From Mucilaginibacter sp. (GTDB taxonomy: Bacteria > Bacteroidota > Bacteroidia > Sphingobacteriales > Sphingobacteriaceae), in the NCBI RefSeq assembly GCF_028288205.1, contig NZ_JAQBOD010000018.1:62001-126000 (forward strand): DNA of 64,000 nt. Direction: 5' to 3'. Both the position numbers and the translations under genes were made by a program. Below, in pieces: positions 1-64,000 of this stretch. The notes below the pieces were generated by a model that had not been told where the DNA came from, did not search any database, and worked only from the letters and a program-made list of their open reading frames with translations. Position 1 is the stretch's first letter, and every line of letters starts with the position of its first letter.

Positions 1-747
1 TTCCGCGAAAGACTGCAATCAGAACGTTTTCAAAGAGAGATGGAGCTTGCTGCCGAAGTGCAAAATATGTTGATCCCTTTAAGGATGCATAAAGATAACA
101 GTGTTGAAATAGGCGCAAAATACTTACCCCATCAAAATATTGGCGGCGATTATTATGATTTTATCAGGCTTAACGACCATGAATTTATATGGTGCATTGC
201 CGATGTATCAGGTAAAGGAATTTCGGCAGCATTATTAATGGCTAATTTCCAGGCAAGCCTGCATGCCTGGGCCGCGGTGGAGGATGACCTGACCAATATT
301 ATTGATCGCTTAAATCAAAAAGTGGTTTCTAATACACAAGGCGAAAGATTTATTACCTTGTTCATTGCTAAATACAATGAGCACACGCGCAGGCTTAATT
401 ACATAAATGCCGGCCATAATGCTACCATACTATATTCGGAGGGTGAAGCTATTCCGCTTAAATTAGGGTGCACCATGATAGGGGCATTTGAACAATTGCC
501 TTTTTTAAATGAGGGTGAAATAGATATTGAGCCCGGCAGCCTACTGGTTAATTATACAGATGGATTATTGGATTTTGAATCCTATAGTGACAAAGCCTGG
601 AATGAAGAATTGCTTATAGATTTTGTAATAAAACATGGCGAATTATCGCCCGATAATTTTAACCAGACCTTAATGAATCATCTAAATATAGGCATAAAAG
701 GAAAGCCTATTGATGATATTACCCTATTGACGTTGAGGATTTTTTAG
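1..747 (+). CDS. PP2C/SpoIIE-family serine phosphatase (RsbU-like), 5' truncated at window edge
   Basis: Frame open from base 1 through the 40..747 ORF; motifs GGDYYDF, ADVSGKGISAALLMA, NAGHN, YTDGL typical of SpoIIE/RsbU phosphatases. Confidence 0.9.
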   Translation, partial: FRERLQSERFQREMELAAEVQNMLIPLRMHKDNSVEIGAKYLPHQNIGGDYYDFIRLNDHEFIWCIADVSGKGISAALLMANFQASLHAWAAVEDDLTNIIDRLNQKVVSNTQGERFITLFIAKYNEHTRRLNYINAGHNATILYSEGEAIPLKLGCTMIGAFEQLPFLNEGEIDIEPGSLLVNYTDGLLDFESYSDKAWNEELLIDFVIKHGELSPDNFNQTLMNHLNIGIKGKPIDDITLLTLRIF

Positions 748-811
748 ATAATAAATCATTAAAGGTATCGTCTATAAAAATAATAGTTTTACAGCTACGT
801 TTTAAGATCAA

Positions 812-1411
812 ATGTTATTAGCAAGATATCAGCATAAATTTATCGAGGCAGGGTGCGACGAAGCCGGCAGGGGTTGCCTTGCAGGTCCGGTTTTTGCTGC
901 CGCGGTAATACTACCTCATGATTTCGATCATGGCCTGCTGAATGATTCCAAACAACTAACAGAAAGCGTACGTTACGAGTTACGTATTGAAATTGAGCAA
1001 AGAGCCATTGCCCATGCTGTGGGCATTGTTGATAATATAGAGATAGACGAAATAAATATCCTTAACGCATCTTTCCTGGCTATGCATCGTGCAATAGATA
1101 AGCTGCATTTAAAACCCCAGTTTTTAATAATTGATGGTAACCGGTTTAATAAATACCAAAGCACACCACATGAATGTATTGTAGAAGGCGATGGTAAATA
1201 CTTCAGCATCGCCGCGGCATCTGTTTTAGCCAAGACCTACAGAGATGATTATATGAAACAAATAGCGGCCGAACATCCCGAATATGATTGGCACACTAAT
1301 AAAGGTTACCCAACTTTAAAACACCGCGAAACTATCCTGAAAATTGGTTATACGCCTTATCATCGCAGAACTTTCAGGGTAACTGCAGCTATTGACGAAA
1401 TAGAGGTATAA
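812..1411 (+). CDS. rnhB: Ribonuclease HII
   Basis: [46 protein letters not shown] motifs. Confidence 0.97.
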
Positions 1412-1698
1412 TCCTTAATTAAAACAGGTCCGATATAAATATTCTTTGCCGCATCGGGGTTATCCGTTTGTAGCAGTAAGGAACGTGGCGCGAGTTTTTG
1501 GCCCGATTGGGGCAAATATTTTATATAAATGAATGACTGCAAACAGGTAGCCCCGATGAGGCAATGCAATCGAATAAACGGTAATCCGACTTATGTATTT
1601 AAGATTTTACTTTTTGCTGATTATAAGTTGTTAGGTTATAAGGTTTATACCTTGATTCTATAGCCTAATTAAAGTATTTTTGTTAAAAACCCAAGTAG

Positions 1699-2901
1699 TT
1701 GAAGATTTTAATATTAAGCCATCGTGTACCATTTCCGCAAAATGGCGGCTATGCTATAGTGGTAGCTAATACCATTAAGGGCTTAGTCAATTCAGGGCAT
1801 GAAGTTTCTTTAGTTGCCCTGAATGCAAAAAAAAACAGTCATGAAAGCCATCTGCCTGATGATGACCTGATGGGTAAAATAAAGTACCGGGCCTATGATA
1901 TTGATACCACGGTGACCCTGTTTGGTGTAGCGGTTAATTTGTTTAGCAATACATCCTTTAATATAGACCGGTACTACGACCCCGAATTTGAAAAGTTACT
2001 GATACGCGAACTGCGAAATACAAATTATGATATTATCCAGTTTGAAGGTTTATTGGTTTCATTATATCTGCCTGCTGTAAGAAAGTACTCTAAAGCCAAA
2101 TTGGTATATCGCGCGCATAATATAGAGAACCAGATATGGGAGCGGTTGTCTATGCAAAAGGTAGATCCGTTTAAAAAATCATACCTCAGGATGCATGCCA
2201 AACGCATAAAAAACTATGAGCTGCAGCAGTTAAATAAATTTGATGCCATAGCCGTATTTACCCAGCAAGATAAAAGCACCTTATTAGCGTATGGCATACA
2301 AGTGCCTATAGAAATAGTCCCGGTAGGTTTAAGGCTTGAAAAATACGTTGTTGATATTAGTAAAACCGAGTTTCCCAGCCTTTTCTTTTTAGGATCGCTG
2401 GATTGGCTGCCCAACCGCGAGGGTATGGAGTGGTTCCTTGATAATTTCTTCAAAGAGCTAACAGAGGGCGATCTGCCTGTAAAACTGTATGTGGCAGGCA
2501 ATGATATACCAGACCGTTTTGACGATTACGAGGCCCTGGGCAAAATATTTATACAAGGCGAGGTTGATGATGCGCTTGAATTTGTAAACAGCAAATCTAT
2601 CATGATCGTTCCGCTATTATCAGGTGGCGGCATGCGGGTAAAGATAGTTGAGGGGATGGCTATGCAAAAATGCATCATATCCACATCGCTTGGTGCCGAA
2701 GGCATTAATTACACAAATGGCCATGATCTTATTATAGCTAATAACCGCGAGGAGTTTTTTAATGCCATACAACACTGTATAAAAGATGAAGAGTTTTGTT
2801 TACAGTTGGGCCAAAACGCGCGCCGTTTACTGGAAAAAGAGCATGACATAAATGTTGTGACCAATAATTTGGTTAAGTTTTATAAGGTTTGGTGCGCGTA
2901 A
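1699..2901 (+). CDS. Glycosyltransferase (GT4-like), TTG start
   Basis: N-terminal MKILILSHRVPFPQNGG and C-terminal VPLLSGGGMRVKIVEGMAMQKCIISTSLGAEGI. Confidence 0.88.
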   Translation: MKILILSHRVPFPQNGGYAIVVANTIKGLVNSGHEVSLVALNAKKNSHESHLPDDDLMGKIKYRAYDIDTTVTLFGVAVNLFSNTSFNIDRYYDPEFEKLLIRELRNTNYDIIQFEGLLVSLYLPAVRKYSKAKLVYRAHNIENQIWERLSMQKVDPFKKSYLRMHAKRIKNYELQQLNKFDAIAVFTQQDKSTLLAYGIQVPIEIVPVGLRLEKYVVDISKTEFPSLFFLGSLDWLPNREGMEWFLDNFFKELTEGDLPVKLYVAGNDIPDRFDDYEALGKIFIQGEVDDALEFVNSKSIMIVPLLSGGGMRVKIVEGMAMQKCIISTSLGAEGINYTNGHDLIIANNREEFFNAIQHCIKDEEFCLQLGQNARRLLEKEHDINVVTNNLVKFYKVWCA

Positions 2902-3293
2902 ATAGCTATATCTCAATTCATATTGTTTTTATTGCGTTACCTTAGTTGTCACACCGGCCAACTTATTCTGCCTGCTTTCACCAGACGCTTTCCGCCTCAG
3001 GTAGGTTCTAACCTGAATTTTGGTAATTACTGAAAAAAATAAAAAGAAGCGGTGGCCTGTCAGCCCACGCGGCCAGGAGTCTGGCCTAAGTGGTGGCAGC
3101 GATTGGGCTGACTTGATTTTTTGGTTCTTTTTCATCTAAGGAAAAAGAACTAGGCCTCCGCGGCTATGAGCGGTGGATGTTAACAGTAAGAATGCAGCCC
3201 GGTTTTATGAATAAGTAGTAATGGGCCTTAACGGCCTCGAGCATTACGAAGCGTTTTTAGAAGCTTGTACAAACATTACCGATTGGATTTGTT

Positions 3294-3486
3294 TGTTTCA
3301 TCACATCGAGATTGCCAATTTGCAATTATTTGATCATCAGGAATTAAACACATATCACCCATAAAAAGGCAGACGAATAAGTTGTTTCATTTTGTTTCAT
3401 TACTTTTTTGTAATTAACTCATTGGCAATGCTTTAAGTCAAAATCTTGTTTCACTTGTTTCATTTGTTTCACCCTCGCGTGAAACA
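3294..3486 (+). repeat. TGTTTCA heptamer array, copy A
   Basis: TGTTTCA at 3294, 3383, 3393, 3447, 3456, 3465 and inverted TGAAACA at 3480. Confidence 0.8.
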
Positions 3487-3562
3487 AACCTCCGATATAG
3501 CGATCCCGGCTTTCGCCTAAAAAGCCTTTTTTTAATCACAGGAAACCTACTTGCATTTTTAT

Positions 3563-3570
3563 TACTTTTG
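3563..3570 (+). promoter_or_regulatory. Candidate Bacteroidetes -7 element (TACTTTTG) upstream of gcvT
   Basis: Matches TAnnTTTG consensus 19 bp before the ATG; -33 element not clear. Confidence 0.5.
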
Positions 3571-3588
3571 TGCCAAATATAATTTTGC

Positions 3589-4668
3589 ATGAAGAATACA
3601 GCGCTAAGTGAAACCCATATAAAGGCAGGCGCCAAAATGGTGCCTTTTGCAGGCTATAATATGCCTGTACAATATGCAGGTATTAATGCCGAACATGAAA
3701 CTGTACGCAAAGCAGTGGGCGTGTTTGACGTGAGCCATATGGGCGAATTTATATTAAAGGGCGATAAGGCATTAGATTTAATACAACGGGTAAGCAGCAA
3801 TGATGCCGCTAAATTGTATGATGGCAAAGTGCAATACTCTTGCCTGCCTAATAAAGATGGTGGCATAGTTGATGATCTGCTGGTATATCGTATTGATGAT
3901 AAAACTTATATGCTGGTAGTTAACGCGTCTAACATAGAGAAAGATTGGAACTGGATAAGCCGGTTTAATACAGATGGTGTGGTGATGAAAGATATATCAG
4001 ACCGCACTTCGCTATTAGCCGTACAGGGGCCCAAAGCAGCGGAAGCTTTGCAGAGCCTTACTGATATCGACCTGGCATCAATGGAATATTACACCTTTAA
4101 AAAAGGCAAGTTTGCCGGTATTGATAACGTAATTGTATCTGCAACCGGTTATACCGGCGCAGGCGGTTTTGAGCTATATTTTGATAATGAGCATGCCGGA
4201 TTTATTTGGGATGCCATATTTAAAGCCGGCGAACCTTTTGGCATTAAACCTATTGGCTTAGGCGCACGTGATACGCTGCGTTTAGAAATGGGCTTCTGTT
4301 TATATGGCAATGATATTGATGACCACACCTCGCCGTTAGAGGCAGGATTGGGCTGGGTAACCAAATTTAATAAAGAGTTTACCAATTCGGCTGTTTTGCA
4401 GGAACAGAAGCTGGCAGGTGTTAAACAAAAGCTGGTTGGTTTTGAAATGATAGACCGCGGTATACCCCGCCATGATTATGAGATAGCTGATGCCGATGGT
4501 AATATTATAGGCAAGGTAACATCGGGCACCCAATCGCCATCGTTACAAAAAGCCATAGGCATGGGGTATGTAAAAAACGAATTTGCCAAAGAAGGTACCG
4601 AGATATACATCAAAATACGCGATAACAGTATTAAGGCTAAAATAGTTAAGCCACCATTTTATAAATAA
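3589..4668 (+). CDS. gcvT: Aminomethyltransferase (glycine cleavage T protein)
   Basis: [47 protein letters not shown] motifs; full length. Confidence 0.97.
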
Positions 4669-4672
4669 GATA

Positions 4673-5413
4673 TTGAGCCAGGAATTAAATATACCCAAAG
4701 CAAAAAGGTTAGAAGTTTGTCTTACCCCTGCGCTTATACCGCTTTATAAAGTAGAAAATTATATAGTAGTAATTATTGATATTTTCAGGGCCACCACATC
4801 CATTTGCTACGGTATTGAAAATGGGGCCGAAGCCATTATTCCGGTATCGCAGGTAGAAGAGTGCAGCGCTTACCGCGAAAAGGGCCTTGACTACCTATTA
4901 GCCGCCGAGCGAGATGGCGAAATAGTTACCGGGTTTGATTTTGGCAATTCGCCGTTCTCTTATACCAAAGAGAAAGTTGCAGGCAAAACAATTGTATTAA
5001 CCACTACCAACGGTACCCATGCCCTGCACTTATCCCGCCAGGCAAAAAAAATAGTAATAGGTTCGTTTATAAACCTAACAGCTATTTGCAACTGGCTAAA
5101 GCAGCAAAACGAAAATATTCTATTGGTTTGCTCGGGTTGGAAAAACAACTTTAACCTGGAGGATACCTTGTTTGCAGGAGCCGTTGTTGAGCAATTAAAA
5201 GACAGTGGTTTCCGGGTTGATGATCCGGCAACAGCCGCTAATGATCTTTACCATGTAGCTAAAGATGACCTGGATAAATACCTCAAAAAAACATCGCATA
5301 GTGAACGCTTAAAAGCGCTGGGTATTGAAAAAGATATAGCTTTTTGTTTAAATGTAGACCTGACTACCGCTATACCTGTTTTGGATGGGGATAAATTGGT
5401 TAAGTTGCAGTAA
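4673..5413 (+). CDS. comB: 2-phosphosulfolactate phosphatase (ComB family), TTG start
   Basis: VIIDIFRATTSICYGIENGA, AAERDGE, GFDFGNSP, TTTNGTHAL, CSGWKN motifs. Confidence 0.88.
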   Translation: MSQELNIPKAKRLEVCLTPALIPLYKVENYIVVIIDIFRATTSICYGIENGAEAIIPVSQVEECSAYREKGLDYLLAAERDGEIVTGFDFGNSPFSYTKEKVAGKTIVLTTTNGTHALHLSRQAKKIVIGSFINLTAICNWLKQQNENILLVCSGWKNNFNLEDTLFAGAVVEQLKDSGFRVDDPATAANDLYHVAKDDLDKYLKKTSHSERLKALGIEKDIAFCLNVDLTTAIPVLDGDKLVKLQ

Positions 5414-5570
5414 TTAAATTCCCCTCTTGAGGGAGCTACTGTGTGTATACCTCTTTCATAAACCAAAATGTCATTTCGATAGAGCCGGGGCGGAAATGGG
5501 GGGTGGCGCGAAAGAGAAATCTTATACTACCTGCAAATCCTTATGGTAAGTTGTATAAGATTTTTGCTGC

Positions 5571-5897
5571 TTACTTCAATTTCTCATTATTCTTATGCCT
5601 GTCGGCATCACGGATACTTTTCTTTTCCATGTTTTTTTGCAGGGCCTCTGTAAGGTCTATACCGGTTTGATTGGCCAGGCAAATCAGCACAAATAACACA
5701 TCGGCCATTTCATCGGCCAGGTTAACTTCCGTATCAGATTTTTTGTAGGATTGCTCGCCATATTGCCGCGCCATAATGCGGGCAACCTCGCCTACCTCTT
5801 CCATTAATATGGCAGTATTGGTTAGCTCATTAAAATAACGGATACCGGTTGTTTTTATCCAATTGTCAACCAGTTTTTGTGCTTCAGCTAATGTCAT
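5571..5897 (-). CDS. MazG-like nucleotide pyrophosphohydrolase
   Basis: LMEEVGEVARIMARQYGEQ...LADEMADVLFVLICLANQTGIDL. Confidence 0.88.
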   Translation of the reverse strand: MTLAEAQKLVDNWIKTTGIRYFNELTNTAILMEEVGEVARIMARQYGEQSYKKSDTEVNLADEMADVLFVLICLANQTGIDLTEALQKNMEKKSIRDADRHKNNEKLK

Positions 5898-6077
5898 AAG
5901 TGTAATATAAATAAAAAACTACGCCATTGCAAACAAGGAACGAGTGTGAACAACCGACCGTAGGGAGCTCATTAATACCTTTAAAAACAAACAACACATT
6001 AATAATCTCTATATGTCAAGTAAACGGTATACCTATCGTGTAGAGATTGCCACGCTATCGCTCGCAATGACGCTTTA

Positions 6078-6533
6078 TTAAAAATCCCTGTCTTTCGTGT
6101 CCATAATGATAGTTACCGGCCCGTCGTTGGTTAGGCTTACTTTCATATCAGCTCCAAAAATGCCGGCAGCTGTTTTTTTACCGGTTAAGGCATCCAGTGT
6201 TTTTGCCATTTGCTCATATAGCGGTATAGCCTTATCAGGCTTTGCAGCCTTAATAAATGATGGCCGGTTACCCTTTTTAGTTTGCGCAAACAGCGTGAAT
6301 TGCGATATCAGCAATATATTGCCATCTACATCGGCCAACGCTTTATTCATCAGGCCATTTTCATCACTAAAAATGCGCATACCGGTTATTTTTTGAGCCA
6401 GCCATTGCAGGTCATCTTCGGTATCGGCATCTTCAATACCCAACAGTACCAAAAAACCCGTACCGATCTGGCCGGTTATATTACCATCAACCTTACAGCT
6501 TGCTTGCGAAACGCGTTGTAGTACAGCCCTCAT
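6078..6533 (-). CDS. dtd: D-aminoacyl-tRNA deacylase
   Basis: MRAVLQRVSQASCKVDG, LLISQFTLFAQTKKGNRPSF, GIFGADMKVSLTNDGPVTI. Confidence 0.96.
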   Translation of the reverse strand: MRAVLQRVSQASCKVDGNITGQIGTGFLVLLGIEDADTEDDLQWLAQKITGMRIFSDENGLMNKALADVDGNILLISQFTLFAQTKKGNRPSFIKAAKPDKAIPLYEQMAKTLDALTGKKTAAGIFGADMKVSLTNDGPVTIIMDTKDRDF

Positions 6534-6604
6534 AATAACATCAAGAAGTTAGAATCAGGGGGCAAGATAAATAAAAAACCTTTGTCATTTCTGAACGATC
6601 CCGC

Positions 6605-6801
6605 TGTTTCACATCAGGTGTTTCACCCTATTTTTGCAAAAATCCATAAAACAGCATAAAACACTTATTGTAAGCTATTTATACTATTTTACCTGAAGCT
6701 TTGGTACTGTTTCAAAGTGTTTCACTCATTTTGTCAAATTATTAAATATCAATAGGTTAACCTAAAAAAGTGTTTCATGTGTTTCATTGTTTTGTGAAAC
6801 A
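6605..6801 (+). repeat. TGTTTCA heptamer array, copy C
   Basis: TGTTTCA at 6605, 6619, 6708, 6718, 6771, 6780 and inverted TGAAACA at 6795. Confidence 0.75.
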
Positions 6802-6900
6802 CTATATCAGGACGAGACAAGCTTTTTCTAACGTAATAACCGTTACTATCCCAAACAGGATTACGCCACGAGAAATTGCCGCGAAGTTGTTGTTGAGCTA

Positions 6901-8493
6901 TTACTCTTTGGAGAGGGACTGGGGAATAGTAATCGCAATGGTTGGCGTTCGGTCACTTTCGTTCTTTAGCCGGTCTATCGCTGTTATTACATATAAATAG
7001 GTTTTGCCAGACTGGGTGGTGGTATCAATAAAAATTGGCGTAGCATCATACTGTATATGCAAAATATTTGCCGGGCTGCTCACATCTATCTTTTCTGTTC
7101 CTTCATAACGATAGATCACATAGCCGTAAACCGGTTCTTTATCTTCGGCTGGCAATGGGGTATCCCATTTTAGCTGAACATGGTTATTAACAAGTTTTGT
7201 AGCAACAAGATTTTGCGGCACATTAGGCGCTATTGAATCTAACCAAAGCATAACAGGCGGTAAAGCAGGGTGCTTGTAATAGGTTAAACGGAGCGAGTCT
7301 GTAAAGCCAAGCTTATTGCTGGTTAATGAGTTCGAGCTAAAAAATACGCTGCCCTGCACCCGCGGATTATTTCGCAGCAGTTTTATCTGGTTAGGCAACT
7401 CGGCCGGTTGTCTCATAGCTAATGATCCGCGCTCATTTATACGATAGGCCGCCTGGCCCACATATAAATGCCGGTTATAGGTGTTATTGCTCCACCAGCT
7501 TAGCAGATTCTCGAACGCGGCAAGGCGGTAATGAATGGGCCAGTACATTTGTGGGTTTATATAATCTACCCATCCTTCTTTTATCCATTTGCGCGAATCG
7601 GCGTATAATTCGTAGTTAGAATCGCCGCCATGCGTATCAGACCCTTCGGGATTTTGGGCTTTATTGGCCCATATACCAAACGGACTAACGCCAAATTTCA
7701 TGTGGGGTTTATGCTTGTGTATACTGTCGCTAAGCATTTTTATTAGTTTGTTCACATTGTCGCGGCGCCAATCTTTAATATCCTGAAAATCACCCCCATA
7801 TTGTTTAAACGTTGCCGAGTCATTTATTTTTTGCCCGGCAATTTGATACGGATAAAAATAATCATCCATATGTATGCCGTCCACGTCGTAATTATCAACC
7901 ACGTTTAAAATTACCTGTACAATGTAATCGCGCACTTCGGGCAGGCCCGGATTAAAAAGTTTAATACCCCCGTAAGTAAAGAACCATTCGGGCTTTAAAT
8001 TGGTGATATGATTAGCAGTCAATAAATTAAACTTGCCATCCATAGTAGCGCGATAGGGATTAAACCAGGCATGCAATTCCATGCCGCGTTTATGAGCCTC
8101 GGTAATGGCAAAATCAAGCGGGTCATAAAAAGGTGCAGGTGCCTGCCCTTGTTTGCCGGTAAGCCATTTTGACCACGGCTCCTTACTTTTTGAATAAAAA
8201 GCATCGGCAGCGGGCCGCACCTGGAACATAACAGCATTAATGCCGGTATGCTGGTGTGCGTCAAATATATCTGTAAGCTGTTGTTTTTGCTGATCGGTGG
8301 TGAGCTTAGTGCTGGTTGGCCAGTCAATATTTACTACAGTGGCTACCCATACACCCCTGAATTCGCGCTTTGGGTCGGTACGGTATTTAAGCTTAGCCAA
8401 TGAATCTGTTTGGGCCTCTGCCTTAGTTATGATGAGCGCTATATTAGTTATAATGAGCGCTAAAAGAAATATAAAATGGCGAAATTGATACAT
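6901..8493 (-). CDS. Family 10-like glycosyl hydrolase (GHL10/DUF187) with C-terminal FN3-like domain, secreted
   Basis: KREFRGVWVATVVNIDWPT, AVMFQVRPAADAFY, HAWFNPYR, NPGLPEVRDYI, VDGIHMDDYFYPY; signal peptide. Confidence 0.9.
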   Translation of the reverse strand: MYQFRHFIFLLALIITNIALIITKAEAQTDSLAKLKYRTDPKREFRGVWVATVVNIDWPTSTKLTTDQQKQQLTDIFDAHQHTGINAVMFQVRPAADAFYSKSKEPWSKWLTGKQGQAPAPFYDPLDFAITEAHKRGMELHAWFNPYRATMDGKFNLLTANHITNLKPEWFFTYGGIKLFNPGLPEVRDYIVQVILNVVDNYDVDGIHMDDYFYPYQIAGQKINDSATFKQYGGDFQDIKDWRRDNVNKLIKMLSDSIHKHKPHMKFGVSPFGIWANKAQNPEGSDTHGGDSNYELYADSRKWIKEGWVDYINPQMYWPIHYRLAAFENLLSWWSNNTYNRHLYVGQAAYRINERGSLAMRQPAELPNQIKLLRNNPRVQGSVFFSSNSLTSNKLGFTDSLRLTYYKHPALPPVMLWLDSIAPNVPQNLVATKLVNNHVQLKWDTPLPAEDKEPVYGYVIYRYEGTEKIDVSSPANILHIQYDATPIFIDTTTQSGKTYLYVITAIDRLKNESDRTPTIAITIPQSLSKE

Positions 8494-8799
8494 TAAATGG
8501 CTTACTTTAAAAACTGCAAAGATATAAACTCATTAACAAGGCAGTTTATTATAGCAAATAATAATTGTGTTTTAATCAATTTGTAACTACTTTTATCAAA
8601 ATCACTATTAAAAAAATATCTCCTTAGTAAAACTTTATCATAAATTTTTCATTATTACGTTATTAACAACTAACAATAATAAATGCAGGTAGTAAATTAA
8701 CTAACTTATTAAGGTTATTTATTAATAATAGGCCAATTACCCGGATTAGTTAACCCGGATTAATTATTATTTATTTAAGAACTAAAATCACTAACTTTT

Positions 8800-9711
8800 A
8801 TGGAGAATCAACAAGGACAAGAACCTAAAAAAAATTCGAATGTTATTTACTTTTTGATAGTAGTAATAATTGCATTATTAGGCACCGACGTGTATTTATA
8901 CATGAAGAAAAATAATTCTGATGTTAAAATAGCCTATCAGGCTGATGAAAAAACCCGGCTGCAAACCGAACTGGATAGCTTAGAGGCGCAGATTGAGCAG
9001 GTTAATGCAGGTAAAACAAAAATGACGGCAGAGATGATAGCAAAAAACGACTCATTAAAAGCCAAGATAAAAGTACTGCGGGTTGCCTTAGCTAAAGGCA
9101 AACTAACCGCAGCCGAGCTGAGCCAGGCACAGGAAGATGTAAAACAGCTGCGCTACTTTGTTACCAAGTACACTGCCGATATTGATGAACTAAAAAAACA
9201 AAATGTTAATTTAACTACCGAAAGGGATACCTTAAAAACCAACCTGACAACCGTTAGCGAAAAAGCCAGTACACTTGAAAAACAAAACCAGGATTTGGAT
9301 ACCAAGGTAAAAGTAGCTTCGGCTTTAAAAGTTGCTACTACAAGCGTAGTTGGGTACAAGGTTAAAAAGAATGGCAAGGAAGTTGACGAGACCAAAGCTA
9401 AAAACGTTAATAAGCTAAAGATTAACTTTACTGTGGCAAGCAATGCCGTGGCAGCAAAAGCATCGCACGATGTTTATATACGTATTATTGACCCAACAGG
9501 CAACCTGATAACAGGCACCGATAGCGGTACATTTACTGCCGATGGCCAGGATCTGCAATCGACCTATAAAACATCAATTGATTTTAAAGATGATGGCATT
9601 AATTATACGGTTGACTGGACCTATGGATCACCTTTTCAAAAAGGCACTTATACTGTATTGTTATATGCCGATGGTTATACTATGGGTAAAACAAGTGTGA
9701 CGTTTAAATAA
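8800..9711 (+). CDS. Membrane-anchored coiled-coil protein of unknown function
   Basis: Single N-terminal TM, long heptad-rich coiled coil, C-terminal beta-rich domain. Confidence 0.8.
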   Translation: MENQQGQEPKKNSNVIYFLIVVIIALLGTDVYLYMKKNNSDVKIAYQADEKTRLQTELDSLEAQIEQVNAGKTKMTAEMIAKNDSLKAKIKVLRVALAKGKLTAAELSQAQEDVKQLRYFVTKYTADIDELKKQNVNLTTERDTLKTNLTTVSEKASTLEKQNQDLDTKVKVASALKVATTSVVGYKVKKNGKEVDETKAKNVNKLKINFTVASNAVAAKASHDVYIRIIDPTGNLITGTDSGTFTADGQDLQSTYKTSIDFKDDGINYTVDWTYGSPFQKGTYTVLLYADGYTMGKTSVTFK

Positions 9712-9741
9712 AAGAAAATCTTCTTGAATGTCAGGAAGGAT

Positions 9742-9787
9742 TAAAAACAAAAAGCCTGTTATGGAAATAACAGGCTTTTTGTTTTTA
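9742..9787. terminator. Bidirectional rho-independent terminator
   Basis: AAAAACAAAAAGCCTGTTATGGAAATAACAGGCTTTTTGTTTTT hairpin between convergent genes. Confidence 0.9.
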
Positions 9788-9808
9788 ATCATATTTTACT
9801 TACATATC

Positions 9809-10792
9809 TTACTTGGTAACATACATTACCTCTTTAACTGCTTTAATAACTCTTTCAGGGTTTGGCAGGTATTCCTGTATAAGGGTTGGGGCATAAGGCA
9901 ATGGTACATCGCCACCCATAATGCGTAGTATAGGTGCATCTAAATAATCAAACGCGTCTTTTTGTACTTTAAAGGCAATTTCGGTAGCTATAGAGCCTAA
10001 GGGCCAGCTTTCTTCAATCAATACCAGGCGGTTGGTTTTTTTAACCGAGTTAATAACCGTTTCATAATCAATAGGGCGAACGGTACGCAGATCTATAACC
10101 TCGGCGCTGATGCCTTCTTTTTCCAGTTCGGCAGCAGCGGCGTTAACCACTTTCATGATCTTGCCAAAACCAACAAGCGTTACATCGGTACCCACTTTAG
10201 TTACCGCGGCTTTCCCAATCGGGATATAATAGGTTTCTTCAGGTACTTCGCCTTTATCGCCATACATTAATTCCGACTCCATAAAAATAACCGGATCAGG
10301 ATCAATAATAGCCGATTTTAATAAGCCTTTAGCATCTGCAGGGTTTGATGGTACAACCACCTTTAATCCGGGGCAGTTAGCATACCAATTTTCGAAACAT
10401 TGGCTGTGTTGTGAGCTTAACATACCCGCGTTACCTGTTGGACCGCGGAAAACGATTGGCACAGAAAACTGACCACCGCTCATCGACATGATTTTGGCAG
10501 CGCCGTTTATCACCTGGTCAATCGCCACTAACGAAAAGTTAAAGGTCATGAACTCGATGATAGGTTTTAAGCCATTCATGGCCGACCCTATGCCTATACC
10601 GGCAAAGCCTAATTCAGAGATAGGTGTATCTATTACGCGTTTAGCGCCAAACTCGTCCAACATGCCCTGGCTAACTTTATAGGCACCGTTATATTCGGCA
10701 ACCTCTTCACCCATCAGGTATATTTTATCATCGTTGCGCATTTCTTCAACCATGGCCTCACGAAGTGCTTCTCTGAACTGTATTTCTCTCAT
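9809..10792 (-). CDS. pdhB: Pyruvate dehydrogenase E1 component, beta subunit (start likely at MREIQF, not at 10837)
   Basis: REIQFREALREAMVEEMRNDDKIYLMGEEVAEYNGAYKVSQGM; transketolase pyrimidine-binding and C-terminal domains. Confidence 0.93.
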   Translation of the reverse strand: MREIQFREALREAMVEEMRNDDKIYLMGEEVAEYNGAYKVSQGMLDEFGAKRVIDTPISELGFAGIGIGSAMNGLKPIIEFMTFNFSLVAIDQVINGAAKIMSMSGGQFSVPIVFRGPTGNAGMLSSQHSQCFENWYANCPGLKVVVPSNPADAKGLLKSAIIDPDPVIFMESELMYGDKGEVPEETYYIPIGKAAVTKVGTDVTLVGFGKIMKVVNAAAAELEKEGISAEVIDLRTVRPIDYETVINSVKKTNRLVLIEESWPLGSIATEIAFKVQKDAFDYLDAPILRIMGGDVPLPYAPTLIQEYLPNPERVIKAVKEVMYVTK

Positions 10793-10934
10793 CGTATTAA
10801 TTAAAATGATGTTTTTTTGGAACGCAAATATAAACACTAAAGTGTTAAATGCAATTGATGGCGCTTAACGCATAAGGTTTTTACATTAGTTAGTATTTAA
10901 ATTTGATTACATTAGATTTATAAACCTTATCTTA

Positions 10935-12833
10935 ATGAAATTTCCTTCCATAAAAAGCCTTGTCGATGGCATTGAAAATACAGTTAAGCGCTTCCCTTTC
11001 GAAGTGTTGTTTGCATTAGTCGGCACAGCCGCGGCAGTTACCAATACCGAGTGGATAAACAAAACACCAGTTGTCGAAAGCTGGTGCATACGCACTATGC
11101 TGATAGCCAACCTGGGTCTGTTGCTTAGCCTTGCCGTTACTTTGTATACCGGCAGCAAGGATATAAAAGGCACAGCTAAGCTTGTTTTTAAATTTATAGC
11201 CGCTTTATTTGCATTAGGTCTGATATTGCTGTTAAACCCGGCCGAGCGAAGTGCCGATTATTTCAGGTTCTTTTTATTTAGCCTGGGCTTTCACTTGCTG
11301 GTGTCATTTGCGGCATTTACCAATAAATATCATGTACAGGGCTTTTGGCAGTTTAACAAAACCATTTTTCTGCGTTTTCTGGCGGGTGTATTATATAGCG
11401 CGGTTTTATATATGGGGCTTTCTGCCGCATTAGCTGCTGCCAATTTTCTATTCAATTTAAAAATAGAATGGCGCACTTACGTGGTGTTATGGTATTGTAT
11501 AGCCGGTATTTTTAACACGCTCTTTTTTCTTGCCGGTATTCCTGCCAATACGGCTGCGCTTAATGAAGATACCAGCTACCCTAAAGGATTAAAGATATTT
11601 ACACAATATGTATTAATACCGCTGGCTACGGTTTATGTGTTGATATTACTGGCTTATGAAGTAAAATTGATAGTCCAATGGAGTCTGCCAAAGGGTATGG
11701 TATCAAACCTTATTTTGGGATATGCTGTTTTTGGGATACTATCCATACTGCTTATCTATCCCATACGCGAGCAGGAAAACAATAAATGGATAAAGACTTA
11801 TGCCCGCAATTTTTATTTCTTGCTGATACCGCTATTGGTATTACTTTTCCTGGCAATGGGCAGGCGGATATTTGCCTATGGTATTACAGAAGAGCGCTAT
11901 TTTCTACTGATCCTGGCTTTTTGGTTATTGTTTATAACGGCCTATTTCCTATTATCGAAAAAGCAAAATATAAAGGTAATACCAGTTTCGTTATGCTTGT
12001 TAACGTTGCTGTCAATATATGGTCCGCAAAGCGCTTTTTCGATATCCACCTATTCGCAGCGCCGTATATTGATCAATATATTTAAAAAGAACAATGCCTA
12101 CAAAAATGACAAACTGGTATCGGTAAACGGTAAGATCAATAAGATAGAAGGAAATGACGCGGTTGAAAAATTGAGGTATCTTATATTTAATAAAGAACTA
12201 AACACTTTGCAGCCATATGTTAATGCCGATCTTGATGCGGTGCGCGACTCGATAGATCATAATAAAGGGAAATGGAAAACCTATATTAGTGATAGCAAGT
12301 ACGAATTAAAAGGCCGTGAATTTGAGTGGGTGAAAAAGTATTTAGGATTAGATAAATTTGATACAAAATATAGTTACTTGGGAACAGATTCGTTGGGGGT
12401 AAATTCGAGAGACTTCTACCGTTTTAGAACCAAAGGCGATGTGATTAGTGTGCTAAATTATGATTATATGGTTGATGCTAATGGACTTGATACGGGTATG
12501 ATAGAATTTAATGGTTTAAGCTTCCGTCATAAAATTTCATCATATACACTATTAGTGCTTAAGATCGACAATGAGGAGGTTACTTTTAGAGATGATGAGC
12601 TGGCAGCTGATTTGTTGAAAAGAAAAGATCTTAATAGTTATTCAGAAGAAAACGGTTCAAATAATGGGAAAAATAACTATACTGTACCGCCAGCTTTACT
12701 GACCTTAAAAAAACAAACTAAAAATTATACAATTACTTTATTGATAGATGATTTTGAATTTGGCCAGCCAAAAAAAGGGGTTATTAAACCAATGTATGTA
12801 GCAGGTATGTATCTTATTAAAAAAAGGGGTTAG
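10935..12833 (+). CDS. DUF4153-like multi-TM membrane protein
   Basis: Many predicted TM segments followed by a soluble C-terminal domain; N-terminus resembles the DUF4153 family. Confidence 0.75.
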   Translation: MKFPSIKSLVDGIENTVKRFPFEVLFALVGTAAAVTNTEWINKTPVVESWCIRTMLIANLGLLLSLAVTLYTGSKDIKGTAKLVFKFIAALFALGLILLLNPAERSADYFRFFLFSLGFHLLVSFAAFTNKYHVQGFWQFNKTIFLRFLAGVLYSAVLYMGLSAALAAANFLFNLKIEWRTYVVLWYCIAGIFNTLFFLAGIPANTAALNEDTSYPKGLKIFTQYVLIPLATVYVLILLAYEVKLIVQWSLPKGMVSNLILGYAVFGILSILLIYPIREQENNKWIKTYARNFYFLLIPLLVLLFLAMGRRIFAYGITEERYFLLILAFWLLFITAYFLLSKKQNIKVIPVSLCLLTLLSIYGPQSAFSISTYSQRRILINIFKKNNAYKNDKLVSVNGKINKIEGNDAVEKLRYLIFNKELNTLQPYVNADLDAVRDSIDHNKGKWKTYISDSKYELKGREFEWVKKYLGLDKFDTKYSYLGTDSLGVNSRDFYRFRTKGDVISVLNYDYMVDANGLDTGMIEFNGLSFRHKISSYTLLVLKIDNEEVTFRDDELAADLLKRKDLNSYSEENGSNNGKNNYTVPPALLTLKKQTKNYTITLLIDDFEFGQPKKGVIKPMYVAGMYLIKKRG

Positions 12834-12864
12834 CTTTGACAACTTTTAAAAAGTCGTCAAAGCT
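12832..12864. repeat. 33-nt palindromic repeat, copy 1 (also acts as terminator-like hairpin)
   Basis: AGCTTTGACAACTTTTAAAAAGTCGTCAAAGCT; 16-bp arms with one mismatch (G-U on minus strand). Confidence 0.8.
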
Positions 12865-12879
12865 TTCATTACTTACCTG

Positions 12880-14523
12880 CTACTTCTTCCGCTCCCCCTT
12901 TAACTGTGATGCCAACTGGATAGCTTTATAAGCATTTACAATACCACCTGTTTTTGATAACGTTGTAAAATCAACCTTTTCGGTTTTGCTACCTGGTTTT
13001 AGCACCATAGTACCGGTTAACGGGGTTGCCGATGCAAGGATAACCTGCTTTAATTGTTTAGCGCTCAGCTCGGGGTAGTATTCCAATATCAGTGCAGCCA
13101 AACCTGCTGTTATAGGCGATGAAAAGCTGGTGCCATCCGCGGTATTAAATTCGGCATCCATATCTATCGAGGTTACTTTTGCCCCCGGCGCGAAGACATC
13201 AACATTCTTTTTACCGTAATTACTAAAGGTAGCCGCCAGATTTTCGTCTAACTTAGCGCCTGACGCGCCTACCGATATTACATTATCCGCATCTGTTGAT
13301 GAACCATCAGCAAATGTATCATTAGGGAACTCTGGTTTTTCATCCACATCCTGGTTATCATTGCCCGATGCCTGTACCAGCAGCACATCTTTTGAGGCTG
13401 CATATTTAAAAGCCGCGTCAACCCAATCTTTATGGGGCGATATTTTTTTACCAAAGCTCATGTTAATGATCTTGGCGCCATTATCAACTGCGTAGCGTAT
13501 CGCGTTAGCAATATCTTTATCATACTCATCGCCATTAGGTACAGCTTTTATGCTCATTATGCGCACATTATCGGCAACGCCATCAATACCATAGCCATTA
13601 TTACGCACAGCGCCAATTAAGCCGGCAACGCCTGTTCCGTGCGATGCATCGGGATTTTTTAATATGTTATTACCATAAGGTTTGCCGTCCTGCACGTCCG
13701 GGTTATCGCCAACAATACTTTTACGGGTACCCAGGTCAGGGTTAACATCGTTATTAAGCTTGGTCAGATAATCACTTAGTTCTTTAATTATTTTTCCGTT
13801 ATCGCCGCTTTCCTGCTCAAAAACAGAGGCCCATATACCCTTGCTTTGGGCAATGGTATCGTTAGTGGTATTGGTTATTTTAACCAGGTCGGCCTTATTA
13901 AAAGTGGACGAAGAGCTCAATTTCAATTCTCTTTTAATATAGCCGCTGGTTGCCATTAAAGCGCCCATCATTGGCTGAAGCTGTTGGATCTCGCCGTTTG
14001 ATTTTGTTATGGTTTCATCATGGGTGGTTTTAACCTTTAGCCAGTAGGCATATTCTTTTTCGCCGCCCGCGGGTGCCGTGGTTAAAGTTTCGTACTTAGG
14101 TTTTAAGCGGTTGTATTCTCTTACTTCCTCAGTAGTTTCGGTATAATCAACCTTGCCGCCCGGGCCGCCAAGAAAATCCCAGCCGTGTACATCATCTACA
14201 TAACCATTATGGTCATCGTCAATACCGTTCCCGGGGATCTCTTTGGTATTTACCCAAAGAATACTTTTCAGGTCAGTTTGAGTAGTATCTATACCGCTGT
14301 CAATAGTAGCTATTACTACTGTTTTACTTTTTTTACCTTTTAAAAACTGATAAGTATTATTTAAGCTGATGCCGTAAAAGCCGTCAGTCTTCAGGTCCAT
14401 AAGGTGCCAGTTTTTTGGCAGATCAACCGGCGCGGCCGGAGCAATTTGCGCTGAAATATTTAAACTTAAAAGCAAAGCTCCGCATAGCGCGGAACCGAAG
14501 ATATAATTCCGGAAATTAGTCAT
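12880..14523 (-). CDS. Subtilisin-like serine peptidase (S8), secreted
   Basis: IATIDSGIDTTQTDL, SHGTGVAGLIGA, DGTSFSSPITAGLAAL triad motifs; signal peptide. Confidence 0.95.
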   Translation of the reverse strand: MTNFRNYIFGSALCGALLLSLNISAQIAPAAPVDLPKNWHLMDLKTDGFYGISLNNTYQFLKGKKSKTVVIATIDSGIDTTQTDLKSILWVNTKEIPGNGIDDDHNGYVDDVHGWDFLGGPGGKVDYTETTEEVREYNRLKPKYETLTTAPAGGEKEYAYWLKVKTTHDETITKSNGEIQQLQPMMGALMATSGYIKRELKLSSSSTFNKADLVKITNTTNDTIAQSKGIWASVFEQESGDNGKIIKELSDYLTKLNNDVNPDLGTRKSIVGDNPDVQDGKPYGNNILKNPDASHGTGVAGLIGAVRNNGYGIDGVADNVRIMSIKAVPNGDEYDKDIANAIRYAVDNGAKIINMSFGKKISPHKDWVDAAFKYAASKDVLLVQASGNDNQDVDEKPEFPNDTFADGSSTDADNVISVGASGAKLDENLAATFSNYGKKNVDVFAPGAKVTSIDMDAEFNTADGTSFSSPITAGLAALILEYYPELSAKQLKQVILASATPLTGTMVLKPGSKTEKVDFTTLSKTGGIVNAYKAIQLASQLKGERKK

Positions 14524-14546
14524 GTATATAAATTTTGTGTAATATA

Positions 14547-16088
14547 TTATAAATCAAATTTAATTGCCTGTGCCAAAGGTAATTTTGTTGAATAATTAAT
14601 GGTGTTGGTTTGTCGCCTCATATAAACCTTCCACGCATCTGATCCTGATTCGCGGCCACCGCCGGTTTCTTTTTCGCCGCCAAACGCGCCGCCAATTTCC
14701 GCTCCCGACGTGCCAATGTTAACATTAGCAATTCCGCAATCTGATCCGGCATTAGATAAGAACGTTTCTGCCTCGCGTAAATTGTTGGTTATGATGGCTG
14801 ATGATAAACCTTGCGGCACACCGTTTTGTAAAGCAAGGGCTTCATCCAGCGTTTTATACTTTATTAGATAAAGTATGGGCGCAAATGTTTCATGCTGTAC
14901 AATGCTAAAATAATTTTCCACTTCGGCCACACAAGGCTTAACATAACAGCTGGATGAATAGTTTTCGCCTTCCAGCTTGCCGCCTTCAACTACAAACTTA
15001 CCGCCTTCGGCTTTGCATTTTTCTATGCTGTCTAAATAAAGCTTCACTGCGTCATGATCTATCAGCGGACCCATATGATTATTTTCATCCAGCGGATTAC
15101 CAATGCGTATCTGCCCGTATGCCTTTACCAGTTTTTGCTTAAACGCCTCGTAAATATTTTCATGGATAATTAGCCTGCGGGTGCTGGTGCAGCGTTGCCC
15201 GGCCGTGCCCACGGCGCCAAATACCGCGCCTATCAGCGCCATATCCAGGTCGGCATTTTCAGTTATAATGATAGCATTGTTACCACCAAGCTCTAACAAG
15301 CTACGTCCCAAACGTGCGCCAACTGCCGCGCCGACAGCCTTACCCATACGGGTTGAGCCGGTGGCCGATATTAAAGGCACGCGTTTATCATTCGCCATTA
15401 ATTCGCCAATGTTCCTGTCGCCAATAATTAAACAGGATACACCTTCGTCAATATGATGCTTTTTAAATACAGCCTGCGCGATATGCTGGCAGGCAATAGC
15501 GGTTAACGGGGTTTTTTCTGATGGTTTCCATATACAAACATCCCCGCAAACCCAGGCCAGCATTGCGTTCCAGCTCCATACCGCTACCGGGAAGTTGAAT
15601 GCGGATATAATACCCACAATGCCTAACGGGTGATATTGCTCATACATGCGGTGCTCGGGTCTTTCAGAGTGCATGGTTAGGCCGTAAAGCTGGCGGCTCA
15701 GGCCTACGGCAAAGTCGGCAATGTCTATCATTTCCTGCACCTCGCCCATGCCTTCCTGCAGGCTCTTGCCCATTTCGTATGATACCAGCTTGCCTAAATG
15801 AGCTTTGTTATCGCGCAGGGCGTTGCCAATCTCGCGCACTATCTCGCCCCGCTTAGGCACGGGAATGGTGCGCCAATTAATAAATGCTTTGGCGGCCTGC
15901 TCCACTACTATATTATATTCTTTTTCGGTAGCGATATTAACAGATGCTATCTTTTGCCCGTCTACAGGCGAGATAACATCTTTAATAACGGTATTTGGCC
16001 CGCTGCTCCATATATTACCCGTGCTGTAAGCATGGTTTATGTTATCTATATGTAAATGTTTTAGTGTATCTGTAATATCCACGCCCAT
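14547..16088 (-). CDS. Aldehyde dehydrogenase (ALDH7/alpha-aminoadipic semialdehyde dehydrogenase-like)
   Basis: NFPVAVWSWNAMLAWVCGDVCIWKPSEKTPLTA, LELGGNNAIII, GTAGQRCTSTRRLI. Confidence 0.93.
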   Translation of the reverse strand: MGVDITDTLKHLHIDNINHAYSTGNIWSSGPNTVIKDVISPVDGQKIASVNIATEKEYNIVVEQAAKAFINWRTIPVPKRGEIVREIGNALRDNKAHLGKLVSYEMGKSLQEGMGEVQEMIDIADFAVGLSRQLYGLTMHSERPEHRMYEQYHPLGIVGIISAFNFPVAVWSWNAMLAWVCGDVCIWKPSEKTPLTAIACQHIAQAVFKKHHIDEGVSCLIIGDRNIGELMANDKRVPLISATGSTRMGKAVGAAVGARLGRSLLELGGNNAIIITENADLDMALIGAVFGAVGTAGQRCTSTRRLIIHENIYEAFKQKLVKAYGQIRIGNPLDENNHMGPLIDHDAVKLYLDSIEKCKAEGGKFVVEGGKLEGENYSSSCYVKPCVAEVENYFSIVQHETFAPILYLIKYKTLDEALALQNGVPQGLSSAIITNNLREAETFLSNAGSDCGIANVNIGTSGAEIGGAFGGEKETGGGRESGSDAWKVYMRRQTNTINYSTKLPLAQAIKFDL

Positions 16089-16333
16089 AATTCGTTACTT
16101 TGTATTATCAAAGGTAAAAAATCTTTAAGGCAATTATTATCAACTCATCCTATTGCCACCAATTGCTTAGTATTAGTAATCAAGGCTTTGCAAATAACGA
16201 TGTTGAAAATGTTTGTATGTTGAAAACTAAATTGCTTTACAGGCGCTTTTATCTTGTAATTTAAACACAGCTAAAGCTTGGTAAGTGACATAAAAAGTTG
16301 CATATTAAGCCCATTGTTCTGAAACACTATTGA

Positions 16334-17737
16334 ATGGAAGAAGAATTTGAATTTGGTTTTACCGAAGATCCAAAGTTTTCGGTAGAACGGTACGAGGAAA
16401 TGATTCGTAATCATGACCAGTACTTTTTTGATGCCCAGGCGTTTGAGAACATTATCGATTATTATATCGAAAAGAACGACCCCGCCAAGGCGCTGCAGGT
16501 AACAGAGTATGCCATTAATCAACATCCTTTTGCCGCTGTATTTTTAATTAAGCAAGCCCAGCTTTTAGCTATCACCAATCATGTCACGCAGGCATTTGCG
16601 GCTTTAGATAAAGCAGCAATGCTCGAAGCATCTGACGCGGATATATATATCATCCGCGGTAATATGTATGAGAGTATGGAGCGTTATGCCGAGGCACTTG
16701 AGAATTATGAAAAGGCCCTTGACCTTGCCGAAGAAACCGACGAAGTACTACTGCATATAGCCTACGTTTACCAAAACATGGGCGATTACGAAACATCCAT
16801 TACTTACCTAAAGCTTTGCCTTAAGCAAAACATGGAAAACCAGGATGCTTTATATGAACTGGCCTTCTGTTATGATGTGCTGGATAACCAGGAAGAAAGC
16901 GTTCAGTTTTATCAGCAGTATATAGATACAGAACCGTACAGTTATGCCGCATGGTATAACCTGGGTAACGCGTTTACCAAGCTTAGCCTGTTTGAAAAGG
17001 CTATTGACGCGTACGATTATGCCATCCTGATAAAAGATAGCTTTGCATCTGCTTACTTTAATAAGGGTAACGCGTTGGTTAATCTGGAAAAATATGCGGA
17101 GGCTATTGAAGTTTATCGGCATACATTTGAGTATGAGCAGCCTAACGCTGATACTTATTGCGCCATTGGCGAATGCTATGAAAAGCTGGAGCAGATGGAT
17201 GATGCACGGGCCTTTTATAAAAAATCGGTTAAAATGGACCCTAAGCTGGCCGATGCCTGGTTTGGTATAGGTGTTACGCTTGATTTTGAAGAACGCTATT
17301 TTGAGGCCCTGCACTTTTACAAAAAAGCGCTTGATCTTGATCTGATCAATGCCGATTACTGGTTTGCTATTGCCGATGCAGAATATAAGCTTGGCCATAT
17401 GGACGAAGCCGAAGAGGCTTACGAAAAAGTGGTAGAGCTAAACCCAATGGATATTGATGCCTGGCTGGATTACTCATCTATATTATATGAGCAAAAAAGA
17501 TTGGTTGGTGCTATCGAGATCATATCGCAAGCCATAAAAAACAACCCGGAAGCGGCAGAATTGTACTACCGCATGGTAGCCTACCTGTTTGCTAAAGGCG
17601 AGTATAACGAAGCATTAAGCCATCTGGAACAGGCTTTGACTACCGACCCGGAAAAACATTATATATTATTTGACTACCTGCCTCAATTGCAGGAAAACAA
17701 GGTGATATTGGATATAATTAACCGATACGCTAAGTAA
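16334..17737 (+). CDS. Tetratricopeptide repeat protein
   Basis: At least eight TPR units such as AWYNLGNAFTKLSLFEKAIDAYDYAI. Confidence 0.92.
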   Translation: MEEEFEFGFTEDPKFSVERYEEMIRNHDQYFFDAQAFENIIDYYIEKNDPAKALQVTEYAINQHPFAAVFLIKQAQLLAITNHVTQAFAALDKAAMLEASDADIYIIRGNMYESMERYAEALENYEKALDLAEETDEVLLHIAYVYQNMGDYETSITYLKLCLKQNMENQDALYELAFCYDVLDNQEESVQFYQQYIDTEPYSYAAWYNLGNAFTKLSLFEKAIDAYDYAILIKDSFASAYFNKGNALVNLEKYAEAIEVYRHTFEYEQPNADTYCAIGECYEKLEQMDDARAFYKKSVKMDPKLADAWFGIGVTLDFEERYFEALHFYKKALDLDLINADYWFAIADAEYKLGHMDEAEEAYEKVVELNPMDIDAWLDYSSILYEQKRLVGAIEIISQAIKNNPEAAELYYRMVAYLFAKGEYNEALSHLEQALTTDPEKHYILFDYLPQLQENKVILDIINRYAK

Positions 17738-17752
17738 TAGTTAATTTGCTGT

Positions 17753-17790
17753 TAAAAAAGCTAAAACGTTTCCCGTTTTAGCTTTTTTTT
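17753..17790 (+). terminator. Rho-independent terminator after TPR gene
   Basis: AAAAAAGCTAAAACGTTTCCCGTTTTAGCTTTTTTTT. Confidence 0.9.
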
Positions 17791-17825
17791 ATGACTTTTA
17801 CGGCCAACACAACAACATCGTTTTT

Positions 17826-18587
17826 ATGAACTATAACATCAATAATCTTCCCGAGCGCATTCAAAAACCACGTGATAGTGGTATCACCATGATTATGGAT
17901 AAGGGCCTTAGTTTAAGGCAGGTTGAAGATTTTTTGGAAGTTAGCGGCACTTATACCGATATTGTTAAGCTGGGTTGGGCAACATCATACGTTACTCCTA
18001 ACCTGGATAAAAAAATAGCCATGTACCAGGAAGCCGGCATCCCGGTTTATTTTGGCGGTACGCTGTTTGAAGCCATGATAGTACGCGGGCAGTTTGATGA
18101 CTATTGCCGCATACTGGATAAATACAAGTTGCAGCATGCCGAAGTATCAGACGGCTCGATAACTATTGACCATGATGAGAAATGCGAATACATCCGCAAG
18201 CTGGTTAAACAGGTTACGGTGATATCCGAAGTAGGATCAAAAGACGTGCAGAAAATATTTGCGCCTTATAAGTGGATACAGTTAATGAAGGCCGAGTTGG
18301 AAGCCGGTTCATGGAAGGTAATTGCCGAAGCACGCGAAAGCGGCAATGTAGGCATCTACCGCGACTCGGGAGAGGTAAGGCAGGGATTGGTTGATGAGAT
18401 ACTTACGCAAATACCAGAGCAAAGTATAATCTGGGAGGCCCCGCAAAAGGCGCAGCAAGTTTGGTTCATTAAGCTGATAGGCGCAAACGTAAGCCTGGGG
18501 AATATTGCCCCGGCGGATGCTATTCCGCTTGAAACACTGCGATTGGGTATCAGGAGTGATACTTTTGATCACTTTTTGGGGCTGTAA
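17826..18587 (+). CDS. comA: Phosphosulfolactate synthase (ComA family)
   Basis: GITMIMDKGLSLRQVEDFLEVSGTYTDIVKLGWATSYV, YFGGTLFEAMIVRGQ, SDGSITI, IWEAPQKAQQVWFIKLIG. Confidence 0.88.
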   Translation: MNYNINNLPERIQKPRDSGITMIMDKGLSLRQVEDFLEVSGTYTDIVKLGWATSYVTPNLDKKIAMYQEAGIPVYFGGTLFEAMIVRGQFDDYCRILDKYKLQHAEVSDGSITIDHDEKCEYIRKLVKQVTVISEVGSKDVQKIFAPYKWIQLMKAELEAGSWKVIAEARESGNVGIYRDSGEVRQGLVDEILTQIPEQSIIWEAPQKAQQVWFIKLIGANVSLGNIAPADAIPLETLRLGIRSDTFDHFLGL

Positions 18588-18598
18588 AACTTAACTCA

Positions 18599-19192
18599 AT
18601 GAGCAGGCTGCTTTATTTAACTATATTACTTTTCAGCCTTGGTGGATTCACCACTAAAAATAAGGATGAGGTAAAAAATTTCTATGGAACACATGAAACA
18701 TTAACTTTCGATAAAGTTGATTTTAAATTAAGTGCGAGTTATCATCCTAATGAACATTATTATAAGCAAGAATATATACCATCCGGAGAATCGGCAGATC
18801 ATTTTAATTCAATGCTTGTAATTGATTTTTATATTACCGAAGCACCAAATAAAAAATTAGCCGAATTAAAGGAAAAGGAGTTGGATGAACGAAAAAAGAC
18901 AGATGCTGTAGCTAATTATGAGCAGTTTGAGAATACCGCATTGGGTGAATATATTTTGGATTTTATATTAAGCGATGGCAAAGCGGATAAGCTTAATGTA
19001 GTTGAACATAATATATACCATTATATAAACTACACTGACAAATCAGGCCATAAAGGGATATTGCTGTTTGGCATAAGTAAACGCGGTTATGGCGATGGAA
19101 TTACTAATTTTATAAAGTCAGTGAAAGAAAATAAAATTGACAATATTAACAAGCTGTCCGCCTACCCCGTTCCTAAAATAGAAATCAAATAA
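18599..19192 (+). CDS. Secreted protein of unknown function
   Basis: ORF with N-terminal signal peptide, directly downstream of comA. Confidence 0.65.
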   Translation: MSRLLYLTILLFSLGGFTTKNKDEVKNFYGTHETLTFDKVDFKLSASYHPNEHYYKQEYIPSGESADHFNSMLVIDFYITEAPNKKLAELKEKELDERKKTDAVANYEQFENTALGEYILDFILSDGKADKLNVVEHNIYHYINYTDKSGHKGILLFGISKRGYGDGITNFIKSVKENKIDNINKLSAYPVPKIEIK

Positions 19193-19274
19193 TTCTCAAC
19201 ACTATTAATAAGCTATCTGTGAGGGCACAGACCAGCGGGGGGAATAATTCTGCCAACCGCCTGGAAACTGCCAA

Positions 19275-19715
19275 CTAATCCTTCTTTATCTTCCTAAAAG
19301 AGGTAACCTCAGGCTTTTTGTTTTTGGCTGATTTATCAAAAAGATGACTAACCTTGCCAAATAGTCCTTTGGCTTTATCCCAAACGCTTTCTATAGAATC
19401 TTCTGAAATATAATGAGAGGCTTTTTGTGATACCAGGCCAACCAGCGCTTTTACCAGGAAGTTGGACTTGCGGAATATTGTTTTATTTAAAGTAAATGGT
19501 AATATAAAACGGGATATCACACCTAAAAAATCCTGGTTAAATATTGCGCCATCTTGATTGCCCCCTTTGCCAAATAAAGAATATATAGTTGAAAACACTG
19601 CACCGGGGCTATTAAAGCGTTGCTTTAGAGCAATGCGTTGTTCGCGTTCCAATCCCTGTAAACGCAATATCTCGTTCTTTAAGTCATCATGATTATTAAT
19701 AGGCAAATTAATCAT
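19275..19715 (-). CDS. Hypothetical protein, start likely MINLPINN (overlaps upstream gene)
   Basis: ORF co-oriented with and overlapping the holin-like membrane gene; internal Met preferred over 19769. Confidence 0.65.
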   Translation of the reverse strand: MINLPINNHDDLKNEILRLQGLEREQRIALKQRFNSPGAVFSTIYSLFGKGGNQDGAIFNQDFLGVISRFILPFTLNKTIFRKSNFLVKALVGLVSQKASHYISEDSIESVWDKAKGLFGKVSHLFDKSAKNKKPEVTSFRKIKKD

Positions 19716-20064
19716 TGCTTTTATGTTTAAATATCTTATGCACAAAGGCGTTGGCAATTGGCTTTTCAATACTTTTTTTATTAACCTTTATAATAATGGC
19801 CATTAATAGGTATATCAATGCAACGCAGCCAAACCCTTCCCATAAAGAATCAAGCAACTGCGACAGGTAAAAAGCTAAGGTAAAACTGGCAAATATAAAA
19901 GCCAGTACCATACTTATAACAACAACAACATCGGCAACTAAGCCTGCAAAAATTGTTGAGCCGCCATCAATAGCTTTGTATTTCGCCAGTTTAAAGCGAA
20001 GCTCGGCATACTCCTTAAGCTGGTCAATCAGCGGCGGTTGCGGTTCTTTTTTGGCTTCTTCCAT
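19708..20064 (-). CDS. Phage holin-like family (DUF1469-type) small membrane protein
   Basis: LKEYAELRFKLAKYKAIDGGSTIFAGLVADVVVVISMVLAFIFASFTLAFYLS. Confidence 0.8.
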   Translation of the reverse strand: MEEAKKEPQPPLIDQLKEYAELRFKLAKYKAIDGGSTIFAGLVADVVVVISMVLAFIFASFTLAFYLSQLLDSLWEGFGCVALIYLLMAIIIKVNKKSIEKPIANAFVHKIFKHKSND

Positions 20065-20140
20065 GGTTGGTTTAGTCTTAAATCCAAAGCCTTAAGTCCT
20101 GTGTCATTTATGACTAAAGACTTAAGACCTTGGGCTTGAT
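20065..20140. repeat. Intergenic hairpin between YtxH and holin-like genes
   Basis: AGTCTTAAATCCAAAGCCTTAAGTC pairs imperfectly with GACTAAAGACTTAAGACCTTGGGCTTGATT. Confidence 0.65.
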
Positions 20141-20407
20141 TTATGCGTGTTCCAAATCATCCTGGTATTCATCTTCAGCGCCTTTTATTTTGCCTTTAAT
20201 GTTCTCAACAACTTTGTCTTTAAAACCAACAAGGTTATCAATCTCTGCCGCTGCTGTCTCTTTTATAGAGTCGCCAAGGTTTTTTAATGATTCGCTTAGC
20301 TTGTCGCGTGTTTCGTCACCTTTGTCGGGAGCAAACAATATTCCCAACGCCGCTCCTGCTGCAAGCCCTGCAAGTAAGGCTACAACTACTTTTGTGTTAT
20401 CATTCAT
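20141..20407 (-). CDS. YtxH-domain protein
   Basis: VVALLAGLAAGAALGILFAPDKGDETRDKLSESLKNLGD. Confidence 0.88.
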   Translation of the reverse strand: MNDNTKVVVALLAGLAAGAALGILFAPDKGDETRDKLSESLKNLGDSIKETAAAEIDNLVGFKDKVVENIKGKIKGAEDEYQDDLEHA

Positions 20408-20566
20408 ATTAAACAGGTTTTTATGTTGAACATTTAGTTATATAACGATTAAATATCTTGCCAAATATAGTTAATCCAATATTTTGTATCTGTTTAGCTA
20501 TAATTATTTAATTTTTAATTGCATTAGCATGTTGTAAATTGTTCACAAAACTAATCAATACTATGG

Positions 20567-21610
20567 TCAATTATCGGTTCCGCTCCTTATTCGTTCCAGC
20601 CTGTCGGCGGCCATGCGGTTAGTTTCGTATATCTCTATCAGCAATAAAAAGTAAGATAACAATAATGGGCCAAATACCAATCCCAATATCCCAAATAAAG
20701 GTAAGCCAATAAATACGCCTATTACTGATATTATAGGGTGTGTATTAGCTACGCGTTTATTAATGATCATTCGTAGTACATTATCAATATTGCCAATAAA
20801 CAATAAGCCATAGGCTAACAGCAATATGCCTTTTACGGTATGGCCGCTGGTAAAGAGGATAATACTTGCCGGTATACATAAGGTGGGCGCTCCCACAACC
20901 GGTAAAAACGCAATAAATGAACCTATTACTCCCCAAAATACAGGATCGGGGATGCCGAATATCCAAAAGCCGTTTGCCAATAATGTTCCCTGAGTAAGCG
21001 CTATTATACCTTGCCCTAAAACGTTTGAATAGGTAGAGCTGCGCAAAGCTTCTGCAAATTTTAAAGCGTATTGCTCGCGGAAAGGGGCATATTTAAGTAA
21101 GCCATTTTCAAACTCCTTGATCTGTACAAACATAAAATACAGCAGGAAATACAATACCAGCAGCGTTAAAATAATGTTTGCCGCACTGCCTAATATGGAT
21201 GGAAAAAGATCAGTTGCGTAAACGCCCAGCTTTTGCAATGTGTTTTCGGCAAAGCGCGGCTGCTTAAAAGTATTTCCGGCAAAAGCGTCAATTTTTATCA
21301 TCCACTCCTGTATGGGGAAGTTGCTGCTGTTGAGGTTTGATATTTTACCTATAACCATAAAGCTTAATGCCAGGAAAGGTAAAACGATAACAATGAGTGA
21401 GGTAAAAATAATAATAAGTGCAACAGCCGTTCGGTTCCAGCCCTTTTTATCAACCATATACAAATAAAACGGCCGGAAGATAGTGAACAACACAATTGCA
21501 CCAAGTATGGCGCTAAACAACCCGCTTAAAGCATATAATATAAAGCAGCCCAGCACAATAATGCTGACCAGTATAATAGTATTACGCTGTTTATAATTAA
21601 AAATAGACAT
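20567..21610 (-). CDS. AI-2E family (PerM-like) transporter
   Basis: Multi-TM protein with LGQGIIALTQGTLLANGFWIFGIPDPVFWGVIGSFIAFLPVVGAP. Confidence 0.9.
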   Translation of the reverse strand: MSIFNYKQRNTIILVSIIVLGCFILYALSGLFSAILGAIVLFTIFRPFYLYMVDKKGWNRTAVALIIIFTSLIVIVLPFLALSFMVIGKISNLNSSNFPIQEWMIKIDAFAGNTFKQPRFAENTLQKLGVYATDLFPSILGSAANIILTLLVLYFLLYFMFVQIKEFENGLLKYAPFREQYALKFAEALRSSTYSNVLGQGIIALTQGTLLANGFWIFGIPDPVFWGVIGSFIAFLPVVGAPTLCIPASIILFTSGHTVKGILLLAYGLLFIGNIDNVLRMIINKRVANTHPIISVIGVFIGLPLFGILGLVFGPLLLSYFLLLIEIYETNRMAADRLERIRSGTDN

Positions 21611-21660
21611 TTAAACGTGCTGAGTGTACACCAATATAAACAAAGAAATGCTAAATAGTT

Positions 21661-21858
21661 TTATTCGGGCTGCTTTAAGAGTTCATTTATTTTTGCAGTA
21701 CTGCTAAATATGGTTTCAATGCAAAATGTATTGTCTGGGGTAGGGTTGGGTATTTCATACCGCAAGGCTTCCAATGCCAGGTGGATATTTGAAAGCTGAT
21801 TTTTAATATCATGCCGAAGCGTGCGCATAGTTTCGGCGTCAACAGGTTTATTGCTCAT
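21661..21858 (-). CDS. Short protein resembling an isolated histidine-kinase DHp domain
   Basis: 65 aa; LRHDIKNQLSNIHLALEAL resembles an H-box; no HATPase in the ORF; adjacent to response regulator. Confidence 0.65.
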   Translation of the reverse strand: MSNKPVDAETMRTLRHDIKNQLSNIHLALEALRYEIPNPTPDNTFCIETIFSSTAKINELLKQPE

Positions 21859-21862
21859 TACG

Positions 21863-23317
21863 CTATTTTAAATTGATGCCTTTCATTTTATTATAAAGCG
21901 TTTTGCGGTCGATATTTAATATCTCGGCAGCCCGGGTCTTATTAAAATTAACTTCGCGCAGCACTTTTAAAATTGTATCGTACTCGGCTTCCTGGGCAGC
22001 ATTTTTCAAATCGTGCCTTATTTCATTTACCCCATTGCGTTCAGAGGCAGGCTGATTGTAATTATTAGGCTGGTTATAGTCGTTAGATTGATTATAGCTG
22101 GTTTGCTGGCTATAATCAGTCACGGGTAATTTATAACTGGATATTTCGAGTGGCAAAGCTTTTGTAGTTATTTCGCTACCCTCGCTTATTAAAGCGGCAC
22201 GGCGCACTATATTTTTCAATTCGCGCACGTTACCCTGCCACCGGTAATTCATAAAACATTCAACCACCTCGGGCGAAAAGTGGCTTACATTGCGGTCCAG
22301 CTCTTTATTTGCAGCTTGTAAAAAATATTCTGCAAACAGCATAATATCATTACCACGCTCGCGCAAAGGCGGCATGTATATGCTAAACTCGTTAAAGCGA
22401 TGATACAGATCTTCCCTGAAACGGCCTTTTTGCATAGCTTCTACCAGGTTTTCATTTGTAGCCACAATAATGCGTACATCCAGATCGATCTCTTTGGTGC
22501 TGCCTATTCTTTTTACTTTACGTTCCTGTACAGTCCGTAATAAAGCTGCTTGTATCTCGTAGGATAGATTGCCAACTTCATCTAAAAACAAAGTGCCGCC
22601 GTTTGCCATTTCAAAGTGGCCAATTTTTGTAGTGAACGCGCCTGTAAATGAGCCTTTTTCATGGCCAAAAAACTCGCTGGCCGCCAATTCTTTGGTAAGT
22701 GAGCCGCAATCCATAGCAACAAATGCATGGTTGCTGCGGTGGCTATGCAGGTGAATACTTTTAGCTACTTCTTCTTTACCCGAGCCGCTTTCGCCTAAAA
22801 TAATAACGCTATAATTCGTTGGTGCAACCAATTCTATCTGGCGTAAAAGCTCTTTTGACGCACGGCTTGTACCAGCTACAACGCCATCCGCCAGTATTGT
22901 TTTTTTATTGGATTTAGTAACAGCTGCCACATCATCCTCACTTTCAAACAGCGCCTGCCGCGTTTCAAGAGCTTTGGTAATGGTATTTAATATTTCATCA
23001 GGATATAAAGGCTTGCTTATATAATCATAAGCCCCCATTTTTATCAACTCTACAGCCATTTTAATGTCTGAGTAGCCGGTAATTATAATAACACCTGTTT
23101 TTGGGTATTGGCTTTTTATTTTCCGCAGCATTTCGCGGCCATCTGTATCTTCCAGTCGGTAATCACACAGAACCAGGTCAAATTCCTCGTTTTTGAGGTA
23201 TTCCATACCACTGCTTCCACTTGATGCTGTACTTACAGCAAAACCGTTACGTGTTAAAAACTTTGATAGTAATAACGCAATGTTTACTTCATCATCTACG
23301 ATGAGAATTTTTTTCAT
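21863..23317 (-). CDS. Sigma-54-dependent response regulator (NtrC family)
   Basis: Receiver VDDEVNIALLLSKFL; AAA+ GESGSGKEEVAKSIH, GSFTGAF, GGTLFLDEVGNL; Fis-type HTH NKTRAAEILNIDRKTLYNKM. Confidence 0.96.
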   Translation of the reverse strand: MKKILIVDDEVNIALLLSKFLTRNGFAVSTASSGSSGMEYLKNEEFDLVLCDYRLEDTDGREMLRKIKSQYPKTGVIIITGYSDIKMAVELIKMGAYDYISKPLYPDEILNTITKALETRQALFESEDDVAAVTKSNKKTILADGVVAGTSRASKELLRQIELVAPTNYSVIILGESGSGKEEVAKSIHLHSHRSNHAFVAMDCGSLTKELAASEFFGHEKGSFTGAFTTKIGHFEMANGGTLFLDEVGNLSYEIQAALLRTVQERKVKRIGSTKEIDLDVRIIVATNENLVEAMQKGRFREDLYHRFNEFSIYMPPLRERGNDIMLFAEYFLQAANKELDRNVSHFSPEVVECFMNYRWQGNVRELKNIVRRAALISEGSEITTKALPLEISSYKLPVTDYSQQTSYNQSNDYNQPNNYNQPASERNGVNEIRHDLKNAAQEAEYDTILKVLREVNFNKTRAAEILNIDRKTLYNKMKGINLK

Positions 23318-23466
23318 ATTAGCAATTACGGTTAACCGGTAACGTATTAATTTGTTAAGTTACACAAAAATGCTAATTCCAATAAATTTTTATAATGGAA
23401 TGGAATATTAGTTGATGGTTTGTGGGATAATTAATTTAAGCGAAAAAATCAGCCGGATTAATATAA

Positions 23467-24081
23467 CTATAAATTAAACGCGTAGGCTATATGGATTGCC
23501 CAAAAACTATTTTTGGTGCCATCATTATAAAAACTTTGAAAATTTTCATAACGTATCCCTCCGTCAATATAAGTGCGTTTCTTTTTAAGAGGTACTAATA
23601 CGCCCAGTTGCGGCGACCAGGTAAAAGCATTGCTATATACTGCATATAAGGCTGCTTTGTTGGCCAAAAGGGTTTCGCCGGCCTCACCCTGAAAATAGAA
23701 TGTTTTACCTATAAACCATTTTATACCTAATTTTAAAGGTATGGTTTCAAAATTTGGCAATGTAGTGCCTGTTATAGCTTGCTGACTGGTGCCAATATTG
23801 GATGTTGTAAAAAAGGTATTATACCCTGCGCTTACCGTAAGATTGAAATGCTCAATTAGCGGAACATCGGCATGAAGAAAAACACCCGCGCCATACTTAT
23901 AGGCCGAAGACCCTGTAGCCGCCACAGCCGTATTTATGCCGGTGCCAAAAGTTCCATTTCCTGACATCCCTTCTACACCCGCACCTATGCGAAGCGTATC
24001 AACATACGATTGGGCATTTGCTGTAAGGCAAGTAGCTATAAAAAATAATGAATAGATGAGTGATTTAAGGGCGGTTTTCAT
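23467..24081 (-). CDS. Outer-membrane beta-barrel protein
   Basis: Signal peptide, alternating aromatic beta strands, terminal IHIAYAFNL. Confidence 0.8.
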   Translation of the reverse strand: MKTALKSLIYSLFFIATCLTANAQSYVDTLRIGAGVEGMSGNGTFGTGINTAVAATGSSAYKYGAGVFLHADVPLIEHFNLTVSAGYNTFFTTSNIGTSQQAITGTTLPNFETIPLKLGIKWFIGKTFYFQGEAGETLLANKAALYAVYSNAFTWSPQLGVLVPLKKKRTYIDGGIRYENFQSFYNDGTKNSFWAIHIAYAFNL

Positions 24082-24261
24082 GTTTTATTGTTCAGATTAA
24101 TGTGTTAAAACGAATAATGAATTAACAACGTATAATGTACTTTAATTTTATTGATCAGTTATAAAATTTCTGCAAAGCTAATATCAGTTTTCATTAACCC
24201 GTTATAAAGCGGTGTGAAAAAATGTTAAATTTTAAAAGTTATGTTTTTTTGGGTGTGATAC

Positions 24262-24296
24262 AAAAAAAAACGCCCCAATTTTAGGGCGTTTTTTTC
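24262..24296 (-). terminator. Rho-independent terminator
   Basis: AAAAAAAAACGCCCCAATTTTAGGGCGTTTTTTT. Confidence 0.9.
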
Positions 24297-24321
24297 ATAG
24301 ATAGTTGTGAGTTGTTTTTTA

Positions 24322-24900
24322 TTAGAAGCCGTAAGCTACACGCAAACCAAAGAGGTTAACCTTACTATCGCTGTTAGTGCTTACAAGTTTGGTACTGGCC
24401 TCATAACGTACGCCTGCATCCAAAAAGCTTTTACCACCTAACGGGAACTGGTAGCCAACTTGCGGCGCATAAATAAAGGCAGCAGAGTTATCGGCACCAA
24501 TCTTAGTTTTGTCTAATACAAAAGCTGCACCGGCTTCTCCCTGGATGTAAAAATTACTTACCGGGAAGTACTTTAAACCTGCTTTTGCCGGTAACAACTG
24601 GATATCAGCCGGAGATACTGCTGTGCCTGCAACATTTTTAGCAAAGATATTATTGTACCCTGCATTTATTGTAACAAATAATTTGCTGGCTACCGGGATA
24701 TCTGCCTGTACAGAACCGCCAAGGTTCCATTTATAATTATCAGATAATTTTCCTGTAGGGATACCGGCATCAACACCGATGCTGTAGCGAACGCCGCCTG
24801 AAGTTGTTGTGGTAGATGCAGGGGTGGATTGTGCTTTAGCGCCAAGGGTAAAACCTGCTAAGGCTAAAACAAGTGCTGAAATTTTTAATGTACTTTTCAT
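24322..24900 (-). CDS. Outer-membrane beta-barrel protein, paralogue of the 23467..24081 gene
   Basis: Signal peptide; shared motifs with neighbour (TLRIGAGVEG/YSIGVDAG, FYFQGEAG/FYIQGEAGAA); terminal VAYGF. Confidence 0.82.
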   Translation of the reverse strand: MKSTLKISALVLALAGFTLGAKAQSTPASTTTTSGGVRYSIGVDAGIPTGKLSDNYKWNLGGSVQADIPVASKLFVTINAGYNNIFAKNVAGTAVSPADIQLLPAKAGLKYFPVSNFYIQGEAGAAFVLDKTKIGADNSAAFIYAPQVGYQFPLGGKSFLDAGVRYEASTKLVSTNSDSKVNLFGLRVAYGF

Positions 24901-25268
24901 GATTATATGTTATTAAATTGTTGTGTGTGTTTGTTTAACACGAAGCAAAGTAACAGCATAAATTAAATACGATTTTTCATTGAAATGTCAAGATTATTCA
25001 ATCGATTGATTAACAATGATTTATTTTTTGACTAAATGGGTATTTAGGTCAGTGTAATGTAAAATCAGTTCAAATTGTCTTTTTGATGAAATAAAAAGCT
25101 GGCATTGTGATGAAGAAATAAACTTAAATTAAAAAGTTGAATGTGATTATAACTTATAAAGTTCGCGAAATTCTCAAAGAGGAACGTCGTAAGAGCGCTG
25201 CCATCCTGAGTAAGCGATATTTGTTGGGCAACTATAATATAATGGCTGCATTATATTGTCAGTGATTT

Positions 25269-25474
25269 TGTTTCATCTTGTTTCACCACTCCTAAATCAG
25301 GCAATTTGTAATTATTTGATTATCAATGAAAAATATTAAAATCATACTTAAAAATACTGAGGAATAAGTTGTTACATTTTGTTACATCACTTTTTCACAA
25401 TCATCTAATAAACAATGTTTTAAATCAAAATCTTGTTTCACTTGTTACATTTTGTTTCACTATTACGTGTAACA
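25269..25474 (+). repeat. TGTTTCA/TGTTACA heptamer array, copy B
   Basis: TGTTTCA at 25269, 25279, 25434, 25453; TGTTACA at 25370, 25380, 25443; inverted TGTAACA at 25468. Confidence 0.8.
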
Positions 25475-25494
25475 AAATTTGTTTTTGTACAGCT

Positions 25495-26277
25495 CTACTT
25501 ACCCTTAAAATCAGCTTTTCTTTTTTCAAGGAATGCGGCAACACCCTCTTTAAAATCTTCGGTACCGAAACATTTAGAAAATTCGTCTGTCTCAATCTCA
25601 AATCCGTTAACGCCATCGCGGGAGGATGCATTAACAGCGGTAATAGCCGCTGCTATGGCTAAGGGCGCACGGCTCAATATTTTTTGAAGGATCTCTTCGG
25701 CCTTGGTTAATAGGTCATCCTGACTAACTATATGATTAATCAAACCTAATTGATGTGCCTCGGCAGCGGTTATCATATCGGCAGTCATGATCATTTCCAA
25801 TGCCTTTCCACGCCCTATTAAACGGGTTAAACGTTGTGTACCACCATAACCGGGGATAAGGCCCAGCGTTACTTCGGGCAAACCCATTTTGACATTGTCA
25901 GACGCAATGCGGATATGGCAGGCCATAGCCAGTTCCAGGCCTCCGCCTAAAGCAAAGCCATTAACAGCGGCAATAACAGGCTTGTTGCCATTTTCGATGA
26001 GGTCAAAAACTTTGGTATGCGCTTCGTGTGATAATTCGCGGGCGCTGTTTATATCCAAATTAATAAATTCGGCAATATCTGCACCGGCAACAAAAGCTTT
26101 TGATCCGGCGCCGGTAATGATTATACCGCCAACCCTTTCATTAGCAAAAGCTTCAACTATCGCTGCATGCAATTCGGCAAGGGTAACTTTGTTTAGCGCA
26201 TTAAGTTTGCTTTCGCGATTGATGGTGATGTATAATACGCGCGCTTTTAGGTCAATTAACAAGTTTTGGTAAGCCAT
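25495..26277 (-). CDS. Enoyl-CoA hydratase/isomerase
   Basis: SKAFVAGADIAEF, NGFALGGGLELAMACHIRIAS, LGLIPGYGGTQRL. Confidence 0.94.
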   Translation of the reverse strand: MAYQNLLIDLKARVLYITINRESKLNALNKVTLAELHAAIVEAFANERVGGIIITGAGSKAFVAGADIAEFINLDINSARELSHEAHTKVFDLIENGNKPVIAAVNGFALGGGLELAMACHIRIASDNVKMGLPEVTLGLIPGYGGTQRLTRLIGRGKALEMIMTADMITAAEAHQLGLINHIVSQDDLLTKAEEILQKILSRAPLAIAAAITAVNASSRDGVNGFEIETDEFSKCFGTEDFKEGVAAFLEKRKADFKGK

Positions 26278-26286
26278 ACCGCAAAG

Positions 26287-26709
26287 TTAAAAATTACGAT
26301 GCTGATGCACCCATTCGGTAATATATTTTACAATATCATGCGTAGTGGTGCCCGGGGAGAAAAGCTCGCCAACGCCCAGCTTTTTTAACGCGTTCATGTC
26401 ATCTTCCGGGATGATGCCGCCACCCGTAACCAATACATCATCCATTTTTTTCTCTTTGATAAGCGCAAGTATCTTAGGAAAAACCGTCATATGCGCGCCA
26501 GATAGAATAGAGATGCCAATAGCATCCACATCTTCCTGCAAGGCGGTGTTAACCACCATTTCGGGCGTTTGGCGCAGGCCTGTATAAATAACCTCCATGC
26601 CCGCATCGCGTAACGAGGTGGCAATAATGCGCGCGCCTCGGTCATGCCCGTCAAGGCCTACTTTAGCAACTAAAACACGTATAGGGCGGGCGAATGGTTT
26701 GGTGGTCAT
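26287..26709 (-). CDS. Stand-alone B12-binding domain protein (methylmalonyl-CoA mutase C-terminal type)
   Basis: [44 protein letters not shown]; likely start MTTKPFARP. Confidence 0.9.
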
Positions 26710-26777
26710 AATTATTTGAATAATGCAAGATAGTAAATTAACAGGAGTTCGATATATGCTGCCCATCGGGGGATGTT

Positions 26778-26808
26778 AGATTTGAAAACTTTTAAAAAGT
26801 TGACAATG
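26778..26808. repeat. Degenerate copy 2 of the 33-nt palindromic repeat
   Basis: AGATTTGAAAACTTTTAAAAAGTTGACAATGG. Confidence 0.6.
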
Positions 26809-26860
26809 GAATACAAATGATACAAACACAAGCCATTCCCTCATTCAATCACTAATTATA

Positions 26861-28381
26861 TCACCTCACCAGCTCCATCATTTTCAAAATAGCATCCACA
26901 TACTCCCGGTTATTAGCCAGGCGCGGTACCTTATGCTGTCCACCCAGTTTGCCTTTTTCCTTCATCCAGTTAAAGAAAGTTCCTTCGGGTACTTTGCGCA
27001 CAATGGGGCGGCGCAGGGCCATATCTTTAAAACGTTTAGCATCGTAGTCGGAGTTAATGCGGCGCAGGGTTTCGTCCAGTATGTCAACAAACCGCTCAAA
27101 TTCGTCGGGGTTTTTTTCAAATTCTATCAGCCATTCGTGCGCACCGCACTCATTCTCATTAAAATAAACAGGGGCGGCGGTATACTCGCTGATGATAGCG
27201 CCGGTTTGGCTGCAGGCTTCCTCTAAAGCACGTTCGGCGTTGTCTATTATTACCTCCTCGCCAAAGGCATTTATAAAATGTTTGGTGCGCCCGGTAACCT
27301 GTATGCGGTATGGCACTAGCGAGGTAAACCTAATAGTATCGCCAATTAAATAGCGCCATAACCCCGCATTAGTGCTGATGATGGGCGCATAGTTTTTATC
27401 CAGCTCCACTTCATCCAATGTAAGGGTTTGCGGGTTTTCGTCGTATAAATTTTCGGTTGGCAAAAACTCGTAGAAGATACCATAGTCAAGCATCAGCAGC
27501 ATTTCGCCAGGCTCAACCTTATCCTGTATCCCGAAGAACCCCTCGGATGCGTTGTAGTTTTCCAGATAATACATATCCTCGCTTGGTATCAGTTTTTTAA
27601 ACTGCTCGCGATAGGGCGTAAAGTTAACAGCGCCATGAAAATACAGTTCCAGGTTGGGCCATACTTCCAACAGGTTTTTTTTGCCGGTTATTTCCAGGAT
27701 GCGTTTACATAATAACAGGTTCCAGGTGGGTACACCGCTAAGGCTGGTTACATTAACATCTTTGGTGGCATAAGCCATTTTCTCTATTTTCTCTTCAAAG
27801 TCTTCCAGCAGGGCGATATCCAGATGTGGGGTACGATGAAACTCGGCCCAAAACGGCAGATTCTTCATAATAACTGCAGACAGATCGCCAAAAGAAGTAT
27901 CCGGGCTCAGTTGGCTCATTTGTTGACTGCCGCCCAGCGTTAATATCTTACCCGTAAACATTTTGGTATTAGGGCGATTGTTGAAATAGATGGTGAGCAG
28001 ATCCTTGCCGCCTTTAAAATGGCATTCTTCTAATGATTCTTCGCTAACGGGTATGAACTTGCTCCTGTCGCTGGTAGTGCCCGATGATTTGGCGAACCAC
28101 CTGATCTCTGACGGCCAAAGTACATTTTGCTCACCTTTAAGCATGCGCTCAATGTAGGGTTTCAGCGTATCGTAATTTTGTATAGGAACGCGCTCTTTAA
28201 ACTCGTTTAGATTGGTAATGCTTTTATAACCGTATTTTTTGCCCCATTCTGTATTCTCTGCCCGTGATATCAATTGTTCAAACCATTCTTCCTGTACCTC
28301 GTTGGGGTATTTCATAAAAAGCTCTATCTGGTGGATACGCTTTTTCATGAACCAGGTAAAAACCGAGTTGAAAATTGTCAT
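26861..28381 (-). CDS. GH3 (auxin-responsive promoter)-family acyl-adenylating enzyme
   Basis: FAKSSGTTSDRSKFIPVS adenylation motif, YNASEGFFGIQ, GLWRYLIGDTIRF, VTGRTKHFINAFGEEV. Confidence 0.92.
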   Translation of the reverse strand: MTIFNSVFTWFMKKRIHQIELFMKYPNEVQEEWFEQLISRAENTEWGKKYGYKSITNLNEFKERVPIQNYDTLKPYIERMLKGEQNVLWPSEIRWFAKSSGTTSDRSKFIPVSEESLEECHFKGGKDLLTIYFNNRPNTKMFTGKILTLGGSQQMSQLSPDTSFGDLSAVIMKNLPFWAEFHRTPHLDIALLEDFEEKIEKMAYATKDVNVTSLSGVPTWNLLLCKRILEITGKKNLLEVWPNLELYFHGAVNFTPYREQFKKLIPSEDMYYLENYNASEGFFGIQDKVEPGEMLLMLDYGIFYEFLPTENLYDENPQTLTLDEVELDKNYAPIISTNAGLWRYLIGDTIRFTSLVPYRIQVTGRTKHFINAFGEEVIIDNAERALEEACSQTGAIISEYTAAPVYFNENECGAHEWLIEFEKNPDEFERFVDILDETLRRINSDYDAKRFKDMALRRPIVRKVPEGTFFNWMKEKGKLGGQHKVPRLANNREYVDAILKMMELVR

Positions 28382-28393
28382 AAGCGATTAACG

Positions 28394-29155
28394 TTACTTA
28401 GCACCTGCCTGTCCGGCAGGCAGGAATGTTTTTCTTTTTAGTACAAAGTTGGCCCCCAAATATACTTTACGCACCATCTCATTTTCTGCCAACACCTCGG
28501 GCACGCCCGATTCCAGTATCTTACCCTCAAACAACAGGTATGCACGGTCGGTTATAGACAGTGTTTCCTGCACGTTGTGGTCGGTTATTAATATACCAAT
28601 GTTGCGGTGCTTTAATTTGGCTACCATAGCCTGTATCTCTTCTACCGCTATCGGGTCAACCCCGGCAAATGGCTCATCTAATAAAATAAAATTTGGCTCG
28701 GCAGCTAAGGCGCGGGCAATTTCAGTACGCCGACGCTCACCACCTGATAACAGATCACCGCGGTTACGACGCACTTTATGCAGGCTAAATTCATCTATCA
28801 GGGTTTCCAGTTTTTCTTCCTGCTGTATTTTGGTCATGTTGCCCATTTCCAATACGGCCTTAATGTTATCCTCCACACTTAGCTTGCGAAACACCGATGC
28901 TTCCTGCGCCAGATAGCCTATGCCCTTTTGCGCGCGGCGGTACATTGGGTCGCCGGTTATATCTTCATCTTCTAAATATATTTTGCCCTCGTTAGGTTTT
29001 ATCAACCCTACTATCATGTAAAACGACGTGGTTTTGCCCGCGCCGTTTGGTCCCAGTAACCCCACTATTTCGCCCTGCGAAACATTAAAGGATACATCGT
29101 TAACAACAGCACGCTGCTTATATTTTTTTATTAAATTATCTGCTCTTAGATTCAT
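28394..29155 (-). CDS. lptB: LPS export ABC transporter ATP-binding protein
   Basis: [57 protein letters not shown] near C-terminus. Confidence 0.95.
28404..28424. repeat. CCTGCCTGTCCGGCAGGCAGG palindrome inside lptB 3' end
   Basis: 21-nt imperfect palindrome encoding PAGQAG on the minus strand. Confidence 0.85.
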
Positions 29156-29233
29156 ATTTTAATTCAAAATTAAAAAGTCAAAATTAAAAAGCCTGTAGCG
29201 CGCCGCGGTTTTTGACTTTTAACTTTTGAATTT
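29156..29233. repeat. Intergenic long hairpin between recJ and lptB
   Basis: AATTCAAAATTAAAAAGTCAAAA pairs with TTTTTGACTTTTAACTTTTGAATT. Confidence 0.75.
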
Positions 29234-30931
29234 TTATTTAAATTTAATTCCCTTTACATTCAATTGTATAGAGCGCTTTTCACGCCAAATATTTTCTTCA
29301 ATATTATAACAAATATCAAAAGGTACGTCTTTTTTTATTTGCGACAGGTATTCGCCATGGTTAAAGGCTATGCAGTTAAAAAGCGAACCTTCCTGCATCA
29401 CCGTCATCTTTATATGATTTTGCCCCACCAAACCCGGATTACCGCTAACATACACATTTTTAGTAAGGAATATCGGCGACATGTTTTGCGGACCGAACGG
29501 CGCAAACTGGTTCAATATCCTGAAAAACTTAGGCTCCACCTGGCTTAAACGTAATTCGGCGTCAATTTGTATTTGCTGTATCAATTGGTCGGCGGTAATA
29601 CTGGCGCTAACTACTTCTTCAAAACGGTTAATAAAAGCTTCCACGTTTTCGGGGTGCATGGTAAGGCCCGCCGCGTACTTATGCCCCCCAAATTGTATCA
29701 GCAGGTCACTGCATTCGCATAAAGCTTCATAAAGGTCATATCCTAAAACAGAGCGCGCCGAGCCGGCTACATGCCCGTTTGATCGGGTAAGCACTATGGT
29801 TGGCCGGTAATACTTTTCGGTTAATCGCGAAGCTACAATACCAATAACACCTTTGTGCCAGTTCTCATTAAATACCACGGTTGATTTTCGGCCCATCAGT
29901 ACTTCACTATCACCTATCATTCCTAAAGCCTCATCTGTAATTTGCAGATCATGGCCCTTGCGTTCGGTGTTTTTTATATTAATGAGGTCGCCCTTTATCT
30001 GGGCTTCATCTTCATTGCAGGCTATCAATAATTCAACCGCGTGTTTGGCATCATCAATGCGCCCGGCAGCGTTTATGCGTGGACCTAACAGAAAAACAAT
30101 ATCAGATATGGTATAATTTATGCTTTTACCAGCCACGCCCATCAACGTTTTCAGGCCGATGCAAGGATCAGTATTTAATTTTTGCACACCCAAATAGGCC
30201 AGTACCCGGTTCTCATCAACAATAGGCACAATATCGCAGGCAATGCTTACGGCCACCAGGTCATAATACCGGCTCACATCCTCAAACGGTAATCCATTCT
30301 TTTCGGCATAAGCCTGTACCAGTTTAAAGCCAATGCCGCAGCCGGATAGTTCTTTAAACGGATAGGGGCAATCGGCTCGTTTTGGGTCAAGCACCGCAAC
30401 TGCCGCGGGCAATTCTGTACCCGGCGTATGGTGGTCGCAGATAATAAAATCAATGTCTAAAGTATTAGCATAAGCAATTTTATCAACCGATTTAATTCCG
30501 CAATCTAAAGCAATAATAAGCGTAAAGCCATTTGCTTTCGCATAGTCAATTCCCTGGGTGGATATACCGTAGCCTTCTACATAACGGTCGGGTATATAAT
30601 ATTCAATATTGCTGTGATGGTTTTTAAAAAAACTGTATACAACGGCAACGGCTGTGGTGCCGTCAACATCATAATCGCCATAAACCATTATTTTTTCGCC
30701 TGCGGCGATGGCGGCTTCAATACGATCAATGGCTTTCTCCATATCCGCCATCAGGAAGGGGTCATGCAGATGGCGCTCGTCCGGCCTGAAAAAATATTTG
30801 GCCTCTTCGTAGTTTTTTATACCTCTGTGTAACAATAAAGTACTTAAAACGGGGTCAATATTAAGTTCGGTTGCCAAACTATTCATTTCATCAAAAGCCG
30901 GCACTTCCCTTGTCGCCCATCGTTTATTCAT
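29234..30931 (-). CDS. recJ: Single-stranded-DNA-specific exonuclease RecJ
   Basis: VYGDYDVDGTTAVAVVYSFF, ALDCGIKS, DHHTPG, GRIDDAKHAV, GGHKYAAGLTM. Confidence 0.96.
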   Translation of the reverse strand: MNKRWATREVPAFDEMNSLATELNIDPVLSTLLLHRGIKNYEEAKYFFRPDERHLHDPFLMADMEKAIDRIEAAIAAGEKIMVYGDYDVDGTTAVAVVYSFFKNHHSNIEYYIPDRYVEGYGISTQGIDYAKANGFTLIIALDCGIKSVDKIAYANTLDIDFIICDHHTPGTELPAAVAVLDPKRADCPYPFKELSGCGIGFKLVQAYAEKNGLPFEDVSRYYDLVAVSIACDIVPIVDENRVLAYLGVQKLNTDPCIGLKTLMGVAGKSINYTISDIVFLLGPRINAAGRIDDAKHAVELLIACNEDEAQIKGDLINIKNTERKGHDLQITDEALGMIGDSEVLMGRKSTVVFNENWHKGVIGIVASRLTEKYYRPTIVLTRSNGHVAGSARSVLGYDLYEALCECSDLLIQFGGHKYAAGLTMHPENVEAFINRFEEVVSASITADQLIQQIQIDAELRLSQVEPKFFRILNQFAPFGPQNMSPIFLTKNVYVSGNPGLVGQNHIKMTVMQEGSLFNCIAFNHGEYLSQIKKDVPFDICYNIEENIWREKRSIQLNVKGIKFK

Positions 30932-31021
30932 ATCTTTGTCGCTTTAAACAGTAAATATAGAAAATGTGTAATATGCAGACGTGCAAATGTGCAGATTAAA
31001 TTTGCACATCGGCATATTTGC

Positions 31022-31807
31022 ATGTCAATAAATAACATGAAAATTTTCCCTTTAGGTGAAGGCTCTTACTCGGTAGATGCTTCTAAAAAATTTGTTCCTT
31101 TTGATCCACAGGTTGATAACTTCCGCGACCGCCCCGGTTCATTATTTATACATGTAAATCCGTTTTTGGTACAAACCACTACCGACCTTATTTTATTTGA
31201 TAGCGGCTTAGGGTATAAAGATACCCGCGATGAGCTTTTTTTGCATCAGCACATACGCAACGCCGGTTTTGAGCCTGATGATGTAACGCTGGTACTGATG
31301 TCGCATCTGCATTATGATCATTCGGGCGGACTGGTAGTTGAGCGTAGCGGTAAACTCGAGCCAAGCTTCCCGGGGGCCGAACACGTAATACAGCGCGGCG
31401 AGTGGGAAACAGCTTTTAGCGGCAGATCATCGTCATACCATAAAGAGATATTTGATACGCTGCAACGATCGGCCCATATTACTTACGTAGAAGGATCGGG
31501 CGAGTTTAAGCCGGGCATACGGTATGAACTATCCGGCGGGCATTGCCAGTTTCACCAGGTTTTTTGGATAGAAGATGGAGGCGATAAATGTTTTTTTGGA
31601 GGCGATGAATTGCCGGAACCGGAACAGTTGATAAGAAGATTTAAAGCCAAGTATGATTTCGATCCGCAAAAAGCAATGGAGTTACGCGATCTATATGGCA
31701 AGAAGGCTGCCGCCGAAGGTTGGACCTGTTTATTTTATCATGCAAAATCAACCGCGGTAGGTAATGTAATTTACACCGGCGAACATTTTTCAATTATGCC
31801 GGTATAA
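31022..31807 (+). CDS. MBL-fold metallo-hydrolase
   Basis: LMSHLHYDHSGGLV (HxHxDH); likely start MSINNMKIF rather than 30989. Confidence 0.9.
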   Translation: MSINNMKIFPLGEGSYSVDASKKFVPFDPQVDNFRDRPGSLFIHVNPFLVQTTTDLILFDSGLGYKDTRDELFLHQHIRNAGFEPDDVTLVLMSHLHYDHSGGLVVERSGKLEPSFPGAEHVIQRGEWETAFSGRSSSYHKEIFDTLQRSAHITYVEGSGEFKPGIRYELSGGHCQFHQVFWIEDGGDKCFFGGDELPEPEQLIRRFKAKYDFDPQKAMELRDLYGKKAAAEGWTCLFYHAKSTAVGNVIYTGEHFSIMPV

Positions 31808-31970
31808 ATTGTTGCCGGGAAAAGCATAAAAAGTAGAAGGCTCTGTAACAGCCTGGTGTTTATAGTTAAAAATAGGCGAAGAATTAATAACTCTATCGTC
31901 ATTAATTCCATCTATTTTTGCATAAGCCTTATTAAAACAATAATTTGGCTGCTTATATTGCTATCTAATT

Positions 31971-32987
31971 ATGTCATCACCTATAGTAACCGGCTTAATG
32001 GCTTACGGAATGTCCGGAAGGATATTTCATGCACCATTTTTAAGTACCAACCCGCAGTTTAAATTAAAAGCGGTAGTAGAGCGCAGTCAGAAAAAAATGG
32101 CCGCCCATTACCCGGATATTGTTAGCTATGGTTCGGTTGATGAATTATTGAATGATAGCGAGCTGGAACTTATCATTGTTAACACACCCAACTTTACCCA
32201 TTTTGATTTTGCCAAACAGGCGTTAAGGGCAGGTAAACATGTGCTGATAGAAAAGCCTGCCGCCGGTAATACGGTCGAAATAAAGGAACTGTTTGATGTT
32301 GCACGTGCTAATGACCGCAAGGTATTTGCTTACCAAAACCGACGCTGGGATAGTGATTTTTTGTCGGTAAAAGAAGTTATTGAGAGTGGCAGATTAGGTA
32401 AATTAACCGAGGTGAATTTTAGATACGACCGTTATAAACCGGCGCTTAACCCCAAGCCATTTAAAGAAACAAAGGATACACCTATAAATGGGATAGTGTA
32501 TGAGTTAGGTCCGCATTTAATAGATCAGGCCATACATTTATTTGGCAAGCCTTTATCATTCGATAAGCTTATCACCATACAACGCGAAGCATCAGAAGTG
32601 CCTGATTATATGAATTACCGTTTAACTTATCCGGGCGGATTAGTAGTATATTTAACATCGGGATTATTAATTGCAGACCCTACACCAGCGTTTGTTGTAC
32701 ATGGCGCATTAGGCAGTTACAGCAAATACCGCTTAGATGTACAAGAGGCACAACTGGATAAAGGGATGCTGCCTACTGATGAAGCCTATGGTATTGAACC
32801 TGTGGGCATGGAAGGCAAACTGGTTACCGTTGGCGCCGATGGTGAAAAAAGCATAGCGTTTATACCATCGCTAAAAGGCGATTACAGCAATTTATTTTAC
32901 GCGGTATACCATGCTGTACGCAATAACGCGTTATATCCTATAACAGAAGAACACATGACCTGGCAAATGGAACTGCTGGAAGCTTAA
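31971..32987 (+). CDS. Gfo/Idh/MocA family oxidoreductase
   Basis: GLMAYGMSGRIFHAPFL, AGKHVLIEKPAAGN, YELGPHLIDQAIHLFG. Confidence 0.95.
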   Translation: MSSPIVTGLMAYGMSGRIFHAPFLSTNPQFKLKAVVERSQKKMAAHYPDIVSYGSVDELLNDSELELIIVNTPNFTHFDFAKQALRAGKHVLIEKPAAGNTVEIKELFDVARANDRKVFAYQNRRWDSDFLSVKEVIESGRLGKLTEVNFRYDRYKPALNPKPFKETKDTPINGIVYELGPHLIDQAIHLFGKPLSFDKLITIQREASEVPDYMNYRLTYPGGLVVYLTSGLLIADPTPAFVVHGALGSYSKYRLDVQEAQLDKGMLPTDEAYGIEPVGMEGKLVTVGADGEKSIAFIPSLKGDYSNLFYAVYHAVRNNALYPITEEHMTWQMELLEA

Positions 32988-32997
32988 TTATTAAAAA

Positions 32998-33498
32998 ATG
33001 AAAAAACTGATTTTACTTTTTAGCCTGATAATAGTCGCCGGATGTATCCAGGCGCAAACTACCCCGGTAGGTATGCCACCTTATCGTATACTTACTACTG
33101 ACAGTGTATATGTAACGCCTGCCAATTTAAAGCACCATAAAACCATGCTGGTATACTTTGCGCCAGATTGCCCGCATTGCCAGCATTTAACCGTGGAGCT
33201 AAAGGAAAAAATGAAACAGCTGGGAGATACACAAATTATAATGATAACCTGGTCTGCAAACTATGACATACGTGCCATAAAGAATTTCGTGCGTGACTAT
33301 GATCTGAAAAAATATCCTAACATTATAGTGGGCACAGAAGGCTATACCAGCTTAGTGATGAAATATTTTAATGTACAAACCACCCCGTATGTAGCTGTTT
33401 ATAACAGCGATAAAAAATTGATTAAAGGCTACTCAAAATCTCCGGATATTGATTCGCTTATTGCTGTTGTTAAATCTGCTGATAAGAAGAAAACATAG
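32998..33498 (+). CDS. Secreted thioredoxin-fold protein
   Basis: Signal peptide and YFAPDCPHCQHL (CPHC) motif. Confidence 0.88.
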   Translation: MKKLILLFSLIIVAGCIQAQTTPVGMPPYRILTTDSVYVTPANLKHHKTMLVYFAPDCPHCQHLTVELKEKMKQLGDTQIIMITWSANYDIRAIKNFVRDYDLKKYPNIIVGTEGYTSLVMKYFNVQTTPYVAVYNSDKKLIKGYSKSPDIDSLIAVVKSADKKKT

Positions 33499-33515
33499 CT
33501 CTGCACTTTTTAGTT

Positions 33516-34490
33516 TTATTGCTGTTGCTGCTGCTGTTGTTGAATCATTTCCATATAGCGTTGATAGCTGTTTTTTACGATATGATTTGCAGCGGGGATA
33601 GTTGCCGGGGCAGCCGGATATTCGGCATTTTCATCATTTAAAAGCCCGTCATCATCAACAGTTACAGAAACTTCCAAACTATGGCCCGATGAGCCTTTGT
33701 ATATGCCTTTTACAGGCGAGCAATCCATAAAATTACGGCCCACTGCTAAGCGCACATGGTTTTCGTTAGCTATAATGTTATTGGTAGGATCAAGACCCAG
33801 CCAGCCATAATCAGGTATATAAGCTTCGGCCCAGGCATGGGTGGCGCCTTCGCCGCGCATGCCATTTTTATCCGTACAAATATAACCGCTTACATACCTG
33901 GCCGGTATTTTTACCATGCGCAGCATCTCTGCCAAAATATGGGCAAAATCCTGGCATACACCGGCTTTTAATTTCCATATCTCATCTAATGTTGTTTCAA
34001 CTGTGGTTACACCCTTTATATAGTTAAAATTATCATATACATACTGGCAAAACCGCAAAGCAACCTGATAAGGGATATCGTCTTTATTTCTTTCTGCTTC
34101 AACCACCTGCTTCAATTCTTCGAATCCATCAAAATACTCCTGCCTTAAAAAATCAATATAGGGAACCATGTATTGCAGTGGTTTCAGATCTTCCCATTGT
34201 TGGGCCGGAAAAATATCGTTTACCGGGTAAGGGCGGTGTTTTGTGCTCACCAATACCCTTGAATTAATAATTAAAACCGAGTGCGACTCGCTATATGTAA
34301 AACTCCCCACCTCATTACCGTAATAATCAATATGCTTATCAACAATTGGATTGCCGGTAATAATGATCTCCTGTTTTAAAACATCCTGGTACCCGTCTTT
34401 AATGGGAAACAAAATGATCTGGTTGGCGCTATCGCGCGCAGGGCTATCATAAATGTATTTGGTTATATGTTGTATTTCAAATTCAGGCAT
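33516..34490 (-). CDS. Transglutaminase-like cysteine protease-fold protein
   Basis: AGVCQDFAHILAEMLRMVKIPARYVSGY, THAWAEAYIPDYGWLGLDPTN; N-terminal bacterial transglutaminase domain. Confidence 0.94.
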   Translation of the reverse strand: MPEFEIQHITKYIYDSPARDSANQIILFPIKDGYQDVLKQEIIITGNPIVDKHIDYYGNEVGSFTYSESHSVLIINSRVLVSTKHRPYPVNDIFPAQQWEDLKPLQYMVPYIDFLRQEYFDGFEELKQVVEAERNKDDIPYQVALRFCQYVYDNFNYIKGVTTVETTLDEIWKLKAGVCQDFAHILAEMLRMVKIPARYVSGYICTDKNGMRGEGATHAWAEAYIPDYGWLGLDPTNNIIANENHVRLAVGRNFMDCSPVKGIYKGSSGHSLEVSVTVDDDGLLNDENAEYPAAPATIPAANHIVKNSYQRYMEMIQQQQQQQQ

Positions 34491-34570
34491 TTTTTTTAAT
34501 TATTTAATTTGATGATTTGAGAATTTGAAAATGCGTTCATTTTCAAATATCCAAATTCACATTTTCAAAT
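34491..34570. repeat. Intergenic hairpin between transglutaminase and alpha-E genes
   Basis: ATTTGAAAATG-CGTT-CATTTTCAAAT core (34523-34548) with imperfect outer extension. Confidence 0.75.
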
Positions 34571-35512
34571 TTACGAATTTGCAAAATAATGTTCATTAAG
34601 TGAGTCTGCAATACCATAGAGTTCGCTTCTTATCTGGGTAAGGAAAGCATGTAAGCCCTCCTGCCTGATAGTTCTTACAGAGCTGTATTTAATACGACTT
34701 TGCAACCGGCCTATCTTGAAAGACATATCCCTGAAATCGTCCATATTACTATCGTTTTGCAAACGCTCAAAATACCGTTGGATATTATTAACCGAATAAA
34801 TAACCGAACGAGGGAAATCGTTATTTAAAACTACCTGTTCCAATACATTTTCGGCTTCGAAACCCTCGCGATAGGTTTTTAGATACAGTTCATACCCGCC
34901 CAGCGAAAGCAATAAATGTTTCCAGTAAGTGGTATCCGTTAACAGATCGGGATTATCACTTATCGAACCAAATTTAGTATCCAAAATATCAACAGACTGT
35001 ATGGCGCGTTCCAGGTATTTACCAATATTCATAAAACTGCGGCCCTCGCCGCGTTCCATAGTAATTTCAACAGTACCATAATAAAGCATTACCTGTTTTA
35101 TTAAAACATCCAATACGCTTATAGGGTCTTCACGCTGTAGAGCGCGCTCCAGCTTAGTATCTTTTACCGTATGGTAATATTCATTAAGGCATTGCCAAAG
35201 ATCTTTGGTTATGTGCTCCTGTACGCTACGGGCATTTTCGCGGGCAAGGGTAATAATGTTTAATACCGAGTTTGAATTGTTTTTACCCATTATCATATAT
35301 TTCAATACAGCACGGCTATCATTACCCAGGTCCTCGCCTTCATCATCATCATCATCAAGGCCGGCAAATATGCGTATTACCGGCTCCCAGGTAAATTCCT
35401 GTATAGCATCTTGCGACGAAGCATAATTTATTTTAAGCATGCGCAGCATACCATCGCTACGCTCTATGTACCTGCTTTGCCAATATAAACTTGCTGCTAC
35501 CCTACTTAACAT
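34571..35512 (-). CDS. Alpha-E domain protein
   Basis: MLSRVAASLYWQSRYIERSDGMLRML; alpha-helical; position between transglutaminase and ATP-grasp genes. Confidence 0.92.
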   Translation of the reverse strand: MLSRVAASLYWQSRYIERSDGMLRMLKINYASSQDAIQEFTWEPVIRIFAGLDDDDDEGEDLGNDSRAVLKYMIMGKNNSNSVLNIITLARENARSVQEHITKDLWQCLNEYYHTVKDTKLERALQREDPISVLDVLIKQVMLYYGTVEITMERGEGRSFMNIGKYLERAIQSVDILDTKFGSISDNPDLLTDTTYWKHLLLSLGGYELYLKTYREGFEAENVLEQVVLNNDFPRSVIYSVNNIQRYFERLQNDSNMDDFRDMSFKIGRLQSRIKYSSVRTIRQEGLHAFLTQIRSELYGIADSLNEHYFANS

Positions 35513-35619
35513 ATACTCTGCCCCCTAACCCCCTAAAGGGGGAACAATTATTAATTATTTTATTTGTTAATTTCTTCATGCAAATTATATATAATTACTC
35601 CCCTTTAGTGAGCCGGGGG

Positions 35620-37068
35620 CTATGCCAGTACCCAGGTATCTTTACTACCGCCTCCCTGCGAACTGTTCACTACCAACGAGCCTTCGGTTAACGCTACGCG
35701 GGTTAGCCCGCCCGGTACTATTTCAATGCCATCAGGCCCGCATAAAGCGTATGGCCTGAGGTCAATACGGCGTGGCTTTAATTCGCCCTGCATATAACAA
35801 GGCGCTGCCGAAAGACTTATGGTTGGCTGTGCTATAAAATTGCGCGGATCTTTTAATATCTCTTTTTTATAATCATCTATTTCCTGTTCAGTCGCTGCAT
35901 GGCCCATTAGCATGCCGTATCCGCCGCTGCCATTGGTTCTTTTAACTACCATATTGTTCAGGTTTTTAAACACGTACGCGCGTTCATCATCGTTACCTAA
36001 TTGATGGGTAGGTACATTTTTCAGAATGGGTTCTTCATTTAAATAATAGCGTATCATATCGGGTACATAAGTGTACACCGCTTTATCATCGGCTACGCCA
36101 TTGCCAATAGCGTTTACTATGGCAACATTGCCTTTGCGGTACGCGCCCATAATACCGGCTACACCCAGCATACTGCCCGGGTTAAATACCAGCGGGTCAA
36201 GATACTCATCATCAACACGGCGGTAAATTACATCTACCTGTTGCAGGCCTATGGTAGTTTTCATGTATACTTTATGATTGTTCACCACCAGGTCTCGCCC
36301 CTCAACCAGCTCAACACCCATTAAACGGGCAAGCGTAGTGTGCTCAAAATAAGCCGAGTTATAAATACCCGGACTAAGCAATACAATATTAGGATTGGCT
36401 ATTTGCCTTGGCGAAAGCGCCAATAAGTTTTTATACAGTATAGTGGGATATTCTGTTACACTACGCACGCCACACTGTGGCAGCAGATCCGGGAAGAGGC
36501 GTTTAGTAATTTCGCGGTTCTCCAGCATATAGCTTACGCCCGATGGGGTGCGTAGGTTATCTTCTAATACATAAAATGTTCCGTCATGGTCACGTATCAG
36601 GTCAATGCCCGATATATGGATGTAAATATCATAAGGCACCTGCAACTGGTACATTTCGCGCAGGAAATGCGGGCAGGAGTAAATAATATCAATAGGTACT
36701 ATGCCGTCTTTTATGATGAACTGGTTGTGATATATATCCTTTAAAAAGTGATTAAGCGCGGTTAAACGTTGCTTAATGCCTTTCTCAACAAATGCCCATT
36801 CGGCAGCGGTAATAATGCGGGGGATAATATCGAACGGAAATATCTTTTCAATACCCTCGCCGCTGTTATAAACGGTAAAGGTTATGCCCTGGCTCATAAA
36901 AAGCCGTTTGGCCAGCTCTTCCTTTTTATTCAGATCGTCAGCCGATTCTTTTGATATATACTCTATTACCTTGCGGTAATGTTCACGCACGCTGGCATCT
37001 GCCCCATACATTTCGTCCCAAACACCACTAATGGGGCTGTATTTATCAAAATAAGCTGATTCCTGCAT
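35620..37068 (-). CDS. Circularly permuted type 2 ATP-grasp protein
   Basis: DGTFYVLEDNLRTPSGVSYMLENRE, NAIGNGVADDKAVYTYVPDMIRYYL, KRTNGSGGYGMLMG. Confidence 0.94.
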   Translation of the reverse strand: MQESAYFDKYSPISGVWDEMYGADASVREHYRKVIEYISKESADDLNKKEELAKRLFMSQGITFTVYNSGEGIEKIFPFDIIPRIITAAEWAFVEKGIKQRLTALNHFLKDIYHNQFIIKDGIVPIDIIYSCPHFLREMYQLQVPYDIYIHISGIDLIRDHDGTFYVLEDNLRTPSGVSYMLENREITKRLFPDLLPQCGVRSVTEYPTILYKNLLALSPRQIANPNIVLLSPGIYNSAYFEHTTLARLMGVELVEGRDLVVNNHKVYMKTTIGLQQVDVIYRRVDDEYLDPLVFNPGSMLGVAGIMGAYRKGNVAIVNAIGNGVADDKAVYTYVPDMIRYYLNEEPILKNVPTHQLGNDDERAYVFKNLNNMVVKRTNGSGGYGMLMGHAATEQEIDDYKKEILKDPRNFIAQPTISLSAAPCYMQGELKPRRIDLRPYALCGPDGIEIVPGGLTRVALTEGSLVVNSSQGGGSKDTWVLA

Positions 37069-37714
37069 GAAAAAATTAAGTTAATGGTAACCGGTTATTT
37101 ATAAAACCGTAATATATGAACTGTTTTTAGATAACTGCAAGTTTTTTTGAAAAATTTACAATTTTTTATAATCTATTTTGTCAAATTCACTATAAAATAG
37201 CTAAAATTTAATCAATATTTTATATTATTTATTAATAAAGGCAAAGTTTTACTGATTGACAGATCAATTTTTAAGAAAATATTTGATGCTTTTAAAAATC
37301 AGTCTGAATTTTCTTTGCTTAACCCGACCGGCGAAAATAAATACGATGATAAGATAACACAAATTTAGCTAAGAAACTATCTAAAAACAATAAAACGACA
37401 TCATTATAAAGAACGACAACCCGTGAAGTAAGCAAATGCAGCAATAAACCTATACCCGTTAAATGTTATTACTGTACTGTACCACGAACACGTTGGTGCA
37501 CCTGGGTACACCCTGGTACACTAAAAATTGTAATTAGCTGAAAATCAACCACGGTAAATTATTGCCAAACAAACTAACTATTAAATTTAACGTGTTTAGC
37601 AATTGAAAATTAAGCAGCACACGCAGGTTTGTGTATCATTATTTTAATGCGTTTGCCCTGGGCACCCTGACAGGAATTTGTAAGTACCGGTTCAAAATTA
37701 TTAACTTGCCTGCT

Positions 37715-38590
37715 ATGTATGATATTTGCTGCGTAGGGCACATAACATCTGATAAAATAGTTAATACCCAAACGGTGATGCACATGCCGGGTGGTACGGC
37801 GCTTTATTTTTCGTGCGCGATGAATAAGCTGGATGTTAGCTATGTGTTAGTAACCGCGCTTGGCGAAGCGGAAATGCAATATGTAACCAACCTGCGTGCC
37901 AAAGGCATTGAGGTAAAAGTACAGCCCAGTAAACATACCGTTATTTTTGAAAACATATATGCCAAAAACCAGGATGAGCGCACCCAAAATGTACTGCAAA
38001 TAGCTGATCCTTTCACCATGGAGCAATTGCAGCAGGTAGATGCGAAAGTGTTCCATTTGGGTCCGTTATTAGCTGATGATTTTAGTACCGGTCTTATAAA
38101 AACCTTATCCGCTAAGGGCCGCATAGCATTAGATGTGCAGGGCTATTTACGCAAGGTAATAAACCAAAAAGTATATCTAACTAACTGGCCCGATAAAAGC
38201 ATAGCGCTGCAATACATTGATATTTTGAAAGCAGATGTTGCAGAGCTGGCTGCCTTATCGGGTTATAAAACATTGAATGATGGTGTTAAGTTCCTGGCAG
38301 ATCTGGGCGTAAAAGAAGCGGTGATCACCAACGGCAGCATGGGATCTGTAATTTTTAGTGACGGTGTTTTTTATGAGATACCTGCCTATCGCCCAAAAAC
38401 CGTGGTAGATGCTACCGGCTGCGGCGACACTTATATGGCCGGGTATTTATACCGGCGCATTAAAGGCGCGGGCTTACAACAATCGGGCGAATTTGCTGCT
38501 GCTATGGCCGGGCTTAAAACCACATCGCCGGGGCCGTTTAACGGGACAGAAGACGATGTACTGAACTTTTTAGCCGGCAATCAACGGTAG
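37715..38590 (+). CDS. PfkB-family carbohydrate kinase
   Basis: MPGGTALYFSCAMNKL, VVDATGCGDTYMAGYLYRRI; likely start MYDICCVGH. Confidence 0.92.
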   Translation: MYDICCVGHITSDKIVNTQTVMHMPGGTALYFSCAMNKLDVSYVLVTALGEAEMQYVTNLRAKGIEVKVQPSKHTVIFENIYAKNQDERTQNVLQIADPFTMEQLQQVDAKVFHLGPLLADDFSTGLIKTLSAKGRIALDVQGYLRKVINQKVYLTNWPDKSIALQYIDILKADVAELAALSGYKTLNDGVKFLADLGVKEAVITNGSMGSVIFSDGVFYEIPAYRPKTVVDATGCGDTYMAGYLYRRIKGAGLQQSGEFAAAMAGLKTTSPGPFNGTEDDVLNFLAGNQR

Positions 38591-38591
38591 A

Positions 38592-39122
38592 TTATCCGCC
38601 CCCTATTTTTTTCCAATAGAATTTGGTTCCTGTTAAACCGCCGTGTGGTTTATAGGCATAGTTTGGTATTTCTCCGGCAAAGTTAAACCCCAACCCCTCA
38701 TAAAACTTAGAAGCGCCGCCATCAGTAGCGGTATCAAGTACCAACAGGGTGCGTTGTTTCTTTATCGCCAATTGCTCGGCAGTTTGCATGAGTGCTTTGG
38801 CTATGCCTCTGTCCCGATGACTTATTCTGGTCATCATTTTGGCTATCTCGGCACGATGCGGTTGATTTTGCGGACAGTTAAGTAGCAATGTTACCGTTCC
38901 CACTAAAGCTTCGCCATCATAGGCACCTAAAACAATACGTTCGCCCTTATCAGCAGCCATTAGTGATTCCGTCCAAAAATCATTTGCCATAGTTAATGAC
39001 AGCGGATGCATGAAGGTAACCGAACTGCCATCAGCTACGGTTTCAATTAATAATTCGCTTAGCGCCGATCGAATTTGCGGCGTGTAAGTTAACTGAAGTA
39101 TCTCGATCTGACTCATGGTCAT
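38592..39122 (-). CDS. GNAT-family N-acetyltransferase
   Basis: RAEIAKMMTRISHRDRGIAKALMQTAEQLAIKKQRTLLVLDT; likely start MTMSQIE. Confidence 0.88.
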   Translation of the reverse strand: MTMSQIEILQLTYTPQIRSALSELLIETVADGSSVTFMHPLSLTMANDFWTESLMAADKGERIVLGAYDGEALVGTVTLLLNCPQNQPHRAEIAKMMTRISHRDRGIAKALMQTAEQLAIKKQRTLLVLDTATDGGASKFYEGLGFNFAGEIPNYAYKPHGGLTGTKFYWKKIGGG

Positions 39123-39139
39123 TAAAAATACGATTATAA

Positions 39140-40369
39140 TTAATACGGCCAATAATTGCCCGACAGGATGAGCATATTTAATAGCTTAATGCTGTTATCG
39201 TAATAGTCATAATCATTTAGCTTAAATCCGGTCAAATAATCCCAAAGGTTATTTAGCCATACCTGGTTTTTATTATCAACCATAGCCGACACCGCGAACG
39301 GTGCCACAAAGCTCAAAGCTTCAAAATAACGGTCCTGAATATCATCACCTGCCAAAGTATAACCGGCGGATAAATTGTAAGTGTTGTTATTGGTGGTCGC
39401 ACGTATCCAGCGATTAATTTTTGCTACGATCGTTTTTGATCGCATATTGCCCGTCATTAAATAATCAGTAGCAATACGCCAGGGCACACGGCAGGCATTG
39501 TAGTTATATTGCCCGTCGTACCTGTCCTCTAAAAAATGCGAGGCCGCAGGTTTGGGCTTTTTATTTAGGTTGATGATAAAATCGGGCAGCAAGCCCGCAT
39601 CCGGGCTGTAGTTGCTTTGCATGGTAGCAAACAGCCGATAACCGGCGTCAATAACTTTACTCCATCTACCGTCTTTTGTTATTTGTTGAAATGCCTTAAA
39701 ATAAGCCGGCATAAAATCAGATGAGCGCATAGCGAAGTAATCTTTGCTTTCGTCTTCCACGCCATCACTCAATAAAACAGACCAGACTTGATGGTTGATC
39801 TCATATTGCATAATTGCATTAATACTGGCCTTAGCCTCCTGCAAATAGTTTATAGCGCCACTATTGCCCCATTGCCGGGCGGCCAGCAGAAGTGAGTACG
39901 CTACATCCATATCCCCATCTGTCGCGGATGTTTTGTCGAGGTCATTGCCATTGATTTTTTGTGCCCATGCCATCAGATATTTACTTTTATTACTGGGGTG
40001 TGCCCGGTAATAGCGAAATAAATTATCGAAGGTGATCTTCGCGTTTTTATCATAACCGGCCATTAACGCCACAACGATCATCCCATATCCCTGCCCTTCT
40101 GATACGCACTGCTTACCACCCTTGCCCTCGAACCAAATATAGCTTTGGGGCTTGCCGGCTACGGTTTTTATAAAACGCGATTTCCATTCGCTATAAAAGC
40201 CGCTTGTGATATTATCCATTTGTACCTGGGTAATATGGCTGGGTTTTATAGTTCCGGCAAAATAGCTATTATGTTGCGGGAAAGGCCTTAAAGGCAATTG
40301 GGCAAATGCGGATGAACGGCAGCAGAGCATCAACATAAATAACCCTGCAAATTGGTACTTGAGGCGCAT
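39140..40369 (-). CDS. Glycosyl hydrolase family 8 (endoglucanase-like), secreted
   Basis: SEGQGYGMIVVALMAGYDKNAKITFDNLFRYYRAH, SATDGDMDVAYSLLLAARQWG. Confidence 0.93.
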   Translation of the reverse strand: MRLKYQFAGLFMLMLCCRSSAFAQLPLRPFPQHNSYFAGTIKPSHITQVQMDNITSGFYSEWKSRFIKTVAGKPQSYIWFEGKGGKQCVSEGQGYGMIVVALMAGYDKNAKITFDNLFRYYRAHPSNKSKYLMAWAQKINGNDLDKTSATDGDMDVAYSLLLAARQWGNSGAINYLQEAKASINAIMQYEINHQVWSVLLSDGVEDESKDYFAMRSSDFMPAYFKAFQQITKDGRWSKVIDAGYRLFATMQSNYSPDAGLLPDFIINLNKKPKPAASHFLEDRYDGQYNYNACRVPWRIATDYLMTGNMRSKTIVAKINRWIRATTNNNTYNLSAGYTLAGDDIQDRYFEALSFVAPFAVSAMVDNKNQVWLNNLWDYLTGFKLNDYDYYDNSIKLLNMLILSGNYWPY

Positions 40370-40527
40370 TTATAAAAATACAAACTTTACTTAAGTAAAA
40401 AACATGCCATACTCTGGGGCAAAAATTCCCATAAGCACCCCACGAAACATGCTATAAATATCTGTTTTGAACTTAAACTGCCGTTGGTTCTTTTTTTGTT
40501 TTGGCTTAAACAGCTAAATAAAATAAT

Positions 40528-40716
40528 ATGAGACAAAAATTTTATTTCGACACAACTGCGGCTACAATGGTTATTGTTGCGGTAACGTTAATTATAATAT
40601 GCTTTATGGATAATGACAGCTCACGAAATGTTTTTGCAGGCATAACACTATTTGTCTGCATCGTGCTGTTTACCGGGGCCATATTACTGCGCGGCGTTAC
40701 AGATAGAATTGGCTAA
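40528..40716 (+). CDS. Small two-TM membrane protein
   Basis: 62-aa ORF with two hydrophobic segments, isolated between genes. Confidence 0.5.
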   Translation: MRQKFYFDTTAATMVIVAVTLIIICFMDNDSSRNVFAGITLFVCIVLFTGAILLRGVTDRIG

Positions 40717-40777
40717 TATCTATCGTTGTACTACAATTTCTGCAAGCAAGGCTTAGTGTATTTGTTTACCTGCGGAA

Positions 40778-41569
40778 TTAACTACTTTTTGCGGGAGCCT
40801 GCCTGAATATTTGGCTTAGCTGTAAATAAAGTTCCGGGTGGTTCTGTTGAAATTGCTCGGGCTTTTCAAAAAAGTATTCTGATGCCACGGCTAAAAATTC
40901 TGCTTCGTTTGTTAACGCGTAAGGATTAATATCTGATCTTCCATTTTTTATCCTGCGCATTTCCTGGTGCATTAAGCTAAGCCAGGGGGCAGCATATTCA
41001 TGCGCCATTAATTGTTCGGGTATGCCATCTGTCGCACCGTCTGACTTATCTACCAGGTGCACAAACTCATGTATGGCCGTATTTTCCCTGCCGGATTCTG
41101 CCGAAAAACCTTTTAACAACGCCGGCCTTGAAAGTATCATCTGCCCGTTCATGTAACCCGAACCTACCATGCCCATTATATTGCGGCTGCCGCCTTCAAA
41201 CTGATATTCGTTATCAAAAGTATCCGGGTACAGTATTACGTTGGTTAAATTGCGGTACTCCCAATTACCCAGGCCAAACACCGGGATAACGGCGCTTGAC
41301 GCTATCAGCATACGGTCTGTATCAGTAATATCTGTGCCAACACCCTCAATGTTTACATATTGCAAAAAGGCGGCTACCTGGCTTTCAAATCGTTTCCTTT
41401 CAGCCTGGCTTAGCTTATGGTAATAGTTAACGTGCGCGTTTAATAATAACTGCAAAGGTTTATCCAGCTTTTGCATCCCGGCAGGCATAGCGCCGCCTTG
41501 TTTACGAAAAATAACCCAGGCCAGAAGTGCGATTATGAGAATGACAATAACAAAATATGTAGTGAACAT
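40778..41569 (-). CDS. Zinc-dependent peptidase, MtfA-like (M90)
   Basis: AIHEFVHLVDKSDGATDG metal-binding motif; EAEFLAVASEYFFEKPEQF. Confidence 0.92.
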   Translation of the reverse strand: MFTTYFVIVILIIALLAWVIFRKQGGAMPAGMQKLDKPLQLLLNAHVNYYHKLSQAERKRFESQVAAFLQYVNIEGVGTDITDTDRMLIASSAVIPVFGLGNWEYRNLTNVILYPDTFDNEYQFEGGSRNIMGMVGSGYMNGQMILSRPALLKGFSAESGRENTAIHEFVHLVDKSDGATDGIPEQLMAHEYAAPWLSLMHQEMRRIKNGRSDINPYALTNEAEFLAVASEYFFEKPEQFQQNHPELYLQLSQIFRQAPAKSS

Positions 41570-41863
41570 TTGGTGTTGTTTTATTTGCTAAGGTATAAGC
41601 CCGAAATATGGAGAATTGTTTATAAATAACAAAATACCCATCTACATCTCGATCATCACTTAGGGCAGTTTGGGGTGTAGCGTAGCGCTACACTTGCTAC
41701 ATCTGGCAAAATAGTGCCCCCTTAATTGTGCTTTTATGTAGCAGTCCTGCTATTTAATTAGTAAAACAAAACATTCCCGCAATAATATTTATTTATCGTT
41801 TAAGGCAACCCTGCCGCAACCTACAGGCGTATTAATAATAAACCATCTACTAAATTTTAGATT

Positions 41864-42718
41864 ATGAACATTAAAAGATCAGGCTATTACTTAATAGCGT
41901 TATTCATGGCTGCTTTTTTTTTAAGTACATCATGTAAAAAAAACAAGTCCCAGGCTAACATGCCGACTGTTGTAACCGGTTTACAGTTAACTAATACTGC
42001 CAAACTTGGTGCTGTTATCACCGATAATCTTGGTAAATCTGTTTACTTTTTTTCTAAAGATGCCGCCGCGACATCAGTATGTACCGGTACTTGCGCGGTT
42101 ACCTGGCCGCCATTCTATAAAGAGAACCCTACTATAGGCACTGGTTTAGCCGCTACAGATTTTGGTGTAATAACCCGCACCGATGGCGCCAAGCAAACCA
42201 CCTACAAAGGCTGGCCGCTATATTATTATTCGTTGGATGTTAATGCGGGCGATACCAATGGCGACGCGTTTGTCAATCTTTGGGCCGTTGGGAAAGCAGA
42301 TTATACGGTAATGTTTGCCAATGCCCAACTTGTTGGCCTTGATGGCGTGCAATATAACGACCAGGGCGTTGCGGCCACAGTTTCGTCGCAGTACATTACC
42401 GACCCGGCCGGCCATACGCTTTACATGTTTAGCAAAGATACCCATAACACCAATACCTTTACCAAAGCAGATCTGAGTAACGATACAGTTTGGCCAATGG
42501 ATCAGGTTATGGCTGTAGGCAGCATACCTACCGTTTTAGACAAAACACAGTTTACTACTATTAACGTTTTTGGTAAAACACAACTGGTATACAAGGGCCA
42601 TCCGCTATATTTATTGGGGCAGGACGCACTAACACGTGGCAGCACCAAGGGCGTGAGTTTCCCAATACCGGGTGCCGCTATCTGGAAGGTAACTAATAGC
42701 ACTACGGTTGTTTTATAA
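41864..42718 (+). CDS. Lipoprotein with secreted-repeat (PF03640-like) domains
   Basis: Lipobox LSTSC; TDNLGKSVYFFSKD, CTGTCAVTWPPF, YKGWPLYYY, DPAGHTLYMFSKD, YKGHPLYLLGQD. Confidence 0.88.
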   Translation: MNIKRSGYYLIALFMAAFFLSTSCKKNKSQANMPTVVTGLQLTNTAKLGAVITDNLGKSVYFFSKDAAATSVCTGTCAVTWPPFYKENPTIGTGLAATDFGVITRTDGAKQTTYKGWPLYYYSLDVNAGDTNGDAFVNLWAVGKADYTVMFANAQLVGLDGVQYNDQGVAATVSSQYITDPAGHTLYMFSKDTHNTNTFTKADLSNDTVWPMDQVMAVGSIPTVLDKTQFTTINVFGKTQLVYKGHPLYLLGQDALTRGSTKGVSFPIPGAAIWKVTNSTTVVL

Positions 42719-42741
42719 ATAGGTTATATAAATAATGTTGG

Positions 42742-42775
42742 CGGATAGTTGGCAATGCCGGCTATCCGTTTTTTT
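42742..42775 (+). terminator. Rho-independent terminator
   Basis: GCGGATAGTTGGCAATGCCGGCTATCCGTTTTTTTT. Confidence 0.85.
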
Positions 42776-43010
42776 TGAAGTAACCTAATCATAGCGGATC
42801 GTTATTCAAAGGTGCTTAGCTATCACTCTGCCGGGGCAAGAAATCGAGCCGTACGGATTAAACCACAAAGCAGGGCGCCTGCAATAGGGGGACCGAATAG
42901 TGTCGCTTAAAATCATTCGCTGGTCGCTTAATTAGTCTGGGTGGTCTACTTTAATTTTTTAGTGCGTTCTTTTTCAACATCTTGCAGCGTTAATAAAAAC
43001 ACGCGCTCAC

Positions 43011-44276
43011 ATGAGTAATCCGGTTTTTCGTGCCTTTTTTTCTTTATTGTTGTTCCTGCTGGTGTACCAGGTTCATGCACAGCAAGGTATTATCAGCATT
43101 AGCGGTAAAATAACCGCTTCGGAAGACGCGCAGCCCGTACATCAGGCCGGTGTAAGTATTAACAGGAAAGGCATTGGTACAGCTACTAATTCTGCCGGAA
43201 TGTTCGCTTTAATTATACCTGCCGCCAACCTGACCGATACTTTAAAAATTTCATGTATCGGCTTTAAAACCAAACTATTGCCAATAACCGACTTAAAGAA
43301 CGGTGAGCAACTGAACATCGTTTTAGAAAAAAGCACCACCGAACTAAAAGAGGTTACTATTACCTACTATAACGCGTTAAAGATTATACAAAAAGCTATT
43401 GACCGCATACCCGAAAATTACATTAATCATCCGCATATTCTGCGTGGCTTTTACCGCATGTATACTTATAATAACAATACTCCACTGCAATTATCAGAGG
43501 CGGTTTTTGATGTTTATAATTTTGGCTATGCTGACGCGCACGCGGATGTTTTCCGATTGATAAAGGCAAGAAACGAAAAAAACGACCGTGATTTTAATTC
43601 GCTGGAGTTTGCACAAAAACCCAACAACATTTTTGAAGAGGATGTTGTAAATCACCTGCATGCTTGTGGATTTCTGAATGAAGAAGGATTAACCAAACAC
43701 CAATTTGAAGTTAACGGCATTGTAGACATTAAAGGCTACCAGGCCTATGAAATTGTTTTTAAAGAAAAACCGGGATCGGGCGAGAAAACCTATCGCGGCC
43801 GGATGTATATTGATTCCAAAACATACGCGTTCATCTATTTTGATTTTGGTTTGAGCCCTTCGGGATTGAACGACCCGGGGTCAGGAAATTCTGTCGAACG
43901 GTCGCTGATGAGAACAGGCAATGTCGGGATCGGTTTAATGCTTGACAATTCTAAGGTGAGCTACCAGGAGGTGGGAAACAAGTGGGTGCTTTCGGGTGTA
44001 GAGGGCGACAATTCTTTAGCTATCAAAGACCCGGTGCTAAAGTACGACTACACAGCTCACGTAAAATTCAATTACCAGATAACCGCCGTAGATACTACCC
44101 AAAAAGAATCCTTCAATTCAAAAATAGGCCGTAACGACAACATCAACGCCTATAAAAGCAATGGCGACGAAAAGTTTTGGAAGGATTATAATATTCTTTT
44201 GTCCGATTACGATACTGAAGATATTTTTAAGCAGATAAAAGCCATTAATAAAGCAATCAAGGAAAAAGGTAAGTGA
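43011..44276 (+). CDS. Secreted carboxypeptidase-regulatory-like domain protein
   Basis: Signal peptide; ISGKITASEDAQPVHQAGVSINRKGIGTATNSAGMFALIIPA. Confidence 0.8.
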   Translation: MSNPVFRAFFSLLLFLLVYQVHAQQGIISISGKITASEDAQPVHQAGVSINRKGIGTATNSAGMFALIIPAANLTDTLKISCIGFKTKLLPITDLKNGEQLNIVLEKSTTELKEVTITYYNALKIIQKAIDRIPENYINHPHILRGFYRMYTYNNNTPLQLSEAVFDVYNFGYADAHADVFRLIKARNEKNDRDFNSLEFAQKPNNIFEEDVVNHLHACGFLNEEGLTKHQFEVNGIVDIKGYQAYEIVFKEKPGSGEKTYRGRMYIDSKTYAFIYFDFGLSPSGLNDPGSGNSVERSLMRTGNVGIGLMLDNSKVSYQEVGNKWVLSGVEGDNSLAIKDPVLKYDYTAHVKFNYQITAVDTTQKESFNSKIGRNDNINAYKSNGDEKFWKDYNILLSDYDTEDIFKQIKAINKAIKEKGK

Positions 44277-44552
44277 AGAAACCGTTGCTGAAAGCACGAG
44301 GAGTGTTCCATTTTTAGTGAGCGGGAATGAATCGGAAATCTGCCATTTGTTTCTCCTCGCAAAGTATCAATGCTGTTTAAAGATAAGGCTAAGAAATTGC
44401 TTTTCCTAATTGTATTGCAGAACATATTATAGTTAAGGGCAACGACCGATATCAGCGAATTATCAAGATTCTGGTTTATAAGAACCTTTTTTATAAATAT
44501 CCCATATGGGAATATTTTAGCAGCACGCGGTTTTACTATATCGTATGAATAA

Positions 44553-44583
44553 AAAAGCCTTCAGAAGTTACCTAAAGGCTTTT
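44553..44583 (-). terminator. Terminator-like hairpin downstream of the decayed tRNA
   Basis: AAAAAGCCTTCAGAAGTTACCTAAAGGCTTTT. Confidence 0.7.
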
Positions 44584-44644
44584 ACGATAGGCGTTTTCTA
44601 TCCGATAGAAAAAATTCCTGATAAAAATCCCATATGGGATAAAT

Positions 44645-44720
44645 GTGGGAATTACCGGGTTCGAACCAGTGACACTTCCGATGTAAAATCGGGGACGCTC
44701 TGAACCAGCGTAGACGTAAA
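44645..44720 (-). pseudogene. Decayed tRNA copy related to the neighbouring tRNA-Val
   Basis: Minus-strand TGGTTCAGAGC...GTGTCACTGGTTCGAACCCGGTAATTCCCAC keeps T-arm and D-loop identity, but the 5' acceptor strand no longer pairs. Confidence 0.75.
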
Positions 44721-44753
44721 ACAAAAAAGCCTAACATTTCTGTTAGGCTTGAT
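44721..44753 (-). terminator. Terminator hairpin after tRNA-Val
   Basis: ACAAAAAAGCCTAACATTTCTGTTAGGCTTGAT. Confidence 0.8.
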
Positions 44754-44754
44754 G

Positions 44755-44829
44755 TGGGAGTTACTGGGTTCGAACCAGTGACCCTCTGCTTGTAAGGCAG
44801 ATGCTCTGAACCAGCTGAGCTAAACTCCC
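44755..44829 (-). tRNA. tRNA-Val (anticodon TAC)
   Basis: GGGAGTTTAGCTCAGCTGGTTCAGAGCATCTGCCTTACAAGCAGAGGGTCACTGGTTCGAACCCAGTAACTCCCA folds as full cloverleaf. Confidence 0.96.
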
Positions 44830-45037
44830 GTTGTTTTGGGATTGCAAATATAGGATGATTGAGCAACTCTTCAAAATAAAAATGAAATAAGGCTGGTATG
44901 TTTTGATTATCAACACCTAATCATGGTTTTAAAGCTTAATTTTTTTACTGTTTATGGGTCAAAGCAATTAAATGTAGCCTATAGGTGTTAAGACTTTTGT
45001 TATAGGTTATAACCCCTTATATTTGTTTAATTACGGT

Positions 45038-45718
45038 ATGGCGCAAATTTTTTTAGTTGAAGATGAAGAACGTGTAGCTGCTTTTTTAAAAAAAGCGCTC
45101 GAAGAAAACGGTCATTTAGTAGATATTATCACTGATGGTGCCGAAGCGATAAAGAAATTCCCGCATAAACTCTATGATCTGATTATACTGGATGTAATGT
45201 TACCTTATTTAACCGGTATTGAAGTTTGCCGCCATATTCGCCAAAAGGATAAAAAAATACCTATACTTATACTAACTGCATTAAACAGTGTAGATGATAA
45301 GGTAAATGGATTAAATATCGGGGCCGATGATTATTTAGTGAAACCATTCCATCTAAAAGAACTGCAGGCAAGGATAGATGCATTGCTTAGGCGTAATTCA
45401 TCAAATTTGGCACAAGTTATTGCACTGGGTGATATTACACTCAATACTTCCAATAATACCGCCGAACGGGCTGGCCGGAAAATAATTTTAACAAATAAAG
45501 AATATGCCCTGCTGGAATTATTGATGAATAACAACGACAAAATTTTATCCAGGCAAACTATTGCCGAAAAAGTATGGGGAATTGCCTTTGATACAGGTAC
45601 TAACGTGGTAGATGTTTACATTAACTACCTGCGTAATAAAATAGAAAAAGGATTTACCGAAAAATACATCCACACAGTAATAGGCAAAGGGTATATATTT
45701 AAAACAGAACAGATTTAA
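45038..45718 (+). CDS. OmpR-family response regulator (CusR-like)
   Basis: IFLVEDEERVAAFLKKALEENGH; DVMLPYLTGIEVCRHIR; winged-helix C-terminus VDVYINYLRNKIEKG. Confidence 0.94.
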   Translation: MAQIFLVEDEERVAAFLKKALEENGHLVDIITDGAEAIKKFPHKLYDLIILDVMLPYLTGIEVCRHIRQKDKKIPILILTALNSVDDKVNGLNIGADDYLVKPFHLKELQARIDALLRRNSSNLAQVIALGDITLNTSNNTAERAGRKIILTNKEYALLELLMNNNDKILSRQTIAEKVWGIAFDTGTNVVDVYINYLRNKIEKGFTEKYIHTVIGKGYIFKTEQI

Positions 45719-45719
45719 G

Positions 45720-47084
45720 GTGAAAATAAAGAACAGGCTTTCGCTTTATTTTACCCTAATTGGCTCGGGCGTATTGCTGGTGGTCATGATTACTCTTTAT
45801 CTTTCGGTTTATGCTATTGTACATAGTCACTTTTATACCCAGTTAAAAGATCGCGCCAATATAGCAGCCCAGCTTTACCTGGAAGCAGATGAAATTGCCC
45901 CCGACTCTTTAAGCAGGCTTCGAAACAGGTTTCTTAAAAATTTACCGGGCGAAATAATAAGGTTATATGACAGTCGTAATAGTGCGGCATTTATAAGTGA
46001 CAAACACCAATATTGGGATAACAAAACAATAGATGCTGTAAGAAAGCACAAGTATTTGCAATATAGTAATCAAAATTACCAGGTAGTTGGAATTTATTAT
46101 AAAGACAACCAGGGTAATTTTGTTATTCTCGTGTCTGCAGAAGATACGGAAGGAAAACATGAATTGAGCTCGATACTCCAAACAATGGTCATCCTTTTTT
46201 TAATAGTAGCTGTAATTTTATTTTTAATAAGCCAATGGTTGGCAAAAAACACACTTTCGCCAATAAAAAATGTGGTGAACCAAATGCAGCTGATAAAATC
46301 CACCAATCTTCATCTGCGGGTAAATGAAGGTAAGGGCAATGATGAAATAAGCGAGCTGGCACATAATTTTAACCGGTTACTTGAACATCTTGAAAATGCT
46401 TTTGAGATGCAAAAAACCTATGTGACTAATGCATCACATGAATTGCGTACCCCGATAACCAGTATTATTGGCGAAGTAGAACTGGCTTTGAGTAAAGAAC
46501 GAAGTACGACAGAAAATAAAAAGACCCTGCAACTGGTGCTGGAAGAATCTGAAAGATTAAGAGATACGATATCGGGCTTAATGGAACTGGCACAGGTAGA
46601 TATGGATTACACCATTGCTCAACAAAGCCCTGTAAGAATAGATGAGTTATTATGGGAGATACAGGAGTACTGGGCCAATAAAGCCGGGGCAGGGATATTG
46701 AAAATAAATATTGAGCACATGCCTAAGGATGAATCAACGCTAACCATTCCGGCTAATTATCAATTGCTTTTTATCGCTCTAAATAACCTTATTGGAAATG
46801 CCTTTAAGTTTTCAGGCAAAAAACCGGTTACCTGTAATTTTTATGCGGATGAATTGCTAATACGTATACAAATTATTGATTCGGGCATTGGCATACCTCA
46901 TGATGATATAGAGTTGGTTTTTAAATCATTCTACAGGGGTAATAACTCCCGCAGTTTTGCCGGCAATGGTATAGGGTTGTATGTTACCCAAAAAATTATT
47001 CAATTATTCAACGGTACGCTTAATATTGAATCTGTAGAAAACCAGGGCACCAGCATAACCGTAAACTTTAACAGATCAAATTAA
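45720..47084 (+). CDS. Sensor histidine kinase (CusS-like), GTG start
   Basis: TM, HAMP, TNASHELRTPITSIIGEVELALS H-box, DSGIGIPHDDIELVF, GNGIGLYVTQKI. Confidence 0.95.
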   Translation: MKIKNRLSLYFTLIGSGVLLVVMITLYLSVYAIVHSHFYTQLKDRANIAAQLYLEADEIAPDSLSRLRNRFLKNLPGEIIRLYDSRNSAAFISDKHQYWDNKTIDAVRKHKYLQYSNQNYQVVGIYYKDNQGNFVILVSAEDTEGKHELSSILQTMVILFLIVAVILFLISQWLAKNTLSPIKNVVNQMQLIKSTNLHLRVNEGKGNDEISELAHNFNRLLEHLENAFEMQKTYVTNASHELRTPITSIIGEVELALSKERSTTENKKTLQLVLEESERLRDTISGLMELAQVDMDYTIAQQSPVRIDELLWEIQEYWANKAGAGILKINIEHMPKDESTLTIPANYQLLFIALNNLIGNAFKFSGKKPVTCNFYADELLIRIQIIDSGIGIPHDDIELVFKSFYRGNNSRSFAGNGIGLYVTQKIIQLFNGTLNIESVENQGTSITVNFNRSN

Positions 47085-47149
47085 AATTCTAATACCATTC
47101 TAATTTAGCGCTTTAAGCATAGTTTAATTTTGTCCCTTTAAAATTAACT

Positions 47150-48427
47150 ATGCGTTTTAAACTTGGTCTTTTTATTTTACCCCTATTTTTTCATATAACA
47201 GCTTTTAAAGCACAGGCCCAGACTGATACCCTTTCTTTAAATTTTCAGGATGCCGAAAAACAATTTTTAGCTAACAACCTAAGTTTACTTGCTCAAAAAT
47301 ATAATATAGAAGCATCAAAAGCTTTAATAGCCCAGGCAAAGCTATGGGATAACCCGGTACTAAGCACCGACCAGAATATTCACGATGGCAGCAGCAAAAA
47401 GTTTTTTTACCATAACAGCAATCTGGGCCAGGGGCAGGTGTTTGTGCAGCTTAGCCAGGTATTTACAACTGCCGGCAAACGGGGCAAACAGGTACAGGTA
47501 GCAAAGGATAATGCACAGGTGCAGCAAGCTGCTTTTAATGACCTGATGCGTAACCTGCACTATAACCTGCAGTTAGATTTTAGCCAGCTGGCTAATCTGA
47601 TGGATCAGGCTAAGGTATACCAGATGGAAATAAGCTCGGCTGCTAACCTTGTTAACGGCATCCAAAAATCGTTTGATGCAGGCAATACTTCTATGAAGGA
47701 CCTGATAAGGCTAAAAGCGCTGTTATTTGGCCTGCAAAATGATAGGATAGACAATAGCCGGCAAATTAACGACCTGCAAACCGAACTTAAGACGCTGTTA
47801 GGCGCTAAGGAAACAACGTATATTACCCCTGTTATAAATAATCAAGCAAGCCAATCGATCGGGCTGGATATTCCGGCCCTGATCGAGCAGGCTAAAGCTA
47901 ACCGTGCCGATTATTTATCTAATCAATACCAGCTTAACGCGGCAACACACGATTTGGCTTATCAAAAAGCGCTGGCTGTTCCGGATATAACCTTAGGCGT
48001 ATCTTATGATAAAAACAGCAGTTACGCTCCTAATTATTACGGTTTGCAAATAGGGTTGCCTCTTCCTTTTTTTAACCGAAACCAGGGGAATATCAAATCT
48101 GCAACATATAACATAAAGAGCCAGGAAAGTACATTAAAAGATAATGAGCTGAGGCTTAAAAATGAAGTTGTATCAGCCGCAAAACAATACCAGCTAACAC
48201 AGGAGTTGTTTTCAACCCAGCAAGCCGAGTTTAATGAGCAGTATGATAAATTGTTTAACAATATGCTTAAAAGCTTTAAGGAAAGGCAGATAGGCTTAAT
48301 TGAATTTATTGATTTTTTTGACACTTATAAAGACACCAAGCTTAAAATATTACAACAGCAATACAACCTGCAAAAAGCAATTGCTGATTTAAACTTCGCC
48401 ACCGGGACAACCATAATAAAGCCTTAA
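47150..48427 (+). CDS. TolC-family outer membrane efflux protein (CusC/CzcC-like)
   Basis: Signal peptide, coiled-coil OEP repeats, LGVSYDKNSSYAPNYYGLQIGLPLPFFNRNQGNI. Confidence 0.93.
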   Translation: MRFKLGLFILPLFFHITAFKAQAQTDTLSLNFQDAEKQFLANNLSLLAQKYNIEASKALIAQAKLWDNPVLSTDQNIHDGSSKKFFYHNSNLGQGQVFVQLSQVFTTAGKRGKQVQVAKDNAQVQQAAFNDLMRNLHYNLQLDFSQLANLMDQAKVYQMEISSAANLVNGIQKSFDAGNTSMKDLIRLKALLFGLQNDRIDNSRQINDLQTELKTLLGAKETTYITPVINNQASQSIGLDIPALIEQAKANRADYLSNQYQLNAATHDLAYQKALAVPDITLGVSYDKNSSYAPNYYGLQIGLPLPFFNRNQGNIKSATYNIKSQESTLKDNELRLKNEVVSAAKQYQLTQELFSTQQAEFNEQYDKLFNNMLKSFKERQIGLIEFIDFFDTYKDTKLKILQQQYNLQKAIADLNFATGTTIIKP

Positions 48428-48452
48428 CTAACTATTGATAATGTACATGATA

Positions 48453-49550
48453 ATGAAAAGAGAAACGTTTTTGATTGGTCTCTCCGGGTTGATGCTTTTA
48501 GCCGCATGCAGCCAAAAAAAAACAGATGCGCCCGAGAGTAAGCAGGTATGCGTAAGTGATTCTTTGCAAAAAATGATTACCATAGATACCGCGAAAACCA
48601 GCACCATGAAGGATGAGCTTAGCCTTTCGGGCGAAGTTTCAAACGATGATAACAACGTGGTAAAAGTCTTTCCTTTTTCAAGCGGGCAGGTTATAGCTGT
48701 AAAAGTATCCCTGGGCGATAAAGTAACAAAAGGGCAAACCCTTGCCATAATGCGCAGTGCCGATGTAGCCGGTAATTATACCGACCTGTCTTCTACCCAG
48801 TCTGATGTAGCGGTAGCAAAACGGCAATTAAGCCAGGCCGAATCATTATATAAAAATGGTATCTCGAGCGAACGTGAATATACGGAAGCTCAAGAAAATT
48901 ATAATAAGGCAATAGCGGCAAACCGTAAAATAAAGCAGCAGCTTACTATAAACGGCGGGGGCAATACCAGCGAGAATGGAACGCTGGTTATAAAAGCACC
49001 GCAAAGTGGATACATTGTTGAGAAAAATATAACATCCGGCAGTTTTATCCGCCAGGATAATAGCGGCAGTATGTTCACCATATCCAATATGAAAGATGTA
49101 TGGATATGGGCCAATGTTTTTGAATCAGACATCAGCAAGATTAAAACAGGCTATACTGCTAAAATAACTACCGTAGCCTATCCCGGCAAAGTATTTACGG
49201 GCAAGGTTAACGAAATAAGTTCGGTATTAGACCCTGATAATAAAGTAATGAAGATAAAGATAGCATTACCCAATCCGGACATGTTGCTGAAACCGGCAAT
49301 GTTTACCAACGTAGTTGTCACTAATAATGAAAATGAGCAGGCGGTTTCTGTTCCGGCAAAGGCTATTGTTTTTGATAGCAGTAAGAATTATATAGTGATA
49401 TACAATGGCAAGTGCAACCTACAGGTACGCGAAGTTGGTGTTATTAAAATTGTTAATGATATAGCCTACATAGCATCGGGCTTAAAACCCGGCGAAAGGG
49501 TTATATCAAAAAACCAATTGCTACTGTATGAGGCCCTAAGCGGCAATTAA
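48453..49550 (+). CDS. RND efflux periplasmic adaptor (CusB/CzcB-like) lipoprotein
   Basis: Lipobox LLAACS; VIAVKVSLGDKVTKGQTLAIM; IKAPQSGYIVEKNITSGSFI; likely start MKRETF. Confidence 0.93.
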   Translation: MKRETFLIGLSGLMLLAACSQKKTDAPESKQVCVSDSLQKMITIDTAKTSTMKDELSLSGEVSNDDNNVVKVFPFSSGQVIAVKVSLGDKVTKGQTLAIMRSADVAGNYTDLSSTQSDVAVAKRQLSQAESLYKNGISSEREYTEAQENYNKAIAANRKIKQQLTINGGGNTSENGTLVIKAPQSGYIVEKNITSGSFIRQDNSGSMFTISNMKDVWIWANVFESDISKIKTGYTAKITTVAYPGKVFTGKVNEISSVLDPDNKVMKIKIALPNPDMLLKPAMFTNVVVTNNENEQAVSVPAKAIVFDSSKNYIVIYNGKCNLQVREVGVIKIVNDIAYIASGLKPGERVISKNQLLLYEALSGN

Positions 49551-49593
49551 GCTACTATCACTGCACTTAACTATTTACATTCAAGCCATTACA

Positions 49594-52500
49594 ATGAATA
49601 AATTCATTAAAAACATAATTTATTTTTCACTAAAACACCGCTATTTTGTGTTTTTTATGACTGCCATATTGGTAGTAATAGGCATATGGAGCTATAGTAA
49701 TACCCCTATTGAAACTTTCCCGGACGTAACCAATACGCAGATCATTATTATAGCCCAGTGGCCGGGGCGAAGTGCGGAGGAAGTAGAAAAATTAATAACC
49801 ATCCCCATTGAAACGGTGATGAATTCGGTACAAAAAAAATCAAATCTGCGCACAACATCGGCTTTTGGCTTATCCTATACCCGTATTATTTTTGATGATG
49901 ACGTTGACGATGCTTTTGCCCGCCAGCAGGTACTAAGCAGGCTGGCTAACGCCGACTTGCCCGACGGTGTAAAACCCGAAATTGAACCACCCTACGGCCC
50001 AACAGGCGAAATTTACCGGTATACGCTAAAAAGTAAAACCAAATCACTCCATGAACTTACCGCCATACAGGATTGGGTGCTTGACCGCCAGTTTAAATCA
50101 GTTCCGGGTGTTGCAGATGTAAACAGCTTTGGGGGCGAAGAAAAGGCTTATGAGGTAAGTGTTAACCCTGCGTTGCTGCAAAAGTATGGATTAACCTCGT
50201 TAGATGTTTTTACGGCAATTAACCGCAGTAATATTAACGTTGGGGGCGATGTGATAGAGAAAAACGACCAGGCTTATGTGGTAAGGGGCATAGGGCTTAT
50301 TAACAATATTGAAGAGATGCAAAACATCATCATTAAAAATGTTAATAATGTGCCTATACTTACTAAGGATGTTGCTGAAATAAAAGAAGCGGGGCTGCCA
50401 CGCCTTGGGCAAGTGAGCCGGGATAAACAAAAAGATGTAATAGAAGGCATTATTGTAATGCGAAAAGGCGAGAACCCGGCAGAGGTGCTTAACCGCGTAC
50501 GTGCCAAAGTGCAGGATCTTAATGATAATGTATTGCCAAAAGATGTAAAGATTGATACCTTTTACGACCGTACCAACCTGATGGATTATTGTACCGAAAC
50601 AGTGATACATAATTTACTGGAAGGTATTGTATTGGTAACTGTAATTGTGTTTTTGTTTATGGCAGATTGGCGCACTACGCTCATAGTAGCCATCATTATA
50701 CCTTTATCTTTATTATTCGCCTTTATATGTATGCGTATAAAGGGCATGAGCGCCAACCTGCTATCAATGGGCGCGGTTGATTTTGGTATTATTATAGATG
50801 GCGCGGTAGTAATGGTTGAGGGCATTTTTGTAGCGCTTGATCACAAAGCCAAAGAAGTTGGCATGCAAAAGTTTAACGGGCTGGCTAAGCTGGGGCTGTT
50901 TAAAAATGTCGGCGCCGAAATGGGAAAGGCCATCTTCTTTTCAAAACTCATTATTATTACCTGCCTTATTCCAATTTTCGCATTTCAAAAGGTAGAGGGT
51001 AAAATGTTTTCGCCTTTGGCTTATACTTTAGGTTTTGCTTTGTTGGGCGCATTAATATTTACATTAACGCTGGTGCCCGCTTTATCAAGCATCCTGTTAA
51101 ATAAAAACGTTCGCGAAAAACATAATGTTGTAGTGTTGTTTTTTGAGAACGGCATACGGCGGATGTTTGGCTACACCTATAAGCACCCTAAAAAAAGTAT
51201 TCTCGTAGCTGTTATTTTTATGGCTTTAACTTTCTTTTCAGCAAAATTCCTGGGAACGGAGTTTTTACCCGACCTGAACGAGGGTGCATTATGGGTAGAG
51301 GCAGAATTGCCAATGAGCGTATCATTGCCCGAGGCCGAAAGCATTAACCAAAAAATGATGCAAATGCTGGCCAGGTTTCCCGAGGTAAAACAAACATTGG
51401 CGCAGGTGGGGCGTACCAATGATGGTACAGACCCAAAAGGGTTTTTTGATGTACAGATACAGGTTGACCTAAAAAATAAAAAGGAATGGCCAAAAGGCGT
51501 TTCAGAGGATGATCTGATAGACCAGATGGATACGCAACTAAAAAAAATTCCGGGTACTGTATTTAACTATTCGCAGCCTATACGTGATAATGTGGAAGAA
51601 GCCGTTGCCGGTGTTAATGCCGCGCTTGCCGTAAATATATTTGGTACCGATTTTAAGGTGCTTGATGAAAAAGCTGATGAAATAATGAAGGTCTTAAAAA
51701 CTGTAAAAGGTATTGATGATTTGGGTGTATTGCGTAATTTGGGTCAGCCGGAGTTTAGGATAGAACTGGATCAGCGTAAAATGGCGTTATATGGTGTTGC
51801 TACTGCTGATGCAAATTCTGTAATTGAAATGGCCATTGGCGGCAAGGCGGCAACAGAGCTTTATGAGGGTGAGCGCAGGTTTGACATCAGGGTGCGCTAT
51901 CAAAAACAATTTCGTGATACACAGGATAAAATTGAGAACCTGATGGTTCCAACACTAAACGGATCAAAAATAGCAATAAAGGAAATAGCCACCATTAAAG
52001 TACTTACCGGCCCGGCTTTTATTTACCGGGATAATAACATGCGGCATATCGCGGTAAAGTTTTCAAACAGGGGCCGTGATCTGGGCAGTACCATTGCCGA
52101 GGCACAACAAAAAGTGAACCGCCTGGTAAAGCTCGACCACGGATATTCGACACAATGGGTAGGTGAATTTGAAAACCAAACGCGTGCATCAAACACCCTG
52201 GCGCACGTGGTACCTATTTGTTTGCTGGTCATCTTTTTAATACTATTCATCACCTTTGGCAATGTTAAAGACGCCTCATTAGTTATTATGAATGTGCCAT
52301 TTGCATTAATCGGGGGCATATTGGCATTGCATATTACCGGCATTAACTTTAGCATATCAGCAGGCATTGGCTTTATCGCGCTATTTGGCGTATGTATTCA
52401 AAATGGGGTTATCTTAATATCGGTGTTCCGTAAAAACCTGGCAGAACGCATGCCATTAGATACAGCAATACTTGAAGGTGTGATATCCCGTGTGCGCCCC

Positions 52501-52725
52501 GTGGTAATGACGGCTTTAATGGCTGCAATAGGTTTAATGCCGGCAGCAATATCAACAGGTATAGGCAGCGAAACACAAAAGCCGCTTGCCGTTGTAGTTA
52601 TAGGCGGGTTAATCACATCCACCATACTTACATTATTGATATTGCCGGTTATTTATGCATTAGTGCATCAATTAATACATAAACGTGAGAACAGAAAGCT
52701 CCTGAAAAAAATAGGTGCTGTGTGA
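49594..52725 (+). CDS. CusA/CzcA-family heavy-metal efflux RND transporter
   Basis: TPIETFPDVTNTQIIIIAQWPGRSAEEVEKLITIPIE; MGAVDFGIIIDGAVVMVE; about 1043 aa with 12 TM layout. Confidence 0.96.
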   Translation: MNKFIKNIIYFSLKHRYFVFFMTAILVVIGIWSYSNTPIETFPDVTNTQIIIIAQWPGRSAEEVEKLITIPIETVMNSVQKKSNLRTTSAFGLSYTRIIFDDDVDDAFARQQVLSRLANADLPDGVKPEIEPPYGPTGEIYRYTLKSKTKSLHELTAIQDWVLDRQFKSVPGVADVNSFGGEEKAYEVSVNPALLQKYGLTSLDVFTAINRSNINVGGDVIEKNDQAYVVRGIGLINNIEEMQNIIIKNVNNVPILTKDVAEIKEAGLPRLGQVSRDKQKDVIEGIIVMRKGENPAEVLNRVRAKVQDLNDNVLPKDVKIDTFYDRTNLMDYCTETVIHNLLEGIVLVTVIVFLFMADWRTTLIVAIIIPLSLLFAFICMRIKGMSANLLSMGAVDFGIIIDGAVVMVEGIFVALDHKAKEVGMQKFNGLAKLGLFKNVGAEMGKAIFFSKLIIITCLIPIFAFQKVEGKMFSPLAYTLGFALLGALIFTLTLVPALSSILLNKNVREKHNVVVLFFENGIRRMFGYTYKHPKKSILVAVIFMALTFFSAKFLGTEFLPDLNEGALWVEAELPMSVSLPEAESINQKMMQMLARFPEVKQTLAQVGRTNDGTDPKGFFDVQIQVDLKNKKEWPKGVSEDDLIDQMDTQLKKIPGTVFNYSQPIRDNVEEAVAGVNAALAVNIFGTDFKVLDEKADEIMKVLKTVKGIDDLGVLRNLGQPEFRIELDQRKMALYGVATADANSVIEMAIGGKAATELYEGERRFDIRVRYQKQFRDTQDKIENLMVPTLNGSKIAIKEIATIKVLTGPAFIYRDNNMRHIAVKFSNRGRDLGSTIAEAQQKVNRLVKLDHGYSTQWVGEFENQTRASNTLAHVVPICLLVIFLILFITFGNVKDASLVIMNVPFALIGGILALHITGINFSISAGIGFIALFGVCIQNGVILISVFRKNLAERMPLDTAILEGVISRVRPVVMTALMAAIGLMPAAISTGIGSETQKPLAVVVIGGLITSTILTLLILPVIYALVHQLIHKRENRKLLKKIGAV

Positions 52726-52779
52726 ACCTGATAAATTATATTGAACTTATAGACACAGCAACATTTAAAAAAACAGCTA

Positions 52780-52815
52780 AAAGAGGGGGCTTAAATAAGT
52801 CCCCTCTTTTTTTGA
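52780..52815 (+). terminator. Rho-independent terminator after efflux operon
   Basis: AAAAGAGGGGGCTTAAATAAGTCCCCTCTTTTTTTG. Confidence 0.9.
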
Positions 52816-53109
52816 AACAAAGTTTAACCAGGCAGAAACATTCTTTATCCAGATATTGTTGATCTCAATACAGCAATTATATGCCCCCCAATAGCCATAC
52901 CTATAACCTATGTAATGTTATTGTGACCATTCTAAAAAATTGGGCCTAATATTCTTAAATCGGGTAAAAAGCATTAATATTGATTTAGTAACCTGTTATA
53001 AACCAATTATTATCAATTACGTTAATGCCTAAAAACTTACCCTTTATAAGGCTTTGGCGGAATTAAATTTAACGAATGATATAATATTCAAATCATTAAA
53101 AACAACTAA

Positions 53110-53946
53110 ATGAACAAACGCGATTTTTTAAAAAACATGGGGGCACTGGCTGTTGGATCAGTACTGTTACCTTCCTTTAAATTTGCACCAAAAAAAATTA
53201 AAGATCCGGGCATACAGTTGTACACCTTCCGCAAGGAAATGATGACCGACCCTAAAGGGACCTTAAAAATAATAGCCGACCTTGGCATTAAGCAAGTTGA
53301 ATCTGCATCAAGTAATTTAGGGTTGTTTTATGGTTTGAAACCCGAAGAAATGAAACAGACCTGTAAAGATCTGGGTATGACGCTGCGCAGCGGACACTGC
53401 AGTATTGACGGCAAATGGCAAAGCACCATTGAGCAGGCGGCATTATCCGGGCAGGAATATCTTATTGCCTCTACACTGCCTTACCAGGGACAAACCACGG
53501 CTAACTATCAAAAAATAGCCGAAAGGTTTAATAAAGCCGGCGAAGAATGTAAGGCAGCAGGTATTAAATTTGGCTTCCATAATCATAATGCCGAATTTCA
53601 GACGGATAAAGATACCGGTGATGTTTTGTATGATGTAATGCTTAAAAACACAGACCCTAAACTGGTACATATGGAAATGGACCTTGGCTGGGTATTAGCC
53701 GCCGGAAAGGACCCGTTTGAATACTTTAAAACATACGGAGCACGTTTCCCGCTATGGCACTTAAAGGATATGAAAGGAAAGCGCAGTACAGAATTTGGTA
53801 ATGGCACCCTTGATATTGTGGGCATACTAAAACACAGCAAAGATGCCGGCATGAAATACTTCTTTATCGAGCAGGAAGAATATCCTGTATCGGCTTTAGA
53901 TAGTATGAAGATAAATATGGAGTACCTTAAAAAGATTGATTATTAA
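53110..53946 (+). CDS. Sugar phosphate isomerase/epimerase (xylose isomerase-like TIM barrel), exported
   Basis: GIQLYTFRKEM, KFGFHNHNAEF, MEMDLGWVLAAGKDP, WHLKDM; N-terminal NKRDFLKNMGALAVGSVLLPS. Confidence 0.92.
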   Translation: MNKRDFLKNMGALAVGSVLLPSFKFAPKKIKDPGIQLYTFRKEMMTDPKGTLKIIADLGIKQVESASSNLGLFYGLKPEEMKQTCKDLGMTLRSGHCSIDGKWQSTIEQAALSGQEYLIASTLPYQGQTTANYQKIAERFNKAGEECKAAGIKFGFHNHNAEFQTDKDTGDVLYDVMLKNTDPKLVHMEMDLGWVLAAGKDPFEYFKTYGARFPLWHLKDMKGKRSTEFGNGTLDIVGILKHSKDAGMKYFFIEQEEYPVSALDSMKINMEYLKKIDY

Positions 53947-54141
53947 TAGTAAGATTTTATTAAACCTTCTCCCCAAGCAGGGCTACTATGTGGACATATC
54001 CTTTTTAAACAAAATGTTATTTCGAGTGGTAAAATTAGGAAAATTCTGCAGGGGAAATGATATAAGAGCGTTGTCATCCTGAGCCGGGTTTTAATAAACA
54101 TGTCATGGGTATAGGACAGGAATCGCACGGCCTCAAGTTTT

Positions 54142-54456
54142 TTATTGCATCGCCAAACTCTGGTTCGGTCGTGGGTCCTCGGGCAAAATTTCCATTTCCG
54201 GGAATTCAATATACTCGGCATACCATTGTATGGCACCAACCACATCTAAAGCATCTTCGGCCGAAATGTCTATTGTCTCAAATGCATAAAGTCTGTTATT
54301 GGCATAGCCAAAAAGCTGTATTTCGTTACTATTAGCTATAAATTTATCCTCATCAAGACAATACACTCTTATTTTCAATTCGGTATCTCTCGAATGAATT
54401 ATATCTCTGCAAGGGTTATTAGGATCGGTCGCTAATAGATATACATTGTACTCCAT
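54142..54456 (-). CDS. Hypothetical acidic protein
   Basis: 104-aa ORF, no family recognised. Confidence 0.5.
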   Translation of the reverse strand: MEYNVYLLATDPNNPCRDIIHSRDTELKIRVYCLDEDKFIANSNEIQLFGYANNRLYAFETIDISAEDALDVVGAIQWYAEYIEFPEMEILPEDPRPNQSLAMQ

Positions 54457-54746
54457 ATTTTTTTAACAATGCTAATGGCGGATAGTTTCAGGTTTTATTT
54501 ATTGATAATCGGTTAAATTCTTGAGTTACTATTAATAACAAGTATTTAGTTAAAATACCTGTGGGATATTTTGTGTAAAATTTACCCTAATTGGAGAAAA
54601 GATTTTCCGACCCCAAAATAGCTGAATACTAACGGTCTTGCTTTTGGGGGTTTATGTAACATGCATATTACAACTGGCATTTATTTTGCCTGTATACAAG
54701 TAATTAATGCCCTTCTAAAAGGGCTGTTTTTCATAGGTAGATGTAG

Positions 54747-54784
54747 GGCCGAAACACTGCGAGAGTTTTTCGGCCCTTTTTTGT
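54747..54784 (+). terminator. Strong terminator-like hairpin
   Basis: AGGGCCGAAACACTGCGAGAGTTTTTCGGCCCTTTTTTG. Confidence 0.75.
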
Positions 54785-54894
54785 GGATTAAACTTTTTCT
54801 TTCTGTATGGCGGCGATTACTCACCCGATCATCGCTTTGCTAGATCACCTCCTTCGGCAAGCTGAAAAGAGGGTTGTCCTCTGCTAACTCAAAA

Positions 54895-54927
54895 AGATTT
54901 GTCAACTTTTTAAAAGTTGACAAATCT
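54895..54927. repeat. 33-nt palindromic repeat, copy 3 (perfect)
   Basis: AGATTTGTCAACTTTT-T-AAAAGTTGACAAATCT. Confidence 0.9.
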
Positions 54928-55049
54928 ACTTAATTACCCTCTTTCCGCTCAGTGGCGAAGAGAGGCCGTGTAAGAAATGCCGCGGGGTGAGTCTGAGCGG
55001 TTGTGTTTTAGTGCGCGCATTAGTTTCTTATAATAGAACCTACTTTTAC

Positions 55050-55057
55050 TACTTTTG
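55050..55057 (+). promoter_or_regulatory. Candidate -7 element (TACTTTTG)
   Basis: TAnnTTTG match just upstream of pdeM ATG. Confidence 0.5.
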
Positions 55058-55063
55058 CACGCT

Positions 55064-55729
55064 ATGACGATAAGTGCGGGTATTCCGTTTAAATTACTGA
55101 ACCAGGACCTTCTTTTATTACCGCAGCGGGCCATTTACTGGCAGCAGGAAAAAACATTAATTGCAGCCGATGTGCATTTAGGCAAGGTGGGGCATTTCCG
55201 CAAAGCGGGAATAGCTGTGCCGCGCGATATGGAACAGGGCGACCTGGCCGTACTGTCTGACCTGATAGATGAATACCGGCCTCAAAAAATATTGTTCCTG
55301 GGCGATCTGTTTCATAGTGATATGAATGCCGATTGGGACTGGTTCGCGCTATGGCGGCAGCAATTTCCTAAACTGGCAATTGATCTGATACGTGGTAACC
55401 ATGACATTGTACATGACAGTCATTACACTGAACTGAACGTAACGTTACATGATGAACTTTTAACGGGGCCATTCCTGATGCTGCATCATCCGGTACCCGA
55501 ACCTAAATTGGCGTTGGCGGACAGCTATGTTTTTTGCGGCCACATACACCCGGGTGTAAATTTAACGGGCAGGGGCCGCCAGAGCTTAACCCTGCCTTGT
55601 TTTGCCTTTGGCGATAAGCAGGCTATATTACCCTCGTTTGGCAGGTTTACCGGCCGTGTAGCTATCCGCAGCCGCGAAACCGACCGCATATTTGCCGTGC
55701 TGTGGGATAAAGTGATCGCTATTGATTAA
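55064..55729 (+). CDS. pdeM: Ligase-associated DNA damage response endonuclease PdeM
   Basis: ADVHLGKVGHFRKAGIAVP, LGDLFHS, IRGNHD, FCGHIHPGV metallophosphoesterase motifs; likely start MTISAG. Confidence 0.9.
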   Translation: MTISAGIPFKLLNQDLLLLPQRAIYWQQEKTLIAADVHLGKVGHFRKAGIAVPRDMEQGDLAVLSDLIDEYRPQKILFLGDLFHSDMNADWDWFALWRQQFPKLAIDLIRGNHDIVHDSHYTELNVTLHDELLTGPFLMLHHPVPEPKLALADSYVFCGHIHPGVNLTGRGRQSLTLPCFAFGDKQAILPSFGRFTGRVAIRSRETDRIFAVLWDKVIAID

Positions 55730-56865
55730 TGAGTTTTAAGGTAATTGGCTACGCTTCCTGCCACGTCATTAAAATCTTTTACATGCTCAATTATATGCCC
55801 CTGACCATCCAGCAGGCAATAGGCCGGGATGCTTTTTATACCCCAGCTATCTGCATTTGGCGAATCATCTCCTTTAAGATCTGATATTTGGGGCCAGGTC
55901 ATCTTATCGGCAGTTATAGCGGTGGTCCACCTGTTTTTTTCTGTATCAAATGATATGCTGACAATTCCAAAACCTTTATCGCCAAATTTGGATAATAAAC
56001 CGGTTATCATATACTGATGATTATCACGGCTGGTGCCATTTGTTGAGCGCCAAAAATCAAGCAGTATGATCTTTTTGTTCATGGCTTTAATATCAAGCGT
56101 TTTTCCATCAGGAGTTGTGCCGGCAATAGTTGGCGCTGATGCCCCTGCGGATACATTAGCCAGCGGCTTTAACTTACTTTCCAGTTCTTTGCCATCACCA
56201 CTGCTTTTGGCGGCCGAACTTAGTTTCTGAAAAATAGTATAAAACTCAGCCGGGTTGTTTTGATAATCCATTTGCAGCATAATGTGCGGAGCTATCTCAT
56301 TTTCAGGATATTTATTTATAAAAGCATTTAAAATGGTTAGTTCATCAACCCGGTTTGCCTTTTGCTCATCCGCATGGAGTTTAGCAGTCATGGCGGCATG
56401 CTCATCTAAAGTTACCGCCTGGTTTTCAAGCCCTTTAATTTGACTATGTATGGCAATAACCTTTTTCCGCCCCTCATTATTAATTGAATCGGCTAAAGCA
56501 TTATAGGCCGATAGCTCGGTTTGCTTTTTTGATAACGAGGTAATTAACGGGTAGTTATTTATATTTTTAGGGTCGATGTTAATGCTGTATTCGCCGGGCT
56601 GTAAATAGATATCAACCCTGCGTGTTGTGGCCGACCCTAATGAATAAACCAGCTTATAATAGCCTGAATATTGCAAAAAGCTCTTGCTGATATTAAATTT
56701 TCCTGCCGAAATATCTGTACTGTAAACATTATTGTTGGCTTGGTCCCTTATCATAACATGACCAAAATTGGCTCCGGTCGCGGTGCCGGTAATTGTAATA
56801 TCGCCTTGCGAACGGTCACATCCTGCAAATAATAAAACCAGTAAAATTAAGCTGACGTATTTCAT
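55726..56865 (-). CDS. DUF4369-like lipoprotein with C-terminal thioredoxin-like domain
   Basis: Lipobox LLFAGC; LDFWRSTNGTSRDNHQYMITGLLSKFGDKGFGIVSIS. Confidence 0.88.
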   Translation of the reverse strand: MKYVSLILLVLLFAGCDRSQGDITITGTATGANFGHVMIRDQANNNVYSTDISAGKFNISKSFLQYSGYYKLVYSLGSATTRRVDIYLQPGEYSINIDPKNINNYPLITSLSKKQTELSAYNALADSINNEGRKKVIAIHSQIKGLENQAVTLDEHAAMTAKLHADEQKANRVDELTILNAFINKYPENEIAPHIMLQMDYQNNPAEFYTIFQKLSSAAKSSGDGKELESKLKPLANVSAGASAPTIAGTTPDGKTLDIKAMNKKIILLDFWRSTNGTSRDNHQYMITGLLSKFGDKGFGIVSISFDTEKNRWTTAITADKMTWPQISDLKGDDSPNADSWGIKSIPAYCLLDGQGHIIEHVKDFNDVAGSVANYLKTH

Positions 56866-56949
56866 TTGGTATAGATAATTAGTTGCTACTAATGTAATAC
56901 TACTGCGGCTATCCGCAAAAAATAAATCAGTTTAAACAGGCTAAAAAAT

Positions 56950-57669
56950 TTACTTGTTTGTTAAGTTATTTGCCCTTTCCAATAAACCCTTTGCCGCCTT
57001 TCCTTCGGGGCTCTCTTTAGCAGCCGAACTTAATTTTTGAAAAATCCTATAGTAACTATCCGGATTGCTCATATAGGCGTTATTTAATACAATAATACGG
57101 GGTGTAATACTATTATCAGGATACTTATCTACAAATGCCGAAAGCACAATTGTTGCTAATTTTAGCTGCTGCTGCTCTGCTTCCTTGTATTTGTTAACCA
57201 AGTTGTTATAAGCATCGGCGGGTAACATTTGGCTTTTAGGGTCTTTTAACTGCGCATTTAAATCGGCTGCTTTTTTACTTAGCTCATCTTTTGTCTTATC
57301 AAATAAATGATAATAAGCCGTTAACTCGTTTTGTTTTTTTACGGTGGATTGAATATCAGGGTACTTATAGGGTTTATCACGGTCAAACGTAACAGTATAC
57401 TTTCCAGGCTGCAGGTAAACATCAAACGCCAGCATGCCCAGTTTATCATTATTTACCGACATATAACCATACGTGCCGTTGTTATATTCACTGCTTACGG
57501 TAAATGTTCCGGATTTAATAGCTGTTTTACAAATTGTCGAATCGCTTATATTCTTAATTATAAACTCGCCATCATTAATGCCCGGTGTTATTCCGGTAAA
57601 TTCAATAGTTGGTTTTTGGGTACAGCCTGCAGCCAGTATAGCCAGGCTTAATGCAAAGAAACACTTCAT
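56950..57669 (-). CDS. DUF4369-like lipoprotein lacking thioredoxin domain; truncated paralogue of neighbour
   Basis: Lipobox LAAGC; IFQKLSSAAKESPEGK matches IFQKLSSAAKSSGDGK of neighbour; start MKCFFALSL. Confidence 0.85.
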   Translation of the reverse strand: MKCFFALSLAILAAGCTQKPTIEFTGITPGINDGEFIIKNISDSTICKTAIKSGTFTVSSEYNNGTYGYMSVNNDKLGMLAFDVYLQPGKYTVTFDRDKPYKYPDIQSTVKKQNELTAYYHLFDKTKDELSKKAADLNAQLKDPKSQMLPADAYNNLVNKYKEAEQQQLKLATIVLSAFVDKYPDNSITPRIIVLNNAYMSNPDSYYRIFQKLSSAAKESPEGKAAKGLLERANNLTNK

Positions 57670-57844
57670 AAAATAAGGTGTAATTAATGGGTTCGAAGAT
57701 AATATAGCGGTTGGCATTCGGTAAAATATTAACAAATATTAACAATATTTTTGACTAAAAATGACCCTGTTTTTAGATTGTTTCTAAATAACTGTTTGCC
57801 CGCTAATTCATAAAAAGCATTTATATCTTTTGGTATTTAATAAA

Positions 57845-57852
57845 TACTTTTG
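57845..57852 (+). promoter_or_regulatory. Candidate -7 element (TACTTTTG) upstream of sdhC
   Basis: TAnnTTTG match about 27 bp before ATG. Confidence 0.5.
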
Positions 57853-57878
57853 CGTAAATATTCATTTACAATAAAATA

Positions 57879-58655
57879 ATGAGCGAAATTAAACAAACCT
57901 TTAACTCATCGCTGGGCAAAAAGCTAATTATGGCTTTAACAGGCTTGTTTTTGTGCACTTTTATTATAGTGCACCTGGGCGGCAACCTGTTCCTGTTTAA
58001 AAATGACCAGGGTTATGGGTTTAATGTGTATGCTAACTTTTTAACACACTTCCCTCCTATCGAGGTAGTTGCCTACCTGCTGTACCTGGCTATATTGGTA
58101 CACGCGCTTTATGCGTTGATATTGACAATCAATAATCGCAAATCGCGCCCGGTAGCTTACGCGGCACAAACCAAATCGCCGGCATCATGGTCGTCAAAAA
58201 ACATGGGGCTGTTAGGTTCTATCCTGTTCCTGTTCCTGGTGATACATATGGGCGATTTCTGGTACAAATACAAATTTACCGATACTGTAGGTTTTAAAGA
58301 GTACCGCACCAACGTGCTAACCAATGAGCGTATCGTGAATGACTTTAAACCTGCCGATCCAACTTTCGAGCATTCATCAACAACAGAAAATGATGTAGAG
58401 ATTGTTCGTGTTAAAGATCTGCATACTAAAGTGGCAAGCAGCTTTAGCCAGTTATGGTATGTTATTGTTTATGTAATTGCAATGGGCGCATTATCGTTCC
58501 ATTTGCTGCATGGTTTCCAGAGCGCTTTCCAAACCCTGGGGTGGACACATAGGAAATATACCCCTATAGTGAAATTTATTGGCAAATGGTTCTTCGCGAT
58601 AATTATACCGTTAGGGTTTGCCTTAATGCCGATAGTTTATTATTTTTTTAAATAG
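57879..58655 (+). CDS. sdhC: Succinate dehydrogenase/fumarate reductase cytochrome b subunit
   Basis: SSLGKKLIMALTGLFLCTFIIVHLGGNLFLF; five TM; followed by sdhA/sdhB. Confidence 0.95.
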   Translation: MSEIKQTFNSSLGKKLIMALTGLFLCTFIIVHLGGNLFLFKNDQGYGFNVYANFLTHFPPIEVVAYLLYLAILVHALYALILTINNRKSRPVAYAAQTKSPASWSSKNMGLLGSILFLFLVIHMGDFWYKYKFTDTVGFKEYRTNVLTNERIVNDFKPADPTFEHSSTTENDVEIVRVKDLHTKVASSFSQLWYVIVYVIAMGALSFHLLHGFQSAFQTLGWTHRKYTPIVKFIGKWFFAIIIPLGFALMPIVYYFFK

Positions 58656-58755
58656 TTGATGAGTTGAATATGTTGATTGAGTTAAGTAATTGAATAGGTT
58701 GTTTTAAATAATAAAACCACTCACTAAATCACCCAATCAACTAAAAACATAAAAT
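58656..58755. repeat. Intergenic hairpin between sdhC and sdhA
   Basis: TGTTGATTGAGTTAAGTAATTGAATAGGTTGTTTTA pairs with TAAAACCACTCACTAAATCACCCAATCAACT. Confidence 0.75.
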
Positions 58756-60690
58756 ATGAGTTTAGAAGCTAAAATTCCACCCGGCCCGTTAGCCGAAAAA
58801 TGGAGCAAGCATAAATTTAACTTAAAGCTGGTTAACCCCGCTAATAAGCGTAAATACGATGTAATAGTTGTAGGTACCGGTTTAGCAGGCGCGTCAGCAG
58901 CAGCATCGCTGGCCGAGTTGGGTTATAATGTAAAAGCGTTTTGTTTTCAGGATAGTCCGCGCCGCGCGCACTCTATTGCTGCGCAGGGGGGTATAAATGC
59001 TGCCAAAAATTACCAGAACGATGGCGACAGCGTATACCGTTTATTTTACGATACCATTAAGGGTGGCGATTACCGTGCCCGCGAAGGAAACGTTTACCGC
59101 CTGGCAGAAGTATCTGTAAACATTATAGACCAATGTGTAGCCCAAGGCGTACCATTTGCCCGTGAGTATGGCGGCTTGCTTGATAACCGGTCATTCGGTG
59201 GCTCGCAGGTATCGCGTACGTTTTATGCAAGGGGGCAAACAGGACAACAATTATTATTAGGTGCATACTCGGCATTAAACCGCCAGATACATAAGGGTAA
59301 GGTAAAAATGTATACCCGTACCGAAATGCTTGACGTAGTAACTGTGGACGGCCATGCAAAAGGTATCATCACCCGTAACTTAACAAACGGCCAGATTGAT
59401 ACCCATACCGGCCATGCTGTACTATTGTGTACAGGTGGTTATGGCAACGTGTTTTATTTATCTACCAACGCGATAGGATCAAACGTTACGGCAGCATGGC
59501 GCGCGCATAAACGAGGTGCTTTCTTTGCCAATCCTTGCTATACGCAAATACACCCAACCTGTATCCCAGTTACCGGCGATCATCAGTCTAAGCTTACGCT
59601 GATGTCGGAATCGTTACGTAACGATGGGCGTGTTTGGGCGCCAAAAACTGTCGAAGTAGCCGAGAAACTCCGCAAAAAAGAAATCACTGCCGCCCAGGTA
59701 AAAGAGGATGACCGCGATTACTTTTTAGAAAGAAAATACCCGTCATTTGGTAACCTGGTGCCGCGCGATGTGGCATCGCGTAACGCTAAAGAAATGGTTG
59801 ATGATGGACGTGGTGTAGGCGGATCGGGCTTTGCAGTTTTCCTTGACTTTGCCGACGCGATCAATCGCCTGGGCCAGGAAGCGGTTGCTGCCAAATATGG
59901 TAACCTGTTTGATATGTACTATCAAATTACCGACGAGGACCCTTACAAACAACCTATGCGTATTTACCCTGCCGTGCATTATACCATGGGCGGCCTTTGG
60001 GTTGATTATAATTTAAGTACCAACGTACCGGGCCTATATGCTTTGGGCGAGTGTAACTTTAGCGACCACGGCGCAAACCGCTTAGGCGCCTCGGCCCTGA
60101 TGCAGGGATTAGCCGATGGTTATTTTGTTATCCCATACACTTTGGGCGATTATTTGGCTACTATCGGTCCAAAACCGGTTGACGCCGGCCACCCTGCCTT
60201 TGCTAAAACAAAACAGGATGTGGTTGATCGTATTAACAGCTTGTTAGCGCTAAACGGTACTAAAACGGTTAACGAATATCACCGCGACCTTGGCCATATT
60301 ATGTGGGAGTATTGCGGCATGGCACGTACCGAAGAGGGCCTGACCAAAGCTAAAGGATTGATACAGGCCCTGCGAGCCGATTTCTGGAAGAACGCCAAAG
60401 TAGTTGGCGCTAACGACGAAGTAAACGCGGCCCTTGAAAAAGCCGGCCGCGTAGCCGATTTCCTGGAGCTTGGCGAACTAATGGTTGACGACGCCCAAAT
60501 GCGTAAAGAATCATGCGGCGGTCACTTCAGGTTAGAATCGCAAACCGAAGAGGGTGAAGCTTTAAGAGATGACGATAATTTTGCTTTCGTTGGTGCATGG
60601 GAATACAAAGGCGATAATCAGCCGGAAGTATTGAATAAAGAAACATTGGATTTTGAATTTGTGCATTTAACACAAAGAAGTTATAAATAG
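58756..60690 (+). CDS. sdhA: Succinate dehydrogenase/fumarate reductase flavoprotein subunit
   Basis: [64 protein letters not shown]. Confidence 0.97.
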
Positions 60691-60770
60691 TGAATGGTTG
60701 AATAAGTTGATTGAGTTAAATGGTTAAAACCACTCACTTAATCAACCTAATCAACTCAAAACTTAAACAT
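60691..60770. repeat. Intergenic hairpin between sdhA and sdhB, related to the sdhC-sdhA hairpin
   Basis: GTTGATTGAGTTAAATGGTTAAAACCACTCACTTAATCAACCTAATCAACT. Confidence 0.8.
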
Positions 60771-61562
60771 ATGAGTGGAAACATGAATCTGACGCTTAAA
60801 GTATGGCGTCAAAAGGATGCAAAAAGTACCGGCAAAATGGTGACTTACAAGGCCGAGAATATCTCGCCGGATATGTCATTTTTGGAAATGCTGGATGTGG
60901 TGAACGAAAGCCTGATCCTGAAGAATGACGAGCCGATACATTTTGACCATGATTGCCGCGAAGGTATTTGCGGTATGTGCTCGCTATATATTAATGGCCG
61001 TCCGCACGGACCAAAACGTGCCATAACTACCTGCCAGCTGCACATGCGTAGCTTTCATGATGGCGAAACCATTACCATAGAGCCATGGCGCGCGGCAGCG
61101 TTCCCGGTTATAAAGGATCTGGCGGTAGATCGTTCTGCTTTTGATCGTATACAACAGGCAGGCGGTTACGTATCGGTTAATACCGGCGGCGTGCCTGATG
61201 CTAACGAACTGCTGATCCCTAAAGTTATTGCTGACGAGGCCTTCAACTCGGCCACCTGTATAGGTTGCGGCGCTTGTGTGGCGGCATGTAAAAATGCTTC
61301 GGCTATGCTGTTTGTATCGGCCAAGGTATCGCAAATGGCTTTACTACCACAAGGCCAGCCCGAGCGCTGGAGCCGTGTGCAAAGCATGGTTGCCCAAATG
61401 GACGAAGAAGGCTTTGGTAGCTGTACCAATACCGGCGCTTGCGAGGCAGAATGCCCTAAAGAAATTACGCTTACCAATATCAGCCGCATGAATAACGACT
61501 ACTTCAGTGCCAAACTTTTCCGCGAAGAAAAAGTGCATGACCATAGTGGCGGCGGCGAATAA
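60771..61562 (+). CDS. sdhB: Succinate dehydrogenase/fumarate reductase iron-sulfur subunit
   Basis: [39 protein letters not shown]; likely start MSGNMNL. Confidence 0.96.
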
Positions 61563-61585
61563 TATTTGAAACTCACAACAATTAT

Positions 61586-61618
61586 AGATTTGACAACTTT
61601 TAAAAAGTTGTCAAATCT
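61586..61618. repeat. 33-nt palindromic repeat, copy 4 (perfect)
   Basis: AGATTTGACAACTTTT-A-AAAAGTTGTCAAATCT. Confidence 0.9.
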
Positions 61619-61627
61619 TACTACACA

Positions 61628-61660
61628 AAAGGCTCGGAAAGTATTTTCGGGCCTTTTGTG
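61628..61660 (+). terminator. Rho-independent terminator after sdhCAB
   Basis: AAAAGGCTCGGAAAGTATTTTCGGGCCTTTTGTGG. Confidence 0.75.
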
Positions 61661-61986
61661 GTTTTAAGTGTAGTTGCAACTACAGTGCGAAAACATTGTT
61701 GCAACTACAGCATGCAAAGCCTATTATTTGTTGCCATTTTAAAACCGGCACAAACTAAAGGGCAAGTATTTGCCGGAACTATTCCCGGTGCGTGGATAAA
61801 CTTCCACACTATCTCCCTGTTTCCTCTAAAATAATTGCTTATCACGCACATGGCTTAACTGGTATCCCTTTTGATAACTAAAGCAAATACAATCATCGAT
61901 TAGTTCATAATAATTAAGTCTTTATAAATTATTAATTAAAAATGAAAGCGGAGTTTGATACTCCGTTTTCTGCCTAAACCAGTTTT

Positions 61987-64000
61987 ATGTCCGGAAAAAA
62001 ATTTTACAGCAGTGCCAAATTGTTTTTTAACCAAAGGCATTTAAAACGGCTATTATCAGTCACCTTTTTTCTGATTTTTTCCCTGTCATTATTAACGTTA
62101 AATGTAAAAGCTCAAACACCCGGGCTAATTTATAAACCGGCAACGAACGGCGGTAGGGTCATATTGGATCCTAATCTTGATGGTTACACATCAGCTACTG
62201 CCAGCGGTTTCCAGGGCGGGATTGATTATGGCGCTCAGAGTGAGTTGAAAATGGTTGCCATTCCCCAGGGAACAACCGAGCCTGTGGCGGATTTGAGTAC
62301 AGGAGGGGCCGGCGGGCAAACCGATTTAGTTGGCGGCAGTAATTCTGTTTATGTATTGAACGATGGTACCAACCTGATCATTCGTTTCCGGATTGGAAAA
62401 AACTCTTCAGCATCCAAAGGCTATTGCCTGATGATTGATTTAAATGGGAAATTTGGTCCCACCGACCCTAATTATACGACTACAAATATGGGGTTTGAAA
62501 AAGAGGTAACGCTGGAAACCAACTTTGGCGTAGTAGTTACCGACCTTGTTACTAACACCAGCGTAACTTATAATTATGATGACCACCACCAGCGTTCCAT
62601 TTCCGCTACAACTATTAGTGGTAATACAAACGTCTTTTACGACTTTTATGTACCTATATCCGCTATTACATCTACCCCTGCTACCACCGCAATGCGATTT
62701 GCTGCGACCACAATTACCAGCGCGAAAACCGGAACATCAGGAACTGTATCTGATATCAACGGTATAGCTGACCAAACCTATAGCGGTAATACGGTAGCCG
62801 CTTTAAGCACAGCTATTACCACTTTTCCGGCTACAACCCTGACGGGAATGACTTCGGGTTCTACTTTTACAGCATCCCTTACTAGCGCCCCGGTTATTAC
62901 CAGCGCTATCGCTGCAAATTACTCTTCAATCTCGGGCACCAGCCTTGAAGCGAATAATACAACGATTACCCTGTACCGAAAAGTAGGAGCGGGGGCTTAT
63001 ACATCGTTCGGAACTGCGCTGGTCACAGGGGGGATCTGGACCTATCCTGCAGGAATAACGCTCACGGCGGGCGACCTTATTTATGCCACGGCAACAGCCG
63101 GCGTGAATAGTGAATCGTTGGCTTCTAATATAATGACGGTATCGGGTCCGGCACTTTGTTATACGCCTGCGCCGGTAATTACTGGTGGCAGCAATGGTTC
63201 ACAAACTATATCGGGTACCTGGACTGACGGAGTAACCACTACCGGTACTACTGTAAGAATTCGGTTCTGGCAGCAAATCGCGAATACAAATACATTCGCG
63301 GAGGTAGGCCCCGTTGGATCAACGGGACTAACTCCCGCAACACCCTCTCTTGTTACATTTACAGGTACCAGCGGTGTGTTTAGTATTTCAGGTATTCAGA
63401 CCAGCCAAACTTTATTTAAGCAGGGTGCAATATATGCTACTGCAACTCTTGCTAACTGTTCATTAGGTTCAGGTTATTCGAATTCAGATCTTACATCTAT
63501 ATCTGGAAGTAGTGGAACAGATACACCCGCGCCTACTATTACAACGTCGTCTATAACTGCATCCACAGGATCAACAAACGTTACCGTTCAAAGTAATTTT
63601 TCGTCCTCATATTTACTATTATTTGTAAACGGAACACAAGTGGCAGCAAATACCACTACTGCTACAGCCACCGGCTCCAGTATTACCTTAAGCTATACCG
63701 GTTTTAATGCCGGGGATATAGTAACAGCCCGCGCTATAGCAAGCACTGGCAGTAACTATTTATCTGCTGCATCTAATGCCATAACGGTAACTGCCGCAGT
63801 GGCAGTTCAATCAACCGCGCCTATAATTACCGGAAACTATTATTCCGGTACAGGTAAAACGGTATCAGGAACTTCGGTAGAGCAATCGGGTTCAACCATA
63901 ACCTTATACAAAGCAGGTTCTACCGTATTGGGAACAACAACCGTAAACGGTTTCGGAAACTGGACGGTAACCGGGCTTACCTTAACTGCGGCCGATGCCC
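61987..64000 (+). CDS. Large secreted Ig-like-repeat surface protein, 3' truncated at window edge
   Basis: Open frame from ATG 61987 to window end without stop, missing from the ORF track; signal peptide LLSVTFFLIFSLSLLTLNVKAQ; repeated units ITLYKAGSTVLGTTTVNGFGNWTVTGLTLTAAD. Confidence 0.9.
   Translation, partial: MSGKKFYSSAKLFFNQRHLKRLLSVTFFLIFSLSLLTLNVKAQTPGLIYKPATNGGRVILDPNLDGYTSATASGFQGGIDYGAQSELKMVAIPQGTTEPVADLSTGGAGGQTDLVGGSNSVYVLNDGTNLIIRFRIGKNSSASKGYCLMIDLNGKFGPTDPNYTTTNMGFEKEVTLETNFGVVVTDLVTNTSVTYNYDDHHQRSISATTISGNTNVFYDFYVPISAITSTPATTAMRFAATTITSAKTGTSGTVSDINGIADQTYSGNTVAALSTAITTFPATTLTGMTSGSTFTASLTSAPVITSAIAANYSSISGTSLEANNTTITLYRKVGAGAYTSFGTALVTGGIWTYPAGITLTAGDLIYATATAGVNSESLASNIMTVSGPALCYTPAPVITGGSNGSQTISGTWTDGVTTTGTTVRIRFWQQIANTNTFAEVGPVGSTGLTPATPSLVTFTGTSGVFSISGIQTSQTLFKQGAIYATATLANCSLGSGYSNSDLTSISGSSGTDTPAPTITTSSITASTGSTNVTVQSNFSSSYLLLFVNGTQVAANTTTATATGSSITLSYTGFNAGDIVTARAIASTGSNYLSAASNAITVTAAVAVQSTAPIITGNYYSGTGKTVSGTSVEQSGSTITLYKAGSTVLGTTTVNGFGNWTVTGLTLTAADA

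What the first reader, a model, noticed from the sequence alone, without database searches (positions are those of the whole stretch)
25269..25474. Copy B of the heptamer array shows coordinated TGTTTCA to TGTTACA switching
Relative to copy A, both heptamers of the second pair (25370, 25380), the middle of the triplet (25443) and the inverted terminal copy (25468, TGTAACA = complement of TGTTACA) changed together at the same internal position. The first pair and the outer triplet members stayed TGTTTCA. Coordinated substitution at four separated 7-mers, including the inverted one, is unlikely from random drift. It suggests the sites are functionally or structurally coupled, through pairing of direct and inverted copies or a shared binding protein.
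Basis: partly seen in the sequence, partly recalled or inferred. Interest (0 to 1): 0.8.

Follow-up and report, generated by a model that had tools for sequence, protein, structure and literature searches.

The report
Self-spaced chromosomal heptamer arrays in Mucilaginibacter
A soil bacterium carries about 78 copies of a 200-base pattern of repeated 7-letter DNA words, spread at intervals along its chromosome; each copy is kept intact by selection and its words change in step, which suggests that an unknown protein uses them to fold or mark the chromosome.

Summary
In detail: against copy A (3294-3486), copy B (25269-25474) has TGTTACA at four heptamers, including the inverted one. It is a small view of something larger. 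The genome (Mucilaginibacter MAG, 3.9 Mb) holds about 40 arrays of this family (B) and about 38 of a sister family (C; one at window 6605-6801). All are intergenic. The layout is fixed: R-R, a 46-48 bp spacer with an IHF-type site, then (R)-R-R, 8 bp, inverted R.

Against a relative with arrays at the same positions, spacers differ by 14-17%. Interior heptamers differ by about 1% or less, except one base that toggles T/A. Each array is therefore under selection. T->A changes are directional (35:2), occur in a nested order of sites, cluster within arrays (p=0.0055) and are tied to spacing (p=3e-6). That supports a shared binding protein. Copy B's own four changes are inherited: its orthologue and four other copies have the same pattern, and copy A is the rarer type.

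Arrays avoid their own family (about 40-57 kb apart) but not the other. Five relatives lack the copy-B array. Best reading: dispersed IHF-assisted sites for an unidentified heptamer-binding protein, spread by insertion and now maintained. The binder and the cellular role are unknown.

The parts
25269..25474 (+). copy B: complete heptamer array, family B
   Evidence: orthologous array L306 in G041; site empty in five relatives
25269..25285 (+). sites 1-2 (pair 1): TGTTTCA at 25269 and 25279; absent from the minimal arrays of G055/G117
25309..25321 (-). IHF-type consensus (WATCAANNNNTTR, exact, on - strand) between pair 1 and pair 2
   Evidence: family-wide exact in 32/40 copies against 0.9 in shuffles
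25370..25386 (+). sites 3-4 (pair 2), both TGTTACA, 10 bp apart
25410..25422 (+). IHF-type site (AAACAATGTTTTA, 1 mismatch) in the fixed 47-bp spacer between pair 2 and triplet
   Evidence: family-wide <=1 mismatch in 34/38 B and exact in 33/36 C copies
25434..25459 (+). sites 5-7 (triplet): TGTTTCA, TGTTACA, TGTTTCA, spacing 9 then 10
25468..25474 (-). site 8, inverted TGTTACA; with site 7 an 8-bp-spaced palindrome
3294..3486 (+). copy A: family B array with the all-TGTTTCA pattern, triplet spacing 9,9, pair 1 reduced to one heptamer
   Evidence: orthologous position L293 in G041

Best explanation
Copy B is one of about 78 dispersed chromosomal nucleoprotein sites. SHOWN: arrays have a fixed polar layout (R-10-R, 46-48 bp with a conserved IHF-type motif, then R-R(-R) at 9-10 bp, 8 bp, inverted R); interior heptamers are held nearly constant at individual chromosomal positions while spacers drift; each family is more evenly spaced than random with respect to itself but not to the other family; arrays are gained and lost by insertion (copy B's site is empty in five relatives). 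INFERRED: a sequence-specific protein, one per family or paralogues with slightly different specificity, binds the heptamers on one face of the helix. An IHF/HU-type protein bends the spacers so that the heptamer clusters meet, and the resulting complex works at chromosome scale (organisation, anchoring, segregation or division timing). The TGTTTCA/TGTTACA toggling is drift of that protein's tolerated half-site: T->A is accepted first at sites 3 and 6, then 4, 8, 7, 2, 5, so several heptamers of an array change together and in order. The arrays probably spread originally as small mobile elements.
For: Copy number and reversed-pattern control (76 cores against 2; families). All copies intergenic. 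Ortholog comparison with G041, 34 pairs: spacers 14.5% (B) and 17.4% (C) different; family C sites 3-7 show 1 change in about 590 positions; family B sites 2-8 outside the toggling base 10/703 (1.4%); the toggling base 39/118, between T and A with rare exceptions. Directional, nested, within-array clustered and spacing-linked T->A change. IHF-type motif in the inner spacer of four genomes: exact in 33/36 family C copies of G000 against 0.4 in shuffles; left spacer of B exact in 32/40 against 0.9. Self-spacing in G000: B gap CV 0.38 against 0.77, p=0.003; C 0.45 against 0.76, p=0.04; no B-C avoidance; replicated in G117, p=0.016. Species-level drift of the word: TGTGTCA in G111, TGTTGCA at site 7 in G117. 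Empty site for copy B in G135, G097, G117, G055, G019.
Against: No binding protein was identified; array neighbours are ordinary housekeeping genes with no common partner. G019, as close by RecJ as G055 (90% identity) and 99% complete, has no arrays, so the role is dispensable in the genus. Array orientation shows no clear link to local GC skew, giving no sign of a replication-polar function. Even spacing could also come from target immunity or from loss of close repeats by recombination. Several family C positions have spacers no more alike between species than random paralogues, so turnover or conversion also occurs.
Confidence: 0.6

Rival explanations
1. The arrays are non-autonomous mobile elements (MITE-like); heptamers are transposase- or recombinase-binding sites, IHF assists synapsis, even spacing is target immunity, and they have no host function.
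For: Flanks unrelated from copy to copy; copy-B site empty in five relatives; presence/absence between G000 and G041; two family C copies end contigs with identical 119-nt stretches, as expected of recent duplicates; small mobile repeats with IHF sites are known (PMC2229807).
Against: A neutral inserted copy should decay uniformly; here interior heptamers at shared positions keep about 99% identity while spacers lose 14-17%. No target duplication, no full-length element and no transposase next to any array were seen. Inserted DNA at copy B is about 400 bp, not array-sized.
Confidence: 0.25
2. Attachment-like sites for a tyrosine recombinase: the 8-bp-spaced palindrome is a core site, the direct heptamers are arm or accessory sites as in attI or lambda attP, IHF folds the intasome, and arrays recombine with each other.
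For: Inverted core with short spacer, same-sequence direct repeats and IHF motif; one B/C hybrid array at an orthologous position (L063/L307); one synteny break at an array (L296).
Against: Core spacers differ widely among arrays of one genome, which disfavours crossover between them; 30 of 55 G041 arrays keep both flanks of the same G000 array and only one clear rearrangement sits at an array; no cassette genes lie between arrays.
Confidence: 0.12
3. Copy B's four switches are only subfamily inheritance; no coupling among heptamers exists beyond copying of an already switched array.
For: Copy B's pattern is identical in its orthologue L306 and in four other copies; paralogous copies share spacers.
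Against: Between orthologous arrays new T->A changes still cluster within arrays (p=0.0055), follow the same site order in both genomes and exceed chance co-change on a spacer tree.
Confidence: 0.3
4. REP-like elements mobilised by a RAYT (Y1) transposase.
For: Intergenic, species-specific, palindrome at one end.
Against: G002 has 41 heptamer elements and no Y1_Tnp match, while array-free G003, G008, G010 and G022 have full-length ones.
Confidence: 0.02

Closest known systems
P1-type plasmid centromere parS (ParB heptamer A-boxes around an IHF site)
   Same: Short heptamer motifs asymmetrically arranged around an IHF site that bends the DNA, direct and inverted copies together (architecture of P1 parS as described in PMC5016525).
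   Different: About 78 chromosomal copies rather than one plasmid site; no second motif class found; heptamer is TGTTWCA; no ParA/ParB partner shown.
Dispersed Noc or SlmA binding sites
   Same: Tens of sites for one protein scattered over a chromosome (about 70 for Noc; PMC4331003); here about 40 per family.
   Different: Noc sites are single short palindromes; here each site is a 105-205 bp multi-heptamer array with bending sites, in two families that each avoid themselves.
Chromosomal parS (ParB)
   Same: The half-site TGTTCCAC resembles the heptamer TGTTTCA.
   Different: True parS in this genus is TGTTCCACGTGGAACA, gapless palindromes clustered at one locus (three in G000); arrays use T or A where parS has C.
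Bacterial MITEs with IHF sites (e.g. Correia elements)
   Same: 100-200 bp, intergenic, many copies, IHF-type site.
   Different: No terminal inverted repeats with target duplication; interior heptamers individually constrained.
Integron attI / lambda attP
   Same: Inverted core pair plus direct accessory repeats; attP uses IHF (from memory).
   Different: Many copies, variable core spacers, no integrase or cassettes.

Membership tests
Chromosomal ParB/parS | site is the genus parS consensus, gapless 16-bp palindrome | tested here: not met
   genus parS is TGTTCCACGTGGAACA at one locus; arrays have TGTT[T/A]CA and a gap between half-sites
P1-type parS | heptamer boxes on both sides of an IHF site | tested here: met
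   IHF-type motif in a fixed 45-48 bp spacer between heptamer clusters in four genomes
P1-type parS | adjacent parA/parB operon, plasmid location, hexamer B-boxes | tested here: not met
   chromosomal copies beside housekeeping genes; no plasmid match for copy B; B-boxes not tested
Noc/SlmA-like dispersed sites | tens of sites for one protein across the chromosome, bound in vivo | tested here: inconclusive
   number and spread fit; binding not testable with these tools
MITE | terminal inverted repeats, target-site duplication, matching autonomous element | tested here: not met
   no consistent duplication by eye in flank listings; no full-length element among BLAST hits; no transposase common to the neighbours
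MITE | copies decay neutrally after insertion | tested here: not met
   heptamers about 1% against spacers 14-17% at shared positions
REP/RAYT | presence of a Y1 (RAYT) transposase tracks the element | tested here: not met
Tyrosine-recombinase attachment site | crossover between sites with matching core spacers | tested here: inconclusive
   core spacers vary between copies; one rearrangement at an array
Known structured RNA | match to an Rfam family | tested here: not met
   only a tRNA in the window

The most novel reading that the evidence does not exclude
Two parallel chromosome-wide sets of centromere-like sites, each with its own heptamer specificity and each self-spaced at roughly 40-57 kb, folded by IHF/HU and co-evolving with two orthogonal binding proteins: a chromosome-organising system of a kind not described before, caught while one of the two changes its recognition word.
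Probability: 0.28. Interest if true: 0.88.

Novelty: new variant of a known kind. Interest (0 to 1): 0.68.

Why it matters
If true, a group of Mucilaginibacter has a chromosome-scale site system with more internal structure than Noc, SlmA or MatP sites. It also offers a natural experiment: related genomes at different stages of a change in recognition sequence, ordered site by site, so that protein-DNA co-evolution can be read from dozens of replicate sites per genome. Even if the arrays are mobile, per-site constraint plus self-avoidance would be unusual and would make target immunity or domestication of small repeats testable.

Tried and rejected
RAYT/REP mobilisation. Canonical parS. Rfam RNA. 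A common neighbour gene as binder or mobiliser (Pfam and PHROGs on 150 flanking ORFs; only the 25 commonest families per search were displayed). Replication polarity: no clear link of array orientation to flank GC skew (G041 family B p=0.04, others not significant). Carriage on plasmids or phages: no BLAST match for copy B in plasmids or copy C in phages; viral TGTTACA clusters found by pattern are different sequences. Recombination between arrays as the main source of change: most of the apparent chimeras dissolved on inspection of coordinates, one remained. RNA-level function: array orientation relative to genes is mixed, so a transcript-borne role is less likely. Literature: no paper combining Mucilaginibacter with intergenic repeats. 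R-scape was not run, because coupling by base pairing is not expected for direct repeats; association, nestedness, ortholog and tree tests were used instead.

Full report
CHECK. TGTTWCA occurs 38 times in the window against 19.9 expected.

EXTENT. In the whole genome (G000, 3.9 Mb, 67 contigs) the core TGTTWCA-N6..10-TGWAACA occurs 76 times against 2 for the reversed control pattern. BLAST separates about 40 copies of the A/B type (family B) and about 38 of the C type. All lie between genes, most often between converging genes (30 of 75). The genus is Mucilaginibacter, judged by named relatives carrying the same arrays. Among 150 genomes of the genus, 16 match the array pattern. B/C-type arrays lie in the group closest to G000 by RecJ identity, with G019 as an array-free member. 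More distant species have other heptamer-based repeats: G002 about 81 bp, G011 about 170 bp.

ANATOMY. The unit shared with the outgroups is about 105 bp: two direct heptamers 10 bp apart, a 45-48 bp spacer, three direct heptamers 9-10 bp apart (two in family C), 8 bp, one inverted heptamer. G000 and its near relative G041 add a further pair about 90 bp upstream. The inner spacer carries an IHF-type consensus: exact in 33/36 family C copies of G000 (shuffles 0.4) and within one mismatch in 34/38 family B copies (shuffles 6.1), with the same trend in G041, G055 and G117. Family B has a second such site in the left spacer, exact in 32/40 copies (shuffles 0.9). That an IHF/HU protein binds there is an inference from sequence.

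SELECTION. G041 (MAG RYN_331, called G128; about 93% identical in flanking genes) has arrays at the same positions, and 34 pairs were compared. Family C: spacers 17.4% different, sites 3-7 one change in about 590 positions. Family B: spacers 14.5%, sites 2-8 outside the toggling base 10/703 (1.4%), the toggling base 39/118. Inserted sequence that had merely been left to decay would not do this, so each array appears to be under selection. For family B, most pairs are true orthologues by spacer rank. For family C, several pairs are no more alike than paralogues, so replacement or conversion also happens.

COORDINATED SWITCHING. TGTTACA states across copies follow a fixed order of sites, 3 > 6 > 4 > 8 > 7 > 2 > 5. 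Nestedness is far beyond shuffled columns: 7 inversions against a mean of 29.1 and a minimum of 17. Between orthologues, 35 changes are T in G000 to A in G041 and 2 the reverse, clustered within arrays (p=0.0055). A tree from spacers only gives more same-branch co-changes than branch-length-weighted random placement (29 against 14.7). The middle triplet heptamer takes A only with 10-bp spacing (23/23) while T is mostly at 9 bp (8/10; p=3e-6); this is the same difference as between copies B and A. Copy B itself shares its pattern with its orthologue L306 and with L020, L023, L037 and L041, so its four differences from copy A are old and inherited. Other species drift to other words (TGTGTCA in G111, TGTTGCA at site 7 in G117). 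Together these favour a shared binding protein whose tolerance shifts, over pairing of direct and inverted copies.

DISTRIBUTION. Within contigs, gaps between same-family arrays are too even: B CV 0.38 against 0.77, p=0.003; C 0.45 against 0.76, p=0.04. B and C ignore each other. G117 shows the same (CV 0.69 against 0.96, p=0.016; a few contig lengths there were estimated); G055 is consistent but not significant. Either each family has its own spacing requirement or each shows self-specific target immunity. Gap numbers are small (13 and 9 in G000).

MOBILITY. At copy B's position the neighbouring genes are syntenic in five relatives and the site is empty: about 175-190 bp of intergenic DNA in four of them, against about 594 bp in G000; G097 has an N-filled assembly gap in the same region. 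Copy B arrived by insertion before the G000/G041 split, with extra flanking DNA. Another position (L290/L362) has an array in G041 only. No target duplication, transposase or full-length element was found.

COMPARISON. P1 parS, with heptamer boxes around an IHF site that bends the DNA (PMC5016525), is the closest architecture; Noc sites (about 70 per chromosome, PMC4331003) are the closest distribution. The arrays are not chromosomal parS: that site is TGTTCCACGTGGAACA at one locus in this genome. They are not RAYT-linked. They do not meet the defining features of a MITE, although a mobile ancestry is likely.

LIMITS. Both main genomes are draft assemblies; the binder is unknown; the chromosome-level role is an inference from selection, number and spacing; the tree and shuffle tests do not fully remove conversion between copies.

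Noticed in passing
L217-L236 (G002), L237-L250 (G011): Other Mucilaginibacter species carry different heptamer repeats: G002 about 81 bp, heptamer palindrome plus hairpin ACTGACAAAC...GTTTTGTCAGT, 41 core matches; G011 about 170 bp. The TTTGTCAGT motif also sits beside arrays in G000 (L052, L076).
   Followed up: partly
L307 (G041) versus L063 (G000): Same genomic position holds a family B array in G041 and a family C array in G000; the G041 copy has a family-C-like core spacer (TTATTTTG), so it looks like a hybrid.
   Followed up: partly
L091 1501-1619, L092 1501-1619: Two contigs end in an identical 119-nt start of a family C array, as expected of two recent identical copies breaking the assembly.
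   Followed up: no
L296 (G041): Left flank matches array L052's left flank and right flank matches the inverted left flank of array L060: a rearrangement breakpoint at an array.
   Followed up: partly
L399-L405 (viral contigs): Phage contigs carry TGTTACA direct-repeat clusters with 9-10 bp spacing on both sides of a 40-52 bp gap; in L405 it lies directly after a P4-type primase-like gene, so it may be a phage replication origin with similar iterons.
   Followed up: partly
window about 24990-25060: Upstream of the outer-membrane gene at 24322-24900 the block ATTATTCAATCGATTGATTAAC and a following TTTTTTGAC...GGTATTT..GTCAG block are conserved in six relatives: likely promoter or operator.
   Followed up: no
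L048, L049, L056, L060, L065 left flanks: Another short repeat (AGTGTAAACTTTTTTCAGGACGGGTC) and an ATTTACATCAATAGTATTGCCCGGCGGGGTCGC block recur beside family C arrays.
   Followed up: no
L369-L398 (G055, G117): In G117 an extra inverted heptamer about 30 bp upstream forms TGAAACAaaaaatgacttaaaagtcattttTGTTTCA with pair 2, which suggests another variant of the architecture.
   Followed up: no
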